Shown here: in pieces, positions 1-64,000 of the stretch
Numbering within the stretch: position 1 is the stretch's first letter
Layout: each line of letters begins with the position of its first letter
NCBI GenBank assembly: GCA_021773645.1
Contig: JAJFJU010000012.1
Span: 310,001-374,000 of the forward strand
Direction of reading: 5' to 3'
Source of the DNA: Gammaproteobacteria bacterium
Lineage (GTDB): Bacteria; Pseudomonadota; Gammaproteobacteria; HK1
Length of the DNA: 64,000 bases
Program-made: the position numbers and the translations under genes
The notes under the pieces: generated by a model
Seen by the model: only the letters and a program-made list of their open reading frames with translations
Told to the model about the DNA's origin: nothing
The model's database searches: none

Positions 1-2735
1 CCACCTTGCCTCCAGGTGCAGTGAAACAGGCTGAGGCAAAGCCCGGTGCGGCGCGAAACATCAAGAAAGTGGTTTCCGTTTGCACCCACTGTTCCGTTGG
101 CTGCGGCATTGTCGGTGAGGTAGATAACGGCGTGTGGGTGGGTCAGGAGCCTGATTTCGACAACCCCTTTAACCTTGGCTCCCATTGCGCCAAGGGTGCC
201 AGTGTTCGCGAACATGCCATCGGTGAACGCCGCCTCAGGTATCCGATGAAGTTGGTGGGTGGCAAGTGGAAGCGGGTCAAATGGGCTACGGCGATCAACG
301 AGATCGGTGACAAAATGCTTGAGATCCGTAAGAGTTCCGGCCCGGATTCGGTATATTGGCTGGGCTCTGCCAAGTTCAGCAATGAGCAGTCCTATCTGTT
401 CCGTAAATTTGCCGCGTTCTGGGGTACCAACAACGTCGATCACCAGGCGCGTATCTGCCATTCGACCACCGTTGCCGGCGTTGCCAACACCTGGGGCTAC
501 GGCGCGATGACCAATTCCTTCAACGATATCCACAACTCCCAGGCCATCCTTTTGATTGGCTCCAATCCGGCCGAGGCGCATCCGGTGGCAGTGCAGCACA
601 TCCTCAAGGCCAAAGAGGAGAATAATGCGCCGCTGATCGTTTGCGACCCGCGTTTTACGCGTACCGCAGCTCATGCCGATGAATATGTGCGTCTGCGTCC
701 TGGCACCGATGTGGCGCTGGTCTGGGGCATCCTCTGGCATGTCTTTGAAAATGGCTGGGAGGACAAGGAGTTTATCCGCCAGCGCGTCTACGGGATGGGT
801 GAGATTAAGGCCGAGGTCAAGAAATGGAACCCGGAGGAGACTGAACGGGTTACTGGAATTCCCGGTGGGCAACTCAAACGTGTCGCTCGACTCATGGCGA
901 ATAACCGGCCAGGCACAGTGGTGTGGTGCATGGGTGGGACCCAGCACACCAACGGCAACAACAACACTCGCGCTTACTGTATTCTGCAGTTGGCTTTGGG
1001 GAATATGGGGCGTGCCGGCGGTGGAACCAACATCTTCCGTGGCCACGATAACGTCCAGGGGGCGACAGATTTCTGCATCCTGTCCCATAGCCTGCCCGGC
1101 TATTACGGTCTAAAAACCGGGTCATGGAAGCACTGGGCCCGTGTCTGGGATGTGAAACACAGTTACCTCAAGGGACGCTTCGCCTCGCAGAAGATTATGG
1201 AATACAAAGGTATTCCGGTATCCCGCTGGTTCGATGGTGTGCTCACGCCCAAGGAGAAGATGGACCATCAGCCCGATAACGTCCGTGCCATGGTGTTCTG
1301 GGGCCATGCACCTAACTCTCAGACCCGTCTGCCGGATATGAAAAAGGCGATGGAAAAGCTGGACCTCATGGTGATCGTCGATCCCTATCCAACCATGGCT
1401 GCGGTCATGAGTGACCGCAAGGATGGGGTCTACCTGTTACCGGCGGCGACGCAGTTTGAAACCTACGGTTCAGTAACGGCATCCAACCGCTCGCTGCAGT
1501 GGCGTGAGAAGGTCATTGAGCCGATGTTCGAATGCAAGCCTGATCACACCATCATGAGCTTGTTCGCCAGTAAACTTGGTTTTTCCAAGGAGCTCTTCAA
1601 AAACATCGAGGTGGTGGATGAGGAACCGCTGATCGAGGACATCACCCGTGAATTCAATAAGGGCATGTGGACCATCGGTTATACCGGGCAGTCGCCCGAA
1701 CGCTTACGCAAACACATGCAAAATCGGCACACTTTCGACAGGACTACGTTGGTGGCCAATGGCGGCCCCTGTGATGGTGAATATTTTGGTCTGCCGTGGC
1801 CCTGCTGGGGGACCGCCGAGTTCGCCCATCCAGGTACACCGATCCTTTACGACACATCAAAGCCGGTGGCTGAAGGTGGGCTTAATTTCCGTGCCCGTTT
1901 CGGTATCGAGCGTAACGGCGTGAACCTGCTCTCCGAGGGCTCCTATCCAGTTGGCAATGAACTCAAGGATGGTCATCCCGAGTTCTCTATGGCCATGCTC
2001 AAGAAGCTCGGCTGGGACAAGGATCTGACTACCGGTGAAAAGGCCATCATGGCCAAGGGCGTTGGCGCTAAGAGCAATTGGAAGACGGACCTTTCGGGTG
2101 GCATCCAGCGGGTCGCCATCAAGCATGGTGCCGCTCCCTTCGGTAACGCCAAGGCGCGCTCCGTGGTGTGGACCTTCCCGGATCCGGTACCGCTGCATCG
2201 CGAGCCTTTATATACGCCAAGGCGCGATTTGCTGCCAAAATATGAGACTTATACGGATCGTCAGGCTTATCGATTGCCCACTATGTACAAGTCGATCCAG
2301 GATAAGGATTTTTCCAAAGACTTCCCAATCGTCCTTACCATGGGCAGGCTAGTGGAATATGAGGGTGGTGGCGGAGAGAGTCGCTCTAACCCGTGGTTGG
2401 CTGAATTGCAGCAAGAGATGTTTTGCGAACTGAATCCTCGCGATGCCAACAACCTGGGTATCCGTGATGGCAAGGATATCTGGGTGAAGAGCCCGGAGGG
2501 CGGCAAGGTCCGGGTTAAGGCGATGCTTACCAATCGTGTGGGCCCGGGGGTTGCCTTCATGCCGTTCCACTTTGGCGGCCATTGGGAGGGCAAGAGTCAA
2601 AGGCACAAGTATCCAGAGGGTGCTGATCCCTATGTGCTCGGTGAAGCTTCCAATGTCTGCGGGACCTACGGATACGATTCGGTCACCCAGATGCAGGAAA
2701 CGAAGGCCACCCTGTGTCGAATCGAGAGAGCATAA
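1..2735 (+). CDS. fdhA: Formate dehydrogenase catalytic (alpha) subunit, 5' end cut by window
   Basis: Catalytic Mo/W-bis-MGD subunit that oxidises formate to CO2 and passes electrons to the FdhB clusters. About 910 codons are visible, and the frame stays open to base 1, so the true start and the expected twin-arginine signal lie outside. The N-terminal [4Fe-4S] ligands are CTHC-x3-C near residues 26-33 of the visible part and C61. The metal-binding position is a Cys in ARICHS (codon TGC at 456-458), so this is a Cys enzyme, not a Sec enzyme. The usual molybdopterin oxidoreductase core follows, then the C-terminal dinucleotide-binding domain (about residues 765-905). It is followed 11 bases later by fdhB with an AAGGAG ribosome site between them. 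The neighbouring tungstate importer suggests a W enzyme, but the sequence alone cannot tell W from Mo. Confidence 0.95.
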   Translation, partial: TLPPGAVKQAEAKPGAARNIKKVVSVCTHCSVGCGIVGEVDNGVWVGQEPDFDNPFNLGSHCAKGASVREHAIGERRLRYPMKLVGGKWKRVKWATAINEIGDKMLEIRKSSGPDSVYWLGSAKFSNEQSYLFRKFAAFWGTNNVDHQARICHSTTVAGVANTWGYGAMTNSFNDIHNSQAILLIGSNPAEAHPVAVQHILKAKEENNAPLIVCDPRFTRTAAHADEYVRLRPGTDVALVWGILWHVFENGWEDKEFIRQRVYGMGEIKAEVKKWNPEETERVTGIPGGQLKRVARLMANNRPGTVVWCMGGTQHTNGNNNTRAYCILQLALGNMGRAGGGTNIFRGHDNVQGATDFCILSHSLPGYYGLKTGSWKHWARVWDVKHSYLKGRFASQKIMEYKGIPVSRWFDGVLTPKEKMDHQPDNVRAMVFWGHAPNSQTRLPDMKKAMEKLDLMVIVDPYPTMAAVMSDRKDGVYLLPAATQFETYGSVTASNRSLQWREKVIEPMFECKPDHTIMSLFASKLGFSKELFKNIEVVDEEPLIEDITREFNKGMWTIGYTGQSPERLRKHMQNRHTFDRTTLVANGGPCDGEYFGLPWPCWGTAEFAHPGTPILYDTSKPVAEGGLNFRARFGIERNGVNLLSEGSYPVGNELKDGHPEFSMAMLKKLGWDKDLTTGEKAIMAKGVGAKSNWKTDLSGGIQRVAIKHGAAPFGNAKARSVVWTFPDPVPLHREPLYTPRRDLLPKYETYTDRQAYRLPTMYKSIQDKDFSKDFPIVLTMGRLVEYEGGGGESRSNPWLAELQQEMFCELNPRDANNLGIRDGKDIWVKSPEGGKVRVKAMLTNRVGPGVAFMPFHFGGHWEGKSQRHKYPEGADPYVLGEASNVCGTYGYDSVTQMQETKATLCRIERA

Positions 2736-2746
2736 GGAGTTAGATC

Positions 2747-3343
2747 ATGGCGCGAATGAAATTTCTCTGTGATGCTGAGCGGTGTATCGAGTGTAATGGT
2801 TGTGTCACCGCGTGTAAGAACGAGAACGTTGTTCCCTGGGGTATTAATCGCCGCCGGGTAGTGACGATCAACGATGGTAAACCCGGCGAGAGATCGATAT
2901 CAGTGGCTTGCATGCACTGCTCGGACGCCCCGTGTATGGCGGTTTGCCCAGTTGATTGCATTTACCAGACCGATGACGGTGTAGTGCTGCACTCGAAGGA
3001 TCTCTGCATTGGTTGCGGATATTGCTTCTACGCCTGTCCTTTCGGTGCCCCGCAGTTCCCGCAAGCGGGCAATTACGGCAGCCGGGGCAAGATGGACAAA
3101 TGTACCTTCTGTAACGGCGGACCAGAGGAGGATCACTCGTCAGCCGAATTTCAGAAGTACGGACGCAACCGTCTTGCTGAGGGCAAACTCCCGTTATGTG
3201 CTGAGATGTGTTCAACCAAGGCGCTATTGGCAGGAGACGGCAATGAGGTGGCGAACATCTACCGAGAACGGGTGGTTGCTCGTGGCTTCGGATCCGGGGC
3301 TTGGGGTTGGGGTACGGCTTATCAGCGCAAATCACCCTCCTGA
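2747..3343 (+). CDS. fdhB: Formate dehydrogenase iron-sulfur (beta) subunit
   Basis: Electron-transfer subunit of 198 residues that links FdhA to the membrane cytochrome b. It shows four Cys clusters typical of four [4Fe-4S] centres: CIECNGC near residue 15, CMHCSDAPCMAVC near residue 50, CIGCGYCFYAC near residue 87, and CTFC with a late CAEMC pair near residues 120-150. No membrane anchor is visible at the C terminus, unlike FdnH, so it probably docks on FdhA and the cytochrome without its own helix. The ATG has a strong AAGGAG site nine bases upstream. It is clearly in an operon with fdhA and fdhC. Confidence 0.95.
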   Translation: MARMKFLCDAERCIECNGCVTACKNENVVPWGINRRRVVTINDGKPGERSISVACMHCSDAPCMAVCPVDCIYQTDDGVVLHSKDLCIGCGYCFYACPFGAPQFPQAGNYGSRGKMDKCTFCNGGPEEDHSSAEFQKYGRNRLAEGKLPLCAEMCSTKALLAGDGNEVANIYRERVVARGFGSGAWGWGTAYQRKSPS

Positions 3344-3360
3344 GGCTGCGTCTGGCAAAG

Positions 3361-3382
3361 CCGGCACCAGAAGCGGTGCCGG
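3361..3382 (+). other. Intergenic hairpin between fdhB and fdhC
   Basis: CCGGCACC and GGTGCCGG form a perfect 8-bp stem with a 6-base loop in the 72-base gap. There is no T-tract, so it is more likely an mRNA-stabilising or processing hairpin than a terminator. Confidence 0.4.
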
Positions 3383-3415
3383 TGTAACGGCTGAGCTTCC
3401 CTAAGGAGACGCGGT

Positions 3416-4414
3416 ATGAATTGGTTATCCCTCCGTCACGCGTTAAGTTGCATGAGTGTTGCCTTACTGATGCTCTGTGCAACGGGCATTATCTTGTTGG
3501 GTTCTGTCTCTTTCGATTCCCCGGTTATGGCACAGACTCAGGGCGAGGTGCCGGGCAGCGCGCTGGGTAGCACCAACGACCCCGAATTCTGGCGACAGGT
3601 GCGCCGTGGTGCCTCTGGGACCGTGAGTATTCCCGACAAAAAGGCAGGCGTGTTGGTGCAGTCGGGTGGTGACGAGTGGCGGGTCACGCGCAATGGCTTG
3701 ATCTCCAGATACGGAGCTTGGGCTCTGGCGGCAATTTTCGTGATCCTGGTTATTTTTTATTTCGTCCGCGGTCGGATCAAGATTGATAAGGGATTTTCTG
3801 GCCGCCTTGTACGCCGCTTCAGCAATATTGAGGTCAGTACTCACTGGCTAACGGCATTTTCTTTTATCATCCTGGCCATTACCGGTCTGAATCTTCTTTA
3901 TGGCCGGTACGTGCTTCTACCCGTCATCGGTCCAGAAATCTTCGCATTGCTCACCAGTTGGGGAAAATCCGCCCATAATTACATCGCCTTTGCATTCATA
4001 CTGGGCATACTGACGGAGGTCGTTCTATGGCTGAAGGACAACCTGCCAGACCGCTACGATGCCGAGTGGCTTGCCCAGGGTGGCGGCCTATTCAAGAAGG
4101 GTGTGCATCCTCCGGCGGGTAAATTCAACACCGGTCAAAAAGCAATCTTCTGGATAGTCCTCATTGGCAGTGGTTTTAGTGTTTTATCAGGCGTGAACCT
4201 GTTGTTTCCCTTCTACTTGCTGGATCTGCAGCAAATGCAGTTGATGCTGGTGTTCCATTCCATCTCGGGGCTGTCCCTGACCTTCGTGATTATTGCCCAT
4301 ATCTATATTGGGACGATTGGCATGGAAGGTGCGTTAGATGCTGTGCGCACGGGATACGTCGACGAAAACTGGATGCTCCAACACCACAGTGCTTATGTCC
4401 CTAAGGACAAGTAA
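3416..4414 (+). CDS. fdhC: Formate dehydrogenase cytochrome b (gamma) subunit
   Basis: Membrane di-heme cytochrome b that anchors the dehydrogenase and reduces quinone; 332 residues. A signal-like hydrophobic segment (about residues 10-38) and a soluble stretch precede the core, which begins near residue 98. Four further hydrophobic helices follow, with candidate heme His residues in THWLTAF (about residue 142), SAHNYIAFAF (about 184), and VFHSISG and IIAHIYIG (about 280-300). The long N-terminal extension is usual for this proteobacterial type and absent from E. coli FdnI. The ATG lies eight bases after AAGGAGA. It ends the operon; the next genes face the other way. Confidence 0.93.
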   Translation: MNWLSLRHALSCMSVALLMLCATGIILLGSVSFDSPVMAQTQGEVPGSALGSTNDPEFWRQVRRGASGTVSIPDKKAGVLVQSGGDEWRVTRNGLISRYGAWALAAIFVILVIFYFVRGRIKIDKGFSGRLVRRFSNIEVSTHWLTAFSFIILAITGLNLLYGRYVLLPVIGPEIFALLTSWGKSAHNYIAFAFILGILTEVVLWLKDNLPDRYDAEWLAQGGGLFKKGVHPPAGKFNTGQKAIFWIVLIGSGFSVLSGVNLLFPFYLLDLQQMQLMLVFHSISGLSLTFVIIAHIYIGTIGMEGALDAVRTGYVDENWMLQHHSAYVPKDK

Positions 4415-4440
4415 GGCGCAGTTCAGTCCAAAAGATATTT

Positions 4441-4563
4441 TTATAAACGAGTATTTTCTGAGGCGTATAGCTCAGAGCTTGTGGTGCCGACGTTATTCAA
4501 AACGATGCCAGCGGCAATGGCAATGAAGATGGCGGTGGAAATGCCTAGCAGTATGAGTTTCAT
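4441..4563 (-). CDS. Small single-span membrane protein of the formate dehydrogenase cluster
   Basis: A 40-codon frame read leftwards, starting at the ATG at 4563 and ending with TAA. The product starts MKLILLGISTAIFIAIAAG and then IVLNNVG, a clear hydrophobic helix (about residues 3-22), followed by a short polar tail with SSELYASENTR. An AGAGGT ribosome site lies seven bases before the start. It sits directly downstream of the DUF3306 gene and converges on fdhC. Very small membrane proteins of this shape are common beside DUF3305/DUF3306 formate dehydrogenase loci, so I think it is real. No function is known to me; a structural or assembly role is inference. Confidence 0.6.
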   Translation of the reverse strand: MKLILLGISTAIFIAIAAGIVLNNVGTTSSELYASENTRL

Positions 4564-4630
4564 GGTCGGGACCTCTGCCTGTGGTGAAGAGCCTGTTTAA
4601 GGGAAGCTGGACTTACTCAAGTGTAGTCGC

Positions 4631-5194
4631 TTAGGAAAGATTGTTTTTAGCGTCATCTTGCCTGAGCACAGTTTGAGATGGGTTCGGTTTGGTCGGATTA
4701 TCAATATCTGTTGTGGTCTCGTTGAGGGCGCTTTCTGGCGAGGGCTCGGCCGTATCTAACTGGTTTTCATCATCCGCCAGCATCGCTTCGCCTGGAGGCT
4801 CCTCTTCATCCGGAGAGGTGGAAACCTCAGCGTCCTGTAGTGGTTCCTGGGATTCAGATTTGTTGTGAACTTTACTTACGACCTCGGCTACCGCCGACAC
4901 GATTTTCCTGACAATACTAAAATCCTCATCGTAATCGTTGAGGCCATCAAGATTGGCAAGTTCAGGATCGCTTAACCACAGTTTTCTCAGAGCGGCGCGG
5001 GTTAGTTCTTCTGGCACTCCTTCGGCGAGGAAGGCTGTAAAGTCAGATTCCTTTCCTAATTCTTCCACGGGCGGTAGTGATTCAACCATGGCCCTGCGTG
5101 CTTCTTCATTTTCAAGCGAGCTGATCTCATCCGATGCTAGCGCTTCCTTTGGGATTCGCTGCTCTAAAGGGGATGAGGTGTCATCGCTAGCCAT
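4631..5194 (-). CDS. DUF3306 protein of the formate dehydrogenase locus
   Basis: Acidic soluble protein of 187 residues. The recognisable DUF3306 core lies at about residues 38-95: LPPVEEL, DFTAFL, GVPEELTRAALRKLW, and DLNGLNDYDEDF-like text (here NLDGLNDYDEDFS). The C-terminal half is a low-complexity Glu/Asp/Pro/Ser tail and probably disordered. The typical Arg/Lys-rich N-terminal start of the family is replaced by an acidic stretch. It lies six bases after the DUF3305 gene and is presumably co-transcribed with it. The family is known only by its constant association with periplasmic formate dehydrogenases; a maturation role is inference. Confidence 0.85.
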   Translation of the reverse strand: MASDDTSSPLEQRIPKEALASDEISSLENEEARRAMVESLPPVEELGKESDFTAFLAEGVPEELTRAALRKLWLSDPELANLDGLNDYDEDFSIVRKIVSAVAEVVSKVHNKSESQEPLQDAEVSTSPDEEEPPGEAMLADDENQLDTAEPSPESALNETTTDIDNPTKPNPSQTVLRQDDAKNNLS

Positions 5195-5200
5195 ATTTTT

Positions 5201-5707
5201 TTAGCCTCTTTTTCCATCGCGAAGGGGACGTTTTCCCTGTGAGGAAGTATGTTTCTTGCGTTTGCGTTTTACGAAAGGCACATCGACGTGATAGGCATCG
5301 ATGAAGGCTTGAACCCAGGCGATTACCGCATCCGGCATGGGTACGCCCTCGACAATCTCGTCACCACTTTCAACATACCCCTCGGCCTCGTAGGGGCAGG
5401 CTGTGATGAGGAATGGAACCATTTCCTGTTCGCCTTCTTCGTCGGGTCTCAGGATCACGAAGACGCTAGGTTGTGGTTGGGAAAGATTGACCCGGTAGCC
5501 ATCGGTTTCCTTTTCAAAAAGATCCAGTTCGAGGGTGTCCGCATGATAGTGAACCCAGTCTTTTCCCTGGCGAAGTTCTCGCCACTTTACAATGGGCGGC
5601 GCACCGACAATGACCGCAACGGGAAGCCAGCAATGATCTTGCCAAGGGTTATCGAGTTGGCGCCGTTCAATTACGACTCCGAGGGAGAGTGTCTCGGTGG
5701 CGGCCAT
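5201..5707 (-). CDS. DUF3305 protein of the formate dehydrogenase locus
   Basis: Soluble protein of 168 residues matching DUF3305: LGVVIERRQLDNPWQDH near the start, then LPVAVIVGAPP, a central HYHADTLELDLF, and a PSVFVILR strand followed by a VTACPYEAEGY-type segment (here LITACPYEAEGYVESGDE). The tail is strongly basic (KRKRKKH). It heads the leftward pair with the DUF3306 gene and is divergent from the polyferredoxin gene. DUF3305, DUF3306, this polyferredoxin type and the dehydrogenase form a recurrent set in proteobacteria. The biochemical role is not established; cofactor insertion or redox assembly of FdhA is a reasonable guess. Confidence 0.85.
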   Translation of the reverse strand: MAATETLSLGVVIERRQLDNPWQDHCWLPVAVIVGAPPIVKWRELRQGKDWVHYHADTLELDLFEKETDGYRVNLSQPQPSVFVILRPDEEGEQEMVPFLITACPYEAEGYVESGDEIVEGVPMPDAVIAWVQAFIDAYHVDVPFVKRKRKKHTSSQGKRPLRDGKRG

Positions 5708-5942
5708 TAGCTATCATCCTTGCACATAGCTTCGCGAGCCCAAACATTAGCGCAAGAGGGGTAGAAAATGCACTCAGTAATAGAAAACAATTTATTCTCC
5801 TACCATTATGGAATCGAGGAATTACAGGAGCCTGTTGGACTGAACGATATCTTTTTTCATTAGGTCCAAAGTTAATACGATCAGTACCCGGTAACATGCT
5901 GCTTTCCGTGTATATTATAGGCTCGATCGCAGAAATATACTT

Positions 5943-5957
5943 GCTCCTCAAAGGAGC
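5943..5957 (+). other. Short hairpin in the divergent DUF3305/polyferredoxin gap
   Basis: GCTCCT and AGGAGC form a 6-bp stem with a 3-base loop, 37 bases before the polyferredoxin start and in the 286-base divergent region. A TATATT about 80 bases before the start could be a -10 box, but I see no matching -35 or sigma-54 site. Whether the hairpin is an operator or an mRNA leader structure is unknown. Confidence 0.25.
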
Positions 5958-5993
5958 TTCCTGATTCGTTCCCCACATACTCTGGATACGACC

Positions 5994-8063
5994 ATGAAAC
6001 TAAACGGTAAGGAAATATTGGTCTGCAACTGCGAGGGCAGCATGCCTATCAATGGTAAGGCTTTGGCCAAGGCCTGCGAGGGCAAGTCATTATCGGTGCA
6101 TACTCACCTTTGCCGGGTCGAGTTGGGCGAGTTTCAGCGCATCGCCAAAAGGGGAAGTCCGCTGCTCGTCGCCTGTACTCAGGAGGCACCAATTTTTTTG
6201 GAAGCCCTTGAGGAAATCAAGGATGTTCCTGATATTCATTTCACCAATATTCGTGAGCGCGCGGGCTGGTCCCATGAGGGAGCCAAGGCAATGCCCAAGA
6301 TGGCGGCACTGTTGGCCGAGGCCGCGCTCGATATTCCCCAGGCTACATCGGTAGGCCTGGAGTCCGGGGGGGCGTTGTTGATCATTGGACGGGATGGTTC
6401 TGCCATTGATGCCGCGAAGCAGGTGGCCGGTCGGCTTCAGGTTAGCGTCTTGCTGACCGATGGTAGCGTGGCAGGACCAACAGATGTATTCCCACCCACC
6501 CTTATGGATGTGCCTGTATTCAAGGGCAACCCGGCTACCGCTGCCGGCCACCTGGGGGCCTTTACCCTGACCGTTGACGATTTCGCGCCGGCATCCCCCT
6601 CATCAAGGCAAACGCTGAAATTTGGCAAAGGAAAAAAAAGCGAATCCTATCAATGTGATCTGATTTTGGATTTGCGTAAGGAAGAGCCGCTGTTCTCAGC
6701 GCAGCGCGATGGTTATTGGAGCCCTGATCCTGGTAATCCTGCTTTGGTCCACAAAGCATTATTTGAACTGAGCGATATGGCGGGAACCTTTGAGAAGCCC
6801 CGTTACGTGAATTTTAAAGAGGACCTCTGCGCCCATTCACGCAATGGCGTGACCGGTTGTACCCGTTGCCTGGATGCGTGCCCGACGGGAGCCATTTTCC
6901 CCGATGGTGACCATGTATCCATCGACCCTTATATTTGTGCCGGCCATGGAAGTTGTGCCAGCGTCTGTCCGACGGGTGCGGCCAGCTACGCCTTACCATC
7001 TGCCGACGCTATGATTACCCGGCTCGCTACCTTACTGGGTACTTATTTGGCGGCGGGAGGAAAAGCACCAACCCTGCTTGTGAGCGATGCGGAGTTTGGC
7101 GAACCGCTGATCGCGGCGATGTCTCGGGCTGGGCATGGACTGCCCGCTAATATACTGCCGTTCACGGTAAACCAGACGACCCAGGTGGGGCTGGATTTCC
7201 TGCTCGGTGCTCTGGCTCATGGTGCCGGTCGGATTTTGCTGTTGCTTTCTCCCAAAGAAAGAAGCGAGACAGAAGGATTGGCTGCGCAAGTTAAGTTGGC
7301 AGAAACCATTCTTTGCGGTTTGGGCTATAGCGGCAATCGCGTGAGCCTTGTGGATGAGATGGACCCGGCTGCTCTGGAATCGCAGCTGTATGGTCTTAAG
7401 CCACTCACTATGCCCCATGGGCGCTTCCTACCCTTGGGCGGTAAGCGGGAGCTACTCGGGTTGGCGCTAAGCCATCTGCACCGTCATGCACCGAAGCCGG
7501 TGGACGTCCTCGCCCTGCCTGCGGGCGCGCCCTTCGGAAAGGTCGAGATCAAGACGGATGGCTGCACCCTTTGCCTGTCCTGCGTGGGTGTCTGCCCGCA
7601 GGGCGCGTTTAAAGACTCTCCCGAGCGGCCACGGCTGTTTTTTAACGAATACGCTTGTATTCAGTGCGGCTTGTGCAAGGTCTCCTGTCCTGAAAAGGTC
7701 ATTAGCCTGGTCCCGCAATTGGACTTCACGGTGAGTGCGGCCGATCGACGGTTAATCAAGGAAGAAGAGCCATTCCGATGTATCCGTTGTGGCAAGGATT
7801 TTGGGGTGCGCTCCACCATTGAGCGCATTACAGAAAAGCTCGCGACTCATTCGTCCTTTACCGACAAAGGGGCCTTGGATGTGATTCGCATGTGTGAAGA
7901 CTGTCGAGTTTTTGCCTTTATGGAAGTCGAGGACAATCCCATGGCCTCCAAGGAGAGACCACTTCCCCGTACCACGGATGATTATCTGAGTGAACGTGAG
8001 GAGCTGAGACAGCAGGCCATGGAAGACATCGCGGCTCAGCAACCGGAGCAAAAGGATTCCTGA
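5994..8063 (+). CDS. Large multi-[4Fe-4S] ferredoxin-like protein of the formate dehydrogenase locus
   Basis: Cytoplasmic-looking redox protein of 689 residues with no signal peptide or membrane helix. The N-terminal part holds scattered Cys (VCNCEG near residue 12, LCR near 40, ACTQE near 60), which may bind another cluster. Two ferredoxin modules follow: one at about residues 277-330 (CTRCLDACP and CAGHGSCASVCP) and one at about 520-570 (CTLCLSCVGVCP and CIQCGLCKVSCP). Two CxxC pairs come near the C terminus (CIRCGK, CEDC). Homologues regularly accompany DUF3305/DUF3306 and Fdh genes. It is presumed to deliver or receive electrons during dehydrogenase maturation or turnover, but this has not been shown. 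It converges on tupA with only 24 bases between. Confidence 0.88.
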   Translation: MKLNGKEILVCNCEGSMPINGKALAKACEGKSLSVHTHLCRVELGEFQRIAKRGSPLLVACTQEAPIFLEALEEIKDVPDIHFTNIRERAGWSHEGAKAMPKMAALLAEAALDIPQATSVGLESGGALLIIGRDGSAIDAAKQVAGRLQVSVLLTDGSVAGPTDVFPPTLMDVPVFKGNPATAAGHLGAFTLTVDDFAPASPSSRQTLKFGKGKKSESYQCDLILDLRKEEPLFSAQRDGYWSPDPGNPALVHKALFELSDMAGTFEKPRYVNFKEDLCAHSRNGVTGCTRCLDACPTGAIFPDGDHVSIDPYICAGHGSCASVCPTGAASYALPSADAMITRLATLLGTYLAAGGKAPTLLVSDAEFGEPLIAAMSRAGHGLPANILPFTVNQTTQVGLDFLLGALAHGAGRILLLLSPKERSETEGLAAQVKLAETILCGLGYSGNRVSLVDEMDPAALESQLYGLKPLTMPHGRFLPLGGKRELLGLALSHLHRHAPKPVDVLALPAGAPFGKVEIKTDGCTLCLSCVGVCPQGAFKDSPERPRLFFNEYACIQCGLCKVSCPEKVISLVPQLDFTVSAADRRLIKEEEPFRCIRCGKDFGVRSTIERITEKLATHSSFTDKGALDVIRMCEDCRVFAFMEVEDNPMASKERPLPRTTDDYLSEREELRQQAMEDIAAQQPEQKDS

Positions 8064-8087
8064 TGGCGGCCCAGGCTTCTGGCTAAT

Positions 8088-8897
8088 CTATTGGGCGCTT
8101 GGAAAGAATGCCTGTTCCCCGTTAATGGTGAACGAGGCGATGGCTGTCTGGCCCTCGGGTCCGGTCAACCAGTCGATAAACCGCTGGCCTAACTCTGTTT
8201 TGACGTGGGGGTGCTTGTTTTGACTTACCAGGATGACCCCGTAGGGATTGAGTAGTTTGGGGTCGCCCTTGCTGAGTATCACAAGATCGCCCCGGTTAGC
8301 GAAAGCGAGCCAGGTTCCGCGGTCACTGAGGGTGTAGGCGTTCATTACTGCCGCTGTATTCAGTGCTGCCCCCATGCTTGCACCGACCTCCTGGTACCAG
8401 GCACCCGATGCTTTGTTAGGATCTGTGCCGGCGGCTCGCCATAAGCTGAGTTCTTTCTTATGGGTGCCACTATCGTCGCCGCGTGAAACGAAGGGTGTTT
8501 CGGCGTTGGCTATGTTGGTGAGAGCTGCAGCGGCCCCATCCATGGCTGCGATATTGGCGGGGTCCTTTCTGGGACCAATAACGACAAAGTCGTTGTACAT
8601 GAGGTCGTGGCGCTGGACCCCGTAGCCCTTGGCTACGAAGGCCTCCTCTGAAGCACGATGATGGACTAGCAGCACATCGGCGTCTCCGTTGATAGCCAAG
8701 CGAATGGCCTGGCCCGTGCCGGCGGCAATTACCCGTACCCGGATGTGAGTTTTTTGCTCAAATATTGGCAAGATGTGGGCAAATAACCCAGAGTTTTCAG
8801 TGGAGGTGGTTGAGGCGACGATGATAAAAGGATCTTCCGCAGCGACGGGATTCGCTAGCGCTAGCATGAGTAGCAGAATCGAGGTCTTGGGTATCAT
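8088..8897 (-). CDS. tupA: Tungstate ABC transporter, periplasmic binding protein
   Basis: Oxyanion-binding protein of 269 residues with a signal peptide (about residues 1-20, cleavage near NPVAAED). The TupA hallmark VASTTSTENSGLF follows directly after it, with GTGQAIRLA and NGDADVLLVH in the first lobe and RGDDSGTHKKE in the second. These are the segments that wrap the anion in TupA/WtpA-type proteins. It is the last gene of a leftward operon with DUF2478, tupB and tupC, and shares one base with tupC. The location beside fdh suggests tungstate supply to that enzyme. Discrimination against molybdate cannot be read from sequence. Confidence 0.9.
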   Translation of the reverse strand: MIPKTSILLLMLALANPVAAEDPFIIVASTTSTENSGLFAHILPIFEQKTHIRVRVIAAGTGQAIRLAINGDADVLLVHHRASEEAFVAKGYGVQRHDLMYNDFVVIGPRKDPANIAAMDGAAAALTNIANAETPFVSRGDDSGTHKKELSLWRAAGTDPNKASGAWYQEVGASMGAALNTAAVMNAYTLSDRGTWLAFANRGDLVILSKGDPKLLNPYGVILVSQNKHPHVKTELGQRFIDWLTGPEGQTAIASFTINGEQAFFPSAQ

Positions 8898-9673
8898 TAT
8901 TTCATCACCCCTTCGGATATCTGATTACGGTTGTCCTTTCCGCGTTTCCACCACAGCAAGTCTCCGGCGATAAACTTACGCGCTAAATCATTTTCTGGTT
9001 TTGTGAAAAAGGCGGCAGCAGCGGCTTTTTCCAGCAATCGGCCACGGTGTAGGAACAGCACTTCGTCGGCTAGGCGGTGGGCTTGCCCCAGATCGTGGGT
9101 GGTCATAATGATGCGGGTACCGGCCTGGTGAATGGTATTGATCAATTCCTCCACTTCATGGGTGGCTGCCGGGTCCAGACTCGCGGTCGGCTCATCCAGG
9201 AACAGCACCTCGGGTCTGAGTACCCACGCTCTGGCCAGTGCCAGCTTCTGCTGTTCGCCAAAGGAAAGTACGCGTGCCGAGTAGCCGGCGAGGCGGTTGA
9301 GGCCAGTCATCCTCAGCGCCTCCTCAATTAGCGCTGGGCGCTTCTCCCTTGGCACCTTGCGTAGTGACAGCGCATAGCCAACATTGGCCGCTACCGAGCG
9401 TCGCAGCATGACTGGGCGTTGGAAGACCATGGCTTGGGCCGGGGCCGGGTTACGACCATTGGCGCCATGCCAGATAATCTCACCGGAACTGGGGACAATC
9501 AGTTTGTGGCACAGACGTAGGAATAGACTTTTCCCCGCGCCATTAGCACCAATGATGATGGTGCGTGGCCCGGCATCAAGACGAAACGACAGGTCCTTGA
9601 TCAGGCGTTTTCCCCCGCCCTCAAAAGACACTTGGCGAAACTCCAGCGGCAGGATCGATTCAGATTTACCCAT
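8897..9673 (-). CDS. tupC: Tungstate ABC transporter, ATPase
   Basis: ABC ATPase of 258 residues that powers TupB. Walker A is GANGAGKSL, the signature is LSFGEQQKLALARAW, Walker B is VLFLDEPTASLDP, and the switch His is in MTTHDLGQA. I place the start at the ATG at 9673, which overlaps the tupB stop (ATGGGTAA), rather than an ATG 14 codons upstream inside tupB. Translational coupling to tupB is therefore likely. There is no C-terminal regulatory (TOBE or Mop) domain, as expected for TupC and unlike ModC. Confidence 0.9.
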   Translation of the reverse strand: MGKSESILPLEFRQVSFEGGGKRLIKDLSFRLDAGPRTIIIGANGAGKSLFLRLCHKLIVPSSGEIIWHGANGRNPAPAQAMVFQRPVMLRRSVAANVGYALSLRKVPREKRPALIEEALRMTGLNRLAGYSARVLSFGEQQKLALARAWVLRPEVLFLDEPTASLDPAATHEVEELINTIHQAGTRIIMTTHDLGQAHRLADEVLFLHRGRLLEKAAAAAFFTKPENDLARKFIAGDLLWWKRGKDNRNQISEGVMK

Positions 9674-10370
9674 GGTTTTCCCGGGCTTTTTCATTGATGA
9701 CGTAGGAGACTCCATTGATCGCCAGGGACAGAGTTATGAGGATAATGCCGAGCCCCAGGGCCAGCGCCAGATCGCCCTTGGACACCTCAAGTGCGATGGC
9801 TGTGGTCATGACGCGCGTTACGTGGTCAATGTTGCCACCAACAATCATGACGGCACCAACCTCGGCGCTGGCGCGGCCAAAGCCGGCGAGTACGGCGGTG
9901 GCCAGAGAGAAGCGACCGTCCCACAGCAGCGCTGTGATTCGTTGCCCCGGCCCGGCACCCAGGGAGCGAAACTGCTCCTCGTATTCACGCCACAGATCAT
10001 CAATGACCTGGCGGGTTAACGCCGCGATGATGGGGGTGACCAGTATCAGCTGAGCAATGATCATGGCGGTTGGGGTGAATAACAATCCGAATACCCCTAG
10101 CGGCCCGCTCCTGGATAACACCAGATAAACCGCCAGCCCTACCACCACCGGGGGTAAGCCCATCAAGGCGTTGAGGAGAACCACCATGGAAGCGCGTCCG
10201 CGAAAGCGAAATAGGGCTAGGGCGGCGCCCAGCGGCATACCGATAAGTGCCGCTCCGCTTACCGCTATTAGGCTAACCTTCAGTGAAAGAAATACGATTT
10301 CTGCGAGGTCGCTATCTAGCTGTATAACCAGCGAAAATGCGGCCCACAGCGCAGAGCTAAAATCACTCAT
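9666..10370 (-). CDS. tupB: Tungstate ABC transporter, permease
   Basis: Inner-membrane permease of 234 residues with about five or six hydrophobic helices. It has the cytoplasmic coupling motif of binding-protein-dependent permeases around LWREYEEQFRSLGAGPGQRI (about residues 120-140), followed by the typical FGRASAEVGAVMIVGGNI. Its start overlaps the end of the DUF2478 gene by four bases (ATGA) and its stop overlaps the tupC start, so translation of the whole operon is coupled. Confidence 0.9.
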   Translation of the reverse strand: MSDFSSALWAAFSLVIQLDSDLAEIVFLSLKVSLIAVSGAALIGMPLGAALALFRFRGRASMVVLLNALMGLPPVVVGLAVYLVLSRSGPLGVFGLLFTPTAMIIAQLILVTPIIAALTRQVIDDLWREYEEQFRSLGAGPGQRITALLWDGRFSLATAVLAGFGRASAEVGAVMIVGGNIDHVTRVMTTAIALEVSKGDLALALGLGIILITLSLAINGVSYVINEKARENHG

Positions 10371-10915
10371 TTAGGGGATACGCTGTGCCACCACGCATGG
10401 AAAGCGCTTTCTTTAAAAGGCAGGATACTTCCCAACCCCCCACTTTGTTGTTGCCAGCTAGCTAGACTTGACTCTGGCACCGCGATAAGCAGTGGTATTT
10501 CAGCGGAAATGGCTTGAAAAACCTCATTACACATACCTTTACCACGTTGTTCCCGGCTCCCAAATTTTTCTATCACAATTAAGTCGGGGTGGTCATTAAT
10601 GGCATCAAGGATGATGGTAGATGTTTCCACAAGGGCGGAGACATCCAGCCCACACTCACGATGATCTTTCATTGGACGCTTAATGGGAATGCGACGCCCC
10701 GTGGTGATATCGATAGCATCAATGTGTTTTCCAATGCCGTCAGGTGCCATAGACATTTCCTGAAGAATTCCCGCGACGCACACACCCGCTGCGCTTAGTT
10801 TTTTAATAAACCGTAACAACGCCTTTCTGTCTGGATTCTTGGGGGTATAGATGGCTGCCGCAAAGGCCATTACATCCGGCTTTGATTCGAAGTCCATAAC
10901 AAGGTCCGGCATCAT
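10367..10915 (-). CDS. DUF2478 protein leading the tungstate operon
   Basis: Soluble protein of 182 residues of the DUF2478 family, often found beside Mo/W transporters and once called a molybdenum ABC accessory protein. The family resembles NTPases: an N-terminal strand AFAAAIYTP, GVCVAGILQE, then DLIVIEKFGSREQRGKGMCN (about residues 109-130) and a C-terminal IPLLIAVPE strand. The classical P-loop Gly-Lys-Ser/Thr is not visible, so ATPase activity is doubtful. It is the first gene of the operon and probably helps handle the metal or its cofactor. Two ATG codons in tandem could serve as the start. Confidence 0.75.
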   Translation of the reverse strand: MMPDLVMDFESKPDVMAFAAAIYTPKNPDRKALLRFIKKLSAAGVCVAGILQEMSMAPDGIGKHIDAIDITTGRRIPIKRPMKDHRECGLDVSALVETSTIILDAINDHPDLIVIEKFGSREQRGKGMCNEVFQAISAEIPLLIAVPESSLASWQQQSGGLGSILPFKESAFHAWWHSVSPK

Positions 10916-11027
10916 TTTTTTCAGTTAGCTGACAAACTGTGCATTCAAACCATAGCGAAAATCGCATCGATAAAAACATTTTCTGATTCCGATATTCTTA
11001 AAAATCGTAACACTATCCCTTCGAGGA

Positions 11028-11039
11028 CGTACAAGTACG
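11028..11039. promoter_or_regulatory. Short palindrome in the DUF2478/oadG divergent gap
   Basis: CGTAC-AA-GTACG is a perfect 5-bp dyad, 64 bases upstream of oadG in the 187-base divergent region. It is operator-like in size and place, but I cannot match it to a named regulator. Confidence 0.25.
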
Positions 11040-11102
11040 CTCCCGCGCTGCGCAATATATGTTATATGTGGTTCATCAAAAGATTGGAAGTAGGATCTAG
11101 CC

Positions 11103-11342
11103 ATGTCTGTGACAGAGCTGTTTATTGATGGATTGAAGCTGATGCTGCTGGGCATGGGTTCGGTGTTCAGCTTTCTGGTTATTCTGGTGGTGGCGATGCT
11201 GGGCATGTCGCGTCTGGCTCGGGCGCTAGGCGGGCGAGCAGAGATTCCTGTTTCCAGTCCGGTAGTGGATGCCGGCAATGAGGGTGAGCTGATTGCGGTG
11301 ATATCGGCGGCCATTCAACATTATCGAAGCCATAAATCCTGA
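11103..11342 (+). CDS. oadG: Oxaloacetate decarboxylase gamma subunit
   Basis: Small membrane subunit of 79 residues that holds the sodium-pumping decarboxylase together. It has one helix (about residues 8-36, including MLLGMGSVFSFLVILVVAML) followed by a short cytoplasmic tail with ELIAVISAAIQHYRSH, the usual end of OadG. It is the first gene of oadGAB. Confidence 0.88.
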   Translation: MSVTELFIDGLKLMLLGMGSVFSFLVILVVAMLGMSRLARALGGRAEIPVSSPVVDAGNEGELIAVISAAIQHYRSHKS

Positions 11343-11375
11343 CCCTTGGTGGATCTCAGCAGGGAAGAAGAAATC

Positions 11376-13172
11376 ATGAGTAATTCAAAGTCACTAGCGA
11401 TTACCGAACTCGTTCTACGCGATGCTCACCAATCCCTGTTTGCCACCCGTATGCGCATCGACGACATGCTGCCTATCGCTGCCAAGCTCGACCAAGTGGG
11501 CTACTGGTCGCTGGAGATATGGGGTGGTGCAACCTTTGATTCTTGTATTCGCTATCTCGGTGAAGACCCCTGGGAACGTCTGCGTAAGCTGAAGGCGGTG
11601 CTGCCCAATACGCGCACACAGATGTTGTTCCGGGCGCAGAATATTCTGGGTTATCGTCATTACGCCGACGACGTGGTGCGGGCCTTTGTGGAGCGTGCGG
11701 CCATTAACGGTATGGATGTATTTCGTATCTTCGATGCCATGAATGATGTGCGAAATCTGGAAACCGCGGTCAAGGCGACTCTGGCCGTCGATAAACACGC
11801 GCAGGGTGCTCTTTCCTACACCATCAGCTCAGTGCACAAAATAGATTACTGGCTGGATATGGCGAGGCGGCTGGAGGATATGGGTTGCCACTCCGTCTGT
11901 ATTAAGGATATGGCTGGGTTGCTGAAACCCTATGTGGCCTTCGAACTGGTTTCCCGGCTGAAGGAGACGGTGGCCGTTCCCATCGCCCTGCATTGTCACG
12001 CTACTACCGGCATGAGTACCGCCACTATCGTCAAGGCGGTAGAGGCGGATATCGACATGGTGGATACGGCTATTTCCTCCATGAGTACCACTTATGGCCA
12101 TTCACCCACGGAATCAGTGGTATCGATTCTGCAGGGCGAAGTGCGTGATACCGGGCTGAAACTGGAACCGCTAGAGGAGATCGCCGCCTATTTTCGTCAG
12201 GCCCGTAAAAAATATGCGAAGTTCGAGGGCTCGCTGAAGGGGGTGGATTCACGCATTCTGGTGGCCCAAGTGCCTGGTGGCATGCTTACCAATATGGAGA
12301 ACCAGCTCCGCGAGCAGGGGGCTAGCGCCCGCTTTGATGAGGTATTGGAGGAGATCCCGAGGGTACGGGAGGATCTTGGCATTATTCCGCTGGTGACGCC
12401 GACCTCGCAGATTGTCGGTACCCAGGCGGTACTGAATGTACTCACCGGCGAGCGTTACAAAACACTTACCAAAGAAACCATCGCCATTTTAAAGGGCGAA
12501 TACGGGGCCTCACTGGCACCGGTCAACGCAGAGTTACAGGCGCGGGTGCTTGGAGATGAAGAGGCGGTCACTTGTCGTCCCGCGGATTTGCTCTCCCCGG
12601 AGGTAGACGCACTGTCAGCTGAATTTGAAAAATTAGCCCAGGAAAAAAATATCCGGGTGGCCGAGAATGAGATTGAGGACGTATTGATCTATGCCTTGTT
12701 CCCCCAGGTAGGTCTAAAGTTTCTGGAAAATCGCGATAACCCGGATGCCTTCGAGCCAGTCCCTGGAACCGAGATCGAGGTGGCCGCAACTCCGGCTTTG
12801 GCACCAGCGCCAGCTACAACGGGCGGTCCTGAGGCCTACACGGTCACCGTCAACGGCACTGCCTATAGCGTGACTGTCTCCGAGGGTGGCAAGGTGCAGC
12901 ACGTGGCCCCGATCACTACCCCGGTAGCTGCAGCTCCTATGGCTCCCACCTCGACCGGTGGCGCTCCGCTGCCGGCACCGCTGGCCGGTACTATCTTCAA
13001 GGTTGAAGTAAAGGCTGGAGATGCCTTCCAGGAGGGCGATGTGCTGATCGTCCTGGAGGCGATGAAGATGGAGACTGAGGTGCGCGCACCTCAGGCCGGT
13101 ACGGTGGCTTCTATCGCCATCAAGGAAGGGGATGCGGTACAGGTGGGTGATGCACTGCTGATGTTCAGCTAA
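11376..13172 (+). CDS. oadA: Oxaloacetate decarboxylase alpha subunit (biotin-dependent)
   Basis: Carboxyltransferase of 598 residues that moves the carboxyl group of oxaloacetate to biotin and releases pyruvate. The N-terminal HMGL-like TIM barrel starts [18 protein letters not shown] and has the metal-binding [15 protein letters not shown]/OadA middle domain follows, then a Pro/Ala-rich linker (about residues 470-525), and the C-terminal biotinyl domain carries the attachment site [10 protein letters not shown] chose the ATG at 11376, preceded by AGGGAAG, over an upstream in-frame ATG at 11346 that lacks a ribosome site. Confidence 0.95.
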
Positions 13173-14308
13173 TGGATCCGTCCGAAGCTCTCTGGCAGTC
13201 AACCGGGATTGCCAACATGCAGTGGGGCCAGTTCATCATGATATTGGTGGGCGGGCTGCTCATCTATCTGGCCATTGCCAAAAAATTCGAGCCCTTGCTG
13301 CTGTTGCCCATCGGCTTTGGCGCCATTCTCAGTAATATTCCCGTGGCCGGCATCGCTGGGCCCGATGGTTTGTTGGGGCTTATCTATCAGGTGGGTATCA
13401 AAACCGGCGTATTCCCCTTGCTGATCTTCATGGGGGTGGGTGCGCTCACTGATTTCAGCGCCCTGATCGCCCGCCCCATGACCCTGTTTCTGGGGGCTGC
13501 GGCTCAGTTCGGTATCTTTGCCACTTTGCTGGGCGCGCTGGCCCTAAATATGCTTCCGGGCTTTGATTTCACCCTGGCGGATGCCTCGGCCATTGCCATC
13601 ATCGGTGGTGCCGATGGGCCTACGGCCATATTCCTGGCCTCGCGCCTAGCCCCGGATCTGCTGGGCGCTATCGCCGTGGCTGCCTATTCTTATATGGCAC
13701 TGGTACCGATCATCCAGCCCCCCATCATGCGGGCGCTGACCACCGAGGCTGAGCGTGGGTTGGTGATGTCCCAGTTACGTCCAGTGAGTAAGCTGGAGAA
13801 GATATTTTTCCCGCTGACCGTGTTACTGCTGTGCATCATCCTGTTGCCCACCGCTGCACCCCTGATCGGCATGCTGATGTTTGGCAATCTGCTGAAGGAA
13901 TCCGGGGTGGTGGATCGTCTCAGCAAGGCTGCTCAGAACGAAATCATCAATATCGTGACCATTTTTTTGGGGCTGGCGGTGGGTTCAAAGCTTTCGGCTG
14001 AGAGCTTCCTATCACTGGAGACGCTTGGCATCCTGGCTCTGGGTGCCCTGGCTTTTTGTATAGGCACCGCCACGGGACTGCTGATGGGAAAACTCATGTG
14101 CCGATTAACCGGCGGCAAGGTGAATCCCCTCATCGGTGCTGCGGGTGTTTCTGCTGTCCCCATGGCCGCTCGGGTGGTCAACAAGGTGGGTCTCGAAGCC
14201 AATCACCACAACTTTCTGCTGATGCACGCCATGGGGCCTAATGTGGCGGGGGTTATTGGATCAGCAGTGGCCGCGGGGGTATTGTTAGCCGTGGTCGGGG
14301 GGAAGTAG
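13172..14308 (+). CDS. oadB: Oxaloacetate decarboxylase beta subunit (Na+ pump)
   Basis: Integral membrane subunit of 378 residues that decarboxylates carboxybiotin and exports Na+. It has about nine to eleven helices. The family motifs are present: [28 protein letters not shown] (with the Asp essential for Na+ in the family, about residues 145-160), and a C-terminal [36 protein letters not shown]. Its ATG overlaps the oadA stop by one base. Product Na+ gradient and pyruvate fit the Na+-dependent oxoacid TRAP transporter downstream. Confidence 0.94.
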
Positions 14309-14368
14309 CTTCTAAACCCGCCAGACGCCTCGCCTATCTTTTTTAACCGTGAATCAGGGATATCTTTA

Positions 14369-14803
14369 ATGTCATCAGAAACTATCGCCATTGCCTGTGA
14401 CCATGCCGGGCTTGAGATGAAAAGCAGCCTTTTAGAACATTTGCAGTCTTTGGGACATAGCGTCCTTGATCTGGGAACCAACTCGCCTGATAGGGTTGAT
14501 TATCCTGATTTCGGTGCGGCCATGGGGGAAGCGATTAAATCAGGCCAGGCGGCGCGCGGTGTGCTGGTTTGTGGCAGCGGTATCGGCATCAGCATTGCTG
14601 CAAACCGTTACTCAGAAGTCAGGGCTGCGCTCATTCATGATGCGCTGGGAGCCAAAATGTGCCGTCTTCATAATGATGCCAATGTCATTTGTTTTGGCGG
14701 CAGAATGACGGGAATGGGGGTCGCTCTTGATTGCCTCGATATTTTCCTGGAAACGGAATTCGAAGGGGGGCGCCATACAGCTCGGGTTGCCAAATTTTCA
14801 TAG
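14369..14803 (+). CDS. rpiB: Ribose-5-phosphate isomerase B
   Basis: RpiB/LacAB-type sugar-phosphate isomerase of 144 residues interconverting ribose 5-phosphate and ribulose 5-phosphate. The N terminus has IACDHAGLEMK, with GTNSPDRVDYPDF and the active-site VLVCGSGIGISIAANR (Cys at about residue 66). RAALIHD and NDANVICFGGR follow. It lies between oadB and the TRAP genes, 60 bases after oadB; the metabolic link to them is not obvious. Confidence 0.93.
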   Translation: MSSETIAIACDHAGLEMKSSLLEHLQSLGHSVLDLGTNSPDRVDYPDFGAAMGEAIKSGQAARGVLVCGSGIGISIAANRYSEVRAALIHDALGAKMCRLHNDANVICFGGRMTGMGVALDCLDIFLETEFEGGRHTARVAKFS

Positions 14804-14895
14804 GGAAAACGCGCCTTGAACTTTGTATTATCAAAATGCCGAGCACATAGAGGATGCTTGAATACAAAACTGCCGCTAATCATAAGGAGAATGAA

Positions 14896-15972
14896 ATGGG
14901 ATTTTCATTAACTAAAAAGATAGTCGTCGCCATGGTCTGTGCTGTTGCGCTGATCAATCCGGCGCTAGCGGCCGAGAAGGTCTACCGCCTGAAACTGGCT
15001 GAAACCTGGCCTTCAAACTTCCCAATCTTCGGTGATGCGACCAAAAATATGGCAGCAATGGCCGCTAAAATGTCGAATGGTCGACTCAAGATCACCATCG
15101 ACTCCAAAAACAAGCACAAGGCGGCACTTGGCATCTTCGATATGGTGCGTTCTGGCCAGTACGATATGGGCCACTCGGCATCCTATTATTGGTAGGGCAA
15201 GGTTCCAGAGACTCTCTATTTCACCAGCATGCCTTTCGGTATGACGGCACCAGAGCAGTATGGCTGGTTCTATCAGGGCGGTGGTATGGAGCTGATGGAT
15301 AAGCTCTACAGCAAATACAATATGCTCTCATTCCCCGGCGGTAACACCGGTAATCAGATGGGCGGATGGTTCAAGAAGGAGATCAACAGTATTGCTGATC
15401 TGCAGGGCCTGAAGATGCGTATACCCGGTTTCGCCGGTGAGATATTTGCCAAGGTCGGTGCCAAACCCACCAACATTCCAGCCGGTGAGCTCTACACCGC
15501 ACTTGAGCGCAATACTATCGATGCACTGGAGTGGGTAGGCCCATCTCTCGACCTGCGTATGGGCTTTCACAAGATTGCCCCCTACTACTACACCGGATGG
15601 CATGAGCCTGCCACCGAGCTACAGTTTCTGGTTAACAAGAAAAGCTGGAACAAACTGCCAGCCGATCTGCAAGAGATCCTGCGTGTTGCCATGCGTACTG
15701 CGGCCTACGACATGTATATCCACTCCTATCACGCAAGTAGTGAGAACTGGGCACAAATAGAGAAGGACTATCCCAATATTAAGGTCAAGACCTTCCCCAA
15801 GAGCGTCATGAGCGCAATGAAGAAAGCCAATGCGGAGCTTTTGGTTGAAGCTGCGGCCAAGAGCGCGTTCGCCAAGGAGGTTCAGGATTCACAGGCGGCT
15901 TATATGAAGAAGGCGCGTGCGTGGACCAATATCTCTGATAAGGCGTATCTGAATAGCGTTACCTCACAATAG
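14896..15972 (+). pseudogene. dctP: TRAP transporter binding protein (2-oxoacid/TakP-like) with in-frame amber codon
   Basis: Periplasmic solute-binding protein of the DctP family. An AAGGAG site precedes the ATG at 14896, and a signal peptide ends near NPALAAEK. Codon 100 is TAG (15193-15195), directly after ASYYW. The same frame then continues without further damage for 259 codons: GKVPETLYF, MPFGMTAPEQYGW, FPGGNTGNQMGGW, LKMRIPGFAGE, and DALEWVGPSLD. The RIPG Arg and EWVGP Trp segments correspond to ligand and Na+ binding regions of TakP-type oxoacid-binding proteins. It is otherwise intact, so this is a very recent nonsense change, a read-through site or a base-call error. A strong terminator follows. 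Confidence 0.85.
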
Positions 15973-15989
15973 CGGTATTCTGACCAAGG

Positions 15990-16021
15990 GCCGGTGGCGC
16001 ATTGACGCCACCGGCTTTTTT
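15990..16021 (+). terminator. Intrinsic terminator between dctP and dctQ
   Basis: GCCGGTGGCG and CGCCACCGGC form a perfect 10-bp stem with a 6-base loop, followed by TTTTTT. Lying inside the transporter operon, it would reduce read-through into dctQM and keep the binding-protein message abundant, as is common for such operons. Confidence 0.9.
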
Positions 16022-16036
16022 ATTGACGAGTTCAAT

Positions 16037-16591
16037 ATGTTTCTACTTCGGGCCGAGAGAGTAATTAACCAGTTTTCCGACCTGCTTGGAAAGATTGCCG
16101 CTTTGCTGTTTATTTTGCTGTTGCTTAACGTCTTTTTCGATGTCGTTATGCGATATGTTTTTAACGATGTATCGATAGGGATGCAGGAGCTCGAGTGGCA
16201 TCTCTATGCCACCGTTTTTCTAATCGGTGTCCCCTACGCGTTGTTCAAAGAGGGGCATGTTCGGGTCGATATCATCTATGCCGGACTCAGCCCAAAAAGA
16301 CGTGCCTTGATCGATCTGATCGGCACCCTGATTTTGCTACTTCCCTTTACAATTTTGGTGGCAAGGTACGGTATCGATTTTACCCGCGAGTCATTTGAGC
16401 TGGGTGAGCAGTCTGGTGATCCCGGTGGGCTGCGTTATCGTTGGCTGATCAAGGGAGTGATTCCCTTTGCCTTTAGCGCCATGGCCATCAGTGGCCTGGG
16501 GCTGATACTCAAATCGATTAATACCCTGCGCGGTGTTAAGTGTGATGAGAGCGATCCATCTGAAGACGACGATGGGGAGTTTCTGCCGTGA
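16037..16591 (+). CDS. dctQ: TRAP transporter small membrane subunit
   Basis: DctQ-type subunit of 184 residues with four hydrophobic helices (about residues 15-38, 52-72, 92-115 and 138-160). The family features are NVFFDVVMRYVFN, then IGMQELEWHLYATVFLIG, and FKEGHVRVDI. The C terminus is acidic. The start is 16 bases after the terminator, and its end overlaps dctM by four bases (GTGA), so translation is coupled. Confidence 0.9.
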   Translation: MFLLRAERVINQFSDLLGKIAALLFILLLLNVFFDVVMRYVFNDVSIGMQELEWHLYATVFLIGVPYALFKEGHVRVDIIYAGLSPKRRALIDLIGTLILLLPFTILVARYGIDFTRESFELGEQSGDPGGLRYRWLIKGVIPFAFSAMAISGLGLILKSINTLRGVKCDESDPSEDDDGEFLP

Positions 16592-17877
16592 TCGGTATCG
16601 TCATGTTTTTTGTAGCGCTGGTGATGCTGCTCTTTGGCTTTCCAGTGGCCTTCACCTTTGGTGGTGTCGCATTGCTGTTCGGGGTCTTTTCCGAGGGGGC
16701 GGAGCTGTTTGCCTTTATGCCCTATCGTATCCAGAACATCATGCAAAACACGGTGTTGATGGCGGTTCCCCTCTTCGTTTTTATGGGCATCGTGCTGCAG
16801 AAGACCAAGTTGGCATCGCAGCTGTTGGAGTCCATGGGGACACTGTTTGGAAGTCTGCGGGGAGGGCTGGCGATTTCGACCATTCTGGTGGGGGGATTGT
16901 TGGCCGCATCGACCGGCGTGGTTGGGGCCTCAGTGGTGGCGATGGGCCTCATCTCACTGCCGGTGATGCTCAAGTTCGGCTACGACAAATCACTTGCCTG
17001 CGGCTCCATCTGTGCATCGGGGACCCTGGGGCAAATCATTCCTCCCTCTATCGTTCTCATCATTCTTGGCGATGTCATGGGGATCCCAGTAGGGGATCTC
17101 TTTAAGGCAGCGGTCGCACCCGGTGCGGTATTGATTGGTGCCTATATTATTTACATTCTTGTCTATACCTGGCTCAAACCGGAGCTGGCACCTGCCATGC
17201 CGGCTATTAGTGATGGCTCCAGCAGGTCCACCCAGTATCGGCGGGCACTGCTAGCCATATTTCCGCCACTGGCACTCATTCTGGTAGTGCTCGGTTCCAT
17301 CTTTGCCGGCATTGCAACACCCACTGAATCCTCTGCCCTTGGAGGTGTTGGTGCGCTTATTCTGGCGCTCCTTTACCGTCAATTTAGCTGGAGGATGCTA
17401 TTTGAATCTTCGCTTGCGACCGTCAAGATCACAGCCATGGTCTTCGCCATCCTGCTTGGGGCGACGGCCTTTTCTATGGCCTTTACCTACTCTGGTGGCG
17501 ATCTCATTGTTGAGGAGCTGCTCCTCGGCCTGCCGGGAGATCGGATGGGATTCCTGATTCTCTCAATGGTGGCCGTCATGGTGTTGGGATTTTTTATCGA
17601 CTTCGTCGAGATCTCTTTCATCATCGTGCCGATGCTCGCCCCGGTTGCCGATACTCTGGGGATCGCCCCGTTGTGGTTTGCCATTCTCATCGCCATGAAC
17701 CTGCAGACTTCATTTTTGACCCCGCCGTTTGGCTTCAGCCTCTTTTATCTCAAGGGAGTTGCGCCAGAGGGGGTAGATACCATTGATATTTACCGTGGTG
17801 TCGTGCCCTTTATCCTGATCCAGGTTGCCGTGGTTATATCAATATTGCTCTTTCCCACTTTCTATAATCTTCAGTAG
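16588..17877 (+). CDS. dctM: TRAP transporter large membrane subunit
   Basis: DctM-type Na+-driven permease of 429 residues with about 12 helices. Typical blocks are FLMAVPLFVFMG-like text (here LMAVPLFVFMGIVL), GGLLAASTGVVGASVVAMG, CASGTLGQIIPPSIVLII, and FIDFVEISFIIVPML with NLQTSFLTPPFGFSLFYLKG near the end. The last two are the mirrored Na+/substrate loops of the family. It starts with GTG overlapping dctQ. The subunit itself is intact, although the binding protein gene carries a stop codon. Confidence 0.92.
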   Translation: MIGIVMFFVALVMLLFGFPVAFTFGGVALLFGVFSEGAELFAFMPYRIQNIMQNTVLMAVPLFVFMGIVLQKTKLASQLLESMGTLFGSLRGGLAISTILVGGLLAASTGVVGASVVAMGLISLPVMLKFGYDKSLACGSICASGTLGQIIPPSIVLIILGDVMGIPVGDLFKAAVAPGAVLIGAYIIYILVYTWLKPELAPAMPAISDGSSRSTQYRRALLAIFPPLALILVVLGSIFAGIATPTESSALGGVGALILALLYRQFSWRMLFESSLATVKITAMVFAILLGATAFSMAFTYSGGDLIVEELLLGLPGDRMGFLILSMVAVMVLGFFIDFVEISFIIVPMLAPVADTLGIAPLWFAILIAMNLQTSFLTPPFGFSLFYLKGVAPEGVDTIDIYRGVVPFILIQVAVVISILLFPTFYNLQ

Positions 17878-18035
17878 AAGGTATTGCTGATGCATACAAC
17901 GGGGGTGGAATTATCGCTCCGGTAGTGGCGGCGGTCGGGGCGATCAACCTTGCCAGCGCGGGATTTTATGCGCCATGGTTTTATAAATTACCCCGCTATT
18001 TGTCAGTATTTTTTACAGCCTTGTTTTTGTTCTAA
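17868..18035 (+). pseudogene. Coding-like orphan fragment after dctM
   Basis: The frame beginning after a TAA at 17865-17867 reads EGIADAYNGGGIIAPVV, then GAINLASAG, FYAPWFYKLPRYLSVFFT and ends ALFLF-stop. It has no ATG, and the only possible start is an internal GTG. The composition (aromatic, Gly/Ala-rich, membrane-like) looks coding rather than random. I do not recognise the protein. It may be the tail of a lost membrane gene. The rest of the 379-base gap to the next gene holds the two 16-bp repeats and a sigma-54 promoter listed below. Confidence 0.3.
18002..18017 (+). repeat. 16-bp direct repeat, copy 1
   Basis: GTCAGTATTTTTTACA, identical to the copy exactly 120 bases downstream. Together with the preceding T it is a rough dyad (TGTCA ... 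TTACA). Placed upstream of a sigma-54 promoter, it could be an enhancer-protein site. Confidence 0.6.
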
Positions 18036-18121
18036 GCGCTTGAATCTACGGGGCTAATATAAAACGATCCAGGAAATAGGCCAGCTTTCCCAAGATTCTC
18101 GCCTGAAAACCCAATAAATAC

Positions 18122-18137
18122 GTCAGTATTTTTTACA
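18122..18137 (+). repeat. 16-bp direct repeat, copy 2
   Basis: Second identical copy, ending 49 bases before the sigma-54 promoter. The 120-base spacing is near 11.4 helical turns. Two upstream sites are the usual layout for an NtrC-type activator. Confidence 0.6.
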
Positions 18138-18186
18138 CTGTTGCTGAGGGGTCGGTAACCCGCTGAAATTGCGGACATTATATTTG

Positions 18187-18202
18187 TGGCATGTATGTTG
18201 CT
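18187..18202 (+). promoter_or_regulatory. Sigma-54 promoter of the PEP-CTERM gene
   Basis: TGGCATGTATGTTGCT matches the RpoN consensus TGGCAC-N5-TTGCA/T, with GG and GC separated by exactly ten bases. It lies 55 bases upstream of the PEP-CTERM start. RpoN with the PrsK/PrsR pair is the known regulator type for PEP-CTERM genes in some proteobacteria; PrsR itself is not in this window. Confidence 0.7.
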
Positions 18203-18256
18203 TGTTATTTCGGAAACACCTGCGCTCCCCCTCAACATCAATATTGGATATTCGTT

Positions 18257-19018
18257 ATGACAAAACTGCCCAGTAGAATTCTGTTCATCATTGTGGCGCT
18301 TGCGGTCCTGCCATCGGCCCATGCGCTCGTTAAATTTCAGGACGATTTTAACGACGGGAATGCCGACGGTTGGAGCTTTTTCCGCAACGATGCGAGCCAG
18401 TGGGGGTGCTGAGCGGCGCACTCAACAGCAACCGATGACAGCCATGAACCGAGGAGCACGACGAACGGGAGCCCCGGCTGGGCACTCATTGATGGATTGA
18501 CCACGCCGGATCATTTCCGTATCTCCGCTGATATCAGTGTGGTTCATACCACGGGCGAGACGGATTTTGGTCACGTGGGTTTCGTCTGGGGTGTGCAGGA
18601 TCCGGCATCCCTTTCGTCGGATTTCAACAATCAGTATCTGCGAACCCATCGGGACGAGGTGACAACCTGGTCGACCAACGGTGGAGGTGAGCAGATTTTC
18701 GGAGTGGACCCGACCACCAATGGCGGCATCTATCATCTGTCCCTCGAAGTAGATTTCTCCGGCAAGTCCCTGACCTCGGTGTTCGACGGGAATGGCGATC
18801 TGACGACGCAGACCTATACCGGCGCGACCTTCGATTTAATTGTTCGTCATTCGGGTGGCGGTATTGGCGTGTTGAACTGGGGTGAGGAAGTTTCTTACGA
18901 TAACGTGGTATTGGAGTCCTTTGATACGCCTGGCGTGCCCGAGCCGTCCAGCATAGCGTTGCTGATGGCTGGGCTGGGGCTGCTCGCAGCTGGGCGCAGA
19001 CGGCGGCCAGTCGCCTAA
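18257..19018 (+). pseudogene. PEP-CTERM exosortase-substrate protein with two compensating frameshifts
   Basis: A secreted protein of about 253 residues: signal peptide MTKLPSRILFIIVALAVL with cleavage near AHA, a beta-rich LamG-like body starting FQDDFNDGNADGW, and a C-terminal sorting tag VPEPSSIALLMAGLGLL followed by AGRRRR. The reading frame hits TGA at 18410. A neighbouring frame gives a sensible VLSGALNSN from 18406, and the original frame resumes at 18434 with DDSHEPRS. So one base is missing near 18404-18406 and one is extra near 18433. The two errors cancel; the rest is intact to the tag. It is either a young pseudogene or a pair of sequencing errors. Expression would be RpoN-dependent. 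Confidence 0.75.
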
Positions 19019-19075
19019 TACGAAAACCAAGAAAGCTACTATCCCGCACCGCTACGCCACAGGATAGTTCCTTTT

Positions 19076-19324
19076 ATGGGCCTGCTGTTGTGGTCATTAT
19101 TGGCCGCGTCTCTGGCTGATAAATTGAAGATTTCTCCAGACATGATGATCAATGGGGGGAGTTCAGACTCGATTTATTTTATCCGGATGGCTATCGGCTT
19201 GATGGTTTTCGTGCTCATGCGTCGTGGAGTGCATTCTTTAACTTCAGGTGTTGGTGGAAAGGCTGGAAGTCTTTGTCGGCGTGCAGGAGGGGCCGGTTGT
19301 TCTCAATGCAATAGGTGGCAATGA
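19076..19324 (+). CDS. Possible small hydrophobic protein, doubtful
   Basis: An 82-codon frame with two hydrophobic stretches (MGLLLWSLLAASLAD at the start and IRMAIGLMVFVLM near residue 36). Its 3' half overlaps vapC on the other strand by about 110 bases, and that part reads like noise (Gly/Cys-rich). An AGGA lies nine bases before the ATG. It may be a remnant of a membrane gene. I do not recognise it. Confidence 0.2.
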   Translation: MGLLLWSLLAASLADKLKISPDMMINGGSSDSIYFIRMAIGLMVFVLMRRGVHSLTSGVGGKAGSLCRRAGGAGCSQCNRWQ

Positions 19325-19616
19325 TGGTATCGATAATCTTGCGTACGGTGATGCCTTGCTTGCGCAAGGTGCGAAAATTTTCCGCGCTTTTTAGGGCAAT
19401 GGGGGTGTCGAGCAGATTAACAACGTGGAGAGAGAGCAGCAGTTCTTTGGCCTTCTGAAAATCCTTGTCTGTTCTAAAACCTTGCAATACTTCCGTTAGC
19501 ACCAGGTCGCCGATGGCAATGGGTTCCTGGCCGAGCAGGGCGTCGAGTTTTTCGGTTTCGGGTGTAGCTTTGCCGGTGAAGTAATTGATCCACACGCTTG
19601 AATCTACCAGGATCAT
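19215..19616 (-). CDS. vapC: VapC-type PIN-domain toxin
   Basis: PIN-domain ribonuclease of 133 residues. It begins MILVDSSVWINYF with the first acidic metal ligand (Asp5), has LVLTEVLQGF near residue 40, and ends with the IIDTIIATYC helix and LLHADKDFQPF, which hold the later acidic ligands. In this family the enzyme cleaves RNA when not bound by VapB. It overlaps vapB by four bases (ATGA). All catalytic acids appear intact. It may be partly responsible for stabilising this otherwise degraded stretch, which is inference. Confidence 0.9.
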   Translation of the reverse strand: MILVDSSVWINYFTGKATPETEKLDALLGQEPIAIGDLVLTEVLQGFRTDKDFQKAKELLLSLHVVNLLDTPIALKSAENFRTLRKQGITVRKIIDTIIATYCIENNRPLLHADKDFQPFHQHLKLKNALHDA

Positions 19617-19807
19617 TTGTCGGTCCGCATGTCATCGAGGTCGCCAGACCAGTCGAATTTCCCTCGGAAGTTCCTGATATTTTCCTGTCTTTTCAGTTTT
19701 AGCAGGGTTTTGAGGCCCATTTCCACAGCTGCACGTTTGGTGGTGAGGCCGGTCAGTTTCATGACCCGGTTCATGAGTTTGTCATCAATCACGATATTTG
19801 TGCGCAT
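19613..19807 (-). CDS. vapB: VapB-type antitoxin
   Basis: Antitoxin of 64 residues: MRTNIVIDDKLMNRVMKLTG, then TTKRAAVEMGLKTLLKLKRQ, the ribbon-helix-helix DNA-binding segment of the VapB (DUF2191-like) family, and a C-terminal toxin-binding tail with FDWSGDLDDMR. It probably represses its own promoter with VapC. The region just upstream has a TATGCATA palindrome (about 19841-19848 by eye) that could be part of the operator. Confidence 0.88.
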   Translation of the reverse strand: MRTNIVIDDKLMNRVMKLTGLTTKRAAVEMGLKTLLKLKRQENIRNFRGKFDWSGDLDDMRTDK

Positions 19808-19922
19808 AGCGTTCTCTATGTGTATAAAAGCAATGTGCTATGCATAGTTAAGCAGTTGGCTTGGGTAGATTCAAGGGGCTTTCACTCCCTGGGACATGGC
19901 ACTAGTTTGGGCTGTGCGGGTC

Positions 19923-19928
19923 TATAAT
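19923..19928 (+). promoter_or_regulatory. -10 box of fadE
   Basis: A perfect TATAAT lies 49 bases before the fadE ATG. No good -35 is found 16-18 bases upstream, so an activator or a weak promoter is likely. Confidence 0.5.
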
Positions 19929-19976
19929 ACGACGGCGGGGATCATCAACGTCGCTTCCAATCTATGAGGTTTCCAT

Positions 19977-22502
19977 ATGTCTGTTATTTGGAGCTTGTTC
20001 TGGGTGGTGCTGTTTGTGGGGGGCGCCATTGTGCTGGCCTATCGACGTGCCAGTCTGATGGTGGCAACGGTGGTTTTGGCGGGGGCTGTTTTTGCCTATG
20101 GCTTGCTGGGTGATGGCGGCGTACTTTGGCTTTGTCTGCTATGGCTTACGGTTTTTGGACTTGTCTTACTTAATCTCGGAGGACTTCGGCGCCACTACCT
20201 AACGGTGCCCCTACTGCGTCTTTACCGTAAGTTACTGCCCGCTATGTCGGATACCGAGCGCGAGGCGCTAGAAGCAGGGACAGTGTGGTGGGAAGGGGAG
20301 TTATTTTCTGGCCGGCCCGATTGGCAGCGTTTGATGTCGATGCCGGCACCGCGGCTGACGGTGGCAGAGCAGGCTTTTCTGGATGGGCCCACTGAAGAAC
20401 TCTGCGGGATGCTGGATGAGTGGGATATTACCCATCGGTGCCTGGATATGACTCCGGTAGTTTGGGATTTCATTATCCATAACGGCTTCTTCGCGATGAT
20501 TATCTCCGAGGAATACGGCGGTAAGGGCTTTTCCGCCCAGGCCAATTCTCTAGTATTGCAGAAGATTGCCAGTGTCAGCGCCACCGTGGCTGTCACCATT
20601 GGTGTACCCAACTCGCTAGGACCGGCTGAGTTGTTGCTGCACTACGGCACAGAGGCGCAGAAACAGCGTTATCTACCTGGGTTGGCGAAGGGCACGGAGA
20701 TTCCTTGCTTCGCCCTTACCGCACCTCGTGCAGGCTCTGATGCCGCCTCTATTCCCGACACTGGAATCGTCTGCAAGGGGGAGTGGCAGGGTGAGGAGAT
20801 CGTTGGCATACGGCTTAATTGGCGCAAGCGCTATATCACCCTGGCACCTATCGCTACGGTATTGGGGCTGGCCTTCAAGCTCCATGACCCCGAGCACCTC
20901 ATCGGCGAACGTGAGGACTACGGCATTACCTCAGCGCTGATTCCGGTGGGGCTGCCCGGCATTGATATAGGGCGGCGGCATTTCCCGCTTAATACGCCGT
21001 TTCAAAACGGACCGACCACTGGTACGGATGTGTTCGTGCCGCTGGATGCCATCATCGGCGGGCAGGAGATGGCGGGGCAGGGCTGGCGCATGCTGATGGA
21101 GTTGTTGTCCGCCGGGCGCTGCATCACCCTGCCGTCGAGCGCCACCGGTGCCGCCAAGATGGCGGTTTATAGTGCCGGTGCCTATACCCGGATCCGCAAG
21201 CAATTTAATCTGCCGGTGGGGAAGTTTGAGGGTGTTGGCGAGGCCTTGGCGCGCATGGTGGGCCTCACCTATACCGCCAAGGCCGCCACCGCGGTGACTG
21301 TGGCAGCGGTGGACCGCGGCGAAAACCCAGCCGTGGCCTCGGCGATCCTTAAATGCCACGCCACTGAGTTTAATCGCCGGGTCATCAATGACGCGATGGA
21401 TGTGCATGGCGGTAAGGGCATCATGATGGGACCGAAGAATTACCTTGCCCGGGCCTATGAAGCGGTGCCGATTGGCATCACCGTAGAGGGCGCGAATATT
21501 CTCACTCGTAGCCTGATTATCTTTGGCCAGGGGGCAGTGCGTTGTCATCCGTGGGTGCGCAAGGAGCTAGCGGCGGCGGGATGTGAGGATGAGCAGCAGG
21601 CTCTAGTGGACTTTGATCGGGCGCTGTTTGGCCATATTGGCTATGCCCTGAGCAATGCGGCGCGGGCCTTTGTATTGGCGCTGACCCATGCTCGCTATGC
21701 TGGGGTGCCCGAGCAAGGGTCGACACGGCGTTATTTCCAGCACATCAATCGCTACAGCGCGGCCTTTGCGCTGGCCGCCGATGTGGCGATGCTGACGCTA
21801 GGTGGTGATCTGAAGAAGAAAGAGCGCTTGTCGGCGCGTCTGGGTGATGTGTTGAGTGGGGTCTATTTGGCCTCCATGGTGCTCAAACACTATGCCGATG
21901 AGGGTCGGCCCGCTGCGGATCTCCCGTTGGTGGAGTGGTCGTGCCGGAATCTGCTGTATGAGGCGCAGGAGCAGTTGCACGGTTTGTTGCGTAATTTCCC
22001 TAATCCCTTGGCTGCGAGATTGCTACGTTTTCTGATCTTTCCACGGGGCCGCACCTATTTCGCGCCCAGTGATGCTCTGGGACAGCAATTGGTCGAACAG
22101 GTGATTAACCCCACCGAAACGCGCGATCGGCTGTGTGCCGGCATTTACAAACGTAATGACGGTAAAAACCCCATGGGTTTGTTGCAGCAGGCGCTGGAGT
22201 TGGCAGTTGCCATGGAGCCATTGGAGGCACGCTTGCGCACGGCGGTTAAGGATGGGCGTGTGGCGGCACCCGATTTGCCACGCCAGATCGACCGGGCTGA
22301 GGCGTTGGACGTGCTATCCGCAGAGGAAGCGGCGCAACTGCGTGATTACGATACCAAGGTTATGGCGCTTATCGAGGTGGATGATTTCTCCGCCGGGGAG
22401 TTGGGTGCGGAAACTTATCTCACGCCTGGTGCGGCCGCAAAGGTTTACTGCAAAGCGGTCAGAAAAAGGAAGGCGCCGGACGGAAAAAAACGCTCCCCCT
22501 AG
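19977..22502 (+). CDS. fadE: FadE-type acyl-CoA dehydrogenase
   Basis: Membrane-associated acyl-CoA dehydrogenase for the first step of fatty-acid beta-oxidation; 841 residues against about 815 for E. coli FadE. The N terminus has two or three hydrophobic helices (residues 1-70). The flavoprotein core follows with FAMIISEEYGGKGFSAQAN, SATVAVTIGVPNSLGPAELL, ALTAPRAGSDAASIPD and GKGIMMGPKNYLARAY. The long C-terminal helical region unique to FadE is complete. It stands alone, with a TATAAT upstream and no other beta-oxidation gene nearby; a degenerate piece of a similar gene lies at 26.1 kb. Confidence 0.93.
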   Translation: MSVIWSLFWVVLFVGGAIVLAYRRASLMVATVVLAGAVFAYGLLGDGGVLWLCLLWLTVFGLVLLNLGGLRRHYLTVPLLRLYRKLLPAMSDTEREALEAGTVWWEGELFSGRPDWQRLMSMPAPRLTVAEQAFLDGPTEELCGMLDEWDITHRCLDMTPVVWDFIIHNGFFAMIISEEYGGKGFSAQANSLVLQKIASVSATVAVTIGVPNSLGPAELLLHYGTEAQKQRYLPGLAKGTEIPCFALTAPRAGSDAASIPDTGIVCKGEWQGEEIVGIRLNWRKRYITLAPIATVLGLAFKLHDPEHLIGEREDYGITSALIPVGLPGIDIGRRHFPLNTPFQNGPTTGTDVFVPLDAIIGGQEMAGQGWRMLMELLSAGRCITLPSSATGAAKMAVYSAGAYTRIRKQFNLPVGKFEGVGEALARMVGLTYTAKAATAVTVAAVDRGENPAVASAILKCHATEFNRRVINDAMDVHGGKGIMMGPKNYLARAYEAVPIGITVEGANILTRSLIIFGQGAVRCHPWVRKELAAAGCEDEQQALVDFDRALFGHIGYALSNAARAFVLALTHARYAGVPEQGSTRRYFQHINRYSAAFALAADVAMLTLGGDLKKKERLSARLGDVLSGVYLASMVLKHYADEGRPAADLPLVEWSCRNLLYEAQEQLHGLLRNFPNPLAARLLRFLIFPRGRTYFAPSDALGQQLVEQVINPTETRDRLCAGIYKRNDGKNPMGLLQQALELAVAMEPLEARLRTAVKDGRVAAPDLPRQIDRAEALDVLSAEEAAQLRDYDTKVMALIEVDDFSAGELGAETYLTPGAAAKVYCKAVRKRKAPDGKKRSP

Positions 22503-22580
22503 ACTAAATATATCTCTCAATAATTGTCGGTGAAAAAATGGCGGATTTGTCATGAAGGAGAGAATTAATATAAGGTGTTG

Positions 22581-22676
22581 ATGCAATACGTGTTTTACGG
22601 TGACCACGAGGATGGGAGTGGCCCGATGAAGGCGAAACCCGGTAGTACTTGTTATCCGTATACATTTATAGATTGA
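22581..22676 (+). CDS. Possible 31-residue peptide upstream of norS
   Basis: An ATG-to-TGA frame giving MQYVFYGDHEDGSGP, then KAKPGSTCYPY and TFID. AAGGTG precedes the ATG by three bases. It lies 37 bases before the oxidase-like subunit II gene. There is no family I recognise, and a frame of this length can arise by chance. Nothing else is evident in the 211-base gap. Confidence 0.2.
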   Translation: MQYVFYGDHEDGSGPMKAKPGSTCYPYTFID

Positions 22677-22713
22677 TAATAAAAGTACGGCAGATTTCTA
22701 GTTAGGGGGGTGT

Positions 22714-23235
22714 ATGAACGCATTGGCTGGATGGATTACGCTGGTTCTGTTGATTCTTCTCACGATCGTATTCTGGTTTGTCATAGCGCGTAGCCAGACT
22801 ACTGAAGACTATGCCGAGGTCCAGGGAAAGGCGGGGCGCTTGAGGTCTCCCTGGTTCTGGATTCTGGTGGTGTTTGGTGTTTTCATCACCTTCGCGACGC
22901 TGCGACCGTTCCCGATTACTGCCCAGGCAGCGAGCCAGGATGCTGGTATTCGCATCGATGCAATCGGACATCAGTGGCGCTGGACTCTTAGCCAAAATAC
23001 GGTTCCCGCTGGAGAGCCCGTGGTCTTCCATGTCACTGCCTCGGATGTCAATCATGGCTTTGCCATCTATGACGAAAACTCCACTTTGCTCACTCAGACA
23101 CAGGCAATGCCCGGCTACGTAAACAAGCTGAGATACACCTTCAATGAGCCGGGTACGTACCGAGTGTTGTGCCTCGAATACTGCGGTGTTGCACACCATG
23201 CCATGGTTACCGAAATCCAGGTTTTGGCGCCTTAG
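22714..23235 (+). CDS. norS: Heme-copper oxidase-type subunit II with CuA site (NorS/CoxB2-like)
   Basis: Membrane-anchored cupredoxin of 173 residues with two N-terminal helices (about residues 5-25 and 48-68). The complete CuA site is visible: His114, Cys153, Glu155, Cys157, His161 and Met164 (CLEYCGVAHHAM). It accepts electrons from a cytochrome or cupredoxin and feeds subunit I. The gene order subunit II, subunit I, senC, membrane protein matches the norSY-senC-orf1 cluster of nitrifying and related bacteria, proposed to encode the sNOR nitric oxide reductase. A divergent B-family oxidase is the alternative. It begins with a GGGGGG ribosome site close upstream. Confidence 0.85.
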   Translation: MNALAGWITLVLLILLTIVFWFVIARSQTTEDYAEVQGKAGRLRSPWFWILVVFGVFITFATLRPFPITAQAASQDAGIRIDAIGHQWRWTLSQNTVPAGEPVVFHVTASDVNHGFAIYDENSTLLTQTQAMPGYVNKLRYTFNEPGTYRVLCLEYCGVAHHAMVTEIQVLAP

Positions 23236-23255
23236 TGGCTGCCCAGGGGGAACTA

Positions 23256-24725
23256 ATGATGCAGTCAACGACGGAATATTCTCAGGCGGAAAATCAATCT
23301 GCTTTGTTTGCGGTCAAAACCCAGCTTGTGGTGGGTCTGCTGGTCTTCATACTCATGATTGTTGCCGGGGTGGTGTTGCGTGCCGCGCAGGGGAGCTGGA
23401 TTGAGATTGGGCCGGATCTTTTCTACCAGCTAATGACTCTGCATGGGGCCGGCATGGTCGGTACCGCTGGTATTGCGGGCAGCGTGGTCATGTGGCATTT
23501 CCTGCGCCGCCAAGTGCAACTCTCGACAGCATTCTTCTGGACATTTTTTCTGCTTTGCTTGCTCGGAGTTGTGCTGATATTGGCGGCTATCTTTATCGGA
23601 AAGTTTGCTGGCGGCTGGACCTTCCTGTATCCGTTGCCGGCGAAATCCATGGGTAGTTGGTCTGTTTTAGGGGCGGCCCTATACATGTTTGGCTTACTGT
23701 CCATCGGCGTTGGATTTCTGATCCTGTACCTAGACGTCGGACGCGGCATCCTGCACCGCTTCGGTAACTTCGCCAAGGCGCTTGGTCTAGACAGCCTGTT
23801 CGGCAGTACGCCAGTGAATCCGGACCACCCATTATCGGTGGTGGCCTCGACCATGGTGCTTATCGTCAATGTCGCGGGTATTGCTGCTGGAGCCGTGGTA
23901 CTGGTGATGTGCCTGGTGAACCTCTACTACCCGGCATTTGCGCCGGACGCGCTGCTCATCAAAAATCTGATCTTCTTCTTTGGGCACGTGTTTATTAATG
24001 CGTCGATCTACGCTGCGGTAATCGTAGTCTACGAGCTTTTGCCGCATTACACCGGCCGGCCCTGGAAGGCATCGAAGGTATTCTTTGCCGCTTGGGCAGC
24101 GGTCACGTTGATGGTGATGGCGGTTTACCCACATCACCTGCTGATGGATTTCCCAATGCCCCGCTGGGCCGCGACCATGGGGCAGATCGTGTCCTACATG
24201 AGTGGTATCCCGGTGCTGGCGGTTACCGGTTTTGGGGCACTGACCATCATCTACCGTTCGGGAATCCGCTGGACCATGGCGCCGTGCATGCTGGTGCTGT
24301 CGATATTTGGCTGGTCGGCCGGCGTGATACCGGCCATCGTGGATGCGACCATCCAGGTTAATCTGGTGATGCATAACACGCTGTGGGTCCCCGGGCACTT
24401 TCATTTGTATCTGCTGCTCGGCTTGCTGCCTATGGTGCTCGGTTTTGCCTTTTACCTGATTGACACAGGTGAGCAGGAGATTGCGGTCGTGGATCGGCTT
24501 AGCTTCCTTGCATACGCCGGGGGTGGTTTTTTGTTTTGCGCGGTGTTTCTTGCCAGTGGTACTGCCAGTATCCCGCGGCGCTGGGCGGTTCATTATGAGG
24601 CATGGCTGGGACATGCACAGCTTGGCACCGTAGCGGGTGTGATCGTACTGCTTGCCATACTGGTGCTGGGACTTCGAATCTTGTTGCGGTTGCCGAGTGC
24701 TGGCGTACCTGAAAACACTGGCTAG
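23256..24725 (+). CDS. norY: Heme-copper subunit I lacking the active-site Tyr (NorY/CoxA2-like)
   Basis: Twelve-helix-type catalytic subunit of 489 residues. All metal-ligand His are present: His63 and His383 (low-spin heme), His381 (high-spin heme) in WVPGHFHLY, and CuB His244, His293, His294 (YPHHLL). The B-family signature MHNTLWVPGHFH resembles ba3 oxidases. The position of the cross-linked Tyr (His244+4, HPxxY in oxidases) is Asn248: GHVFINASIY. Loss of this Tyr is expected for NO reductases and not for O2 reductases of families A and B. I start at the ATG at 23256, with an AGGGGG site; an upstream in-frame region overlaps norS. NO reduction is inference from the site and the neighbours. 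Confidence 0.85.
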   Translation: MMQSTTEYSQAENQSALFAVKTQLVVGLLVFILMIVAGVVLRAAQGSWIEIGPDLFYQLMTLHGAGMVGTAGIAGSVVMWHFLRRQVQLSTAFFWTFFLLCLLGVVLILAAIFIGKFAGGWTFLYPLPAKSMGSWSVLGAALYMFGLLSIGVGFLILYLDVGRGILHRFGNFAKALGLDSLFGSTPVNPDHPLSVVASTMVLIVNVAGIAAGAVVLVMCLVNLYYPAFAPDALLIKNLIFFFGHVFINASIYAAVIVVYELLPHYTGRPWKASKVFFAAWAAVTLMVMAVYPHHLLMDFPMPRWAATMGQIVSYMSGIPVLAVTGFGALTIIYRSGIRWTMAPCMLVLSIFGWSAGVIPAIVDATIQVNLVMHNTLWVPGHFHLYLLLGLLPMVLGFAFYLIDTGEQEIAVVDRLSFLAYAGGGFLFCAVFLASGTASIPRRWAVHYEAWLGHAQLGTVAGVIVLLAILVLGLRILLRLPSAGVPENTG

Positions 24726-25326
24726 TACCGCCTTTGTACTCGCTGTTGGTGCCCTGATCCTGTGGTTTGGCACCGATGGTGGTACGGCGTTTACCGCAGA
24801 AACTGCACGTCGCGTCGCCTTGCAAAGGGTCGCCAGAGAGGTTCCGGGCTGGACCTTGCAGGATGAATCCGGGTCCGTGCGGCACTGGCCGGAACCATCC
24901 GGGCGCTACCTGGTGGTTGATTTTATGTATACCCGCTGCGCCAGTATCTGCAAGGCACTTGGCAGCGGCTTCCAACAACTGCAGCGCCAGTTTCCGCACG
25001 CCATGCAAGACGGGCGGTTACAATTGGTGAGTCTTACCATCGACCACCAGCATGATCTCCCTGAGGCATTGCACGCCTATCGCGCGCGCTATGGGGGTCG
25101 CTCGCCCCATTGGGCTGCTGTCCGCCCAACTTCTAATGCCGATGCCCGGGAGCTAATGAAATTTTTCGGGGTTATTGCCATAGCCGATGGATTGGGGGGG
25201 TATACCCATAATGCCGCCTATCACGTTATCGACCCGCAAGGCCGACTGGTGGCAATCTATGGATTGGAGGCTTTGGCTGAACTCAAGGATTACCTGGATG
25301 AGAAGCTGGGGAACACCAAAATCTAG
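24697..25326 (+). CDS. senC: SCO1/SenC copper chaperone
   Basis: Membrane-anchored thioredoxin-fold protein of about 209 residues that assembles the CuA site. One N-terminal helix (about residues 5-26), then the Cys pair MYTRCASICK and the distal His in YTHNAAYH, the three copper ligands of the SCO family. The family usually has CPxxC; the Pro is absent here. The start is uncertain: a GTG at 24697, inside the norY end, is the best candidate because a TTG at 24652 would place charged and Cys-rich residues before the helix. It overlaps norY by about 29 bases. Confidence 0.82.
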   Translation: MLAYLKTLASTAFVLAVGALILWFGTDGGTAFTAETARRVALQRVAREVPGWTLQDESGSVRHWPEPSGRYLVVDFMYTRCASICKALGSGFQQLQRQFPHAMQDGRLQLVSLTIDHQHDLPEALHAYRARYGGRSPHWAAVRPTSNADARELMKFFGVIAIADGLGGYTHNAAYHVIDPQGRLVAIYGLEALAELKDYLDEKLGNTKI

Positions 25327-25900
25327 GGCGGTCACGGCCGTCGCTGGTATCGTGCTGCTCGCTAGCCCCGTGGGACGTCTTCTCGAAGCAAGCATGCTGA
25401 GTCATGTGCTGGTGCAGTTGCCGTTACTGGCGCTACTTGGCTGGTATCTTGGCAAGCAGATTCCGGAACGATGGTGCGAAGTGATCGGAGGGTGGAATCG
25501 CTTTGGAGTTCCCGGTTTGCTGCTGATGAGTTTTACCATTGTCTACTGGATGTTGCCGCGGGCTCTTGACGGATCGTTGACTGATGGCCTGATCACCTTT
25601 GCCAAGTTCGTTAGCGTACCCCTACTGATCGGTATGCCTCTGGCGATCAGCTGGCCGCAGGCTCCGATGGTGGTGCGCGGGCTAACGGTGTTTGAACTTT
25701 GGGCCATGTTGATGCGGCTTGGCTGGCTTTACCTGGATACCCCTGTGCGCCTGTGCAGTAATTACCTGTTGCAAGAGCAGGTTACGCTTGGCATAGGGCT
25801 GATTTCACTTGCCGCGTTATGGGTGATAGGTATCTGTGGCTACTTTCTGTTTCGGCCCGCAACAGGCTTTTCTGAAACTAGTGGAGAAGGGCTGGAATAA
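25298..25900 (+). CDS. Multi-pass membrane protein, orf1 of the norSY-senC cluster
   Basis: About 200 residues with five or six hydrophobic helices (residues 13-33, 37-56, 72-88, 100-118, 150-175 region). The ATG at 25298 follows an AAGGA by eight bases and overlaps senC by 29 bases. No cofactor motif is obvious apart from a few His/Trp. A similar unnamed membrane gene closes the norSY-senC-orf1 set, and distant resemblance to CtaG-type assembly proteins is possible. The role in assembly or as an extra subunit is inference. Confidence 0.72.
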   Translation: MRSWGTPKSRAVTAVAGIVLLASPVGRLLEASMLSHVLVQLPLLALLGWYLGKQIPERWCEVIGGWNRFGVPGLLLMSFTIVYWMLPRALDGSLTDGLITFAKFVSVPLLIGMPLAISWPQAPMVVRGLTVFELWAMLMRLGWLYLDTPVRLCSNYLLQEQVTLGIGLISLAALWVIGICGYFLFRPATGFSETSGEGLE

Positions 25901-26118
25901 GCAGCGTGATGGTGGCAAAGAAGATGGAATTGGCGCTCTCAAAAAGTGCTTTTATATCTCCCAGGCCGTTCCAAGTCTTTACGGGCAGGGTACTTGCCAG
26001 GGCCTATGTTGTCCCCACCCATTTTTTTCTTTCGAGCCTCTCTCTTTCTCCTCGACTGTTCTCCCGATAGGTCAAGTGCCTTCGTCGCTGTCAATCGGGC
26101 TCGCGGTGGGCCGGGGAG

Positions 26119-26268
26119 ATCTTGGGTCTTGCCTTTAAGCGCTCTGACCCGGAATACCTCATCGGAGAGTGCGATGAGTATGCGGTTAATTCGGCATCAT
26201 TTCCGGTGGAAGTGCTTGGTATTGCTCGCACTATTTATGCGGATTTCGGCGCTAAAAGTTTGCCTTAG
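26119..26268 (+). pseudogene. Degenerate fadE fragment
   Basis: The frame ILGLAFKRSDPEYLIGECDE, then YAVNSASFPVEVLGI closely tracks the FadE segment LGLAFKLHDPEHLIGERED, YGITSALIPVGLPGI encoded at about 20.87-20.97 kb. Roughly half the residues are identical over 35 positions. It has no start and ends at TAG. It is thus a remnant of a second fadE-like gene or of a partial duplication. The preceding 25901-26118 has no convincing gene; short frames there are interrupted. The fragment overlaps the HD-GYP stop by a few bases on the other strand. Confidence 0.65.
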
Positions 26269-27029
26269 ATGGCCCAGGCCTCGGCGTGAACACCTTCCTC
26301 TGCGGGATGTGAGAAATTGAAATTCGGCGATGAAAAAAGCGTTAGGCAATTCTTTACTACGTCGGGGTCAAAATGTATTCCAGCACCGGCCTTGATTTCT
26401 TTCAGTGCAGCCGGAACGCCCAGGGCAGGTCGATAGGGGCGGTGAGAGGCCATGGTTTCGACCACGTCGGCCACCGCGATAATGCGTGCCTCCAGGCAGA
26501 TTTCTTCTCCCTTAAGCCCACGTGGATAACCCGAGCCATCCATACGCTCATGATGTTGGTGTATTGCCTCGGTAACGGGCCACGGAAAATCGTGGTCTTT
26601 AAGCAGTTCACTGCCTACCCGGGCGTGCCTTTTGATAAGGGCGTATTCGCCATCGTCCAGGCGGCCTGGTTTCGAGAGAATCTCTGCTGGGGTCCCCATC
26701 TTGCCAATGTCGTGGACATCACCGGCTAGGCGCAGACCAATTAGTCGGCTTGCATTAAGTCCGGAGGCCTTGCCGAGAGCAACGGCCAGTTGGCTCACGC
26801 GTTTTTGGTGGGCTACGGTATAAATATCCCGAATCTTGATCGCCCGGGAGAGGGTGGAAAACAGTTTTTCAATACATTCAGTGCTGCAGTTGTCGTGGCT
26901 GGACATGGAAGCCTCATCACAATAAATCACACGTCCGCCACAGTGGCAGACGCAACATTCCATTCCTTGGGGGGTGTAACTGGTAGCAAGCCCGCAATCA
27001 CAGCTTGCCAGTACCCTGGTGTTCCCCAC
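26265..27029 (-). CDS. HD-GYP domain phosphodiesterase with Cys-rich N terminus
   Basis: A cyclic-di-GMP-type hydrolase of 254 residues. The HD-GYP core starts at about residue 55: RVSQLAVALG, LAGDVHDIGKMG (His-Asp metal pair), LIKRHARVGSELL, IHQHHERMDGSGYPRGL (the GYP motif), and ARIIAVADVVETM. The N-terminal 45 residues are unusual, with CDC and CCVCHC and another Cys, which could bind zinc, iron or heme. If translation starts at a later ATG (residues 23 or 43) part of this would be lost. No receiver domain is present. The family hydrolyses c-di-GMP to pGpG or GMP. It lies alone and divergent from the PEP-CTERM gene. Confidence 0.85.
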   Translation of the reverse strand: MGNTRVLASCDCGLATSYTPQGMECCVCHCGGRVIYCDEASMSSHDNCSTECIEKLFSTLSRAIKIRDIYTVAHQKRVSQLAVALGKASGLNASRLIGLRLAGDVHDIGKMGTPAEILSKPGRLDDGEYALIKRHARVGSELLKDHDFPWPVTEAIHQHHERMDGSGYPRGLKGEEICLEARIIAVADVVETMASHRPYRPALGVPAALKEIKAGAGIHFDPDVVKNCLTLFSSPNFNFSHPAEEGVHAEAWAI

Positions 27030-27099
27030 TATCCGCTGGTTATGATGGTCACGGGCCAGGATGGCCTGCCGTAATCACCTATAAAGGGGAGGGATACCC

Positions 27100-27945
27100 G
27101 TGAAAGACTACCTGTTGTTGCCAACTTTTGCACTATTCGCAATGGTAGTGTGTGCGCCTACCGATGTTTTCGCCTTGTTTATCAATGAGATCCGAGTGGA
27201 TCAACCGGGCTCGGATGTGAATGAATATTTTGAACTGGCCGGAACGCCCGGTGAATCACTAAATGGCCTTAGCTATCTGGCGCTTGGAGATCGCCGTGCG
27301 GATGAGGGCAGTGGGGTGGTGGAGGCGGTGATTGATCTGGACGGATTGCTGATGCCTGCGAGTGGCTATCTGCTGGTGGCGGAGAGTACTTTTTCATTGG
27401 CTACGGCTGATCACACCATGGTGCTCAGTTTTGAAAATTTAGACAATGTGACTCATCTGCTTGTTGCAGGATTTAGTGGCAGCCTGCACGCTGATCTTGA
27501 TGCGAATGATGACGGCTTATTGGACACATTGCCCTGGACTACGCTGATCGACAGTGTGGCCCTGGTGGATGAGCTTGGCGGCGGAGAGCAGGTTTACAGT
27601 GATAACCGCGTAGGGCCGGTAACGGGTGGTGCCCCATTTCATATCTATCGCTCTCCGGATGGTGTGGGTGCTTTTATTGCGGGCAACTCGGTTCCTGGTT
27701 TGTCGAACGAGACGCCGGGTGCAGCCAATTCGGGGCAAACGGTACCTGAGCCGACTGCCTTGCTGCTCACAGCCTTGGGGCTGCTGTTTATGCGCTTCTG
27801 GCGCACCTCCCGTACACTCTCTGCCTTTGCATTCCTACTGAATCTATCCCTATGGAATATGCCTCTCCGCTGGTCGAAGGCCGTCTGCTGCGCCGCTATA
27901 AACGCTTTCTCGCTGATGTGGAGTTGGCGGATGGCCGTCAGTTAA
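27100..27945 (+). CDS. PEP-CTERM protein with lamin-tail-like domain, run-on into sfsA
   Basis: A secreted protein starting at GTG with a GGGGAGGG site. A signal peptide (about residues 1-26) precedes LFINEIRVDQPGSDVNEYFE, a lamin-tail-domain-like opening, and a beta-rich body. The exosortase tag VPEPTALLLTALGLLFM ends with RFWRTSR near residue 236. Such proteins normally stop a few residues after the Arg cluster, but here the frame runs 45 more codons and overlaps the sfsA start by 94 bases. The extension looks like sfsA read in another frame, so the natural stop was probably lost by an indel or base change near 27.81 kb. No exosortase gene is in the window. Confidence 0.75.
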   Translation: MKDYLLLPTFALFAMVVCAPTDVFALFINEIRVDQPGSDVNEYFELAGTPGESLNGLSYLALGDRRADEGSGVVEAVIDLDGLLMPASGYLLVAESTFSLATADHTMVLSFENLDNVTHLLVAGFSGSLHADLDANDDGLLDTLPWTTLIDSVALVDELGGGEQVYSDNRVGPVTGGAPFHIYRSPDGVGAFIAGNSVPGLSNETPGAANSGQTVPEPTALLLTALGLLFMRFWRTSRTLSAFAFLLNLSLWNMPLRWSKAVCCAAINAFSLMWSWRMAVS

Positions 27946-28559
27946 CCGCCCACACTCCGAATACCGGTTCCATGAGCGGCTGTGCCGAGCCGGGCTCACG
28001 AGTGTGGTTGCGGGATACCGGCAGCAGCACCCGAAAATATCCCTTTAGCTGGGAACTGGTAGAGGCGCAGCCGGGGGTGTTGGTAGGCATCAATACGCTG
28101 CTTAGTAACAAGCTGGTGCAGGAGGCCATCGAGCAGGAGGTGGTGTTGGAGCTGAAGGGCTATCCGGAGATACGCACCGAGGTGCGCTATGGACAGGAAA
28201 ATAGCCGTATCGATCTACTGCTCGAGGGGGGCAGTGTGCCCTGCTATGTAGAGGTAAAGAATGTCACCCTGGTGGAAGACGGGGTGGCGATGTTTCCCGA
28301 TGCGGTGAGTGTCCGCGGTACCAAGCATTTACGTGAATTGGCCGAGGTGGTGCGCAGCGGTGGTCGTGGGGTGATTTTCTATTGTGTGCAGCGCGGCGAT
28401 GCCCGTGAGGTACGCCCTGCAGATGCTATCGACCCCGCTTATGGGAGGCAGTTACGCATATCGCTGGATGCGGGCGTCGAAGCCTTGGCCTACGTGGCGC
28501 GAGTAACCACAGAGGGCGTTACACTCAGCCATTCCCTGCCGGTTTTAACAGCCTGCTAG
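27852..28559 (+). CDS. sfsA: DNA-binding protein/nuclease SfsA
   Basis: SfsA, 235 residues: an OB-fold-like N terminus (LVEGRLLRRYKRFLADVEL, then HTPNTGSMSG, RVWLRDTGSS) and a nuclease-like core with SRIDLLLEG and CYVEVKNVTLVEDG, and FPDAVSVRGTKHLREL. First linked to maltose metabolism in E. coli, the protein contains PD-(D/E)xK-like residues (Asp and ExK here). The start overlaps the preceding frame. It is complete and in the normal length range. Confidence 0.93.
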   Translation: MEYASPLVEGRLLRRYKRFLADVELADGRQLTAHTPNTGSMSGCAEPGSRVWLRDTGSSTRKYPFSWELVEAQPGVLVGINTLLSNKLVQEAIEQEVVLELKGYPEIRTEVRYGQENSRIDLLLEGGSVPCYVEVKNVTLVEDGVAMFPDAVSVRGTKHLRELAEVVRSGGRGVIFYCVQRGDAREVRPADAIDPAYGRQLRISLDAGVEALAYVARVTTEGVTLSHSLPVLTAC

Positions 28560-28565
28560 AGTTTG

Positions 28566-28916
28566 TCAGGGGCGGGAAAACAAGGCGTAAAAAAATGGAC
28601 CCCAACAGATAAACAGGGAGAGGATCAACGCACCATTCACACGAATAATGGTGGTGTAATGGGCACATTCCGATATGGGTTTAGAACTTCGAAACACCGA
28701 TGCCATGATGATGTCTAGCAGCAGTCCCCAGGCCATAAAGGTAACCAACCCGGGAGCGACATATACCGGTAGAACAGCCCAGCCGGTGGGTTCCAGATCC
28801 TGCATCCAGGCCATGGGCAGAGAGGCGAGCACCATGGCTGCGAGGAGCAAACGAATGGCGCCGATGCGGACAAAAAATCCCTCGTCTGCGGTGCTGGAAA
28901 TATTGTCTGTAGGCAA
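28566..28916 (-). CDS. Small membrane protein of unknown function
   Basis: 116 residues with three hydrophobic helices (about residues 18-36, 44-66 and 88-112), short basic linkers and an acidic N terminus. I do not recognise the family. It converges on sfsA with six bases between. No motif suggests an activity. Confidence 0.65.
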   Translation of the reverse strand: MPTDNISSTADEGFFVRIGAIRLLLAAMVLASLPMAWMQDLEPTGWAVLPVYVAPGLVTFMAWGLLLDIIMASVFRSSKPISECAHYTTIIRVNGALILSLFICWGPFFYALFSRP

Positions 28917-29114
28917 GGTTCTTGGTTCCTGTGATCAGTGGTAGCGGCAGTGTAGGAGTGCCGCCTGTCTGGTGCAATCCTTGTTCTATGCTTGAAGGTG
29001 GTAGAGAGGATTAATCTTGTGTTGCAGAGGGTATGGAATTTGTGGCTTCTTCGGCAGTCCTAGCAGATAGGTAACGGCTAGAACCAACGGTTTTCCGTAC
29101 GATTTAAGGAGGTG

Positions 29115-29564
29115 ATGGTGAAAGTTCAAGTGGTGCTGGTAGCGTTTGCATTGGTGATCCTGGGTGGTTGTCAGGAGGTCCGTAATCAAGAGGCCGGGGC
29201 AGTGGTAGGTGGTGTACTCGGCGGGGTGCTGGGCTCCCAGGTGGGGGGTGGCCGGGGCCAGATAGCCGCTACTATTGCTGGCACTATGATCGGCACGATT
29301 ATCGGTGGACGGGTCGGTGCCTCCATGGATGAGGCCGATCGGCGCCGCACCAATCGCAGCTTTGAGAGCACAAAAACCGGTGAGACCGAGACCTGGAAAA
29401 ATCCCGATAGCGGCAATCAATATGAGGTAACCCCTACCCGCACTCATGGTTCCTCGGAGCGCCCCTGCCGTGATTACACCACCGACGCCGTGATTGACGG
29501 GCGCAAAGAAACCATCCGTGGCACTGCCTGCCGTCGACCTGATGGGACCTGGGAGACTATCTAG
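29115..29564 (+). CDS. Glycine-zipper lipoprotein (17 kDa surface antigen-like)
   Basis: Outer-membrane-type lipoprotein of about 149 residues. The signal peptide ends with lipobox LGGC near residue 20. A glycine-zipper two-helix segment follows (GAVVGGVLGGVLGSQVGGG, then TIAGTMIGTIIGGRVGA), then DEADRR and a soluble tail. This matches the Rickettsia 17-kDa antigen/SmpA-like family, which often stabilises the envelope or inserts pores when it aggregates. A strong AAGGAGG ribosome site is present; ATG 29115 or GTG 29118 is the start. A terminator lies about 55 bases downstream. Confidence 0.85.
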   Translation: MVKVQVVLVAFALVILGGCQEVRNQEAGAVVGGVLGGVLGSQVGGGRGQIAATIAGTMIGTIIGGRVGASMDEADRRRTNRSFESTKTGETETWKNPDSGNQYEVTPTRTHGSSERPCRDYTTDAVIDGRKETIRGTACRRPDGTWETI

Positions 29565-29617
29565 GTCGCTGCATCAGCTTAGCCAGACTGCCCAATTGGT
29601 GGGTACGATCCGCTCCA

Positions 29618-29646
29618 CCCCACCAACTTTGGGTGGGGCGTTTATT
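29618..29646 (+). terminator. Terminator after the glycine-zipper lipoprotein
   Basis: CCCCACC and GGTGGGG form a 7-bp stem with a 7-base loop, followed by a short, imperfect T-rich run (CGTTTATT). It lies between the rightward lipoprotein gene and the leftward dapD. Confidence 0.6.
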
Positions 29647-29664
29647 GACTAAGTTGTTATTTTA

Positions 29665-30486
29665 TCAGATGTTCCGTAATAACTCGTTGATCCCCACCTT
29701 GCTGCGGGTTTTCTCGTCCACCTGTTTAACGATAACGGCGCAGTAGAGGCTGTGGGTGCCGTCTTTGGACGGTAGATTGCCTGATACCACCACTGAACCC
29801 GCGGGAATTCGTCCGTAGCTGATTTCGCCAGTGGCACGGTTGTAAATGCGGGTGCTCTGGCCGATGTAGACGCCCATGGAGATGACTGCGCCTTTCTCCA
29901 CCACTACGCCCTCGACGACTTCTGAACGTGCGCCGATGAAGCAACCGTCTTCGATGATGGTGGGGCCGGCCTGTATGGGCTCTAATACGCCACCGATACC
30001 GACTCCACCGGAGAGATGTACGCCTTCACCAATCTGCGCGCAGGATCCCACCGTTGCCCAGGTATCGACCATGGTGCCTTTCCCTACATAGGCGCCGATG
30101 TTGACGTAGGAGGGCATGAGCACGACATCAGGGGCGATGTATGCACCGCGGCGCACGCTGGCCGGCGGGACTACGCGGGCACCGATCTGCTCGAATGCAG
30201 CTTGCTCCATGCCAGCGAACTTCATCGGTACTTTGTCGTAATAATTACTGACACCACCGGGCATCATGACGCTGTCATTGAGGCGGAAGGAGAGTAATAC
30301 CGCCTTCTTGACCCATTGATTGACCTGCCAGTCTCCCTCGATTTTTTCCGCTACCCGCAGCTTGCCGCTATCGAGTTGCGTGATGACGGCTTTTACGGCC
30401 TCGCGTACCGGCGCTGGGGCGCTGTCTGGGCTCAAGCTGCTGCGATTTTCGAAGGCATCTTCGATGGTGTGTTGTAGATCACTCAT
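29665..30486 (-). CDS. dapD: Tetrahydrodipicolinate N-succinyltransferase
   Basis: Lysine/diaminopimelate pathway enzyme of 273 residues that succinylates tetrahydrodipicolinate. The left-handed beta-helix hexapeptide repeats are visible at about residues 105-220, with the family motifs [20 protein letters not shown], then [21 protein letters not shown] and [20 protein letters not shown]. The start overlaps the upstream queG by four bases (ATGA), so they are co-transcribed. Confidence 0.95.
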
Positions 30487-31601
30487 GGGGTCGCTTCTCT
30501 GAGACGGGAAAGACGGCGAAGTATAGGAGATTCCGGAGTGGCCTCCAAAGCGATTTGTCGCAAGGCCCAGGCCACATGTTCTCGCACTAGTTCCGATGGA
30601 TGGTTAGCTCGGCTTTGCAGGCTGGCGATAATTTCAGGTTCTGGCGTGGCGTTGCCCAGTGCCACGGCGATATTTCGCAGCCAGCGCAGATGACCGATGC
30701 GGCGGATGGGACTGCCCTCGGTTTTCTTTAGGAATTCCTCCTCACTCCAGGCGAACAAGGTACTGAGCTGTGCGCCATCGAGATGATGGCGGGGCAGGAA
30801 GTCGGCCTCGGGGGTGGGGGTGGCGTAGCGGTTCCACGGGCATATCAGTTGGCAATCGTCGCAACCGTAGATGCGGTTGCCTATGAGTGGCCGCAAGAGC
30901 GCTGGGATGGGGCCGTGTAATTCAATAGTGAGGTAGGAGATACAGCGCCGCGCATCCAGTTCAAAAGGAGAAAGGATCGCTTGGGTCGGGCAGATATCGA
31001 TGCAGGCCTGACAACTGCCGCAATGGCTCGTGAGTGGCTGGTCGACTGGTAGCGGCAGATCGGTAAATATCTCGCCGAGAAAAAACCAGGAACCAGCATC
31101 CCTGCTAAGCAAATTAGTGTGTTTTCCGACCCAGCCGAGCCCGGCATTGCGTGCTAGCGCCTTTTCCAGCACCGGGGCGCTATCGACGAAGACCCGATGG
31201 GTGGTGGACGCTGCGGCTTCGTTGATCCGTTGGCTCAGGCGCTTGAGGCGATTGCGTAACAGCTTGTGGTAATCGCGGCCAAGGGCGTAGCGGGAGACGT
31301 AGGCGGCGCAGGTGTCGCTGAGTATCTTGTCCGCACCGGCAATGCCGGGTGGGAAATAGTCCATGCGTACCGAGATCACCCGCAAGGTGCCCGGTAGCAG
31401 TTGCTCTGGGCGGCTGCGCTTACGGCCGTGGCGCGCCATGTAGGCCATATCTCCTTGTTGCCCGGCAGTTAGCCAGGCATCGAGGTGGGCCTCATCGGCG
31501 GATAGATCGAGATCGGAAATGCCAGCAGCCTGAAAGCCGAGTTCACTGGCCCAAGTCTTGATCGCCAGGGCAAGTGCCGAATAATCCACAGAGACGCCCA
31601 T
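30483..31601 (-). CDS. queG: Epoxyqueuosine reductase
   Basis: Cobalamin-dependent iron-sulfur enzyme of 372 residues for the last step of queuosine tRNA modification. The N-terminal domain has [13 protein letters not shown] and [20 protein letters not shown]. The two [4Fe-4S] motifs are [13 protein letters not shown] and [16 protein letters not shown]-like C-terminal tail (HEAT repeats around RHHLDG onward) is present. First gene of queG-dapD, divergent from leuD with a 94-base gap in which I find no clear promoter. Confidence 0.94.
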
Positions 31602-31695
31602 TAAAGACCCGAAGTTCTCGCCTGCGGCGCTCTACCGTGCTGTTCCCGGCAAAAAAGATGGGCTATCCTTAACCGCTTTCGACATTGGTTTTGAA

Positions 31696-32343
31696 ATGGA
31701 CGCATTTTCTCGTTTAGTTGGCTTGGTGGTGCCCCTTGATCGGGCGAACGTGGATACCGACGCGATTATCCCCAAGCAGTATCTTAAGTCGATTAAGCGT
31801 AGCGGTTTCGGCCCGAACTTATTTGACGAGTGGCGTTATCTGGATGTCGGGCAGCCGGGGCAAGATTGCGTTGGGCGGCCGCTTAACCCGGATTTTGTGC
31901 TCAATCAGGCGCGTTATCAGGGGGCCGAAATCCTGTTGGTGCGGGCCAATTTTGGCTGTGGTTCCAGCCGTGAGCATGCACCGTGGGCGTTGTTGGATTA
32001 TGGCTTTCGAGTGGTCATCGCGCCCAGTTACGCGGACATCTTTTATAACAACTGCTTTAAGAATGGCATTTTGCCCGTGATTTTGGCAGAAGCGGAAATT
32101 GACCAGTTGTTTGCTGAGGTGGAGGCATCACCTGGATTTTGTCTGACCGTGGATCTTGAGGCGCAGGCGGTAACTAGTGAGGCGGGGAGTCATTTTTGGT
32201 TTGAAATTGATGGCTTTCGCAAACAGTGCTTGCTGGATGGGCTGGACGAGATTGGTTTGAGCTTGCGTCGTGCCGAGGATATTCGCGCTTATGAAGCACG
32301 TCGTCGTGCCGAGGCGCCTTGGTTGTTTGAAGCAGCTAAATAG
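31696..32343 (+). CDS. leuD: 3-isopropylmalate dehydratase small subunit
   Basis: Small subunit of the leucine-pathway isomerase, 215 residues. Family motifs [20 protein letters not shown] near the start, then [19 protein letters not shown] and [13 protein letters not shown]. The large subunit leuC is not seen in the window. Ten bases separate it from leuB, so it is an operon. Confidence 0.95.
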
Positions 32344-32352
32344 TTACGGGAT

Positions 32353-33426
32353 ATGAGCAAAAAAATATTAATACTGGCCGGTGATGGTGTTGGCCCCGAG
32401 ATTACCCAGGAAGCTCACAAGCTGCTGGACGCACTTTCTGCTGCCGGTGATCTGGCGTGCGAGATTGAGACGAGTGCCTTTGGTGGCGCTGCCATCGATC
32501 AAGAGGGCGTGCCCTTGCCGGATGCCAGTCTGGCGCTGGCGCGGGAAGCCGATGCGGTGTTGCTAGGCGCGGTGGGTGGACCCAAGTGGGAAGCGATTGA
32601 GCGTGCCCGACGTCCGGAGCGGGGGCTGTTGGCCTTGCGTGCCGATCTGGGGGCGTTTGCAAATTTACGGCCAGCGGTGCTTTATCCGGGGTTGGAGGCG
32701 GCCTCGACCTTGCGGCCTGAGGTAGTGCAGGGGTTGGATATCATGATCGTGCGTGAACTGACCGGGGGGATCTATTTCGGTGAACCGCGCGGGATAGCGG
32801 AAAATTCTGAAGGTCAGCGAGAGGGTCGTAACACGCTGGTGTATAGCGAAGATGAGATTGAGCGTATTTGCCGGGTCGCCTTCGAGATTGCGGGCAAGCG
32901 CCAAGGGCGGGTGTGCTCCGTGGACAAGGCCAATGTGCTTGAGGCCACCGAGCTTTGGCGTACGGTGGCGACCGAGGTGGCTGCAGATTATCCGCACAGC
33001 ACATTGAGCCATATGTACGTGGACAACGCCGCCATGCAATTGGCGCGCGAGCCGCGACAGTTTGACGTGATGGTGACCAGCAATCTCTTTGGTGACATTC
33101 TCTCGGATCTCGCGGCCATGCTCACGGGCTCTATTGGCATGCTGCCCTCGGCCTCGCTGGATGTGAATAGTAAGGGGGTCTACGAGGCGATACATGGCTC
33201 GGCCCCGGATATAGCTGGTAGAGGGATTGCCAATCCGTTGGCTACCTTGCTTTCAGTGGCGATGATGTTGCGTTATAGCCTCGATACATCGGAGCTTGCG
33301 GAGCGGGTGGAAGCGGCGGTATCGACGGTTTTGAAACAGGGTTTGCGTACTGCGGACATCATGTCTTCCGGTTGTCGGGAAGTGGGTACTGCGGAGATGG
33401 GCGATGCGGTTATTGCTGCATTGTAA
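32353..33426 (+). CDS. leuB: 3-isopropylmalate dehydrogenase
   Basis: NAD-dependent dehydrogenase of 357 residues. It has [15 protein letters not shown] at the start, [19 protein letters not shown], the metal site in [20 protein letters not shown], and the NAD-binding [18 protein letters not shown]. It is the third step of leucine synthesis and precedes asd by 29 bases. Confidence 0.96.
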
Positions 33427-33455
33427 TTGAAATATTTGAGTCAGGATTTAATGAG

Positions 33456-34490
33456 ATGAGTGACGGTCAGAGCAAGAAGTTTGGTGTGGCAGTGGTTGGT
33501 GCCACGGGTGCGGTCGGTGAGACCATGATGGCGATCCTTGAAGAGCGGGATTTTCCTGTAGATCAATTATATCCAGTGGCGAGTAGTCGTTCGGCTGGTA
33601 GCAAGATCACCTTCAAGGGTAAGCAGATCACCGTAGAGAATATCGAGAATTTCGATTTCTCCAAGGCGCAGATCGGGCTTTTCTCTGCCGGTGCCGGGGT
33701 GTCGGAAATATATGCACCCAAGGCCGTGGCGGCGGGCTGTGTGGTGGTGGATAACACCTCAGAGTTTCGCTACGACGACGATATTCCGCTGGTGGTGCCG
33801 GAGGTTAATCCGCACGCCGTCGCCAGGTACAAGGACCGTGGCATCATCGCCAATCCGAATTGTTCCACCATCCAGATGTTAGTGGCGTTGAAGCCGATCT
33901 ATGACGAGGTGGGGGTAGAGCGGATTAACGTGGCCACCTATCAGGCGGTCTCCGGTACCGGCAAGGAAGCGGTGGAGGAGCTGGCGAGCCAGACGGCTGC
34001 GTTGCTCAACCTCAAGCCCGTGGAAACTAAGGTTTACCCGAAGCAAATTGCCTTTAACGTGCTGCCCCATATCGATGTCTTCATGGACAATGGTTACACC
34101 AAGGAAGAGATGAAGATGGTCTGGGAGACACGGAAGATCTTCGAGGATGATTCCATCCAGGTGAACCCCACCACGGTGCGGGTGCCGGTATTTTATGGCC
34201 ACTCCGAGGCGGTGCATCTGGAGACGCGGGACAAGATCAGCGTGGAACGGGCGCGGGAATTATTGGGCTCCTTCCCGGGTATAGAGCTGATGGATGAGCG
34301 TGAGGATGGTGGTTATCCCACCGCAGTCACCGAGTCTGCTGGCCACGATCCAGTCTATGTGGGACGGATTCGCGAGGATATCTCTCACCCGCGCGGGTTG
34401 GATCTGTGGGTGGTGTCAGATAATGTCCGCAAGGGTGCCGCGTTGAATAGTGTTCAAATCGCGGAAATTCTGGTAAAAGACTATCTGTAA
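33456..34490 (+). CDS. asd: Aspartate-semialdehyde dehydrogenase
   Basis: NADPH-dependent enzyme of 344 residues for lysine, threonine and methionine synthesis. The nucleotide loop is VVGATGAVGETMM, the catalytic Cys136 lies in NPNCSTIQML, and TYQAVSGTGKEAVEEL and VRVPVFYGHSEAVHLE are family hallmarks. I start at the ATG at 33456 with CAGGA upstream. The neighbour pair leuB-asd-fimV is the common gamma order. Confidence 0.95.
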   Translation: MSDGQSKKFGVAVVGATGAVGETMMAILEERDFPVDQLYPVASSRSAGSKITFKGKQITVENIENFDFSKAQIGLFSAGAGVSEIYAPKAVAAGCVVVDNTSEFRYDDDIPLVVPEVNPHAVARYKDRGIIANPNCSTIQMLVALKPIYDEVGVERINVATYQAVSGTGKEAVEELASQTAALLNLKPVETKVYPKQIAFNVLPHIDVFMDNGYTKEEMKMVWETRKIFEDDSIQVNPTTVRVPVFYGHSEAVHLETRDKISVERARELLGSFPGIELMDEREDGGYPTAVTESAGHDPVYVGRIREDISHPRGLDLWVVSDNVRKGAALNSVQIAEILVKDYL

Positions 34491-34673
34491 GCAATAGTTA
34501 CTGGGGAATCATAAAGCACATTCGGAGCTTCGTTTTGGCTCTTGAAATGAGCCCTTCATCGGATTATCTGGTCTCTAAACAACGGTTTTTTGTAGCGCGG
34601 TAGTGTTGTTTTTAGAGCGGCTAAAAGGTGAGTTTGGGCCCGCATGGAATCATGTGCTTGACCGCAGTATGGA

Positions 34674-34697
34674 GGCTGCTCCAGATTTGGAGCAGCC
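34674..34697 (+). other. Perfect hairpin 29 bases upstream of fimV
   Basis: GGCTGCTCC and GGAGCAGCC form a perfect 9-bp stem around AGATTT. No T-tract follows, and the GGAGG of fimV lies 13 bases beyond. This looks like a 5' UTR structure rather than a terminator, so it may tune fimV translation or mRNA stability. The 235-base gap holds no gene. Confidence 0.45.
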
Positions 34698-34725
34698 CTG
34701 TCCCAAAGATGGAGGTTAGGAACCG

Positions 34726-37700
34726 GTGATCAAGCGTATAACGGCCTTGGGTAGTGTCCTTTTGCTGAGCGCCTTGCCGGTATGGGTCGGCGCTCTGGGG
34801 CTCGGTAACATAGACCTCAAATCTGGACTCAACCAACCTCTGGAGGCGCGAATTCCGCTGAGTTCGCTACAGGTCGGAGATCTGGAAAACCTGCATGTGG
34901 GGCTTGCGGCTCCTGAGCATTTCCAGCGTGCCGGAATCGACCGCCCATTTTTTCTTGCCAAGCTTAAATTTCGGCCGCAGACGGGAGCGGACGGGAGCTC
35001 CTACGTCAGGGTTTTTTCGCAGCAACGGGTTGGCGAGCCATTTCTGAATTTCCTTGTTGAGGTGAGTTGGCCCCGGGGACGGGTCATTCGGGAATATACC
35101 TTGTTACTGGATCCTCCGGTTTATGGGGCGGCTATTTCCAGGGCAGTAAAGACGACGGTGGCGGTCGTGTCGAAGATGCCGGTTGCTAAAAGAATACCGG
35201 CCAAGGCGAGCCAAAGCGCATCTCCTGCCGCTGCGCCGGTAGTGGCCACGCCCGCTACATCAACGACCTCAGTGCCCGTGGCAACGGGAGGTTCCTATGG
35301 GCCCACCGCACGCACAGATACCTTGTGGTCTCTGGCTCGGCGCTTCCGTGGAGATCCTACAGTCAGTATCCAGCAGATGATGCTGGCGATCTTGCGAGCT
35401 AATCCCAAAGCGTTTTCCAATAACAACATCAATACCTTGCGGGCCGGAGTGGTGCTGCAGATTCCTGGCAATCAGGATATTGAAGCCTTGAGCAAGCGTG
35501 AGGCGCTCGCTGAGGTTAGGCGTCAGCAGACTGAATGGCAGGAGATGCGTCAGGGGCAGGCTGCGCGGGTCGCGAAAGCTCCGGTAGGAAAACCGGTTTC
35601 TGATGGCTCGGCTGGGGAAAAATCCGTAGAAAGCAAGGGCGATGAGGCCCGTTTAAAGCTGGTTAGTGCGGGGCAAGGGGTCGGTGCTGGCACCACAGCG
35701 GATAAACCGGAAGTCGATGTGGTGGCCTTGCGGGATGAACTCAATGTTGCCTTGGAGGATGCCGACACCAAGCGTGTTGAAAACGACAATCTGCAGACCC
35801 GTCTCGCAGAAGCGGATGCCTTGATTGCTGATCTCAAACGTTTGGTTGAACTCAAAGACGACAATATTTCGGCGTTGCAAGGCAAGATTTCTGAGTCGAG
35901 CGCCACTCCGGCAGTAGCTGAAGTTGTGCCGCCGCCGAAGGCTCTGGCAAAGCCAGAAACTACAGTTTCCGAACCGGCGACTTTACTTGAGACCTTGCAG
36001 GATGCTTTGCCGGTAGATCCGGCTCTGTTGGGCGGTGGTATCGGTTTACTGCTCTTGCTGTTTGGCATCTCATCATGGCTACGTCGGCGACGGGCCTCGG
36101 CAGCCGATGCCGAGACCGCTCCGGCACCAGCTGTTGCCACCACTGATGATGTGTCTGAGCTGGCCGCCTCCGAGGAGGAGGAAGTGGCCGCAGTCGAGGC
36201 CATTGAAGAAGTGGTGAGCGAAGTATCTTCGATTGCTGATGAGCCGGAAGTTCCGGCGGAAGTCGATACAGAAGAATCTACCCCGGAAGCAGAAGCTGTG
36301 GCGGAAGAAGATCCGTTGGCTGAGGTCAATGTTTACCTGGCTTATGAGCGTTTTGACCAGGCGGAAGAGTTGGTGCGTGGTGCCGTTGAGAAGTATCCGG
36401 ATCGCCACGAGTACAAGCTGAAATTGCTAGAGATATTCTGTGCCGCGCGGAGTGTTGAGGCGTTTGAGAACGCGGCAATGACTTTGCAGGAATCGGTTGG
36501 TGCAGATCATGCTTTGATGGAAAAAGCTCATGCTTGGTGGGCCGATCTGTCGCCAGAGCGTGCACTCTTTGCGCCGCTTAGTGAGGAGGCGCCAGCGGCG
36601 TTTTCCGAGACCCACGTTGGTGCCGCCGATAGCGATGATGCAGTATTCGATGTTACTGAGGCTGAAGGATCTCCGGTTGTTGAGGCCGAAGAAGGCATGA
36701 ACGATACCGTCAAGATGGATGGTATGGATTTTGATCTCGGTTTTGGTGAGGACTCGGAAACCGACGAGGTTGTGGAAGAGACTCCTCTTTCTGCCACAAA
36801 TAGTGACCTTGATTTCGACCTTGGCTTTGGTGAAGAAACTGAGGAAGCGGCTGAGGATGCGGTAGAACAGGAGCCGGTGGGATCCGATAGTGTGGTGGAT
36901 TTTGATCTCGGCTTTGGGATGGATGCCGATGAGGACGAAGAGAGTTCTGCGGAGGCCGAAACACCACACTCGGATACTAACGTCGATTTTGATCTGGGTT
37001 TTGGCGAGGCGGTGGATGAGGCCGAGGCCACTACCACTGAGGAGTTAGCGGAAGTTTCTGAAACCCCCGAGGACGAAGGGTTGGATATCGTTCTGGGAGA
37101 GGACGAAGGCGATGTTGGTTTAAGCCTAGGTGATGAGGCGATCGTCGAGTTGCCAGACGCTGATGTAACGGAAACGGTAGAGGAAGCCGATGACGGTTTG
37201 GATCTCGTTCTTGGGGACGAGGAGAGCGTTGATGAGTCGGTCTCAGATGAGACGTCTGCCGAGTCTGCGGTACCTGAACCCGATAGTGACTTTGCCGCTC
37301 TTTTTGAGGAGGAAACGCCCGCAGCGGATACCGCCTTGGATTTTGATCTGGGCGAGTCGGCGGAAGAATTCGGTCAGTTGGACACGGTTGTGGAGCCGGC
37401 TGCTGTGGCGTTGGGTGAGCCGGAGATTGCCGCGGATGATGGGGCGATAACCGGTGAGGTGCCGGAGGTGGATGATGACCTTGCTGCCTTGTTTGAATCT
37501 GACGAGGAGAGTGCGCCATCCAGTGATGATGAGGCAGTTGCAGATTCTGAGGGTGAGGAGGAGAGCGTTGATGGGTTGGCAGCATTATTTGACGAGGAAT
37601 CTTCAGATGATAGTGATAGTAGCCTCGACCTAACGCTGGATGGGGACGATTCTGCGGGAGAAGTTGACGCGGATTTCAGTACCTTGTTTGAGGAAGACAG

Positions 37701-38034
37701 TTCCGCCGAAGATGAGGATTCCGCATTGGACCTTGACCTGTCTGCAGCTGATGATGACAGCGAGGACGCTTCTGTAGACTTTGAATCAACCCAATATGCG
37801 CTACAGGATTCACCGGAGGAAAACGACAGCTCAGCTTCGGCAGATACGTCTGCAGATGAAGACCTGAGTGTTCCCATGGATGAAACCCAGGCCAAGCTTG
37901 ATCTGGCCCAGGCCTATGTGGATTCTGGTGACAAGGACGGGGGCCGCGGCATCCTCGAGGAGATTTTGGCGGAAGGGAATGATGCCCAGAAGCAGGAAGC
38001 GCAGGCTTTGCTTGACCAGATGGCGGGTGGCTGA
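34726..38034 (+). CDS. fimV: FimV-type polar hub protein
   Basis: Inner-membrane peptidoglycan-binding protein of 1102 residues that organises type IV pili/type II secretion and polar signalling. It starts with GTG. The signal peptide ends near residue 22, followed by LGLGNIDLKSGLNQPLEARI. A LysM domain lies at about 192-245 (TDTLWSLARRF, LRAGVVLQIPG), a coiled coil at about 330-385, and one helix at about 427-448 (LLGGGIGLLLLLFGISSWL). The long acidic cytoplasmic half has the motif DFDLGFG at residues 668, 696, 725 and 754. The FimV C-terminal helix pair (KLDLAQAYVDSGDKDGGRGI) closes it. It is a full-length protein, located in the leu-asd-fimV-truA order. Confidence 0.93.
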   Translation: MIKRITALGSVLLLSALPVWVGALGLGNIDLKSGLNQPLEARIPLSSLQVGDLENLHVGLAAPEHFQRAGIDRPFFLAKLKFRPQTGADGSSYVRVFSQQRVGEPFLNFLVEVSWPRGRVIREYTLLLDPPVYGAAISRAVKTTVAVVSKMPVAKRIPAKASQSASPAAAPVVATPATSTTSVPVATGGSYGPTARTDTLWSLARRFRGDPTVSIQQMMLAILRANPKAFSNNNINTLRAGVVLQIPGNQDIEALSKREALAEVRRQQTEWQEMRQGQAARVAKAPVGKPVSDGSAGEKSVESKGDEARLKLVSAGQGVGAGTTADKPEVDVVALRDELNVALEDADTKRVENDNLQTRLAEADALIADLKRLVELKDDNISALQGKISESSATPAVAEVVPPPKALAKPETTVSEPATLLETLQDALPVDPALLGGGIGLLLLLFGISSWLRRRRASAADAETAPAPAVATTDDVSELAASEEEEVAAVEAIEEVVSEVSSIADEPEVPAEVDTEESTPEAEAVAEEDPLAEVNVYLAYERFDQAEELVRGAVEKYPDRHEYKLKLLEIFCAARSVEAFENAAMTLQESVGADHALMEKAHAWWADLSPERALFAPLSEEAPAAFSETHVGAADSDDAVFDVTEAEGSPVVEAEEGMNDTVKMDGMDFDLGFGEDSETDEVVEETPLSATNSDLDFDLGFGEETEEAAEDAVEQEPVGSDSVVDFDLGFGMDADEDEESSAEAETPHSDTNVDFDLGFGEAVDEAEATTTEELAEVSETPEDEGLDIVLGEDEGDVGLSLGDEAIVELPDADVTETVEEADDGLDLVLGDEESVDESVSDETSAESAVPEPDSDFAALFEEETPAADTALDFDLGESAEEFGQLDTVVEPAAVALGEPEIAADDGAITGEVPEVDDDLAALFESDEESAPSSDDEAVADSEGEEESVDGLAALFDEESSDDSDSSLDLTLDGDDSAGEVDADFSTLFEEDSSAEDEDSALDLDLSAADDDSEDASVDFESTQYALQDSPEENDSSASADTSADEDLSVPMDETQAKLDLAQAYVDSGDKDGGRGILEEILAEGNDAQKQEAQALLDQMAGG

Positions 38035-38147
38035 GGGAGCAGTTGTGGCTTGGGGGCTTGGTGAAATCACCAGGCCAAATCAAGATGCAGACACTTTAAG
38101 AACCTTCCTGTTCAGCCCATCTGTTTGTTTCCCCCAACTTTTGTCCG

Positions 38148-38927
38148 GTGACTAGATACGCACTAGGCATCGAGTACGATGGCAGTGATTTCCACGGCTG
38201 GGAGACCCAGTCAAATGGCCATACCGTACAAGCCTGTGTAGAGGCCGCTCTATCAGGTGTTGCTAACCACCCCATCAAAACCACCTGTGCCGGGCGTACC
38301 GATGCCGGGGTGCATGCCGTTTCCCAAGTCATTCACTTTGATAGCCCGGTAGTGCGTAAAACTAAGGCTTGGGTGCTGGGGAGTAATACTCATTTACCCG
38401 CCACCGTCCGGATACTGTGGGCGCGCCTGGTAGCCGATGATTTTCATGCGCGCTTTAGTGCCCGCAGTCGCCATTATCGCTATGTGATATTGAATCGTCG
38501 GGTTCGTCCGGCACTGTTGAATCGGCAGCTCACATGGGAATATCGACCTCTTGATGTGGAACTCATGGGGCAGGCTGCCGCTTATCTCCTCGGCGAGCAT
38601 GACTTTTCCTCTTTTAGATCGTCGCGCTGCCAAGCCCCCCACGCGGTAAGAACCTTGCATCGCCTGGATGTGGAGCGTCACGGTGAATGTGTGCGCTTTG
38701 ATGTCGTCGCCAATGGTTTCCTACACCATATGGTGCGCAATATCGCAGGTGTGTTGATGACTATCGGTGCGGGTGAGCGTGCCCCGGATTGGGCGCAGGC
38801 TGTGTTGGAGGCCCGGGATCGTACCCTTGGCGGTAAAACCGCCTCTCCTCAAGGCCTCTATTTTGTGGGGGTGGAGTATCCGGATGAATATGCCATCCCC
38901 AGGGTTTCCCCTCCCCAATGGGTCTGA
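38148..38927 (+). CDS. truA: tRNA pseudouridine synthase A
   Basis: TruA, 259 residues, which makes pseudouridine at tRNA positions 38-40. The catalytic Asp lies in AGRTDAGVHA, and other motifs are IEYDGSDFHGWE, FHARFSARSRHYRY and NGFLHHMVRNIAG. It starts at GTG 38148. Followed by trpF, a classic pairing. Confidence 0.95.
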   Translation: MTRYALGIEYDGSDFHGWETQSNGHTVQACVEAALSGVANHPIKTTCAGRTDAGVHAVSQVIHFDSPVVRKTKAWVLGSNTHLPATVRILWARLVADDFHARFSARSRHYRYVILNRRVRPALLNRQLTWEYRPLDVELMGQAAAYLLGEHDFSSFRSSRCQAPHAVRTLHRLDVERHGECVRFDVVANGFLHHMVRNIAGVLMTIGAGERAPDWAQAVLEARDRTLGGKTASPQGLYFVGVEYPDEYAIPRVSPPQWV

Positions 38928-38976
38928 TAGTCTGCCCTCCTTTTGTCGGGAAATTGCTGCGCTGGGGTTAAAAAAA

Positions 38977-39630
38977 ATGAAGGCGACAAAGGCGCCCCAA
39001 CGGCGAACAGGAATCAAGATCTGTGGCATAACCCGTCGATCCGATGCCATGGCCGCTGCCAACCTTGGCGCGGATGCCATCGGTTTGGTGTTTTATCCGC
39101 CTAGCCCCCGGGCCGTGAGCATAGAGCAGGCCGGGGAGATTATTTGCGACCTGCCACCTTTTCTCAGTCTCGTTGCTCTATTCGTCGATGCTGAGCCGGC
39201 CTATATTCGTCAGGTGTTGGAGGCGATTCCCATTCATCTCCTGCAGTTTCACGGGGATGAAGAGCCAGCGGCTTGTGAGGGCTGGGGTCGTGCCTATATT
39301 AAGGCAGTAGCGGTGGGTAACGGGGTCGATCTGGCCGCAACGGCTCAACGTTATCAGCGAGCGAGTGCCCTGTTGCTGGATACCCCAGCGGGTGCGGCAT
39401 GTGGTGGTAGCGGAAAGTGTTTTGACTGGGAGCTGGTGCCGGACAATATTGCCAAGCCAGTGGTGCTCGCGGGTGGGCTGAATGCTGAAAATGTGGGTGC
39501 TGGTATCCGCAAGCTTTACCCAGCTGCGGTGGATGTGAGCAGTGGTGTGGAATCGGCCAAGGGCATCAAGGATGCCGAGAAAATTGCGGCGTTTATTCGC
39601 CAAGTGAATGCCAATGAAGGACATGAATAA
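38977..39630 (+). CDS. trpF: Phosphoribosylanthranilate isomerase
   Basis: Tryptophan-pathway isomerase of 217 residues: [70 protein letters not shown] and [10 protein letters not shown] start at the ATG at 38977; longer in-frame extension into truA is not plausible. Its end overlaps trpB by 23 bases. Confidence 0.94.
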
Positions 39631-40843
39631 AATCGACGACAACAAGATTATCGGTACGCAGCCTGATTCCCGAGGTCATTTTGGTCCCTATGGTGGCATC
39701 TTCGCCTCTGAGACCCTGATGGCGGCGCTGGAGGAGCTGCGCACCGCCTATGAGCATTATCTACAGGATCCCGCCTTCATTGCGGAACTGGACGATGACC
39801 TCCGACATTATGTCGGACGGCCGTCGCCGCTTTATTTCGCCGAACGCTGGAGCGAGCATCTCGGGGGCGCACGCCTTTATCTGAAACGTGAGGATCTGAA
39901 TCACACCGGTGCTCATAAGATCAACAATACGGTGGGTCAGGCATTATTGGCCAAACGCATGGGTAAAAAGCGCATCATCGCCGAGACCGGTGCCGGACAA
40001 CACGGTGTTGCAACCGCTACGGTGGCGGCGCGTCTGGGTCTGGAGTGCGTGGTTTATATGGGCGTGGAGGACATCCAGCGCCAGGCTATCAATGTTTACC
40101 GTATGAAGCTCCTTGGTGCCCGGGTGGTAGGGGTGACCTCGGGTTCGCGTACTCTGAAGGATGCGCTTAATGAGGCCATGCGTGATTGGGTTACTCACGT
40201 GGATGACACCTTCTACATCATTGGTACGGTGGCTGGGCCGCATCCTTATCCGGCTATGGTGCGGGATTTTCAGGCCATCATTGGTCGTGAGGCACGTGCA
40301 CAGATTCTGGAGCAGGCGGATCGTTTGCCCGATGCGCTGGTGGCTTGTGTGGGTGGTGGTTCCAATGCCATGGGGCTTTTCTACCCCTTTCTGGATGATA
40401 CCGAGGTAGCTATGCATGGGGTGGAAGGTGGTGGTGAAGGTCTGGAAACGGGGCATCACGCGGCACCTCTATGTAAGGGCCGGGTAGGGGTGCTGCACGG
40501 CAACCGGACCTATCTGATGGAAAACGATGACGGCCAGATTAACGCCACGCATTCTATTTCCGCCGGCCTCGATTATCCTGGAGTCGGGCCCGAGCATGCC
40601 TGGTTGAAGGACAGTGGCCGGGCAAGCTATTACGCGGCAACCGATGACGAGGCGCTACATGCCTTCCATGAACTAACCCGTATTGAAGGCATCATGCCGG
40701 CGTTGGAATCGAGTCATGCCCTTGCTTACGGCGCCAAACTGGCGCAGCAGATGACGCCGGATAAGATCATCATCGTTAATCTTTCCGGGCGCGGAGATAA
40801 GGACATCCATACCGTCGCCGAGCTTGAGGGGATGACGCTGTGA
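39608..40843 (+). CDS. trpB: Tryptophan synthase beta chain
   Basis: PLP enzyme of 411 residues that condenses indole with serine. The PLP Lys lies in [32 protein letters not shown] and [12 protein letters not shown] form the rest of the active site. It may start at ATG 39608 or a later ATG (39614 or 39623). The stop overlaps trpA by four bases (GTGA), so TrpA is coupled. Confidence 0.96.
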
Positions 40844-41646
40844 GCCGCATTAGCCGACGTTTTGATGAGTTGAAGCAGCGCCAGCGACAGGCCTTGATTC
40901 CCTTTGTCAGTGCCGGTGATCCCAATCCGGAAGTGACTGTTCCGTTGCTACATAAAATGGTGGCGGCGGGGGCCGATATATTGGAACTGGGCGTGCCTTT
41001 TTCCGACCCCATGGCCGATGGCCCGATCATTCAACGGGCCAGTGAGCGTGCCTTGGCGCAAGGGATGTCTCTGCGTCGTGCGTTGGAGATGGTGAGCGAA
41101 TTCCGCGAACAGGATGATGAGACGCCGGTGGTGCTGATGGGCTATCTGAATCCCTATGAAGCCATGGGCTACGAGGCCTTTGCCAAGGCCGCTGGCGCGG
41201 CTGGGGTGGATGGTGTTCTGACTGTTGATTTGCCGCCTGAGGAGGCGGATGAATTTGTCGAGGCCCTGGATGGGGTTGAGATCGATCCTATTTTTCTTAT
41301 TGCGCCTACCACCACACCGCAGCGAGTGGCAGCAATCTGTGCCCGGGCAAGGGGATTTGTCTACTATGTTTCACTTAAAGGCGTGACTGGCAGCCAGATG
41401 GCAGATGTGGATTCCATTGCTACAAAAATTACCGAGATAAAGACCCATACCAGCTTGCCTGTAGGGGTTGGTTTTGGTATTCGTGATGGTGCCTCGGCGG
41501 CACGGGTTGCCGCAGTGAGCGATGCAGTAGTGATTGGTAGTGTACTGGTGCAGCAACTAGAGGCATTGGAACAAAATCCGGAGCAGATTTATCACAAGGT
41601 GCCCACCCTGGTGGCGGAAATTCGCACCGCGATGGACGCGAACTAA
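40840..41646 (+). CDS. trpA: Tryptophan synthase alpha chain
   Basis: Alpha subunit of 268 residues that cleaves indole-glycerol phosphate. [38 protein letters not shown] (with the catalytic Glu), [18 protein letters not shown] (catalytic Asp) and SLKGVTGSQ are all present. Starts at GTG overlapping trpB. A palindromic element follows immediately after its stop. Confidence 0.96.
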
Positions 41647-41648
41647 AC

Positions 41649-41816
41649 TTAGGGAAGCTCTGCTCTATTCGTGAACTCGCATCTTGCGCCCAAAATGCCC
41701 CTCTTTATCGTTGCCGCTCTTCGTAATAGATTAACTATTACGTGCCATCGGCGCCTCAAAGTTGAACATTTTGAATCCCAATCTACTTCGTCCAGAATAA
41801 ATCAGAGCTTCCATAA
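41649..41816. mobile_element. 168-bp palindromic MITE-like element (trpA-accD gap)
   Basis: Terminal inverted repeats of 14 bases (TTAGGGAAGCTCTG at 41649-41662 and, reversed, CAGAGCTTCCATAA at 41803-41816) differ at one position. The exact midpoint is the perfect hairpin CGTAATAG-ATTAA-CTATTACG (41722-41742), and weaker matches (for example AAAATG and CTTT) line up in between. It contains no gene. It nearly fills the 186-base gap. This is the structure of a non-autonomous transposon or large intergenic repeat. Confidence 0.6.
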
Positions 41817-41832
41817 ACCCGTACGGTGACTT

Positions 41833-42693
41833 ATGAACTGGTTTGAAAAATTATTGCCGGAGCGCATTCGCCTTCAGGGGCGTAGCAAGCGGAATATCCC
41901 CGAAGGGTTGTGGACCAAGTGTCCCGCCTGTAGTGGGGTGCTGTATCGGGCAGAGTTAGAGCGTAACGCTGAGGTCTGTCCCAAGTGTGACCACCATATT
42001 CGTCTTGCCGCGCGCCGTCGTTTGGAGCTGTTTCTGGACCCTGAGCCCCGAGTGGAGATTGGTGTCGAGGTAGAGCCCGTTGATCCGCTGAAGTTTCGCG
42101 ATAGTCGACGTTACCGCGAGCGCTTGTCCCAGGCACAAAAGAAAACCAAGGAAAAAGATGCGTTGGTGGTGATCATGGGGCGCGTACTCAGCGTTCCAGT
42201 CGTTGCGGCGGCCTTTGAGTTTGGTTTTATGGGCGGTTCTATGGGCTCTGTTGTCGGCGAGCGCTTCGTCCGTGCCATTGATCGTTGCATAGAGGATGGG
42301 TTGCCGCTGATCTGCTTTTCCGCCAGTGGTGGCGCACGTATGCAGGAAGGCTTGTTGTCGCTGATGCAGATGGCCAAGACCAGTGCCGCCTTACGCCGCC
42401 TTAGCGAGCACAAGCTTCCGTTTATCTCCGTACTGACCGATCCCACTATGGGGGGAGTCTCTGCCAGCCTGGCAATGTTGGGGGATATCAATATTGCGGA
42501 GCCCAATGCGTTGATTGGATTCGCCGGTCCGCGAGTAATCGAGCAAACGGTCCGCGAAACCTTGCCAGAGGGCTTTCAACGGAGTGAATTTCTGCTTGAG
42601 CATGGCGTTGTCGATATGATTGTTTCCCGTGCCGAATTGCGGGAACGTGTGGCCGCCTTGTTCTCCATGCTGACCCATCAACCAGCCGCCTGA
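41833..42693 (+). CDS. accD: Acetyl-CoA carboxylase carboxyltransferase beta subunit
   Basis: Carboxyltransferase beta subunit of 286 residues for malonyl-CoA synthesis. The N-terminal zinc ribbon is [20 protein letters not shown]-then-PKC (residues about 34-56), followed by the crotonase-like fold with [32 protein letters not shown] and [16 protein letters not shown]. Position before folC and dedD is as in Pseudomonas. Confidence 0.95.
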
Positions 42694-42758
42694 TCACGCC
42701 GATCTCCAGCGATAGTCCAGACTCCGAGCAGCGCAAGAATTGGCAGCTTGAGGACTGG

Positions 42759-44003
42759 TTGGTATGGCAGGAAAGGCTGCATCCGCGTGAGATAGATCTT
42801 GGGCTGGCGCGTTGCCAGCAGGTCATGCCGCGCATGGATTGGCCCGCAGTGCTCCCCTTTCCCGTCATTGCCGTTGCTGGGACGAATGGCAAGGGATCCT
42901 CGGTGGCCATGCTGGCGGCCATTCTCGGCGCCGCGGGTTATCGCACGGGCACTTACACCTCTCCGCACCTGATTTATTACAACGAACGTATCAAGATTGC
43001 CGGTACCCCGGTGTCTGATGCGGTGCTGATTACAGCCTTTGAAAAGCTGGAAACGGCGCGTGTAGACACTAGCCTCAGTTATTTTGAATTCGGCACTTTG
43101 GCGGCAATGGAGATCTTTTTGGATGCCCAAGTGGATGTGGCCATTCTAGAAGTGGGCTTGGGTGGGCGTCTGGATGCGGTGAATCTATTTTCCGCGGATG
43201 TGGCCTTAGTCACCAATATTGCTTTGGATCACACTGAGTGGTTGGGGGCGGATCGCGAGGCCATAGGTCGGGAGAAAGCGGGAATTTTCCGCCCACACCA
43301 TCCTGCCATTATCGGTGAGCCGTCACCGCCCGCGATCCTGGCGAAGTATGCCCGGCAAATCGGTGCGCCCTTGTACCGTTTGCAGCAGGAATATCGCTAT
43401 CATCGTACAGATACGTTGCATTGGTGTTGGCAGGGGCAGGATCGAGGTATTGATGATTTGCCTTTGCCGGCTTTGCGCGGTGAGTTTCAGCTAGACAATG
43501 CGGCGGCTGTTTTGATGGTGCTGGAACGATTGGCCCCGCAACTCTCCGCATCTCCCGAAGCCGTACGGCAGGGGCTTGAGCAGGTGCATTTGTCCGGGCG
43601 TTTCCAGGTGATTGCAGGCCAACCGATCGAGTGCATCGTTGATGTCGCTCACAATCCTGCGGCGGCAGCGGTATTAGCCGAGAACCTGCGCCAGCATCGT
43701 TGTACGGGCCGTACCCTCGCGGTAGTGGGCATGCTTGCCGACAAGGCGATCGCCGAAGTGCTGTCAGCGATGAACACTGTGATTGATCGGTGGTACCTTG
43801 GCGGACTTGAGGCACCACGTGGTGCCAATAGCGGGCTGCTGGTGGCAGCACTGGAGACTGCTGCGATAGACAAGCCTCATAGCCAGTTTGTTACTGTGGA
43901 AACGGCCTATGCGGCTGCACTGATTGAAGCCAAGCCCAATGATCGCATTATTGCTTTTGGCTCATTTTTGACCGCACGCACCATATTGCAGCTTGCAAGT
44001 TGA
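42759..44003 (+). CDS. folC: Folylpolyglutamate/dihydrofolate synthase
   Basis: ATP-dependent ligase adding glutamate to folates; about 414 residues. The P-loop is AVAGTNGKGSSVAML, followed by HLIYYNERIKI, EVGLGGRLDAVNLF and DVAHNPAAAAVLAENL. No ATG/GTG start exists near the accD end. The TTG at 42759 cuts off a typical FolC opening (WQLEDW lies just upstream in frame); a CTG at 42692 overlapping the accD stop would restore it. The N terminus is therefore uncertain. Confidence 0.9.
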   Translation: MVWQERLHPREIDLGLARCQQVMPRMDWPAVLPFPVIAVAGTNGKGSSVAMLAAILGAAGYRTGTYTSPHLIYYNERIKIAGTPVSDAVLITAFEKLETARVDTSLSYFEFGTLAAMEIFLDAQVDVAILEVGLGGRLDAVNLFSADVALVTNIALDHTEWLGADREAIGREKAGIFRPHHPAIIGEPSPPAILAKYARQIGAPLYRLQQEYRYHRTDTLHWCWQGQDRGIDDLPLPALRGEFQLDNAAAVLMVLERLAPQLSASPEAVRQGLEQVHLSGRFQVIAGQPIECIVDVAHNPAAAAVLAENLRQHRCTGRTLAVVGMLADKAIAEVLSAMNTVIDRWYLGGLEAPRGANSGLLVAALETAAIDKPHSQFVTVETAYAAALIEAKPNDRIIAFGSFLTARTILQLAS

Positions 44004-44027
44004 GTCTATCCACCCGACACTTTTCCT

Positions 44028-44570
44028 ATGGATGAACGATTAAAACAACGCTTGGTGGGCGCTGTGGTGCTGGTGTCTCTTGGGGTCATTTTTATCCCCA
44101 TGCTACTGGAGGGGCCGGCGGGCTCCGGGGAGCATCAAAAGGTTGCCGAGATACCCTCGCCACCGGCGCGTGATTTTATTTCTCGGATAGTTCCCTTGGG
44201 TAAGGCGATCAAGAGTGATGCGCCTGCGGTTCCCAAGACGTCCTTGCCGAAGCAGGAAAGCAAAGGGGTTGCTGGGCAGAAACGGGAAGCGAAGCCCGCT
44301 GTTGTGGCTAAAACCCAACAACGTCTGGGAATTTCCGCTTGGGCGGTACAGCTTGGAAGCTTTGCTTCAGAGGCCAATGCCCTGGCCTTGAGGGATCGCC
44401 TGCAGAAGAAAGGCTATGCCGCCTTTAGCGAGACCGTTTCCACTAAAAAGGGTAGGGTAACGCGAGTCTTTGTGGGGCCTGAGTTGCGGCAGGAAAATGC
44501 GGAAAAGATTCGCCGCAAGCTTCAGAAAGAAATCAAGCTCAAGGCGATAGTACGGCGCTACCCCGGGTAG
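44028..44570 (+). CDS. dedD: SPOR-domain protein DedD
   Basis: Cell-division protein of 180 residues: one N-terminal helix (LVGAVVLVSLGVIFIPMLL, residues about 9-27), a basic/Pro linker, and a C-terminal SPOR domain (AWAVQLGSFASEANALALRD ... RVFVGPELRQENAEKI) that binds denuded peptidoglycan at the septum. It lies 24 bases after folC, converging on the pilZ gene with only two bases between. Confidence 0.93.
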   Translation: MDERLKQRLVGAVVLVSLGVIFIPMLLEGPAGSGEHQKVAEIPSPPARDFISRIVPLGKAIKSDAPAVPKTSLPKQESKGVAGQKREAKPAVVAKTQQRLGISAWAVQLGSFASEANALALRDRLQKKGYAAFSETVSTKKGRVTRVFVGPELRQENAEKIRRKLQKEIKLKAIVRRYPG

Positions 44571-44572
44571 TT

Positions 44573-45166
44573 TTACTTAGGGTTTGGCAGGGATTTATTC
44601 GCCTCTCGCAACATCTGGGCCTGCTTCTGCAATACGTGTTTGACCACCAGTTCGCGATCCTCCTCCTGAATGTGTGAGAAATCTGCACTGACCCTGTGGG
44701 GGAAATCAGGGCCTCCCTCTTCATCACGTTGGCAATTGACCACAGTGCCATAGGTCAGGACGCTGACGTAGGATGGAAACATCATCAATTTGATTTCGAG
44801 AATGCTTCCCACAGGAAGTTCGTCCTTCCCGTGGAAGGCGATGCCACTGGCACTCAGGCTCACGGCGTGGGAGGGATGATCCGGTAAACCATGTTCATCG
44901 GCCGCAAGCAGGCGGATAAGCACATCCAGCTTTTCATTAATGTGCCCCAGGCAGGCGGATAGCTCGGCATCGCGACGACGAATATTTTCCACCAGATGTT
45001 TCATCTGATTGCTGGTGGCAGCAAAGGTAGAACTCAGTGAGATTTTGTCGGGAAAGCCGGTCTGGTGTTCCTGCAAAACCGCGGCAAACTCATTTTCCGT
45101 AAGACAGCGGTATTTCATCGACACCTCATCGTCGATGCGAAAATATCGTCTGCGATCTTTGCTCAT
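44573..45166 (-). CDS. PilZ-domain c-di-GMP effector beside motAB
   Basis: 197 residues. The first PilZ motif RRYFR (RxxxR) sits near residues 6-10, an alpha-helical insert fills about 45-95, and the domain resumes with VSLSASGIAFHG, where the usual [D/N]xSxxG is SLSASG. The strand core LEIKLMMFPSY and GTVVNCQRD follows. The first acidic/amide residue of the second motif is replaced by Ser, so c-di-GMP affinity may be altered. Co-directional with motB (12 bases), it is probably a flagellar brake of YcgR type. The split between the two motifs by a helical insert is unusual. Confidence 0.8.
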   Translation of the reverse strand: MSKDRRRYFRIDDEVSMKYRCLTENEFAAVLQEHQTGFPDKISLSSTFAATSNQMKHLVENIRRRDAELSACLGHINEKLDVLIRLLAADEHGLPDHPSHAVSLSASGIAFHGKDELPVGSILEIKLMMFPSYVSVLTYGTVVNCQRDEEGGPDFPHRVSADFSHIQEEDRELVVKHVLQKQAQMLREANKSLPNPK

Positions 45167-45178
45167 CTTGGGATTACC

Positions 45179-46165
45179 TTATTGTTCTGTGCTGACGGGA
45201 GTCGACAGAGCTGGCTCCGAATTGGCTGGAGTACTTACTTTTTCCGCATCTCCTGCCTGTTTTAATGCCTCGATGACCTCACTTTCAATGTCATCACCCT
45301 TGATAATAACCACCTCCACACGACGGTTACGAGCCCGATTTGCACGTGAGTCGTTGGCTACTAGTGGCGCCTTATCAGCATGGCCCTCAAGCACAAAGCG
45401 CTCTTCATTAAGGTTTTTGGCCTGCATCAGGTAATTCATCACGGTTGCCGAGCGGGCCGCGGATAATTCCCAGTTGGAGCGAAAACGGCCACGGGCGATG
45501 GGGATGTTATCGGTGTGGCCAGCAACAATGATTTGTCCCTCTATACCTGCCAACACGTTGCCAATTTCAGTAATGACCGGCTCGAATTCCGGCATCAGGC
45601 GGGCGCTGCCCGAGGGAAAAGAGCCTTTCTCGTGGATGCGAACGATGACTCGGCTTTTATCCGTTGCGACTTCTAACAGGCCATCGTCAATTTGTTTGGC
45701 AAAGGCTTTCTTGATCTCAGTGGCATCCACTTCCACTTCCACCTGTACTTCCTTGATGCGGATTTCAATCTGTTTCTGTTTTTCTACCTCTGCCTCCGTC
45801 TCTGCATCTTTCCCCTGCTCTCCAATCTCCTTTTTCCCACCGTCCGGGACCTCGAGATTGCGTCTCAGATCTTCAGTGGTGTGCTGACGCACTACTGGCA
45901 AGACGGTAGGATCCGGTTTGCCGGAGCTGAATTCCTTCATCACGATGCTGGTGCCTTTAGGGATCTCCTTGCTCTTGATCTCACGCTGTACGCCAAAGGC
46001 CTTCTCCATGGAGCCTGCCAGCTGCTTAAATTTGGCTACGTCCATCTCGGAAAAAGACAGTAGCAAAACGAAAAAACACATTAGTAGCGTCATAAGATCT
46101 GCAAAGGTCATCACCCAGGCAGGCACACCGCCAGATTCTGCTTTTGGTGGTGGAGCGTCAGACAT
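45179..46165 (-). CDS. motB: Flagellar motor stator protein MotB/PomB
   Basis: Stator subunit of 328 residues. The helix at about 18-40 has the essential Asp in FADLMTLLMCFFVLLLSF. A long plug/linker (about 60-170) with many Glu/Lys residues precedes the OmpA-like peptidoglycan-binding domain: VAGHTDNIPIARGRF, NWELSAARSATV and RANRARNRRVEVVI. It lies 30 bases after motA. Whether it uses H+ or Na+ is open, although PomB-like spacing and Na+ use in the window fit Na+. Confidence 0.92.
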   Translation of the reverse strand: MSDAPPPKAESGGVPAWVMTFADLMTLLMCFFVLLLSFSEMDVAKFKQLAGSMEKAFGVQREIKSKEIPKGTSIVMKEFSSGKPDPTVLPVVRQHTTEDLRRNLEVPDGGKKEIGEQGKDAETEAEVEKQKQIEIRIKEVQVEVEVDATEIKKAFAKQIDDGLLEVATDKSRVIVRIHEKGSFPSGSARLMPEFEPVITEIGNVLAGIEGQIIVAGHTDNIPIARGRFRSNWELSAARSATVMNYLMQAKNLNEERFVLEGHADKAPLVANDSRANRARNRRVEVVIIKGDDIESEVIEALKQAGDAEKVSTPANSEPALSTPVSTEQ

Positions 46166-46195
46166 ATTTATCTCGTGTAATGGTGTTTATGAGCA

Positions 46196-46966
46196 CTATT
46201 CTGCCGCTTGTTCTTCGCTGTCCCCGCGCTGGCTTCCCGGGAGATAGGTTTTGAGTAAGGATTCCAAAACGCGGGGATTTAAGCCTTCCTGAATGCCCGT
46301 GATGGTCTCAAGAATCAAATTCTTATTGGTACGCTCCTCGATGCTGCGGAAGCTAAGTTTATCGGCCACGGGTAGGGCAAAGGCATTAGCAATGACCGCA
46401 CCATAAAGGGTGGTAAGCAGGGCGACCGCCATGGCCGGACCAATAGATTTGGGGTCAGACATATTGGCCAGCATCTGTACCAGACCAATAAGCGTACCAA
46501 TCATGCCCATGGCCGGGGCCATTTCGCCAATGGCCTTAAAGATATTCTGCCCCGTTTCATGGCGCTCAATGGTTAGATTCACATCCTTGGAGAGCATGCG
46601 TTTCACGAAGGCCGCATCGTGGCCATCAATACATAGCTGGATCCCCTGGGACAGGAACTGATTTTTAATTTCCTGGCCTTCCAGTGCCAGCAGGCCGCTT
46701 TTGCGCGCGATGGCGGCCAGTTCCATGGCTTCGTCGATTAGTTCCTGGGGACTGTCCGGTTTACTGAAGAAGGCCTTCATGGCGATTTTGAAGGCACCGA
46801 GAAAATTAGAGAGGGGAAACTTCATCAAGGTGGCACCAATGGTGCCGCCAATGACCACCACCAGCGAGGGCATGTTAATGAATTGCCCAAAGTCCCCACC
46901 CATGGCAATTGAACCAATAATAACGCCAAGCGCTGCCAGCAGGCCTATAAGGGTAGCGAGATCCAT
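46196..46966 (-). CDS. motA: Flagellar motor stator protein MotA/PomA
   Basis: Stator subunit of 256 residues with four helices (near residues 2-23, 33-52, 150-170 and 180-205). The family loop has ELAAIARKSGLLALEGQ, and the third-helix region ends with GMIGTLIGLVQMLANMSDP; TTLYGAVIANAFALPVADKL follows. It is the first gene of motA-motB-pilZ. No other flagellar gene is in the window, so this is a separated stator locus. Confidence 0.93.
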   Translation of the reverse strand: MDLATLIGLLAALGVIIGSIAMGGDFGQFINMPSLVVVIGGTIGATLMKFPLSNFLGAFKIAMKAFFSKPDSPQELIDEAMELAAIARKSGLLALEGQEIKNQFLSQGIQLCIDGHDAAFVKRMLSKDVNLTIERHETGQNIFKAIGEMAPAMGMIGTLIGLVQMLANMSDPKSIGPAMAVALLTTLYGAVIANAFALPVADKLSFRSIEERTNKNLILETITGIQEGLNPRVLESLLKTYLPGSQRGDSEEQAAE

Positions 46967-47027
46967 GATTATCCTCAGGTATTCAGTATGTTCTGCATAT
47001 TAGGGATGTAGCTGCCATGTGAGTTGG

Positions 47028-47058
47028 CTTGCATCCAGCCTTGCATCCAGCAAGGCTG
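47028..47058 (+). repeat. Tandem 12-bp repeat with hairpin between motA and cvpA
   Basis: CTTGCATCCAGC occurs twice in tandem (47028-47039 and 47040-47051), directly followed by AAGGCTG. As a result CAGCCTTGC and GCAAGGCTG form a perfect 9-bp stem (47036-47058) with loop ATCCA. It lies in the 321-base divergent gap. A second hairpin at about 47159-47194 has TGGGAA/TTCCCA inside CTGAC/GTCAG. The rest of the gap has no gene. Confidence 0.4.
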
Positions 47059-47287
47059 CGTTATCTTAATCGGTAATGGGGATGATTTCTTTAGTGTTCT
47101 GGTTGAGAATTTCCCCCACTTCGCCGCGAGCGAGTTGCGGTTTGCTCTTGGAGGGTTTTCTGACCGGGGGATTGGGAAATTGGTTCCCAGTCAGTGGCTA
47201 AAAACACGTGGAATAGTAGTTATTTTCCAGCAGGCTTTGTACAATCGCGCTCCCTTCCCAGAGCGGCCTCGTCGTCTTGCACTGAAT

Positions 47288-47776
47288 ATGATTTGGGTAG
47301 ATTACGCATTGCTCGTGGTGATAACCGTTTCGGCGCTTTTTAGCCTGCTGAGAGGTTTTGTGCGCGAGGCCATTTCGCTATTTGGCTGGATTCTCGCCTT
47401 CTGGGTGGGCTTGAGTTTTAGCCGGCCGGCCGCAGTCTATCTTGAGGCCTACATCGCCATCCCCTCGGTGCGTCTCGCTGCCGCCTTCTTTGCCCTGTTC
47501 CTATGTGTGTTGCTGTTGACCGCTATTGCCAATTTCATTGCTGGGAAGCTGGTGGACAAGACCGGGATCTCTGGAACTGACCGGGTGTTGGGGATGGTGT
47601 TTGGCGCTGCACGCGGGGTGGTCATTATTGCAGTGCTAGTGCTGTTCGCGGGGCTTACGGCGTTGCCCCAAGACCCGTGGTGGAAGGATGCCTTATTGCT
47701 TGGATATTTCGAGAGGGTTGCGGTGGAAATACGGAGTTATCTGCCCGCAGATCTGGCGGTGTATTTCAATTTCTAA
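47288..47776 (+). CDS. cvpA: CvpA family membrane protein
   Basis: CvpA, 162 residues with four helices (2-24, 30-50, 61-84 and 100-118 roughly). It is the colicin-V-production/purine-gene companion of purF. The family starts WVDYALLVVITVSALFSLLR and has GFVREAISLFGWILAFW and the DRVLGMVFGAARG block. The ATG at 47288 is the natural start; a longer in-frame extension upstream reads as noise. Next is purF after 58 bases. Confidence 0.9.
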   Translation: MIWVDYALLVVITVSALFSLLRGFVREAISLFGWILAFWVGLSFSRPAAVYLEAYIAIPSVRLAAAFFALFLCVLLLTAIANFIAGKLVDKTGISGTDRVLGMVFGAARGVVIIAVLVLFAGLTALPQDPWWKDALLLGYFERVAVEIRSYLPADLAVYFNF

Positions 47777-47834
47777 GGGTCTCTGCTGATTCAGCAACGA
47801 CCTTGGTCTTAGGGCCTGTGTGGGAGTCAAAACT

Positions 47835-49346
47835 ATGTGTGGCATCGTAGGTATTGTAGGGCGTTCCGGGGTTAATCAGACGATTTATGACGCCCTGACC
47901 GTACTCCAGCATCGTGGGCAGGATGCCGCTGGAATCGTTACCGCCGAGAAGCATGGCGTTCATTTGCGCAAGAGCAATGGTTTGGTGCGCGATGTCTTTC
48001 GTACCCAACATATGCGTCGGCTGAGCGGCAATATGGGCATAGGCCATGTGCGCTATCCCACCGCTGGCTGTGCCTCGTCTGCCGAGGCTCAGCCCTTCTA
48101 CGTAAACTCCCCTTACGGCATTGCCCTAGCCCATAATGGCAATCTCATCAACGCTGATGCGCTTCGTCGTGAACTGTTCGAGGAGGACTTGCGTCACGTT
48201 AATACTGATTCGGATTCGGAAATACTACTTAATGTTTTTGCTCACGAGTTGCATAAGCAAGGCAAGCTGAAGCTCGGTAAAGATGAAATTTTCAAGGCTG
48301 TGGCGGCGGTGCATCGTCGCTGTCAGGGTGGCTATGCGGCGGTGGCAATGATTATTGACCACGGTGTGGTGGCCTTTCGTGACCCCCTGGGGATACGCCC
48401 GGTGGTATTTGGCAAGCGTGAGACCCCGGAAGGGTCGGAATATATGGTGGCCTCCGAGAGTGTTGCTCTACAGTCTCTGGGTTTCAGTGTGGAACGTGAC
48501 TTGAAGCCTGGAGAGGCCTTATTTGTCGACACAGAGGGGAATCTGCACACCCAACAGTGCGCCGAGCACCCTTCCTACGCCCCCTGTATTTTCGAGCTGG
48601 TTTATCTGGCACGCCCTGATTCCATCATCGACAAGGTCTCCGTGTACAAGGCACGTTTGCGCATGGGCGAGTATCTGGCGGATAAAATCCTCCGCGAGTG
48701 GCCGGACAACGATATTGATGTGGTTATTCCCATCCCCGACACTAGTCGTACTGCAGCATTGCCGCTGGCCTACAAGCTGGGGGTGAAATACCGCGAAGGT
48801 TTCATTAAAAATCGTTATATCGGTCGCACCTTTATTATGCCCGGACAGGGTGAGCGGCAGCGTTCGGTACGTCGTAAGCTCAATGCGATTGACTTGGAAT
48901 TCCGCGATAAGAATGTACTGCTAGTGGACGACTCTATCGTGCGTGGTACCACCTCAAAACAGATTATTCAGCTGGCACGGGAGGCGGGTGCACGGCGAGT
49001 TTACTTTGCCTCTGCGGCACCGGCGGTGCGCTATCCCAATGTTTACGGTATCGATATGCCGGCGGTACAGGAGTTGGTCGCCCATGATCGCAGCGACGAG
49101 GAGGTGGCCGAGGCTATCGGTGCTGACCGCCTATTCTTCCAGTCCATGGAAGATTTGGTAGCCGCGGTGCGTCAGGGTAATCCCAGCCTCGAACACTTCG
49201 ATACCTCCTGCTTTACCGGGGAGTATGTGACCGGCGAGGTGACCCCCGATTATCTGGCCAATCAAGAGCGTTTGCGCTCGGATTTCAACAAAACCGGTGG
49301 CCAGGTGAGTGAGGCAGAAACCCTGGAGATCCATAATGTTTCCTGA
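47835..49346 (+). CDS. purF: Amidophosphoribosyltransferase
   Basis: First committed enzyme of purine synthesis; 503 residues. It starts MCGIVGIVG, so Cys2 is the glutaminase nucleophile after Met removal. The PRPP motif is [17 protein letters not shown]. Also present are [12 protein letters not shown] and [11 protein letters not shown]. Followed by metZ with its own leader. Confidence 0.96.
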
Positions 49347-49360
49347 GGGAAAGCGCATAT

Positions 49361-49389
49361 TTGACAGGCCGAATTCCTTTCTCTAGGCT
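49361..49389 (+). promoter_or_regulatory. Sigma-70 promoter of metZ
   Basis: TTGACA at 49361-49366, a 17-base spacer and TAGGCT at 49384-49389. The -35 is perfect and the -10 is weak. Transcription would begin near 49396, just before the riboswitch. Confidence 0.6.
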
Positions 49390-49399
49390 CACCACACAT

Positions 49400-49456
49400 A
49401 GCGCCGATTTGAGTTTCAGCTTGCGGGCGCTTTATAAATTCGGCTAAAGAGAGGGA
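49400..49456 (+). promoter_or_regulatory. SAM-II riboswitch upstream of metZ
   Basis: The leader GCGCCGATTTGAG, then a loop, GGCGC, TTTATAAATT and CGGCTAAAG matches the SAM-II consensus core (GCGCYGAUUU..., pairing GCGC stem, AUAAAU, GCUAAA). Stem P1 is GCGCC (49401-49405) with GGCGC (49426-49430). The pseudoknot can form between TTT(C)AGC and GCTAAA. SAM-II is known upstream of metA, metX and metZ genes, mainly in alphaproteobacteria. It would sense S-adenosylmethionine and lower metZ expression. Confidence 0.8.
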
Positions 49457-49493
49457 AACCTGCTTTGGCCCCGAGCTGCAAGCGGGTTTTTTT
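49457..49493 (+). terminator. Intrinsic terminator in the metZ leader
   Basis: AACCTGCTT (49457-49465) and AAGCGGGTT (49480-49488) pair over nine bases with one U-G, followed by five more T. It immediately follows the riboswitch and precedes metZ by about 22 bases, so it may be the expression platform for transcription attenuation. It could also end the purF message. Confidence 0.7.
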
Positions 49494-49515
49494 GTGGGTA
49501 TTTTAAGGGGTAGTG

Positions 49516-50715
49516 ATGGTGGACGAAGACAAGGGCGAAACACTCGGTTTTGCGACGCGGGCGGTGCGAGTAGGGCAGGTACGTGGCATAGAGGGGGAGC
49601 ACAATGACCCTATCTATATGACTTCGAGTTATGTGTTTGCCAACGCAGCGCAGGCGGCGGCACGCTTTACCGATCAGGAGGCGGGCAATGTGTATTCCCG
49701 CTTTACCAACCCTACGGTCCGGACCTTTGAAGAGCGCCTGACTACCCTGGAAGGCGGTGCACGCGGGATTGCGACGGCATCGGGAATGGCCGCCATTCTG
49801 AGCACCTGTCTGGCTTTGCTTAATGCAGGGGACCATATTGTGGCCTCGCGTAGTCTGTTTGGTTCTACGGTCAATTTATTCAATAAAGTGCTCGGCCGTT
49901 TTGGGGTGGAGACGACTTTTGTTTCCCTGACCGATCTGGATGCCTGGAAAAACGCGTTGCGCCCCAACACTCGTCTGCTGTTCCTTGAAAGCCCTTCCAA
50001 CCCACTCTCCGAGGTGGCAGATATTCCGGCACTGGCGGCGATAGCCCACGAGGCCGATGCCTTGCTGGTGGTGGATAACGTGCTCTGTACCCCGGCGCTA
50101 CAACGCCCCTTGGCGTTAGGCGCTGATGTGGTGGTGCATTCCGCGACTAAATATTTGGATGGCCAGGGACGCTGTATCGGTGGCGCCGTGGTGACTGCGG
50201 ACGAGGCCGTTGGTGCCGAGGTCTTTGCTTTCCTGCGCATTGCTGGCCCCACCATGAGCCCATTTAATGCTTGGGTGTTCCTTAATGGTCTGGAGACTCT
50301 GGCGCTGCGGATGCGTGGCCATAGTGCATCTGGGCTGGCGCTGGCGATCTGGTTAGAGGGGCATCCAGCGGTACAGCGAGTCTATTATCCTGGGCTCAAG
50401 AGCCATCCACAGCATGTACTGGCAGCACGTCAGCAGTCGGATTTTGGCGGTATCCTCGCCTTTGAGGTTAAGGGAGGCCAGGCGGAGGCCTGGCAGGTGG
50501 TGGATTCCACCCGCTTGATTTCCATTACTGGAAATCTGGGGGATGCGAAGACTACCATTACCCATCCGGCAACCACTACTCACGGGCGCATCTCGCCGGA
50601 AGAGCGTGCGGCGGCAGGTATCAAAGACGGTTTGTTGCGTATTGCGGTGGGTCTGGAGGATATAGCCGATATCAAGGCGGACTTGGCCCGGGGGCTGGAT
50701 GCACTGGTGGTTTAG
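49516..50715 (+). CDS. metZ: O-succinylhomoserine sulfhydrylase
   Basis: PLP enzyme of about 399 residues that makes homocysteine from O-succinylhomoserine and sulfide. The fold opens ATRAVRVGQVRG; TASGMAAILSTCLALL, LFLESPSNPLSEVADI and the PLP Lys in VVHSATKYLDGQGR are present, as is SGNLGDAKTTITHPATTTH-like text (ITGNLGDAKTTITHPAT). ATG 49516 with AAGGGG is the likely start. It belongs to the gamma order purF-metZ and is under SAM-II control. Confidence 0.94.
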   Translation: MVDEDKGETLGFATRAVRVGQVRGIEGEHNDPIYMTSSYVFANAAQAAARFTDQEAGNVYSRFTNPTVRTFEERLTTLEGGARGIATASGMAAILSTCLALLNAGDHIVASRSLFGSTVNLFNKVLGRFGVETTFVSLTDLDAWKNALRPNTRLLFLESPSNPLSEVADIPALAAIAHEADALLVVDNVLCTPALQRPLALGADVVVHSATKYLDGQGRCIGGAVVTADEAVGAEVFAFLRIAGPTMSPFNAWVFLNGLETLALRMRGHSASGLALAIWLEGHPAVQRVYYPGLKSHPQHVLAARQQSDFGGILAFEVKGGQAEAWQVVDSTRLISITGNLGDAKTTITHPATTTHGRISPEERAAAGIKDGLLRIAVGLEDIADIKADLARGLDALVV

Positions 50716-50747
50716 TTTATTGAATACGGATTAAGCGAGGTAATGCT

Positions 50748-52271
50748 GTGCGTGTGATTCAGGCGGAACATTTGATTGAGAGCGTCGCTGACGCTCTGCA
50801 ATATATTTCCTACTACCATCCGCTGGATTATATCCAAGCCCTGGGGGCAGCCTATGAGCGGGAAGAGTCTCCCGCGGCCCGCGATGCTATAGCGCAGATT
50901 TTGCTTAACTCGCGCATGAGTGCAGAGCAGCATCGGCCTATCTGTCAGGATACCGGCATCGTAGTGGTTTTCCTTCGTGTGGGCATGGATCTTCGTTTCG
51001 AGGGCGGCATGTCCATCGATGACATGATCAATGAGGGTGTGCGCCGCGCCTACACCCATCCGGACAACGTGTTGCGTGCCTCAATGGTCGCCCCCCCCGT
51101 AGGAGCTCGAAAGAATACTGGGGATAATACGCCGGCGGTGATCTATACCGAATTGGTGCCGGGCGACACTCTGGATGTACGTTTGGCGGCGAAGGGTGGT
51201 GGTTCCGAGAACAAGACCAAGTTTGCCATCCTCAATCCCTCTGAGAGTGTGGCGGATTGGGTAGTGGAGACAGTGCCGAAGATGGGGGCTGGCTGGTGCC
51301 CACCGGGGATACTGGGTATTGGTATTGGCGGCACCGCCGAGAAGTCGATGTTGCTGGCCAAGGAATCCTTGTTGGCCCCGGTGGATATGCATGAGTTGCG
51401 TGAGCGTGGCCCATCTACGCCCACCGAGGAATTGCGCCTGGAGATTTTTAAGCGGGTCAATGCGTTGGGTATCGGCGCACAGGGCTTGGGTGGTTTGACC
51501 ACCGTGTTAGATATAAAAATTCTCGAATATCCCACCCATGCAGCCTCTTTGCCGGTCTCTCTGATTCCCAACTGCGCAGCCACCCGTCATCTGCACTTTA
51601 GTCTCGATGGTAGTGGCCCTGCCGAATTGATTCCACCACGTCTCGAAGACTGGCCGCAAGTGAGCTGGGAACCGGGTGATGATGCCTTGCGGATTGATCT
51701 GGACACGCTTAAGCGCGAGGACACGCGGCACTGGAAACCAGGTCAACGCCTGCTGCTTTCTGGGCGTATCCTTACTGGGCGCGATGCCGCTCACAAACGC
51801 CTCAAAAGCCTGTTGGACAAGGGTGAGCCTCTGCCTGAAGGCATAGATTTTCGTGATCGCTTCATCTATTACGTGGGCCCGGTAGATCCCGTGGCGGGTG
51901 AGGCTGTCGGCCCGGCGGGACCGACCACTGCCACCCGCATGGACAAATTTACCGATCAGATGTTGGGTGAATTGGGTCTTATGGGCATGATTGGCAAGGC
52001 CGAGCGGGGACCAGAGGCTATCGAGTCCATCCGCAAACACCAGGCGGTTTATCTCATTGCCGTTGGCGGTGCCGCATATCTGGTATCCAAGGCGATACGC
52101 AAGGCTCGGGTACTGGCTTTTGAGGATCTGGGCATGGAGGCGATCTACGAATTTGAAGTGGTGGATATGCCGGTTACCGTAGCGGTGGATAGCCGTGGGG
52201 AGTCGGTGCATCAGACGGGGCCTGCAACCTGGCGGGCCCACATTGGCAAGATTCCGGTGGTTGGCAGCTGA
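50748..52271 (+). CDS. fumA: Class I fumarate hydratase
   Basis: Oxygen-sensitive [4Fe-4S] fumarase of 507 residues. RPICQDTGIVVVFL holds the first Cys, GGSENKTKF and GWCPPGILGIGIGGTAEKSM the rest of the alpha-domain site, and LPVSLIPNCAATRHLHF the third Cys. The C-terminal beta domain includes GPTTATRMDKF and VGGAAYL. It starts at GTG 50748, 32 bases after metZ. A standard single-chain enzyme, so gene name is by analogy. Confidence 0.93.
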   Translation: MRVIQAEHLIESVADALQYISYYHPLDYIQALGAAYEREESPAARDAIAQILLNSRMSAEQHRPICQDTGIVVVFLRVGMDLRFEGGMSIDDMINEGVRRAYTHPDNVLRASMVAPPVGARKNTGDNTPAVIYTELVPGDTLDVRLAAKGGGSENKTKFAILNPSESVADWVVETVPKMGAGWCPPGILGIGIGGTAEKSMLLAKESLLAPVDMHELRERGPSTPTEELRLEIFKRVNALGIGAQGLGGLTTVLDIKILEYPTHAASLPVSLIPNCAATRHLHFSLDGSGPAELIPPRLEDWPQVSWEPGDDALRIDLDTLKREDTRHWKPGQRLLLSGRILTGRDAAHKRLKSLLDKGEPLPEGIDFRDRFIYYVGPVDPVAGEAVGPAGPTTATRMDKFTDQMLGELGLMGMIGKAERGPEAIESIRKHQAVYLIAVGGAAYLVSKAIRKARVLAFEDLGMEAIYEFEVVDMPVTVAVDSRGESVHQTGPATWRAHIGKIPVVGS

Positions 52272-52311
52272 TCAATCACCATTGGTGAGCTTGGCCACCT
52301 GAGTTTTATTA

Positions 52312-52321
52312 CCCCCCCCCC
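52312..52321 (+). repeat. Poly-C tract of ten in the aapJ leader
   Basis: An uninterrupted run of ten C about 194 bases upstream of aapJ. Downstream is the inverted repeat CCGAAGG/CCTTCGG (52336-52366). A homopolymer of this length is unusual here and prone to slippage or miscalling. Confidence 0.5.
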
Positions 52322-52514
52322 ACGTTATTCTGGAACCGAAGGCCTTGATTGTAGTCACACCTTCGGGGCTGCAATTTCTGGCTGCTTGTGATTTCCGCTG
52401 GAAAGCATCAGTATCTTGAGAGCGGATGAGGGTTCTTATGGTCCCACCGTGACTGAGTGGCCTCATCTTTTTGGATGTAGATGGATTTTTTCTAACAGGC
52501 TGGAGGGATTCAAA

Positions 52515-53528
52515 ATGAAAAGAATAACCATTGGTTTACTTGGCGCGGCGGTGTCGCTATCCATAACATTTGGTAGTGCACAGGCGGGCACGCTGGACGA
52601 AGTAAAGAAAAAGGGCCGCCTTACCTGTGGCGTTAGCACCGGCTTACCGGGCTTTTCCAATGCCAACAGCAAGAATGTCTGGTCGGGTCTGGATGTGGAC
52701 GTTTGCCGTGCTGTAGCGGCTGCCGTGCTGGGGGATGCCAGCAAGGTGAAATACACGCCGTTGACCGCCAAGGAGCGTTTTACCGCCCTACAATCTGGTG
52801 AGATCGATATACTTTCCCGTAACACCACGTGGACCCATACCCGCGATACCTCTCTCGGTATCAACTTTGCCGGGGTCAATTACTATGATGGCCAAGGCTT
52901 TATGGTCAGCAAGAACCTTGGGGTCAAGAGTGCCCTGGAGTTGAGTGGTGCCGCGGTCTGCATCCAGGCAGGTACCACGACCGAGCTGAATCTTGCTGAC
53001 TACTTCAGCCAGAAGGGAATGAAGTACAAGGCGGTGGTGTTTGATACTTCGGACCAATCGGTCAAGGGATTTGAGTCGGGCCGTTGTGACGTATTGACGA
53101 GTGATCAGTCCCAGCTTTATGCCCTGCGTATCAAGCTTAACAAGCCGGGTGACGCGGTAGTATTGCCTGAGGTGATCTCCAAGGAGCCCTTGGGTCCGGT
53201 GGTCCGCCAAGGTGATGACGCCTGGTTTAACGTGGTGAAATGGTCCTTTTTTGCCATGGTTAATGCCGAGGAAATGGGTGTGACTTCCGGTAATGTAGAC
53301 AGCATGAAGTCTTCCACCAATCCAGGTATCAAGCGCCTGTTGGGTGGCGATGCAGGCGGCAAACTTGGTCTTAACAGTGATTGGGCCTTCAACATCATCA
53401 AACAGGTGGGTAACTACGGCGAGGCCTTTGAGCGCAACGTCGGTAAGGACTCACCGCTGAAAATCGGGCGTGGTCTAAACGCTCTGTGGAGCAAGGGCGG
53501 GTTGCAGTACGCGCCGCCTATCCGTTAG
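52515..53528 (+). CDS. aapJ: General L-amino acid ABC transporter, binding protein
   Basis: Periplasmic AapJ/BztA-type binding protein of 337 residues. The signal peptide (MKRITIGLLGAAVSLS, cleavage near SAQA) is followed by LDEVKKKGRLTCGVSTGLPG, FSNANSKNVWSGLDVDVCRAVAAA-like text, and CIQAGTTTELNLADYF. The ATG at 52515 has a TGGAGGGA site. The family takes up a broad set of L-amino acids. A stem-loop separates it from aapQ. Confidence 0.94.
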   Translation: MKRITIGLLGAAVSLSITFGSAQAGTLDEVKKKGRLTCGVSTGLPGFSNANSKNVWSGLDVDVCRAVAAAVLGDASKVKYTPLTAKERFTALQSGEIDILSRNTTWTHTRDTSLGINFAGVNYYDGQGFMVSKNLGVKSALELSGAAVCIQAGTTTELNLADYFSQKGMKYKAVVFDTSDQSVKGFESGRCDVLTSDQSQLYALRIKLNKPGDAVVLPEVISKEPLGPVVRQGDDAWFNVVKWSFFAMVNAEEMGVTSGNVDSMKSSTNPGIKRLLGGDAGGKLGLNSDWAFNIIKQVGNYGEAFERNVGKDSPLKIGRGLNALWSKGGLQYAPPIR

Positions 53529-53545
53529 GGTAGTTAATAAGCAGC

Positions 53546-53585
53546 TTCCGGTGATGTCCTAATAGGCATCACCGGAAATCTTTTG
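53546..53585 (+). terminator. Hairpin/terminator between aapJ and aapQ
   Basis: TTCCGGTGATG and CATCACCGGAA form a perfect 11-bp stem, extended by CCT/AGG inside, followed by ATCTTTTG. As at dctP, it would give more binding protein than permease. Confidence 0.75.
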
Positions 53586-53609
53586 TCTTAGGATAGGGAT
53601 AGCCTGTAT

Positions 53610-54791
53610 ATGCCACCAGCTGATCACGGTACGCAAAAGGTAGCGCCCTGGAACGACCCCAAGGTTCGTTCCGTCGTCTTCCAGTTCATTGCCCTGATTA
53701 CCCTGGGGTTTTTCTTTTACACCATCTTCCAGAATACCCTTGCCAATATGGAACGGCGGGGGATTACCACGGGTTTGGCATTTCTGGATCATAAGGCGGG
53801 TTTTGGGATCCTCATGAGCCTGATCCCTTATGACGAAACCTACACCTATGGCCGGACCTTTTTTGTCGGCCTGCTAAATACCCTGTTGGTGGCGGGATTG
53901 GGGATAGCCCTGGCCACCGTCATCGGTTTTGTCCTTGGTGTTGCCCGACTTTCCAATAACTGGATTATCGCCAAGGGGGCGATGGTCTACATCGAAGTAC
54001 TTCGCAATATTCCCTTGCTGCTGCAGATTTTCTTTTGGTATTTCGCTGTCTTGCAGGCCCTGCCAGCTCCCCGTCAGAGCATTTCCTTTGGCGGTGTCTT
54101 TACCCTCAATAATCGTGGCCTGTATTTTCCGGCGCCCATTACGGAGTCCGGGTTTTCCTATGTACTGGCGGCGCTGATAGTGGCCATTATCGGGGTGGTA
54201 TGGCTGGTACGCTGGGCGCGTCGTCGTCAGGAAATTTCCGGTCAGACCTTTCCGGTATTTCGGACCTCTTTAGCCTTGCTGGTGTTGCTGCCATTGCTGG
54301 TTTTTCTGGCCATGGGCTCGCCACTATCCTGGGATCATCCTGAGCTACAGCGCTTTAGTTATGGTGGTGGCGGACGCCTGATTCCAGAACTCATGGCCTT
54401 GCTATGGGCGCTGACCATGTACACCGCCGCCTTCATCGCCGAAATCGTACGTGCCGGGATCCAATCGGTGAGCCACGGTCAGACCGAGGCAGCACGTGCG
54501 CTGGGTCTGCGTAACGGGCCGACGCTGCGGCTGGTGATCATTCCCCAGTCCATGCGCGTCATAATTCCGCCACTCACCAGTCAGTATCTAAATCTCACCA
54601 AAAATTCTTCTTTGGCTACGGCCATTGGTTATCCGGATCTGGTGAGCGTATTTATGGGGACCACCCTCAATCAGACCGGGCAGGCGGTGGAGATCGTCGG
54701 CATGACTATGGCCGTCTACCTGACCATTAGCCTGGCGATTTCTATGGTGATGAATGCCTATAACAAAAAAATTGCGTTGACTGAAAGATGA
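53610..54791 (+). CDS. aapQ: General L-amino acid ABC transporter, permease AapQ
   Basis: Inner-membrane permease of 393 residues with the long, characteristic N-terminal region of AapQ/BztB and about eight helices. The core HisM-type coupling motif is EIVRAGIQSVSHGQTEAARAL followed by GLRNGPTLRLVIIPQSMRVIIPPL. The inserted domain between helices 3 and 4 (about residues 140-210) is usual for AapQ. It overlaps aapM by four bases. Confidence 0.93.
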   Translation: MPPADHGTQKVAPWNDPKVRSVVFQFIALITLGFFFYTIFQNTLANMERRGITTGLAFLDHKAGFGILMSLIPYDETYTYGRTFFVGLLNTLLVAGLGIALATVIGFVLGVARLSNNWIIAKGAMVYIEVLRNIPLLLQIFFWYFAVLQALPAPRQSISFGGVFTLNNRGLYFPAPITESGFSYVLAALIVAIIGVVWLVRWARRRQEISGQTFPVFRTSLALLVLLPLLVFLAMGSPLSWDHPELQRFSYGGGGRLIPELMALLWALTMYTAAFIAEIVRAGIQSVSHGQTEAARALGLRNGPTLRLVIIPQSMRVIIPPLTSQYLNLTKNSSLATAIGYPDLVSVFMGTTLNQTGQAVEIVGMTMAVYLTISLAISMVMNAYNKKIALTER

Positions 54792-55888
54792 CCATAACGA
54801 CAGTGAATCAGCCATCGCTAGCACCGCCGGCCACCAGCGTCGGAGTGGTGGGTTGGATGCGCCAGAATTTATTCTCGACACCGCTGAATGGCGGGCTCAC
54901 CTTGCTGGCCGCAGCGCTTATCTACTTGCTGGTGGTGCCGTTCTTCCAGTGGGCCATATGGAATGCCGATTGGATTGGCTCGGATCAAAGTGCCTGCACC
55001 TCTGATGGTGCGTGCTGGGTTTTTATCCTTGCCCGCATGGAACTATTTATCTACGGATTTTTCCCCACCACCGAGTATTGGCGCGTCGATTTGGTGTTCG
55101 CCCTGCTGGCAGTACTGATTGTGCCGCAGTTCTTCGAGCGCTTTCCACATAAAGGTTGGATAGGCCTATTTACTCTCACCGGTTTTCCAGTAGCGGTCTA
55201 TTTCCTGCTCGTTGGTGGCAGCTTTGGTCTGGAGCCAGTGGAAAGCGGTAAATGGGGTGGTCTGATGCTGACCCTGGTGCTGGCCTTCGTGGGTATCGTT
55301 GCTGCACTGCCTATCGGCATTTTATTGGCTCTGGGGCGACGTTCAGATATGCCGGTCATCCGCACCATCTGCGTCTGTTTTATTGAGCTTTGGCGGGGCG
55401 TGCCACTGATCTCCGTACTTTTCATGGCCTCGGTGATGTTGCCGTTATTCCTTCCAGAAGGGGTCAATTTCGACAAGTTATTGCGAGCACTCATCGGTAT
55501 CGTACTATTTCAGTCAGCTTATATGGCAGAGGTTATTCGGGGTGGTCTGCAGGCCATTCCCAAGGGCCAATATGAGGCGGCGCGGGCACTGGGTTTGGGT
55601 TATTGGAAGAGCATGAGCCTGATTATTCTTCCCCAGGCATTGAAGCTGGTGATTCCGGGTATCGTTAATACCTTTATCGCATTATTCAAGGATACGACCT
55701 TGGTGCTGATTATCGGGCTGCTGGATATTCTTGCCTCGGTACAGTCCGCCATCGTGGATCCGGCTTGGGGCAACGTGTCCACCGAGGGCTATCTGTTTGC
55801 CGCTTTCTCGTTCTGGATATTCTGTTTCAGCATGTCCCGCTACAGCCAAGCATTAGAAAAGAAGCTGGAAACGGGCTACAGCCGCTAA
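54788..55888 (+). CDS. aapM: General L-amino acid ABC transporter, permease AapM
   Basis: Second permease, 366 residues. After an N-terminal extension with one or two helices, it has the permease core with CFIELWRGVPLISVLFMASV and AEVIRGGLQAIPKGQYEAARAL. Coupling helix and pattern match AapM/BztC. Start overlaps aapQ (ATGA). Confidence 0.93.
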   Translation: MTITTVNQPSLAPPATSVGVVGWMRQNLFSTPLNGGLTLLAAALIYLLVVPFFQWAIWNADWIGSDQSACTSDGACWVFILARMELFIYGFFPTTEYWRVDLVFALLAVLIVPQFFERFPHKGWIGLFTLTGFPVAVYFLLVGGSFGLEPVESGKWGGLMLTLVLAFVGIVAALPIGILLALGRRSDMPVIRTICVCFIELWRGVPLISVLFMASVMLPLFLPEGVNFDKLLRALIGIVLFQSAYMAEVIRGGLQAIPKGQYEAARALGLGYWKSMSLIILPQALKLVIPGIVNTFIALFKDTTLVLIIGLLDILASVQSAIVDPAWGNVSTEGYLFAAFSFWIFCFSMSRYSQALEKKLETGYSR

Positions 55889-55929
55889 CAAGTTTTTAGA
55901 AAAAATTATTACGCTAAGTTGTCTAGGAG

Positions 55930-56709
55930 ATGTCAGTGACCGAAGCGATTGAGCAAGTATCAACGGCCGACGATGGGCTAATGATAGAGATGGTGGACGT
56001 ACACAAGTGGTACGGTGATTTCCACGTCCTGCGAAAGATCGATTTAGAGGTGAAGAAAGGTGAGCGGATCGTCATCTGTGGGCCTTCCGGTTCCGGAAAA
56101 TCCACTATGATCCGTTGTATTAACCGCCTCGAAGAACACCAGCGTGGGCGCATTTCTATCGGTGGCGTAGAGCTAACCGGTGACCTCAAGAACATCGAGC
56201 GTATTCGCCGAGAGGTCGGCATGGTGTTCCAGCATTTCAATCTGTTCCCGCATCTGACGGTGCTGGAAAACCTCGCCCTTGCTCCCATTTGGGTGCGCAA
56301 GACGCCGCGTGCTGAGGCCGAGGAAATTGCTATGAGTTACCTGGAGCGGGTCAAGATCCCGGAGCAGGCAGGCAAGTATCCGGGGCAGCTCTCCGGTGGT
56401 CAGCAGCAGCGCGTAGCCATTGCCCGGTCGCTGTGCATGAATCCCCAGATCATGCTATTTGACGAGCCCACCTCAGCGCTTGATCCGGAGATGATCAAGG
56501 AGGTGTTGGATGTGATGGTGGAGCTGGCGCACGACGGTATGACCATGCTCTGTGTGACCCACGAGATGGGCTTTGCTAAGACCGTTGCCAATCGTGTTAT
56601 CTTCATGGATGAGGGGCAGATCATTGAGGAAAATGAGCCGGAAGAGTTTTTCACCCGGCCGCAGCACGATCGCACTAAACTATTTCTCAGTCAGATACTC
56701 GAACACTAA
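55930..56709 (+). CDS. aapP: General L-amino acid ABC transporter, ATPase
   Basis: ATPase of 259 residues. Walker A is [14 protein letters not shown], the signature [15 protein letters not shown], Walker [15 protein letters not shown], and the switch [10 protein letters not shown]. It completes the aapJQMP importer. The palindromic element overlaps its stop codon. Confidence 0.95.
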
Positions 56710-56870
56710 GGACTCGGGCGGTGATAATGTTGCGATTTCGGGTGTTGAGGCACCTGCGTGGCAAGACGCGAAGAGGGCGAATAGTCGCTCTATTCAACTG
56801 ATGAGCAACGCTGCCAGGCGGGATGCATCGACTCTCGAAATGGTAATGTTATTGCCGTTCGAGTCCTAAG
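56706..56870. mobile_element. 165-bp palindromic MITE-like element (downstream of aapP)
   Basis: The two ends CTAAGGACTCG (56706-56716) and CGAGTCCTAAG (56860-56870) are inverted repeats with one mismatch. The arms pair imperfectly along almost the whole length (for example ATTTCG and GGCA blocks), and the midpoint (56787) is the hairpin GAATAG-TCGCT-CTATTC. It overlaps the TAA of aapP, so it supplies or abuts the gene end. It has no gene of its own. Its design parallels the 41.6-kb element, but the sequence differs. Confidence 0.6.
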
Positions 56871-56886
56871 GACGCTGGAGATTCTC

Positions 56887-57171
56887 ATGGCGGAACAACG
56901 CAAAGGGCAGGTAAATATTCGCCAGAATGCGGAGGATGCGGCTCAGCGTATCAGTGAAAAGCTCGGTTTATCGCTTTCCCCAGAGGAGTTGACGGGAATG
57001 GCAGATACTATCGAAAAGGCTATTGTGGTGAACGTGCTGGAGGCTAGAAACCGCTGTGCCGGTGTGGCCATGAGGCGAAGCGCTACGGAGCACGATCTGG
57101 CTCATCAAATCTCTGAGAGGATTCGTCGGAATAACGAAGTTCTGGTCGCCAATCTTTCCAGTCTGCGTTGA
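56887..57171 (+). CDS. Small hypothetical protein after the palindromic element
   Basis: 94 residues, soluble, helical: RISEKLGLSLSPEELTGMAD, then EKAIVVNVLEARNRCAGVAM, and ISERIRRNNEVLVANL. I do not recognise the family. It begins at ATG 56887, preceded by GGAG at about ten bases. It converges on the suf operon. It may be a nucleic-acid or membrane-less scaffold, but there is no basis for a firm guess. Confidence 0.55.
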   Translation: MAEQRKGQVNIRQNAEDAAQRISEKLGLSLSPEELTGMADTIEKAIVVNVLEARNRCAGVAMRRSATEHDLAHQISERIRRNNEVLVANLSSLR

Positions 57172-57192
57172 GCCTAGGTTTAGCTCGCCCTA

Positions 57193-57513
57193 TTAATCCT
57201 CGCGGGAGTCCCGTACCTGTACCACGCCGTTTTTAATTCGCACCGGAAAGGTAGTGATGGCCTCGTAGGCCGGGGGAGAGAGTGCGGCGCCTGTCTTGAT
57301 GGAAAAGCGCGCACCGTGCATGGGGCATAGGATCTCATCACCCTTTAGTTTGCCATCGCTCAGGGTGCTCTCAGCATGGGAACAGAGATCTTCAATGGCA
57401 TAGAAGCCATCGGATAGGCGAAAGACGGCAATCTCCATGTCGTCTACTTCAACGACCTCAAAACTCCCGGGCACAAAGTCCTGTTCGGGAGCGACATCCA
57501 GCCAGTCAGACAA
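57193..57513 (-). CDS. Rieske-type ferredoxin of the SUF operon
   Basis: Rieske protein of 106 residues with a [2Fe-2S] site CSHAEST and CPMHGARF (Cys-x-His and Cys-x2-His). It is the last gene of the operon, three bases after sufT. Homologues follow suf genes in several gammaproteobacteria, and it probably supplies electrons for cluster assembly, which is inference. Confidence 0.88.
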   Translation of the reverse strand: MSDWLDVAPEQDFVPGSFEVVEVDDMEIAVFRLSDGFYAIEDLCSHAESTLSDGKLKGDEILCPMHGARFSIKTGAALSPPAYEAITTFPVRIKNGVVQVRDSRED

Positions 57514-57516
57514 AAT

Positions 57517-57840
57517 CTACAATAGCCCCAGTTGCAGCTTCGCATCTTCGGTCATGCGGTCTTGGGTCCATGGCGGCTCCCAGACGACTTCTACATGTAC
57601 CGAACTAACTTGCGGGATCTGCTCTACGGCGGTTTCAATAACTCCTGGAAAAGTCTCGGCTACCGGACAGCCGGGTGCGGTGAGGGTCATTTCAATCTCG
57701 ACCACGCCGTTAGCCTCGATCTCGACGCCGTAGATAAGTCCAAGATCATGGATATTCACCGGAATCTCCGGGTCGTAAATGCTTCGCAATACTTCAATGA
57801 TGTCGGTATGCAGAGCGTTGTTGTCGATCTGTGCATTCAT
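57517..57840 (-). CDS. sufT: SUF-associated MIP18-type protein SufT
   Basis: DUF59/MIP18-fold protein of 107 residues: VLRSIYDPEIPVNIHDLGLI, then LTAPGCPVAET with the conserved Cys, and EQIPQVSSVHVEVVWEPPW. SufT helps deliver Fe-S clusters. It lies four bases after sufU. Confidence 0.92.
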   Translation of the reverse strand: MNAQIDNNALHTDIIEVLRSIYDPEIPVNIHDLGLIYGVEIEANGVVEIEMTLTAPGCPVAETFPGVIETAVEQIPQVSSVHVEVVWEPPWTQDRMTEDAKLQLGLL

Positions 57841-57844
57841 AGGC

Positions 57845-58309
57845 CTACTCGGTGGTACTGTCCTTCTTTCCCATCAGGGCGGCATGCATGGTGTGCCAGG
57901 CGAGGGTCGCGCATTTTACTCGCATGGGATATTCCTTCACCCCTTTAAGCACGCTGAGCTTGCCTAGCACGCTTTCGTCTGCGTGTTCACCATCGTCATC
58001 TTCATCGTCGTCGGTGAGTAGGTGACGGACCTCACTAAAGAGTTTATCCGCATCCTCTACTGGCATACCGATGATCGCCTCGGTCATTAATGAGGCCGAG
58101 GCGGTAGAGATGGCGCAGCCGGCCCCCTCAAAGCCGATGTCCTTGATAACCCCGTCTTCCACCGTGAGGTTGACGATGAACTCATCACCGCAGAGTGGAT
58201 TGTGCCCGTGGGCGGTACAGTTACAGTCCGTGGGCTTTTTGGGATAGTTCCGCGGATTACGATTGTGATCGAGGATCAGTTCCTCGTAGAGGTCGCGCAT
58301 ATCGTTCAT
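57845..58309 (-). CDS. sufU: Fe-S scaffold SufU
   Basis: IscU-like scaffold of 154 residues: DHNRNPRNY, NPLCGDEF (first Cys and Asp), EGAGCAISTASASLMTEAI (second Cys) and RVKCATLAWHTM (third Cys). Between the second and third there is an acidic insertion DDDEDDDGEHADES not in the core family. The SufU-type region is otherwise complete. Overlaps sufS by four bases. Confidence 0.92.
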   Translation of the reverse strand: MNDMRDLYEELILDHNRNPRNYPKKPTDCNCTAHGHNPLCGDEFIVNLTVEDGVIKDIGFEGAGCAISTASASLMTEAIIGMPVEDADKLFSEVRHLLTDDDEDDDGEHADESVLGKLSVLKGVKEYPMRVKCATLAWHTMHAALMGKKDSTTE

Positions 58310-59580
58310 GACTGGAAAATCTCTTTAACCTTATCGATCCCCGCTATCAGGGCGTCTACATCTGCACGATTATTGTACAGCGCAAAGGAGGCCCGGGCGG
58401 TAGCCGAGAGTCCGTAGTGGGTCATCACCGGCATGGTGCAGTGATGGCCAGCACGGATGGCGATGCCTTCTCCATCGAGAATGGTGCTGATGTCGTGGGG
58501 ATGTACGCCTTCGATGCAAAAGGACAGGATGCTGGCCTTTTCTGTTGCAGTACCGATGAGGCGGACACCGGGGAGGGACTGCAATTGGGTGGTAGCGTAG
58601 TCCAGAAGCTCATCTTCATGGGCGGCTATAGCAGCCATATCGAGCTCGTCGAGGTAATCCAGCGCGGCCCCCAGGCCGATAACACCCGCGATATTGGGGG
58701 TTCCTGCCTCGAACTTGTAGGGTAAATCGTTATACAGGGTTTTTTCAAAGCTGACCCGGGAGATCATGTCACCACCTCCCTGGTAGGGTTCCATATCGGC
58801 TAGCAGAGCCTCTTTGGCGTAGAGCACACCGGTACCCGTGGGGCCGAATAACTTGTGTGCGGAGCAGGTATAGAAATCACAGTCGAGCGCCTGCACATCC
58901 ACTTTGCGATGCGCCACGGCTTGGGCACCATCCACCAACACCGGTACGTCAAACTGGTGTGCAGCTTTGATCATTTCGGCCACGGGATTGACGGTCCCGA
59001 GGGAATTGGACACATGCACCACGGCGACCAGCCGGGTTTTTGGTCCCAGCAATTGATGGTAGGCATCAACATCCAGCTCTCCGGCATCGTTAAAGGGCAC
59101 TACTTTGAGGGTAGCTCCCGTCTGCTGGCAGAGGAGTTGCCATGGCACGATATTGGAGTGATGCTCCATCTCAGTGATGAGGATCTCGTCACCAGCGGAA
59201 AAACGTGGCCGACCGTAGCTCTGGGCCACCAGATTAATGGCCTCGGTGGTGCCACGTACGAATATGATCTCGCGGATGCTGGCGGCGTTGAAGAAATTAC
59301 GAACCTTCTTTCTAACTCCCTCATAGGCCAGCGTCGCACGCTCGCTGAGGGTGTGTACGCCCCGATGGACATTGGAATTATCGCGCTCGTAATAATGGCG
59401 GATGGTATCGATGACCGACTGTGGCTTTTGGCTGGTTGCTCCATTATCCAGATACACCAGCGGGTGCCCGCGTACTTGCTGATGCAGTGCGGGAAAGTCG
59501 GCACGCAAGGCCTTGAGATCGAGCACTCGCTCGGGATCAGTAGTGAAATTTCGTTCCAGCATGTGTGGGCTGCTATTCAT
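58306..59580 (-). CDS. sufS: Cysteine desulfurase SufS
   Basis: PLP-dependent desulfurase of 424 residues (group II). The PLP Lys lies in CSAHKLFGPTGTGVLYAK and the catalytic Cys in RAGHHCTMPVM. HSNIVPWQLL and VDGAQAVAHRKVDVQAL are further conserved blocks. It supplies persulfide sulfur to SufU. A four-base overlap joins it to sufD. Confidence 0.95.
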   Translation of the reverse strand: MNSSPHMLERNFTTDPERVLDLKALRADFPALHQQVRGHPLVYLDNGATSQKPQSVIDTIRHYYERDNSNVHRGVHTLSERATLAYEGVRKKVRNFFNAASIREIIFVRGTTEAINLVAQSYGRPRFSAGDEILITEMEHHSNIVPWQLLCQQTGATLKVVPFNDAGELDVDAYHQLLGPKTRLVAVVHVSNSLGTVNPVAEMIKAAHQFDVPVLVDGAQAVAHRKVDVQALDCDFYTCSAHKLFGPTGTGVLYAKEALLADMEPYQGGGDMISRVSFEKTLYNDLPYKFEAGTPNIAGVIGLGAALDYLDELDMAAIAAHEDELLDYATTQLQSLPGVRLIGTATEKASILSFCIEGVHPHDISTILDGEGIAIRAGHHCTMPVMTHYGLSATARASFALYNNRADVDALIAGIDKVKEIFQS

Positions 59581-60917
59581 ATCAGGCTTTTCAGCCCGTG
59601 GGATTGGGACAGGATCTCGATGAGTTTTTTCTCTAGCTGCTCTGCCACAGGTTTTAGTGGCATGCGTTCCAGCAGATCGCGGGCAAAGCCCAGGGTCAGC
59701 AGTCCACGCGCCGCATCTTCTGGGAGACCGCGACTGCGCAGGTAGAATAACATGTCATCATCCAGTTGCCCGACCGTGGCGCCGTGACTGCAGCGCACGT
59801 CATCGGCATAGATCTCAAGCTCTGGCTTGGTATCTGCCTCGGCGTCGTTCGATAGCAGCAGATTGTGGTTCGACTGCTCGGCATTACTTTTCTGCGCCTG
59901 GGGATGAACATAAACCTGGCCGTTGAAAACCCCGCGTGCACGCCCATCTAGGATGCCTTTATAAATCTGTCGACTATCGGCCCCCGCTTGCATATGCCGC
60001 ACCTCGGTATGGCAATCCACATGTTGGCGCCCGCCTCCGAGATACAGTCCGTTGAGCGAGCAGTGTGCCCCTTCGCCATTAAGATCCACACTCAATTCAT
60101 GGCGTGCGAGGGTTGCTCCGAGGGATAGCAGATGTGATTCAAAATGGCTGCGCTGTGCTTGCTGCACTTGCAGGCTAGCAATATGGTAGCTGAGCTGGTT
60201 TTCCTCCTGCAGCTTGTAGTGATGCAGGGTGGCTTCGGCCTCGAGGATGACTTGGCTACAGGCATTGGTGAAACAGGCGGCATCGTCCAGGGAATGGTAA
60301 CTCTCCAGCACCACCGCTTGGCTACCCGTCCCTAGCTGAATCAGATTGCGTGGCTGGGCACAGTGTTCTTCTGCCTTACCCACAGACAGAAAGAGCAGGT
60401 GCAAGGGCTTATCAAGTTGGGTATTCGGGGCCAGGTGGAGATAGGTACCATCGTGCAACAAGGCGGTATTTAGGGCATTGAAAGCGTGATCCGCCGGCTG
60501 TTCACGGCTATGGAAAAAGGGTTCCAGTTGCTGCGGCGTTTGGGCCAGTGTGGTGGCGAGGTTTTCCAGCGTAACACCACTGGGCAGTGTGCCGATTGTG
60601 GACAGGGCGGGGGCATAGATGCTGTTTACAAAGACCAGCTGATGACAATCGAGATCGGTATAGAGGAAGGGCTCAATTGCCTTTGGATCAATCGAAATAT
60701 CGGTGCTGGCCAGCGAAAAAAAACGCCGCTGCAGGGTTCCTACGTTGGTGTAATGCCACGCTTCCTGGAGACGGGTAGGAAATCCGAGGCGGGCAAAGTC
60801 GTCCCGAGCCTTGCTTCGTGTTTGTTGAATCCACGGCACTTCGGCAGCGGGCAGGGTGGGGGCAATGCTTGCCAGCTCCGCGCAATAGCGCGCCACCATA
60901 TCAGCGGCAGCGTTCAT
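59577..60917 (-). CDS. sufD: SufBCD complex subunit SufD
   Basis: Scaffold/assembly subunit of 446 residues, similar to SufB. The C-terminal beta-helix has HVDCHTEVRHMQ, KSNAEQSNHNLLLSND and CSHGATVGQLDDDMLFYLRS. I start at ATG 60917, which overlaps the sufC stop (ATGA), instead of an in-frame codon eight residues upstream. Confidence 0.93.
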   Translation of the reverse strand: MNAAADMVARYCAELASIAPTLPAAEVPWIQQTRSKARDDFARLGFPTRLQEAWHYTNVGTLQRRFFSLASTDISIDPKAIEPFLYTDLDCHQLVFVNSIYAPALSTIGTLPSGVTLENLATTLAQTPQQLEPFFHSREQPADHAFNALNTALLHDGTYLHLAPNTQLDKPLHLLFLSVGKAEEHCAQPRNLIQLGTGSQAVVLESYHSLDDAACFTNACSQVILEAEATLHHYKLQEENQLSYHIASLQVQQAQRSHFESHLLSLGATLARHELSVDLNGEGAHCSLNGLYLGGGRQHVDCHTEVRHMQAGADSRQIYKGILDGRARGVFNGQVYVHPQAQKSNAEQSNHNLLLSNDAEADTKPELEIYADDVRCSHGATVGQLDDDMLFYLRSRGLPEDAARGLLTLGFARDLLERMPLKPVAEQLEKKLIEILSQSHGLKSLI

Positions 60918-61666
60918 GTGGCCGCTGCTTCCTTGAGCCAACTATAGCCCTTTTCTTCCAGGGTCAGGGCAAGTTCACGGCCGCCGGAGCGGACGATGCG
61001 TCCTTCTGAAAGGACATGTACATAGTCCGGGACGATGTAATCCAGCAGGCGTTGGTAATGGGTGACCAGAATCACCGCGCGGTCGGGATCGCGTAGCGCG
61101 TTCACACCCTCTGCAACGATTTTCAGGGCATCAATATCGAGGCCGGAATCGGTTTCATCGAGGATGGCAAGTTGTGGTTCCAGCACTGCCATCTGGAAGA
61201 TTTCATTGCGTTTCTTTTCACCGCCAGAGAAGCCTTCATTGACCGCACGCTGCAACAGGGATTCATCCAACCCCACCAGCTTCGCCTTCTCCTTGGCCAT
61301 CTGAATGAAATCGAAGGCATCAAGCTCCGTGAGCCCATTGGCGACCCGGCGGGCATTAATCGCCGCCTTGAGGAAATACATATTGTTAACCCCGGGAATC
61401 TCCACCGGATATTGAAAGCCGAGGAACACACCGGCATGGGCGCGAGTCTCCGGGCTGAGTTCGAGCAGGTTTTTACCCTGGTAACGGGCACTACCCTCGA
61501 TGACCTCGTAACCGGCACGCCCGGCGAGCACATGTGACAGGGTGCTTTTGCCAGAGCCATTGGGCCCCATGATGGCGTGTACCTCACCTGCTTTAACCGT
61601 TAGGTTGATGCCATTGAGGATGGTTTTATCACCAACTCGGACGTGCAGGTTATTGATTTCTAACAT
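60914..61666 (-). CDS. sufC: SUF ATPase SufC
   Basis: ABC-type ATPase of 250 residues: Walker A GPNGSGKSTL, signature FSGGEKKRNEIFQM, Walker B LAILDETDSGLDID. It drives SufBD conformational change during cluster formation. Divided from sufB by 54 bases. Confidence 0.95.
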   Translation of the reverse strand: MLEINNLHVRVGDKTILNGINLTVKAGEVHAIMGPNGSGKSTLSHVLAGRAGYEVIEGSARYQGKNLLELSPETRAHAGVFLGFQYPVEIPGVNNMYFLKAAINARRVANGLTELDAFDFIQMAKEKAKLVGLDESLLQRAVNEGFSGGEKKRNEIFQMAVLEPQLAILDETDSGLDIDALKIVAEGVNALRDPDRAVILVTHYQRLLDYIVPDYVHVLSEGRIVRSGGRELALTLEEKGYSWLKEAAAT

Positions 61667-61720
61667 TTAATATCGCTCATATAGAAAATTATGGCGGCAA
61701 GAGAATGGCTGTCGCCGTTC

Positions 61721-63169
61721 TCAGCCAACACTTCCTTCAAGGCTCAGGGCCAGCAGGTTTTGTGCTTCTACCGCGAACTCCATGGGCAGCTCACGAAATA
61801 CCTCTTTGCAGAAACCGTTGACGATCATGGAGACCGCATCCTCTTCGGAAATTCCCCGTTGTTGGCAATAGAACAGCTGATCCTCACCGATGCGTGAGGT
61901 GGTGGCCTCGTGTTCTACCCGGGCGCTCGGGTTCTTCACTTCCATATAGGGATAGGTGTGCGCGCCGCAGCGATCGCCCATGAGCAGAGAGTCGCAGCGC
62001 GTGTGGTTGCGTGCCGAGCTGGCATTCTTGCCCATATGCACTAGGCCACGGTAGATATTCTGTGCCTGACCCGCGGAGATCCCCTTGGAGACGATAGTGC
62101 TGCGGGTATTCTTTCCCAGATGCACCATCTTGGTGCCGGTATCCGCTTGTTGGTGGTGATTGGTGACGGCGATGGAGTGAAATTCGCCAATGGAATTATC
62201 ACCGCGCAGCAGACAACTGGGATATTTCCAGGTGATCGCGGAACCGGTTTCTACCTGAGTCCAGGAGATTTTAGAATTATCACCGCGGCAGTCACCGCGT
62301 TTGGTGACAAAGTTATAGATCCCGCCAACCCCGTTTTCATCGCCGGGATACCAGTTCTGTACGGTGGAATATTTAATCTCCGCGTCTTCCATAGCCACCA
62401 GTTCCACCACCGCGGCGTGTAGCTGGTTTTCATCGCGCTGGGGTGCGGTACAACCCTCCAGGTAGCTCACGTAGCTTCCTGCCTCGGCAATGATCAGGGT
62501 GCGTTCAAATTGTCCGGTATTGGCTGCGTTGATGCGGAAATAGGTGGACAGCTCCATGGGGCAGCGCACCCCCTTAGGGATGTAGACGAAGGAGCCATCG
62601 GTAAAGACCGCCGAGTTGAGGCTGGCGAAATAGTTATCGGTGGTGGGCACCACAGAGCCGAGATAGCGTTTGATGAGCTCTGGATGCTCCTGCACTGCCT
62701 CGGAAAAGGGGCAGAAGATGATGCCTTCTTTGGCCAGCTTGTCCTTGAAGGTGGTAGCTACGGATACACTATCGAACACCGCATCGACGGCCACCCCGGC
62801 CAGCGCCGCACGTTCTTCCAGTGGGATACCCAGTTTCTCGTAGGTTTCCAGCAGTTTCGGATCCACCTCATCCAGGCTCTTGGGACCATCCGCTTGGGTT
62901 TTGGGGGCCGAGTAATAGGAGATTGCTTGGTAGTCGATGGGGGCAATATTCAGCTTCGCCCAGTTGGGCTCGCGCTGAGTCAGCCAGTGGCGATAGGCCT
63001 CCAGGCGCCACTCCAACAGAAAATCCGGCTCGTGCTTCATGCGTGAGATATGGCGAATAACATCTTCGTCCAGCCCTGGCGGCAGCGTATCGCTCTCTAC
63101 ATCGGTGGTAAAACCGTGTTCGTAGTCTTTGCGGAGGTGGGATTGAAGTTCTTCGGTGCTACTAGGCAT
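61721..63169 (-). CDS. sufB: SufBCD complex subunit SufB
   Basis: Core scaffold of 482 residues. [35 protein letters not shown] (the conserved Cys) and [38 protein letters not shown]-like text (last Cys) are present. It is the first gene of sufBCDSU-sufT-rieske. An IscR-type site lies just upstream. Confidence 0.95.
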
Positions 63170-63203
63170 ATCTCGCCCTTCAGGGGCCGTGGCTAAAGAC
63201 TGA

Positions 63204-63236
63204 ATGCTAAATTACCCGAGTAAAATGGTCAAGAAT
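63204..63236 (-). promoter_or_regulatory. Promoter with IscR type 1-like site upstream of sufB
   Basis: On the minus strand TTGACC (63232-63227), a 17-base spacer and TAGCAT (63209-63204) form a sigma-70-like promoter. The stretch ATTCTTGACCATTTTACTC (followed by GGGTAAT) resembles the IscR type 1 site (TTGACT...CTCGGGTAT), overlapping the -35. Fe-S cluster-loaded IscR would repress. No iscR gene is in the window. Confidence 0.6.
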
Positions 63237-63272
63237 TAACGAGCGTGCAATTCAGCTTGGGAAAGGGCGCCA

Positions 63273-64000
63273 TTATGCAGCATCCAGGTCCAGGGCGGCA
63301 GCCAACAGGCGGCGGGTGTAGGGTTCGCGGGGGTGGTTGAATATTTGCTCTGCAGATCCTTGTTCTACCACCTTGCCCTCGTGCATGACGATGAGTTCGT
63401 CGCTGAGTGCACGGACTACCTTGAGGTCGTGGCTAATGAATAGGTAGGCGAGGCCGTGGCGGGTCTGTAAGTCGCGTAGGAGATCAACGATTTGGGCTTG
63501 TACTGAGACGTCTAGGGCGGAAGTGGGTTCGTCGAGAATCACTAGACGGGGCTTAAGGATCATGGCACGGGCAATGGCGACACGTTGGCGTTGGCCACCA
63601 GAGAATTCATGGGGATAGCGTTCGCGGCTGGTTGGGTCGAGATCCACCTCTTTCAGTGCCTGTACCACCAGTTCGTCACGTTCGCGGGCGCTATCACCAA
63701 TGTGATGAACCAGTAGGCCCTCTTCGATGATCTGGCCTATAGACATGCGTGGATTGAGGCTGCCGTAGGGATCCTGAAAGACAATCTGCATCTCGCGGCG
63801 CAACGGGCGCAGGGCGCGGGTGCGTAAACCCTGAATTTCCTGTCCCTGAAACTCAATATTGCCCTGGCTTTGCTCTAGCCTGAGCAAGGCAAGCCCCAGA
63901 GTCGTCTTGCCCGAGCCACTTTCACCGACCACGCCAACGGTATGACCTTCACGGATGCGCAGACTGATGCCATCCACCGCCTTCACATGTCCAGTCACCC
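63273..64000 (-). CDS. Oligopeptide-type ABC ATPase, 5' end beyond window
   Basis: The last 241 residues of an ATPase with Walker A GESGSGKTTL, signature HEFSGGQRQRVAIARAM, Walker [15 protein letters not shown], and the C-terminal HPREPYTRRLL tail of the DppF/OppF/YejF group. The frame stays open to the right edge, so an upstream domain may exist; a two-ATPase fusion of YejF type is possible. It is co-directional with sufB, 103 bases before it. Confidence 0.85.
   Translation of the reverse strand, partial: VTGHVKAVDGISLRIREGHTVGVVGESGSGKTTLGLALLRLEQSQGNIEFQGQEIQGLRTRALRPLRREMQIVFQDPYGSLNPRMSIGQIIEEGLLVHHIGDSARERDELVVQALKEVDLDPTSRERYPHEFSGGQRQRVAIARAMILKPRLVILDEPTSALDVSVQAQIVDLLRDLQTRHGLAYLFISHDLKVVRALSDELIVMHEGKVVEQGSAEQIFNHPREPYTRRLLAAALDLDAA

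Follow-up and report, generated by a model that had tools for sequence, protein, structure and literature searches.

A norSY-senC-orf1 (sNOR) cluster inserted beside fadE in a gammaproteobacterium and its probable function in nitric oxide reduction

The norSY-senC-orf1 clusters, whose products are known as sNOR, have been described in ammonia oxidisers such as Nitrosomonas europaea, where the four genes correspond to NE0683-86 (PMC4940428). Among heme-copper enzymes, the residue found at the position of the cross-linked tyrosine of the active site is Tyr in the O2 reductases, Asn in sNOR and CuANor, Gln in eNOR and Asp in gNOR (PMC8756737, Table A4), and the distinctions made here between eNOR, sNOR and gNOR are based on that work and on PMC11388526. 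The function of sNOR is still debated, since it could operate as a NO reductase or as an oxidase at low O2. In N. europaea the enzyme is up-regulated under O2 limitation, and it has been argued to be a possible high-affinity O2 reductase (PMC6967387). In the literature searched, we found no biochemistry or enzyme assay of any sNOR. Annotation routinely labels these clusters cytochrome c oxidase, and a capacity to produce N2O thereby stays hidden. The cluster analysed here lies in a stretch of 64,000 nucleotides of gammaproteobacterial DNA (the window, to which all coordinates without a prefix refer), and we estimate at roughly 0.78 the probability that it is a horizontally acquired norSY-senC-orf1 cluster whose enzyme reduces two molecules of NO to N2O, and not O2.

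Four genes follow one another on the forward strand. The first one (22714-23235, 173 aa) encodes a norS-like subunit II in which a CuA cupredoxin domain (Pfam COX2, 2.2e-11) is preceded by two N-terminal hydrophobic stretches, and the second (23256-24725, 489 aa) a norY-like heme-copper subunit I (COX1, 3.3e-46). They are followed by a gene with a GTG start for a SCO/SenC copper chaperone (24697-25326, 209 aa; SCO1/SenC, 5.6e-12) and by orf1 (25298-25900, 200 aa), which encodes an all-helical membrane protein matching no Pfam family at the default threshold. The Pfam matches and the helical model of orf1 bear out the four components named in the preliminary description of this DNA, which had also presented the genes as overlapping. 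This holds for the last two junctions, subunit I/SCO and SCO/orf1, with 29 bp each, but not for subunits II and I, which are 20 bp apart. The 211 bp that precede the cluster contain no FNR/DNR-type box, and no regulator box or convincing promoter was found upstream of it.

The resemblance to norSY-senC-orf1, proposed from the start, proved to be consistent along the whole cluster, given that the gene order matches that of NE0683-86 and that the succession subunit II-subunit I-SCO-orf1 is kept, on a common strand, at 89 of the 92 related loci, an arrangement that is therefore not due to chance. The exceptions are a locus placed at a contig end (L022), another without SCO (L081) and a distant relative without orf1 (L023). 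Relatives were collected by scanning an alignment of subunit I against 84,980 genomes, which yielded 418 related loci; among the best 80 of them, which were kept, the nearest subunit I sequences are those of Nitrosomonas, with 60-63% identity. Within the same class, which is Gammaproteobacteria in the broad sense, subunit I occurred in 13 of the 369 genomes sampled. The subunit I of one member of the class (G139, L013) is identical in sequence to that of Thiohalophilus thiocyanatoxydans (L067). Clusters of sNOR type were also seen on contigs labelled as Gemmatimonadota and Acetobacteraceae MAGs (L077, L080, L073, L079, L082), nested among other proteobacterial sequences, and reflect either transfer or binning error.

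Subunit II shares 40-58% identity with its relatives, and its CuA site, already read as intact in the preliminary description, holds all its ligands (H114 and C153-x-E155-x-C157-x3-H161-x2-M164), which are kept in 91-92 of 92 relatives. Likewise, the C81-x3-C85 pair and H171 of SCO are present in 92 of 92. Homologues of orf1 appeared in 91 of 92 loci, with identities of 29-53%, and an alignment of 31 of them showed W84, M85, P87, D91, K103, C153, Y156 and Q161 to be invariant. The predicted structure of orf1 is confident and helical, with no match in the PDB, and its product probably participates in the assembly of the enzyme. We also considered orf1 as a CtaG-type copper-insertion protein, on account of a motif; this assignment was dropped, since Pfam offered only a weak resemblance to DUF1404 and the model lacked any PDB match.

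The heme and copper ligands of subunit I could be assigned to H63 and H383 (low-spin heme), H381 (high-spin heme) and H244, H293 and H294 (CuB). All of them occur in 93 of 93 sequences with the exception of H63, found in 92 and facing a gap in the remaining one. The position of the cross-linked Tyr, in helix VI and four residues past the CuB histidine, is occupied by Asn248, and Asn stands there in 92 of 92 readable members, one of the 93 sequences having an unreadable letter. In the same alignment, Tyr occupies this position in the A-family oxidases, including that of the host itself, and Gln in a further group; subunit I carries Asn and not the Gln that marks eNOR. A Tyr supplied by helix VII, in the manner of the C-family (cbb3) enzymes, was examined and rejected: Tyr291, beside the HH pair, is replaced by Phe in 25 and by Val in 1 of the 93 sequences, and helix VII contains no other invariant Tyr. 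Two tyrosines of helix VI, Tyr252 and Tyr259, are invariant and lie 8 and 15 residues past the CuB histidine, that is, about two and four helical turns.

A tree of 98 subunit I sequences, in which ba3 oxidases were left out and compared by profile only, placed the protein as sister to Nitrosomonas NorY with a SH-aLRT value of 93, not decisive for this exact relation, the Nitrosomonas group itself receiving 100. The wider clade comprises 18 sequences, with Chromatiaceae and Granulosicoccaceae among them (SH-aLRT 98), and stands apart from both the A-family oxidases and eNOR. This phylogeny, which had been suggested as a check on the cluster as a candidate sNOR, and the family-wide Asn248 agree with that proposal; membership in sNOR is well supported, with NO reduction as its likely, though unproven, function. 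The distant relative L023 (G163) shares 39% identity and shows the active-site Asn and a HNTLWVPAHFH motif, and may represent a further branch of the CuA-containing NO reductases.

The four genes and their flanking non-coding DNA constitute a segment of ~3.7-3.8 kb (22503-26222), located between fadE and a HD-domain gene, that is missing from the congener G002. The nucleotide match to G002 ends at 22420 and restarts at 26223, with only 12 bp in between in that genome (L141, 6574/6587), and the segment is also missing from the second congener, G001 (L142). Its left neighbour is an intact gene on the forward strand for a fadE-type acyl-CoA dehydrogenase (19977-22502; Pfam), 84-89% identical in the congeners. 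A decayed second copy of fadE, also on the forward strand and made up of an internal fragment of 89 bp joined to the fadE 3' end, occupies the right edge of the insertion (26123-26265). The presence of this remnant at one edge despite the intact gene at the other suggests integration through recombination at fadE. The G+C content of the cluster matches that of the genome, hence either the insertion is of some age or its donor was of similar composition.

The host genome (2.49 Mb, 99.9% complete) encodes two heme-copper enzymes, namely the sNOR-type one and a canonical aa3-type A-family oxidase, apparently split over two contig ends, whose normal HPEVY motif indicates that O2 respiration is otherwise provided for. 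Neither another NO reductase of the heme-copper superfamily nor a cbb3-type enzyme was found in the genome. As stated in the preliminary description, no other denitrification gene was seen in the window among the genes scanned, which were a part of its ORFs. The window opens with tandem genes for the alpha, beta and cytochrome b subunits of a formate dehydrogenase-like enzyme (6-4414); the first of them was also considered as a nitrate reductase, a reading that was dropped in view of its formate dehydrogenase alpha-like sequence and its beta and cytochrome b companions.

The search of the whole genome for nir and nos genes, another check proposed for the candidate, revealed an ncgABC-nirK-like cluster of Nitrosomonas type on the same contig, ~305 kb downstream of the sNOR cluster (G000:C4:639643-642805, or L117:5644-8806, reverse strand). 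The NirK match (C4:639679-640515) lies below the cut-off of the curated TIGR02376 model (169 vs 296 bits), and the best solved relative of the protein is 4kns (E 1.4e-104), which we take to be the NirK of N. europaea. The neighbours of nirK are a multicopper oxidase gene and a pair of cytochrome c genes, arranged as in ncgABC-nirK. This stretch is conserved in both congeners, and nirK endows the genome with a source of NO. AMO, NosZ and NirS were all absent from the genome in searches that detected AMO in two Nitrosomonas, NosZ in Aromatoleum, Noviherbaspirillum and Thiohalophilus, and NirS in relatives. With NirK present and NosZ absent, the expected product is N2O. A short repeated intergenic element of up to ~130 bp lies close to nirK in three congeners and recurs elsewhere in the host genome (copies at L117:5449-5593, L120:3774-3861, L147:13101-13150, L146:6640-6796 and L145:11074-11202).

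Taken as a working enzyme, subunit II would receive electrons through CuA from a periplasmic donor, either a cytochrome c or a cupredoxin, and subunit I would pass them via its low-spin heme to the heme/CuB centre, which, devoid of the cross-linked Tyr, would convert two NO into N2O instead of splitting O2. SCO would load the copper and orf1 would probably aid the assembly. Gene content and order, active-site residues, phylogeny, the insertion and the lack of other heme-copper NO reductases are observations, from which the substrate, the electron donor, the role of orf1 and the physiological direction of the reaction are inferred. In conjunction with the AOB-type NirK encoded on the same contig the enzyme would complete a short route from nitrite through NO to N2O, its end product.

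NO reduction might nevertheless be purely protective, serving against NO released by NirK or by neighbouring cells and staying outside energy metabolism, a possibility to which we assign somewhat less than even chances. The lack of NosZ and NirS is in line with such a role, as is the AOB literature, where NO reductases are described as being lost in connection with low nitrosative stress (PMC4940428), and sNOR has been listed as an enzyme without proton channel (PMC8756737). However, a subunit II provided with CuA implies coupling to the respiratory chain via periplasmic electron carriers. The same chemistry fits both roles, so that protection differs in emphasis from the reduction of NO to N2O proposed above and is compatible with it.

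Both congeners, G001 and G002 (L140:222-3429 and L144), possess a second heme-copper enzyme with a SCO gene and a CuA subunit II; helix VI of this enzyme has the sequence GHSSQQ and displays the Gln typical of eNOR. Gln-type subunit I sequences were found as well in the family members G005, G009 and G012, whereas the host genome contains no enzyme of this kind. All three members of the genus keep nirK. The simplest reading of this single case is a substitution of sNOR for eNOR, in whichever order loss and gain occurred; we give even odds to an exchange of eNOR for a horizontally acquired sNOR in one lineage of a genus that keeps an AOB-type nirK. The ancestral eNOR site was not found in the stretches of the host genome compared. 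An intergenic sequence of 168 bp in the window (41649-41816) is 83% identical to a segment of a congener's eNOR contig (L144:2559-2726). If the replacement is true, it would be a natural substitution demonstrating that sNOR fulfils the role of eNOR, a characterised NO reductase, and would bear on the question of NO reductase versus oxidase. The two enzymes can be compared directly in this genus, where they seemingly swap next to a common nirK.

These observations also weigh upon the proposal that the enzyme, sNOR by descent, serves chiefly as a terminal O2 reductase of high affinity at low oxygen. The induction reported in N. europaea and the argument built on it (PMC6967387) speak in its favour, and in a genome deprived of cbb3-type enzymes a low-O2 oxidase would be useful. 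Nonetheless, Asn replaces the cross-linked Tyr throughout the family, with no conserved Tyr at a known replacement position; CuANor, which is a NO reductase, has Asn there too (PMC8756737), and within the genus sNOR substitutes for eNOR and not for an O2 reductase. We consider this alternative unlikely. NO reduction remains the best-supported function because the Tyr is missing, the Asn is common with CuANor, NirK is present and sNOR alternates with eNOR. Far less probable still, to the point of being hardly tenable, is that the preliminary description gave a wrong label to a canonical ba3 (B-family) oxygen reductase. The AlphaFold model of subunit I, similar to heme-copper oxidases (TM ~0.8), the profile matches to ba3 and aa3 oxidases and the CtaD/CoxB-like labels of automatic models lend this reading some credit. 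Against it stand NCBIfam oxidase scores far under the cut-off (44.7 vs 670.75 bits), the alignment of Asn248 to the Tyr of the ba3-type GHPVVY motif of the solved oxidase 7deg in the profile comparison, through which alone ba3 was compared, and the grouping of subunit I with NorY in a tree without ba3. No conserved Tyr stands at the usual helix VI position or beside the HH pair of helix VII, and the outcome that the preliminary description named as refuting its proposal, a place inside canonical ba3 with a Tyr from elsewhere, was not observed.

Compared with the known systems, the cluster is a further example of the already described sNOR type. It shares with the Nitrosomonas norSY-senC-orf1 the four genes and their order, the active-site Asn and, through subunit I, a sister position; unlike Nitrosomonas, its host has neither AMO nor cNOR, and the cluster sits in an insertion that the congeners lack. 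The sNORs of Nitrococcus, Aromatoleum, Thiohalophilus, Chromatiaceae and others present the same cluster and residues with 49-60% identity and form remoter branches, some of their hosts also carrying nosZ. The eNOR of the congeners (L140, L144) is likewise composed of a CuA subunit II and a heme-copper subunit I, with a SCO gene and the Tyr replaced, but differs in its Gln, its separate branch, its other locus and the fact that no orf1 was seen with it. Finally, the bNOR/CuANor of Bacillus azotoformans, compared by its description in the literature and not by sequence, likewise contains CuA, has Asn in place of the Tyr and has been reported as a NO reductase, differing in the one proton channel ascribed to it.
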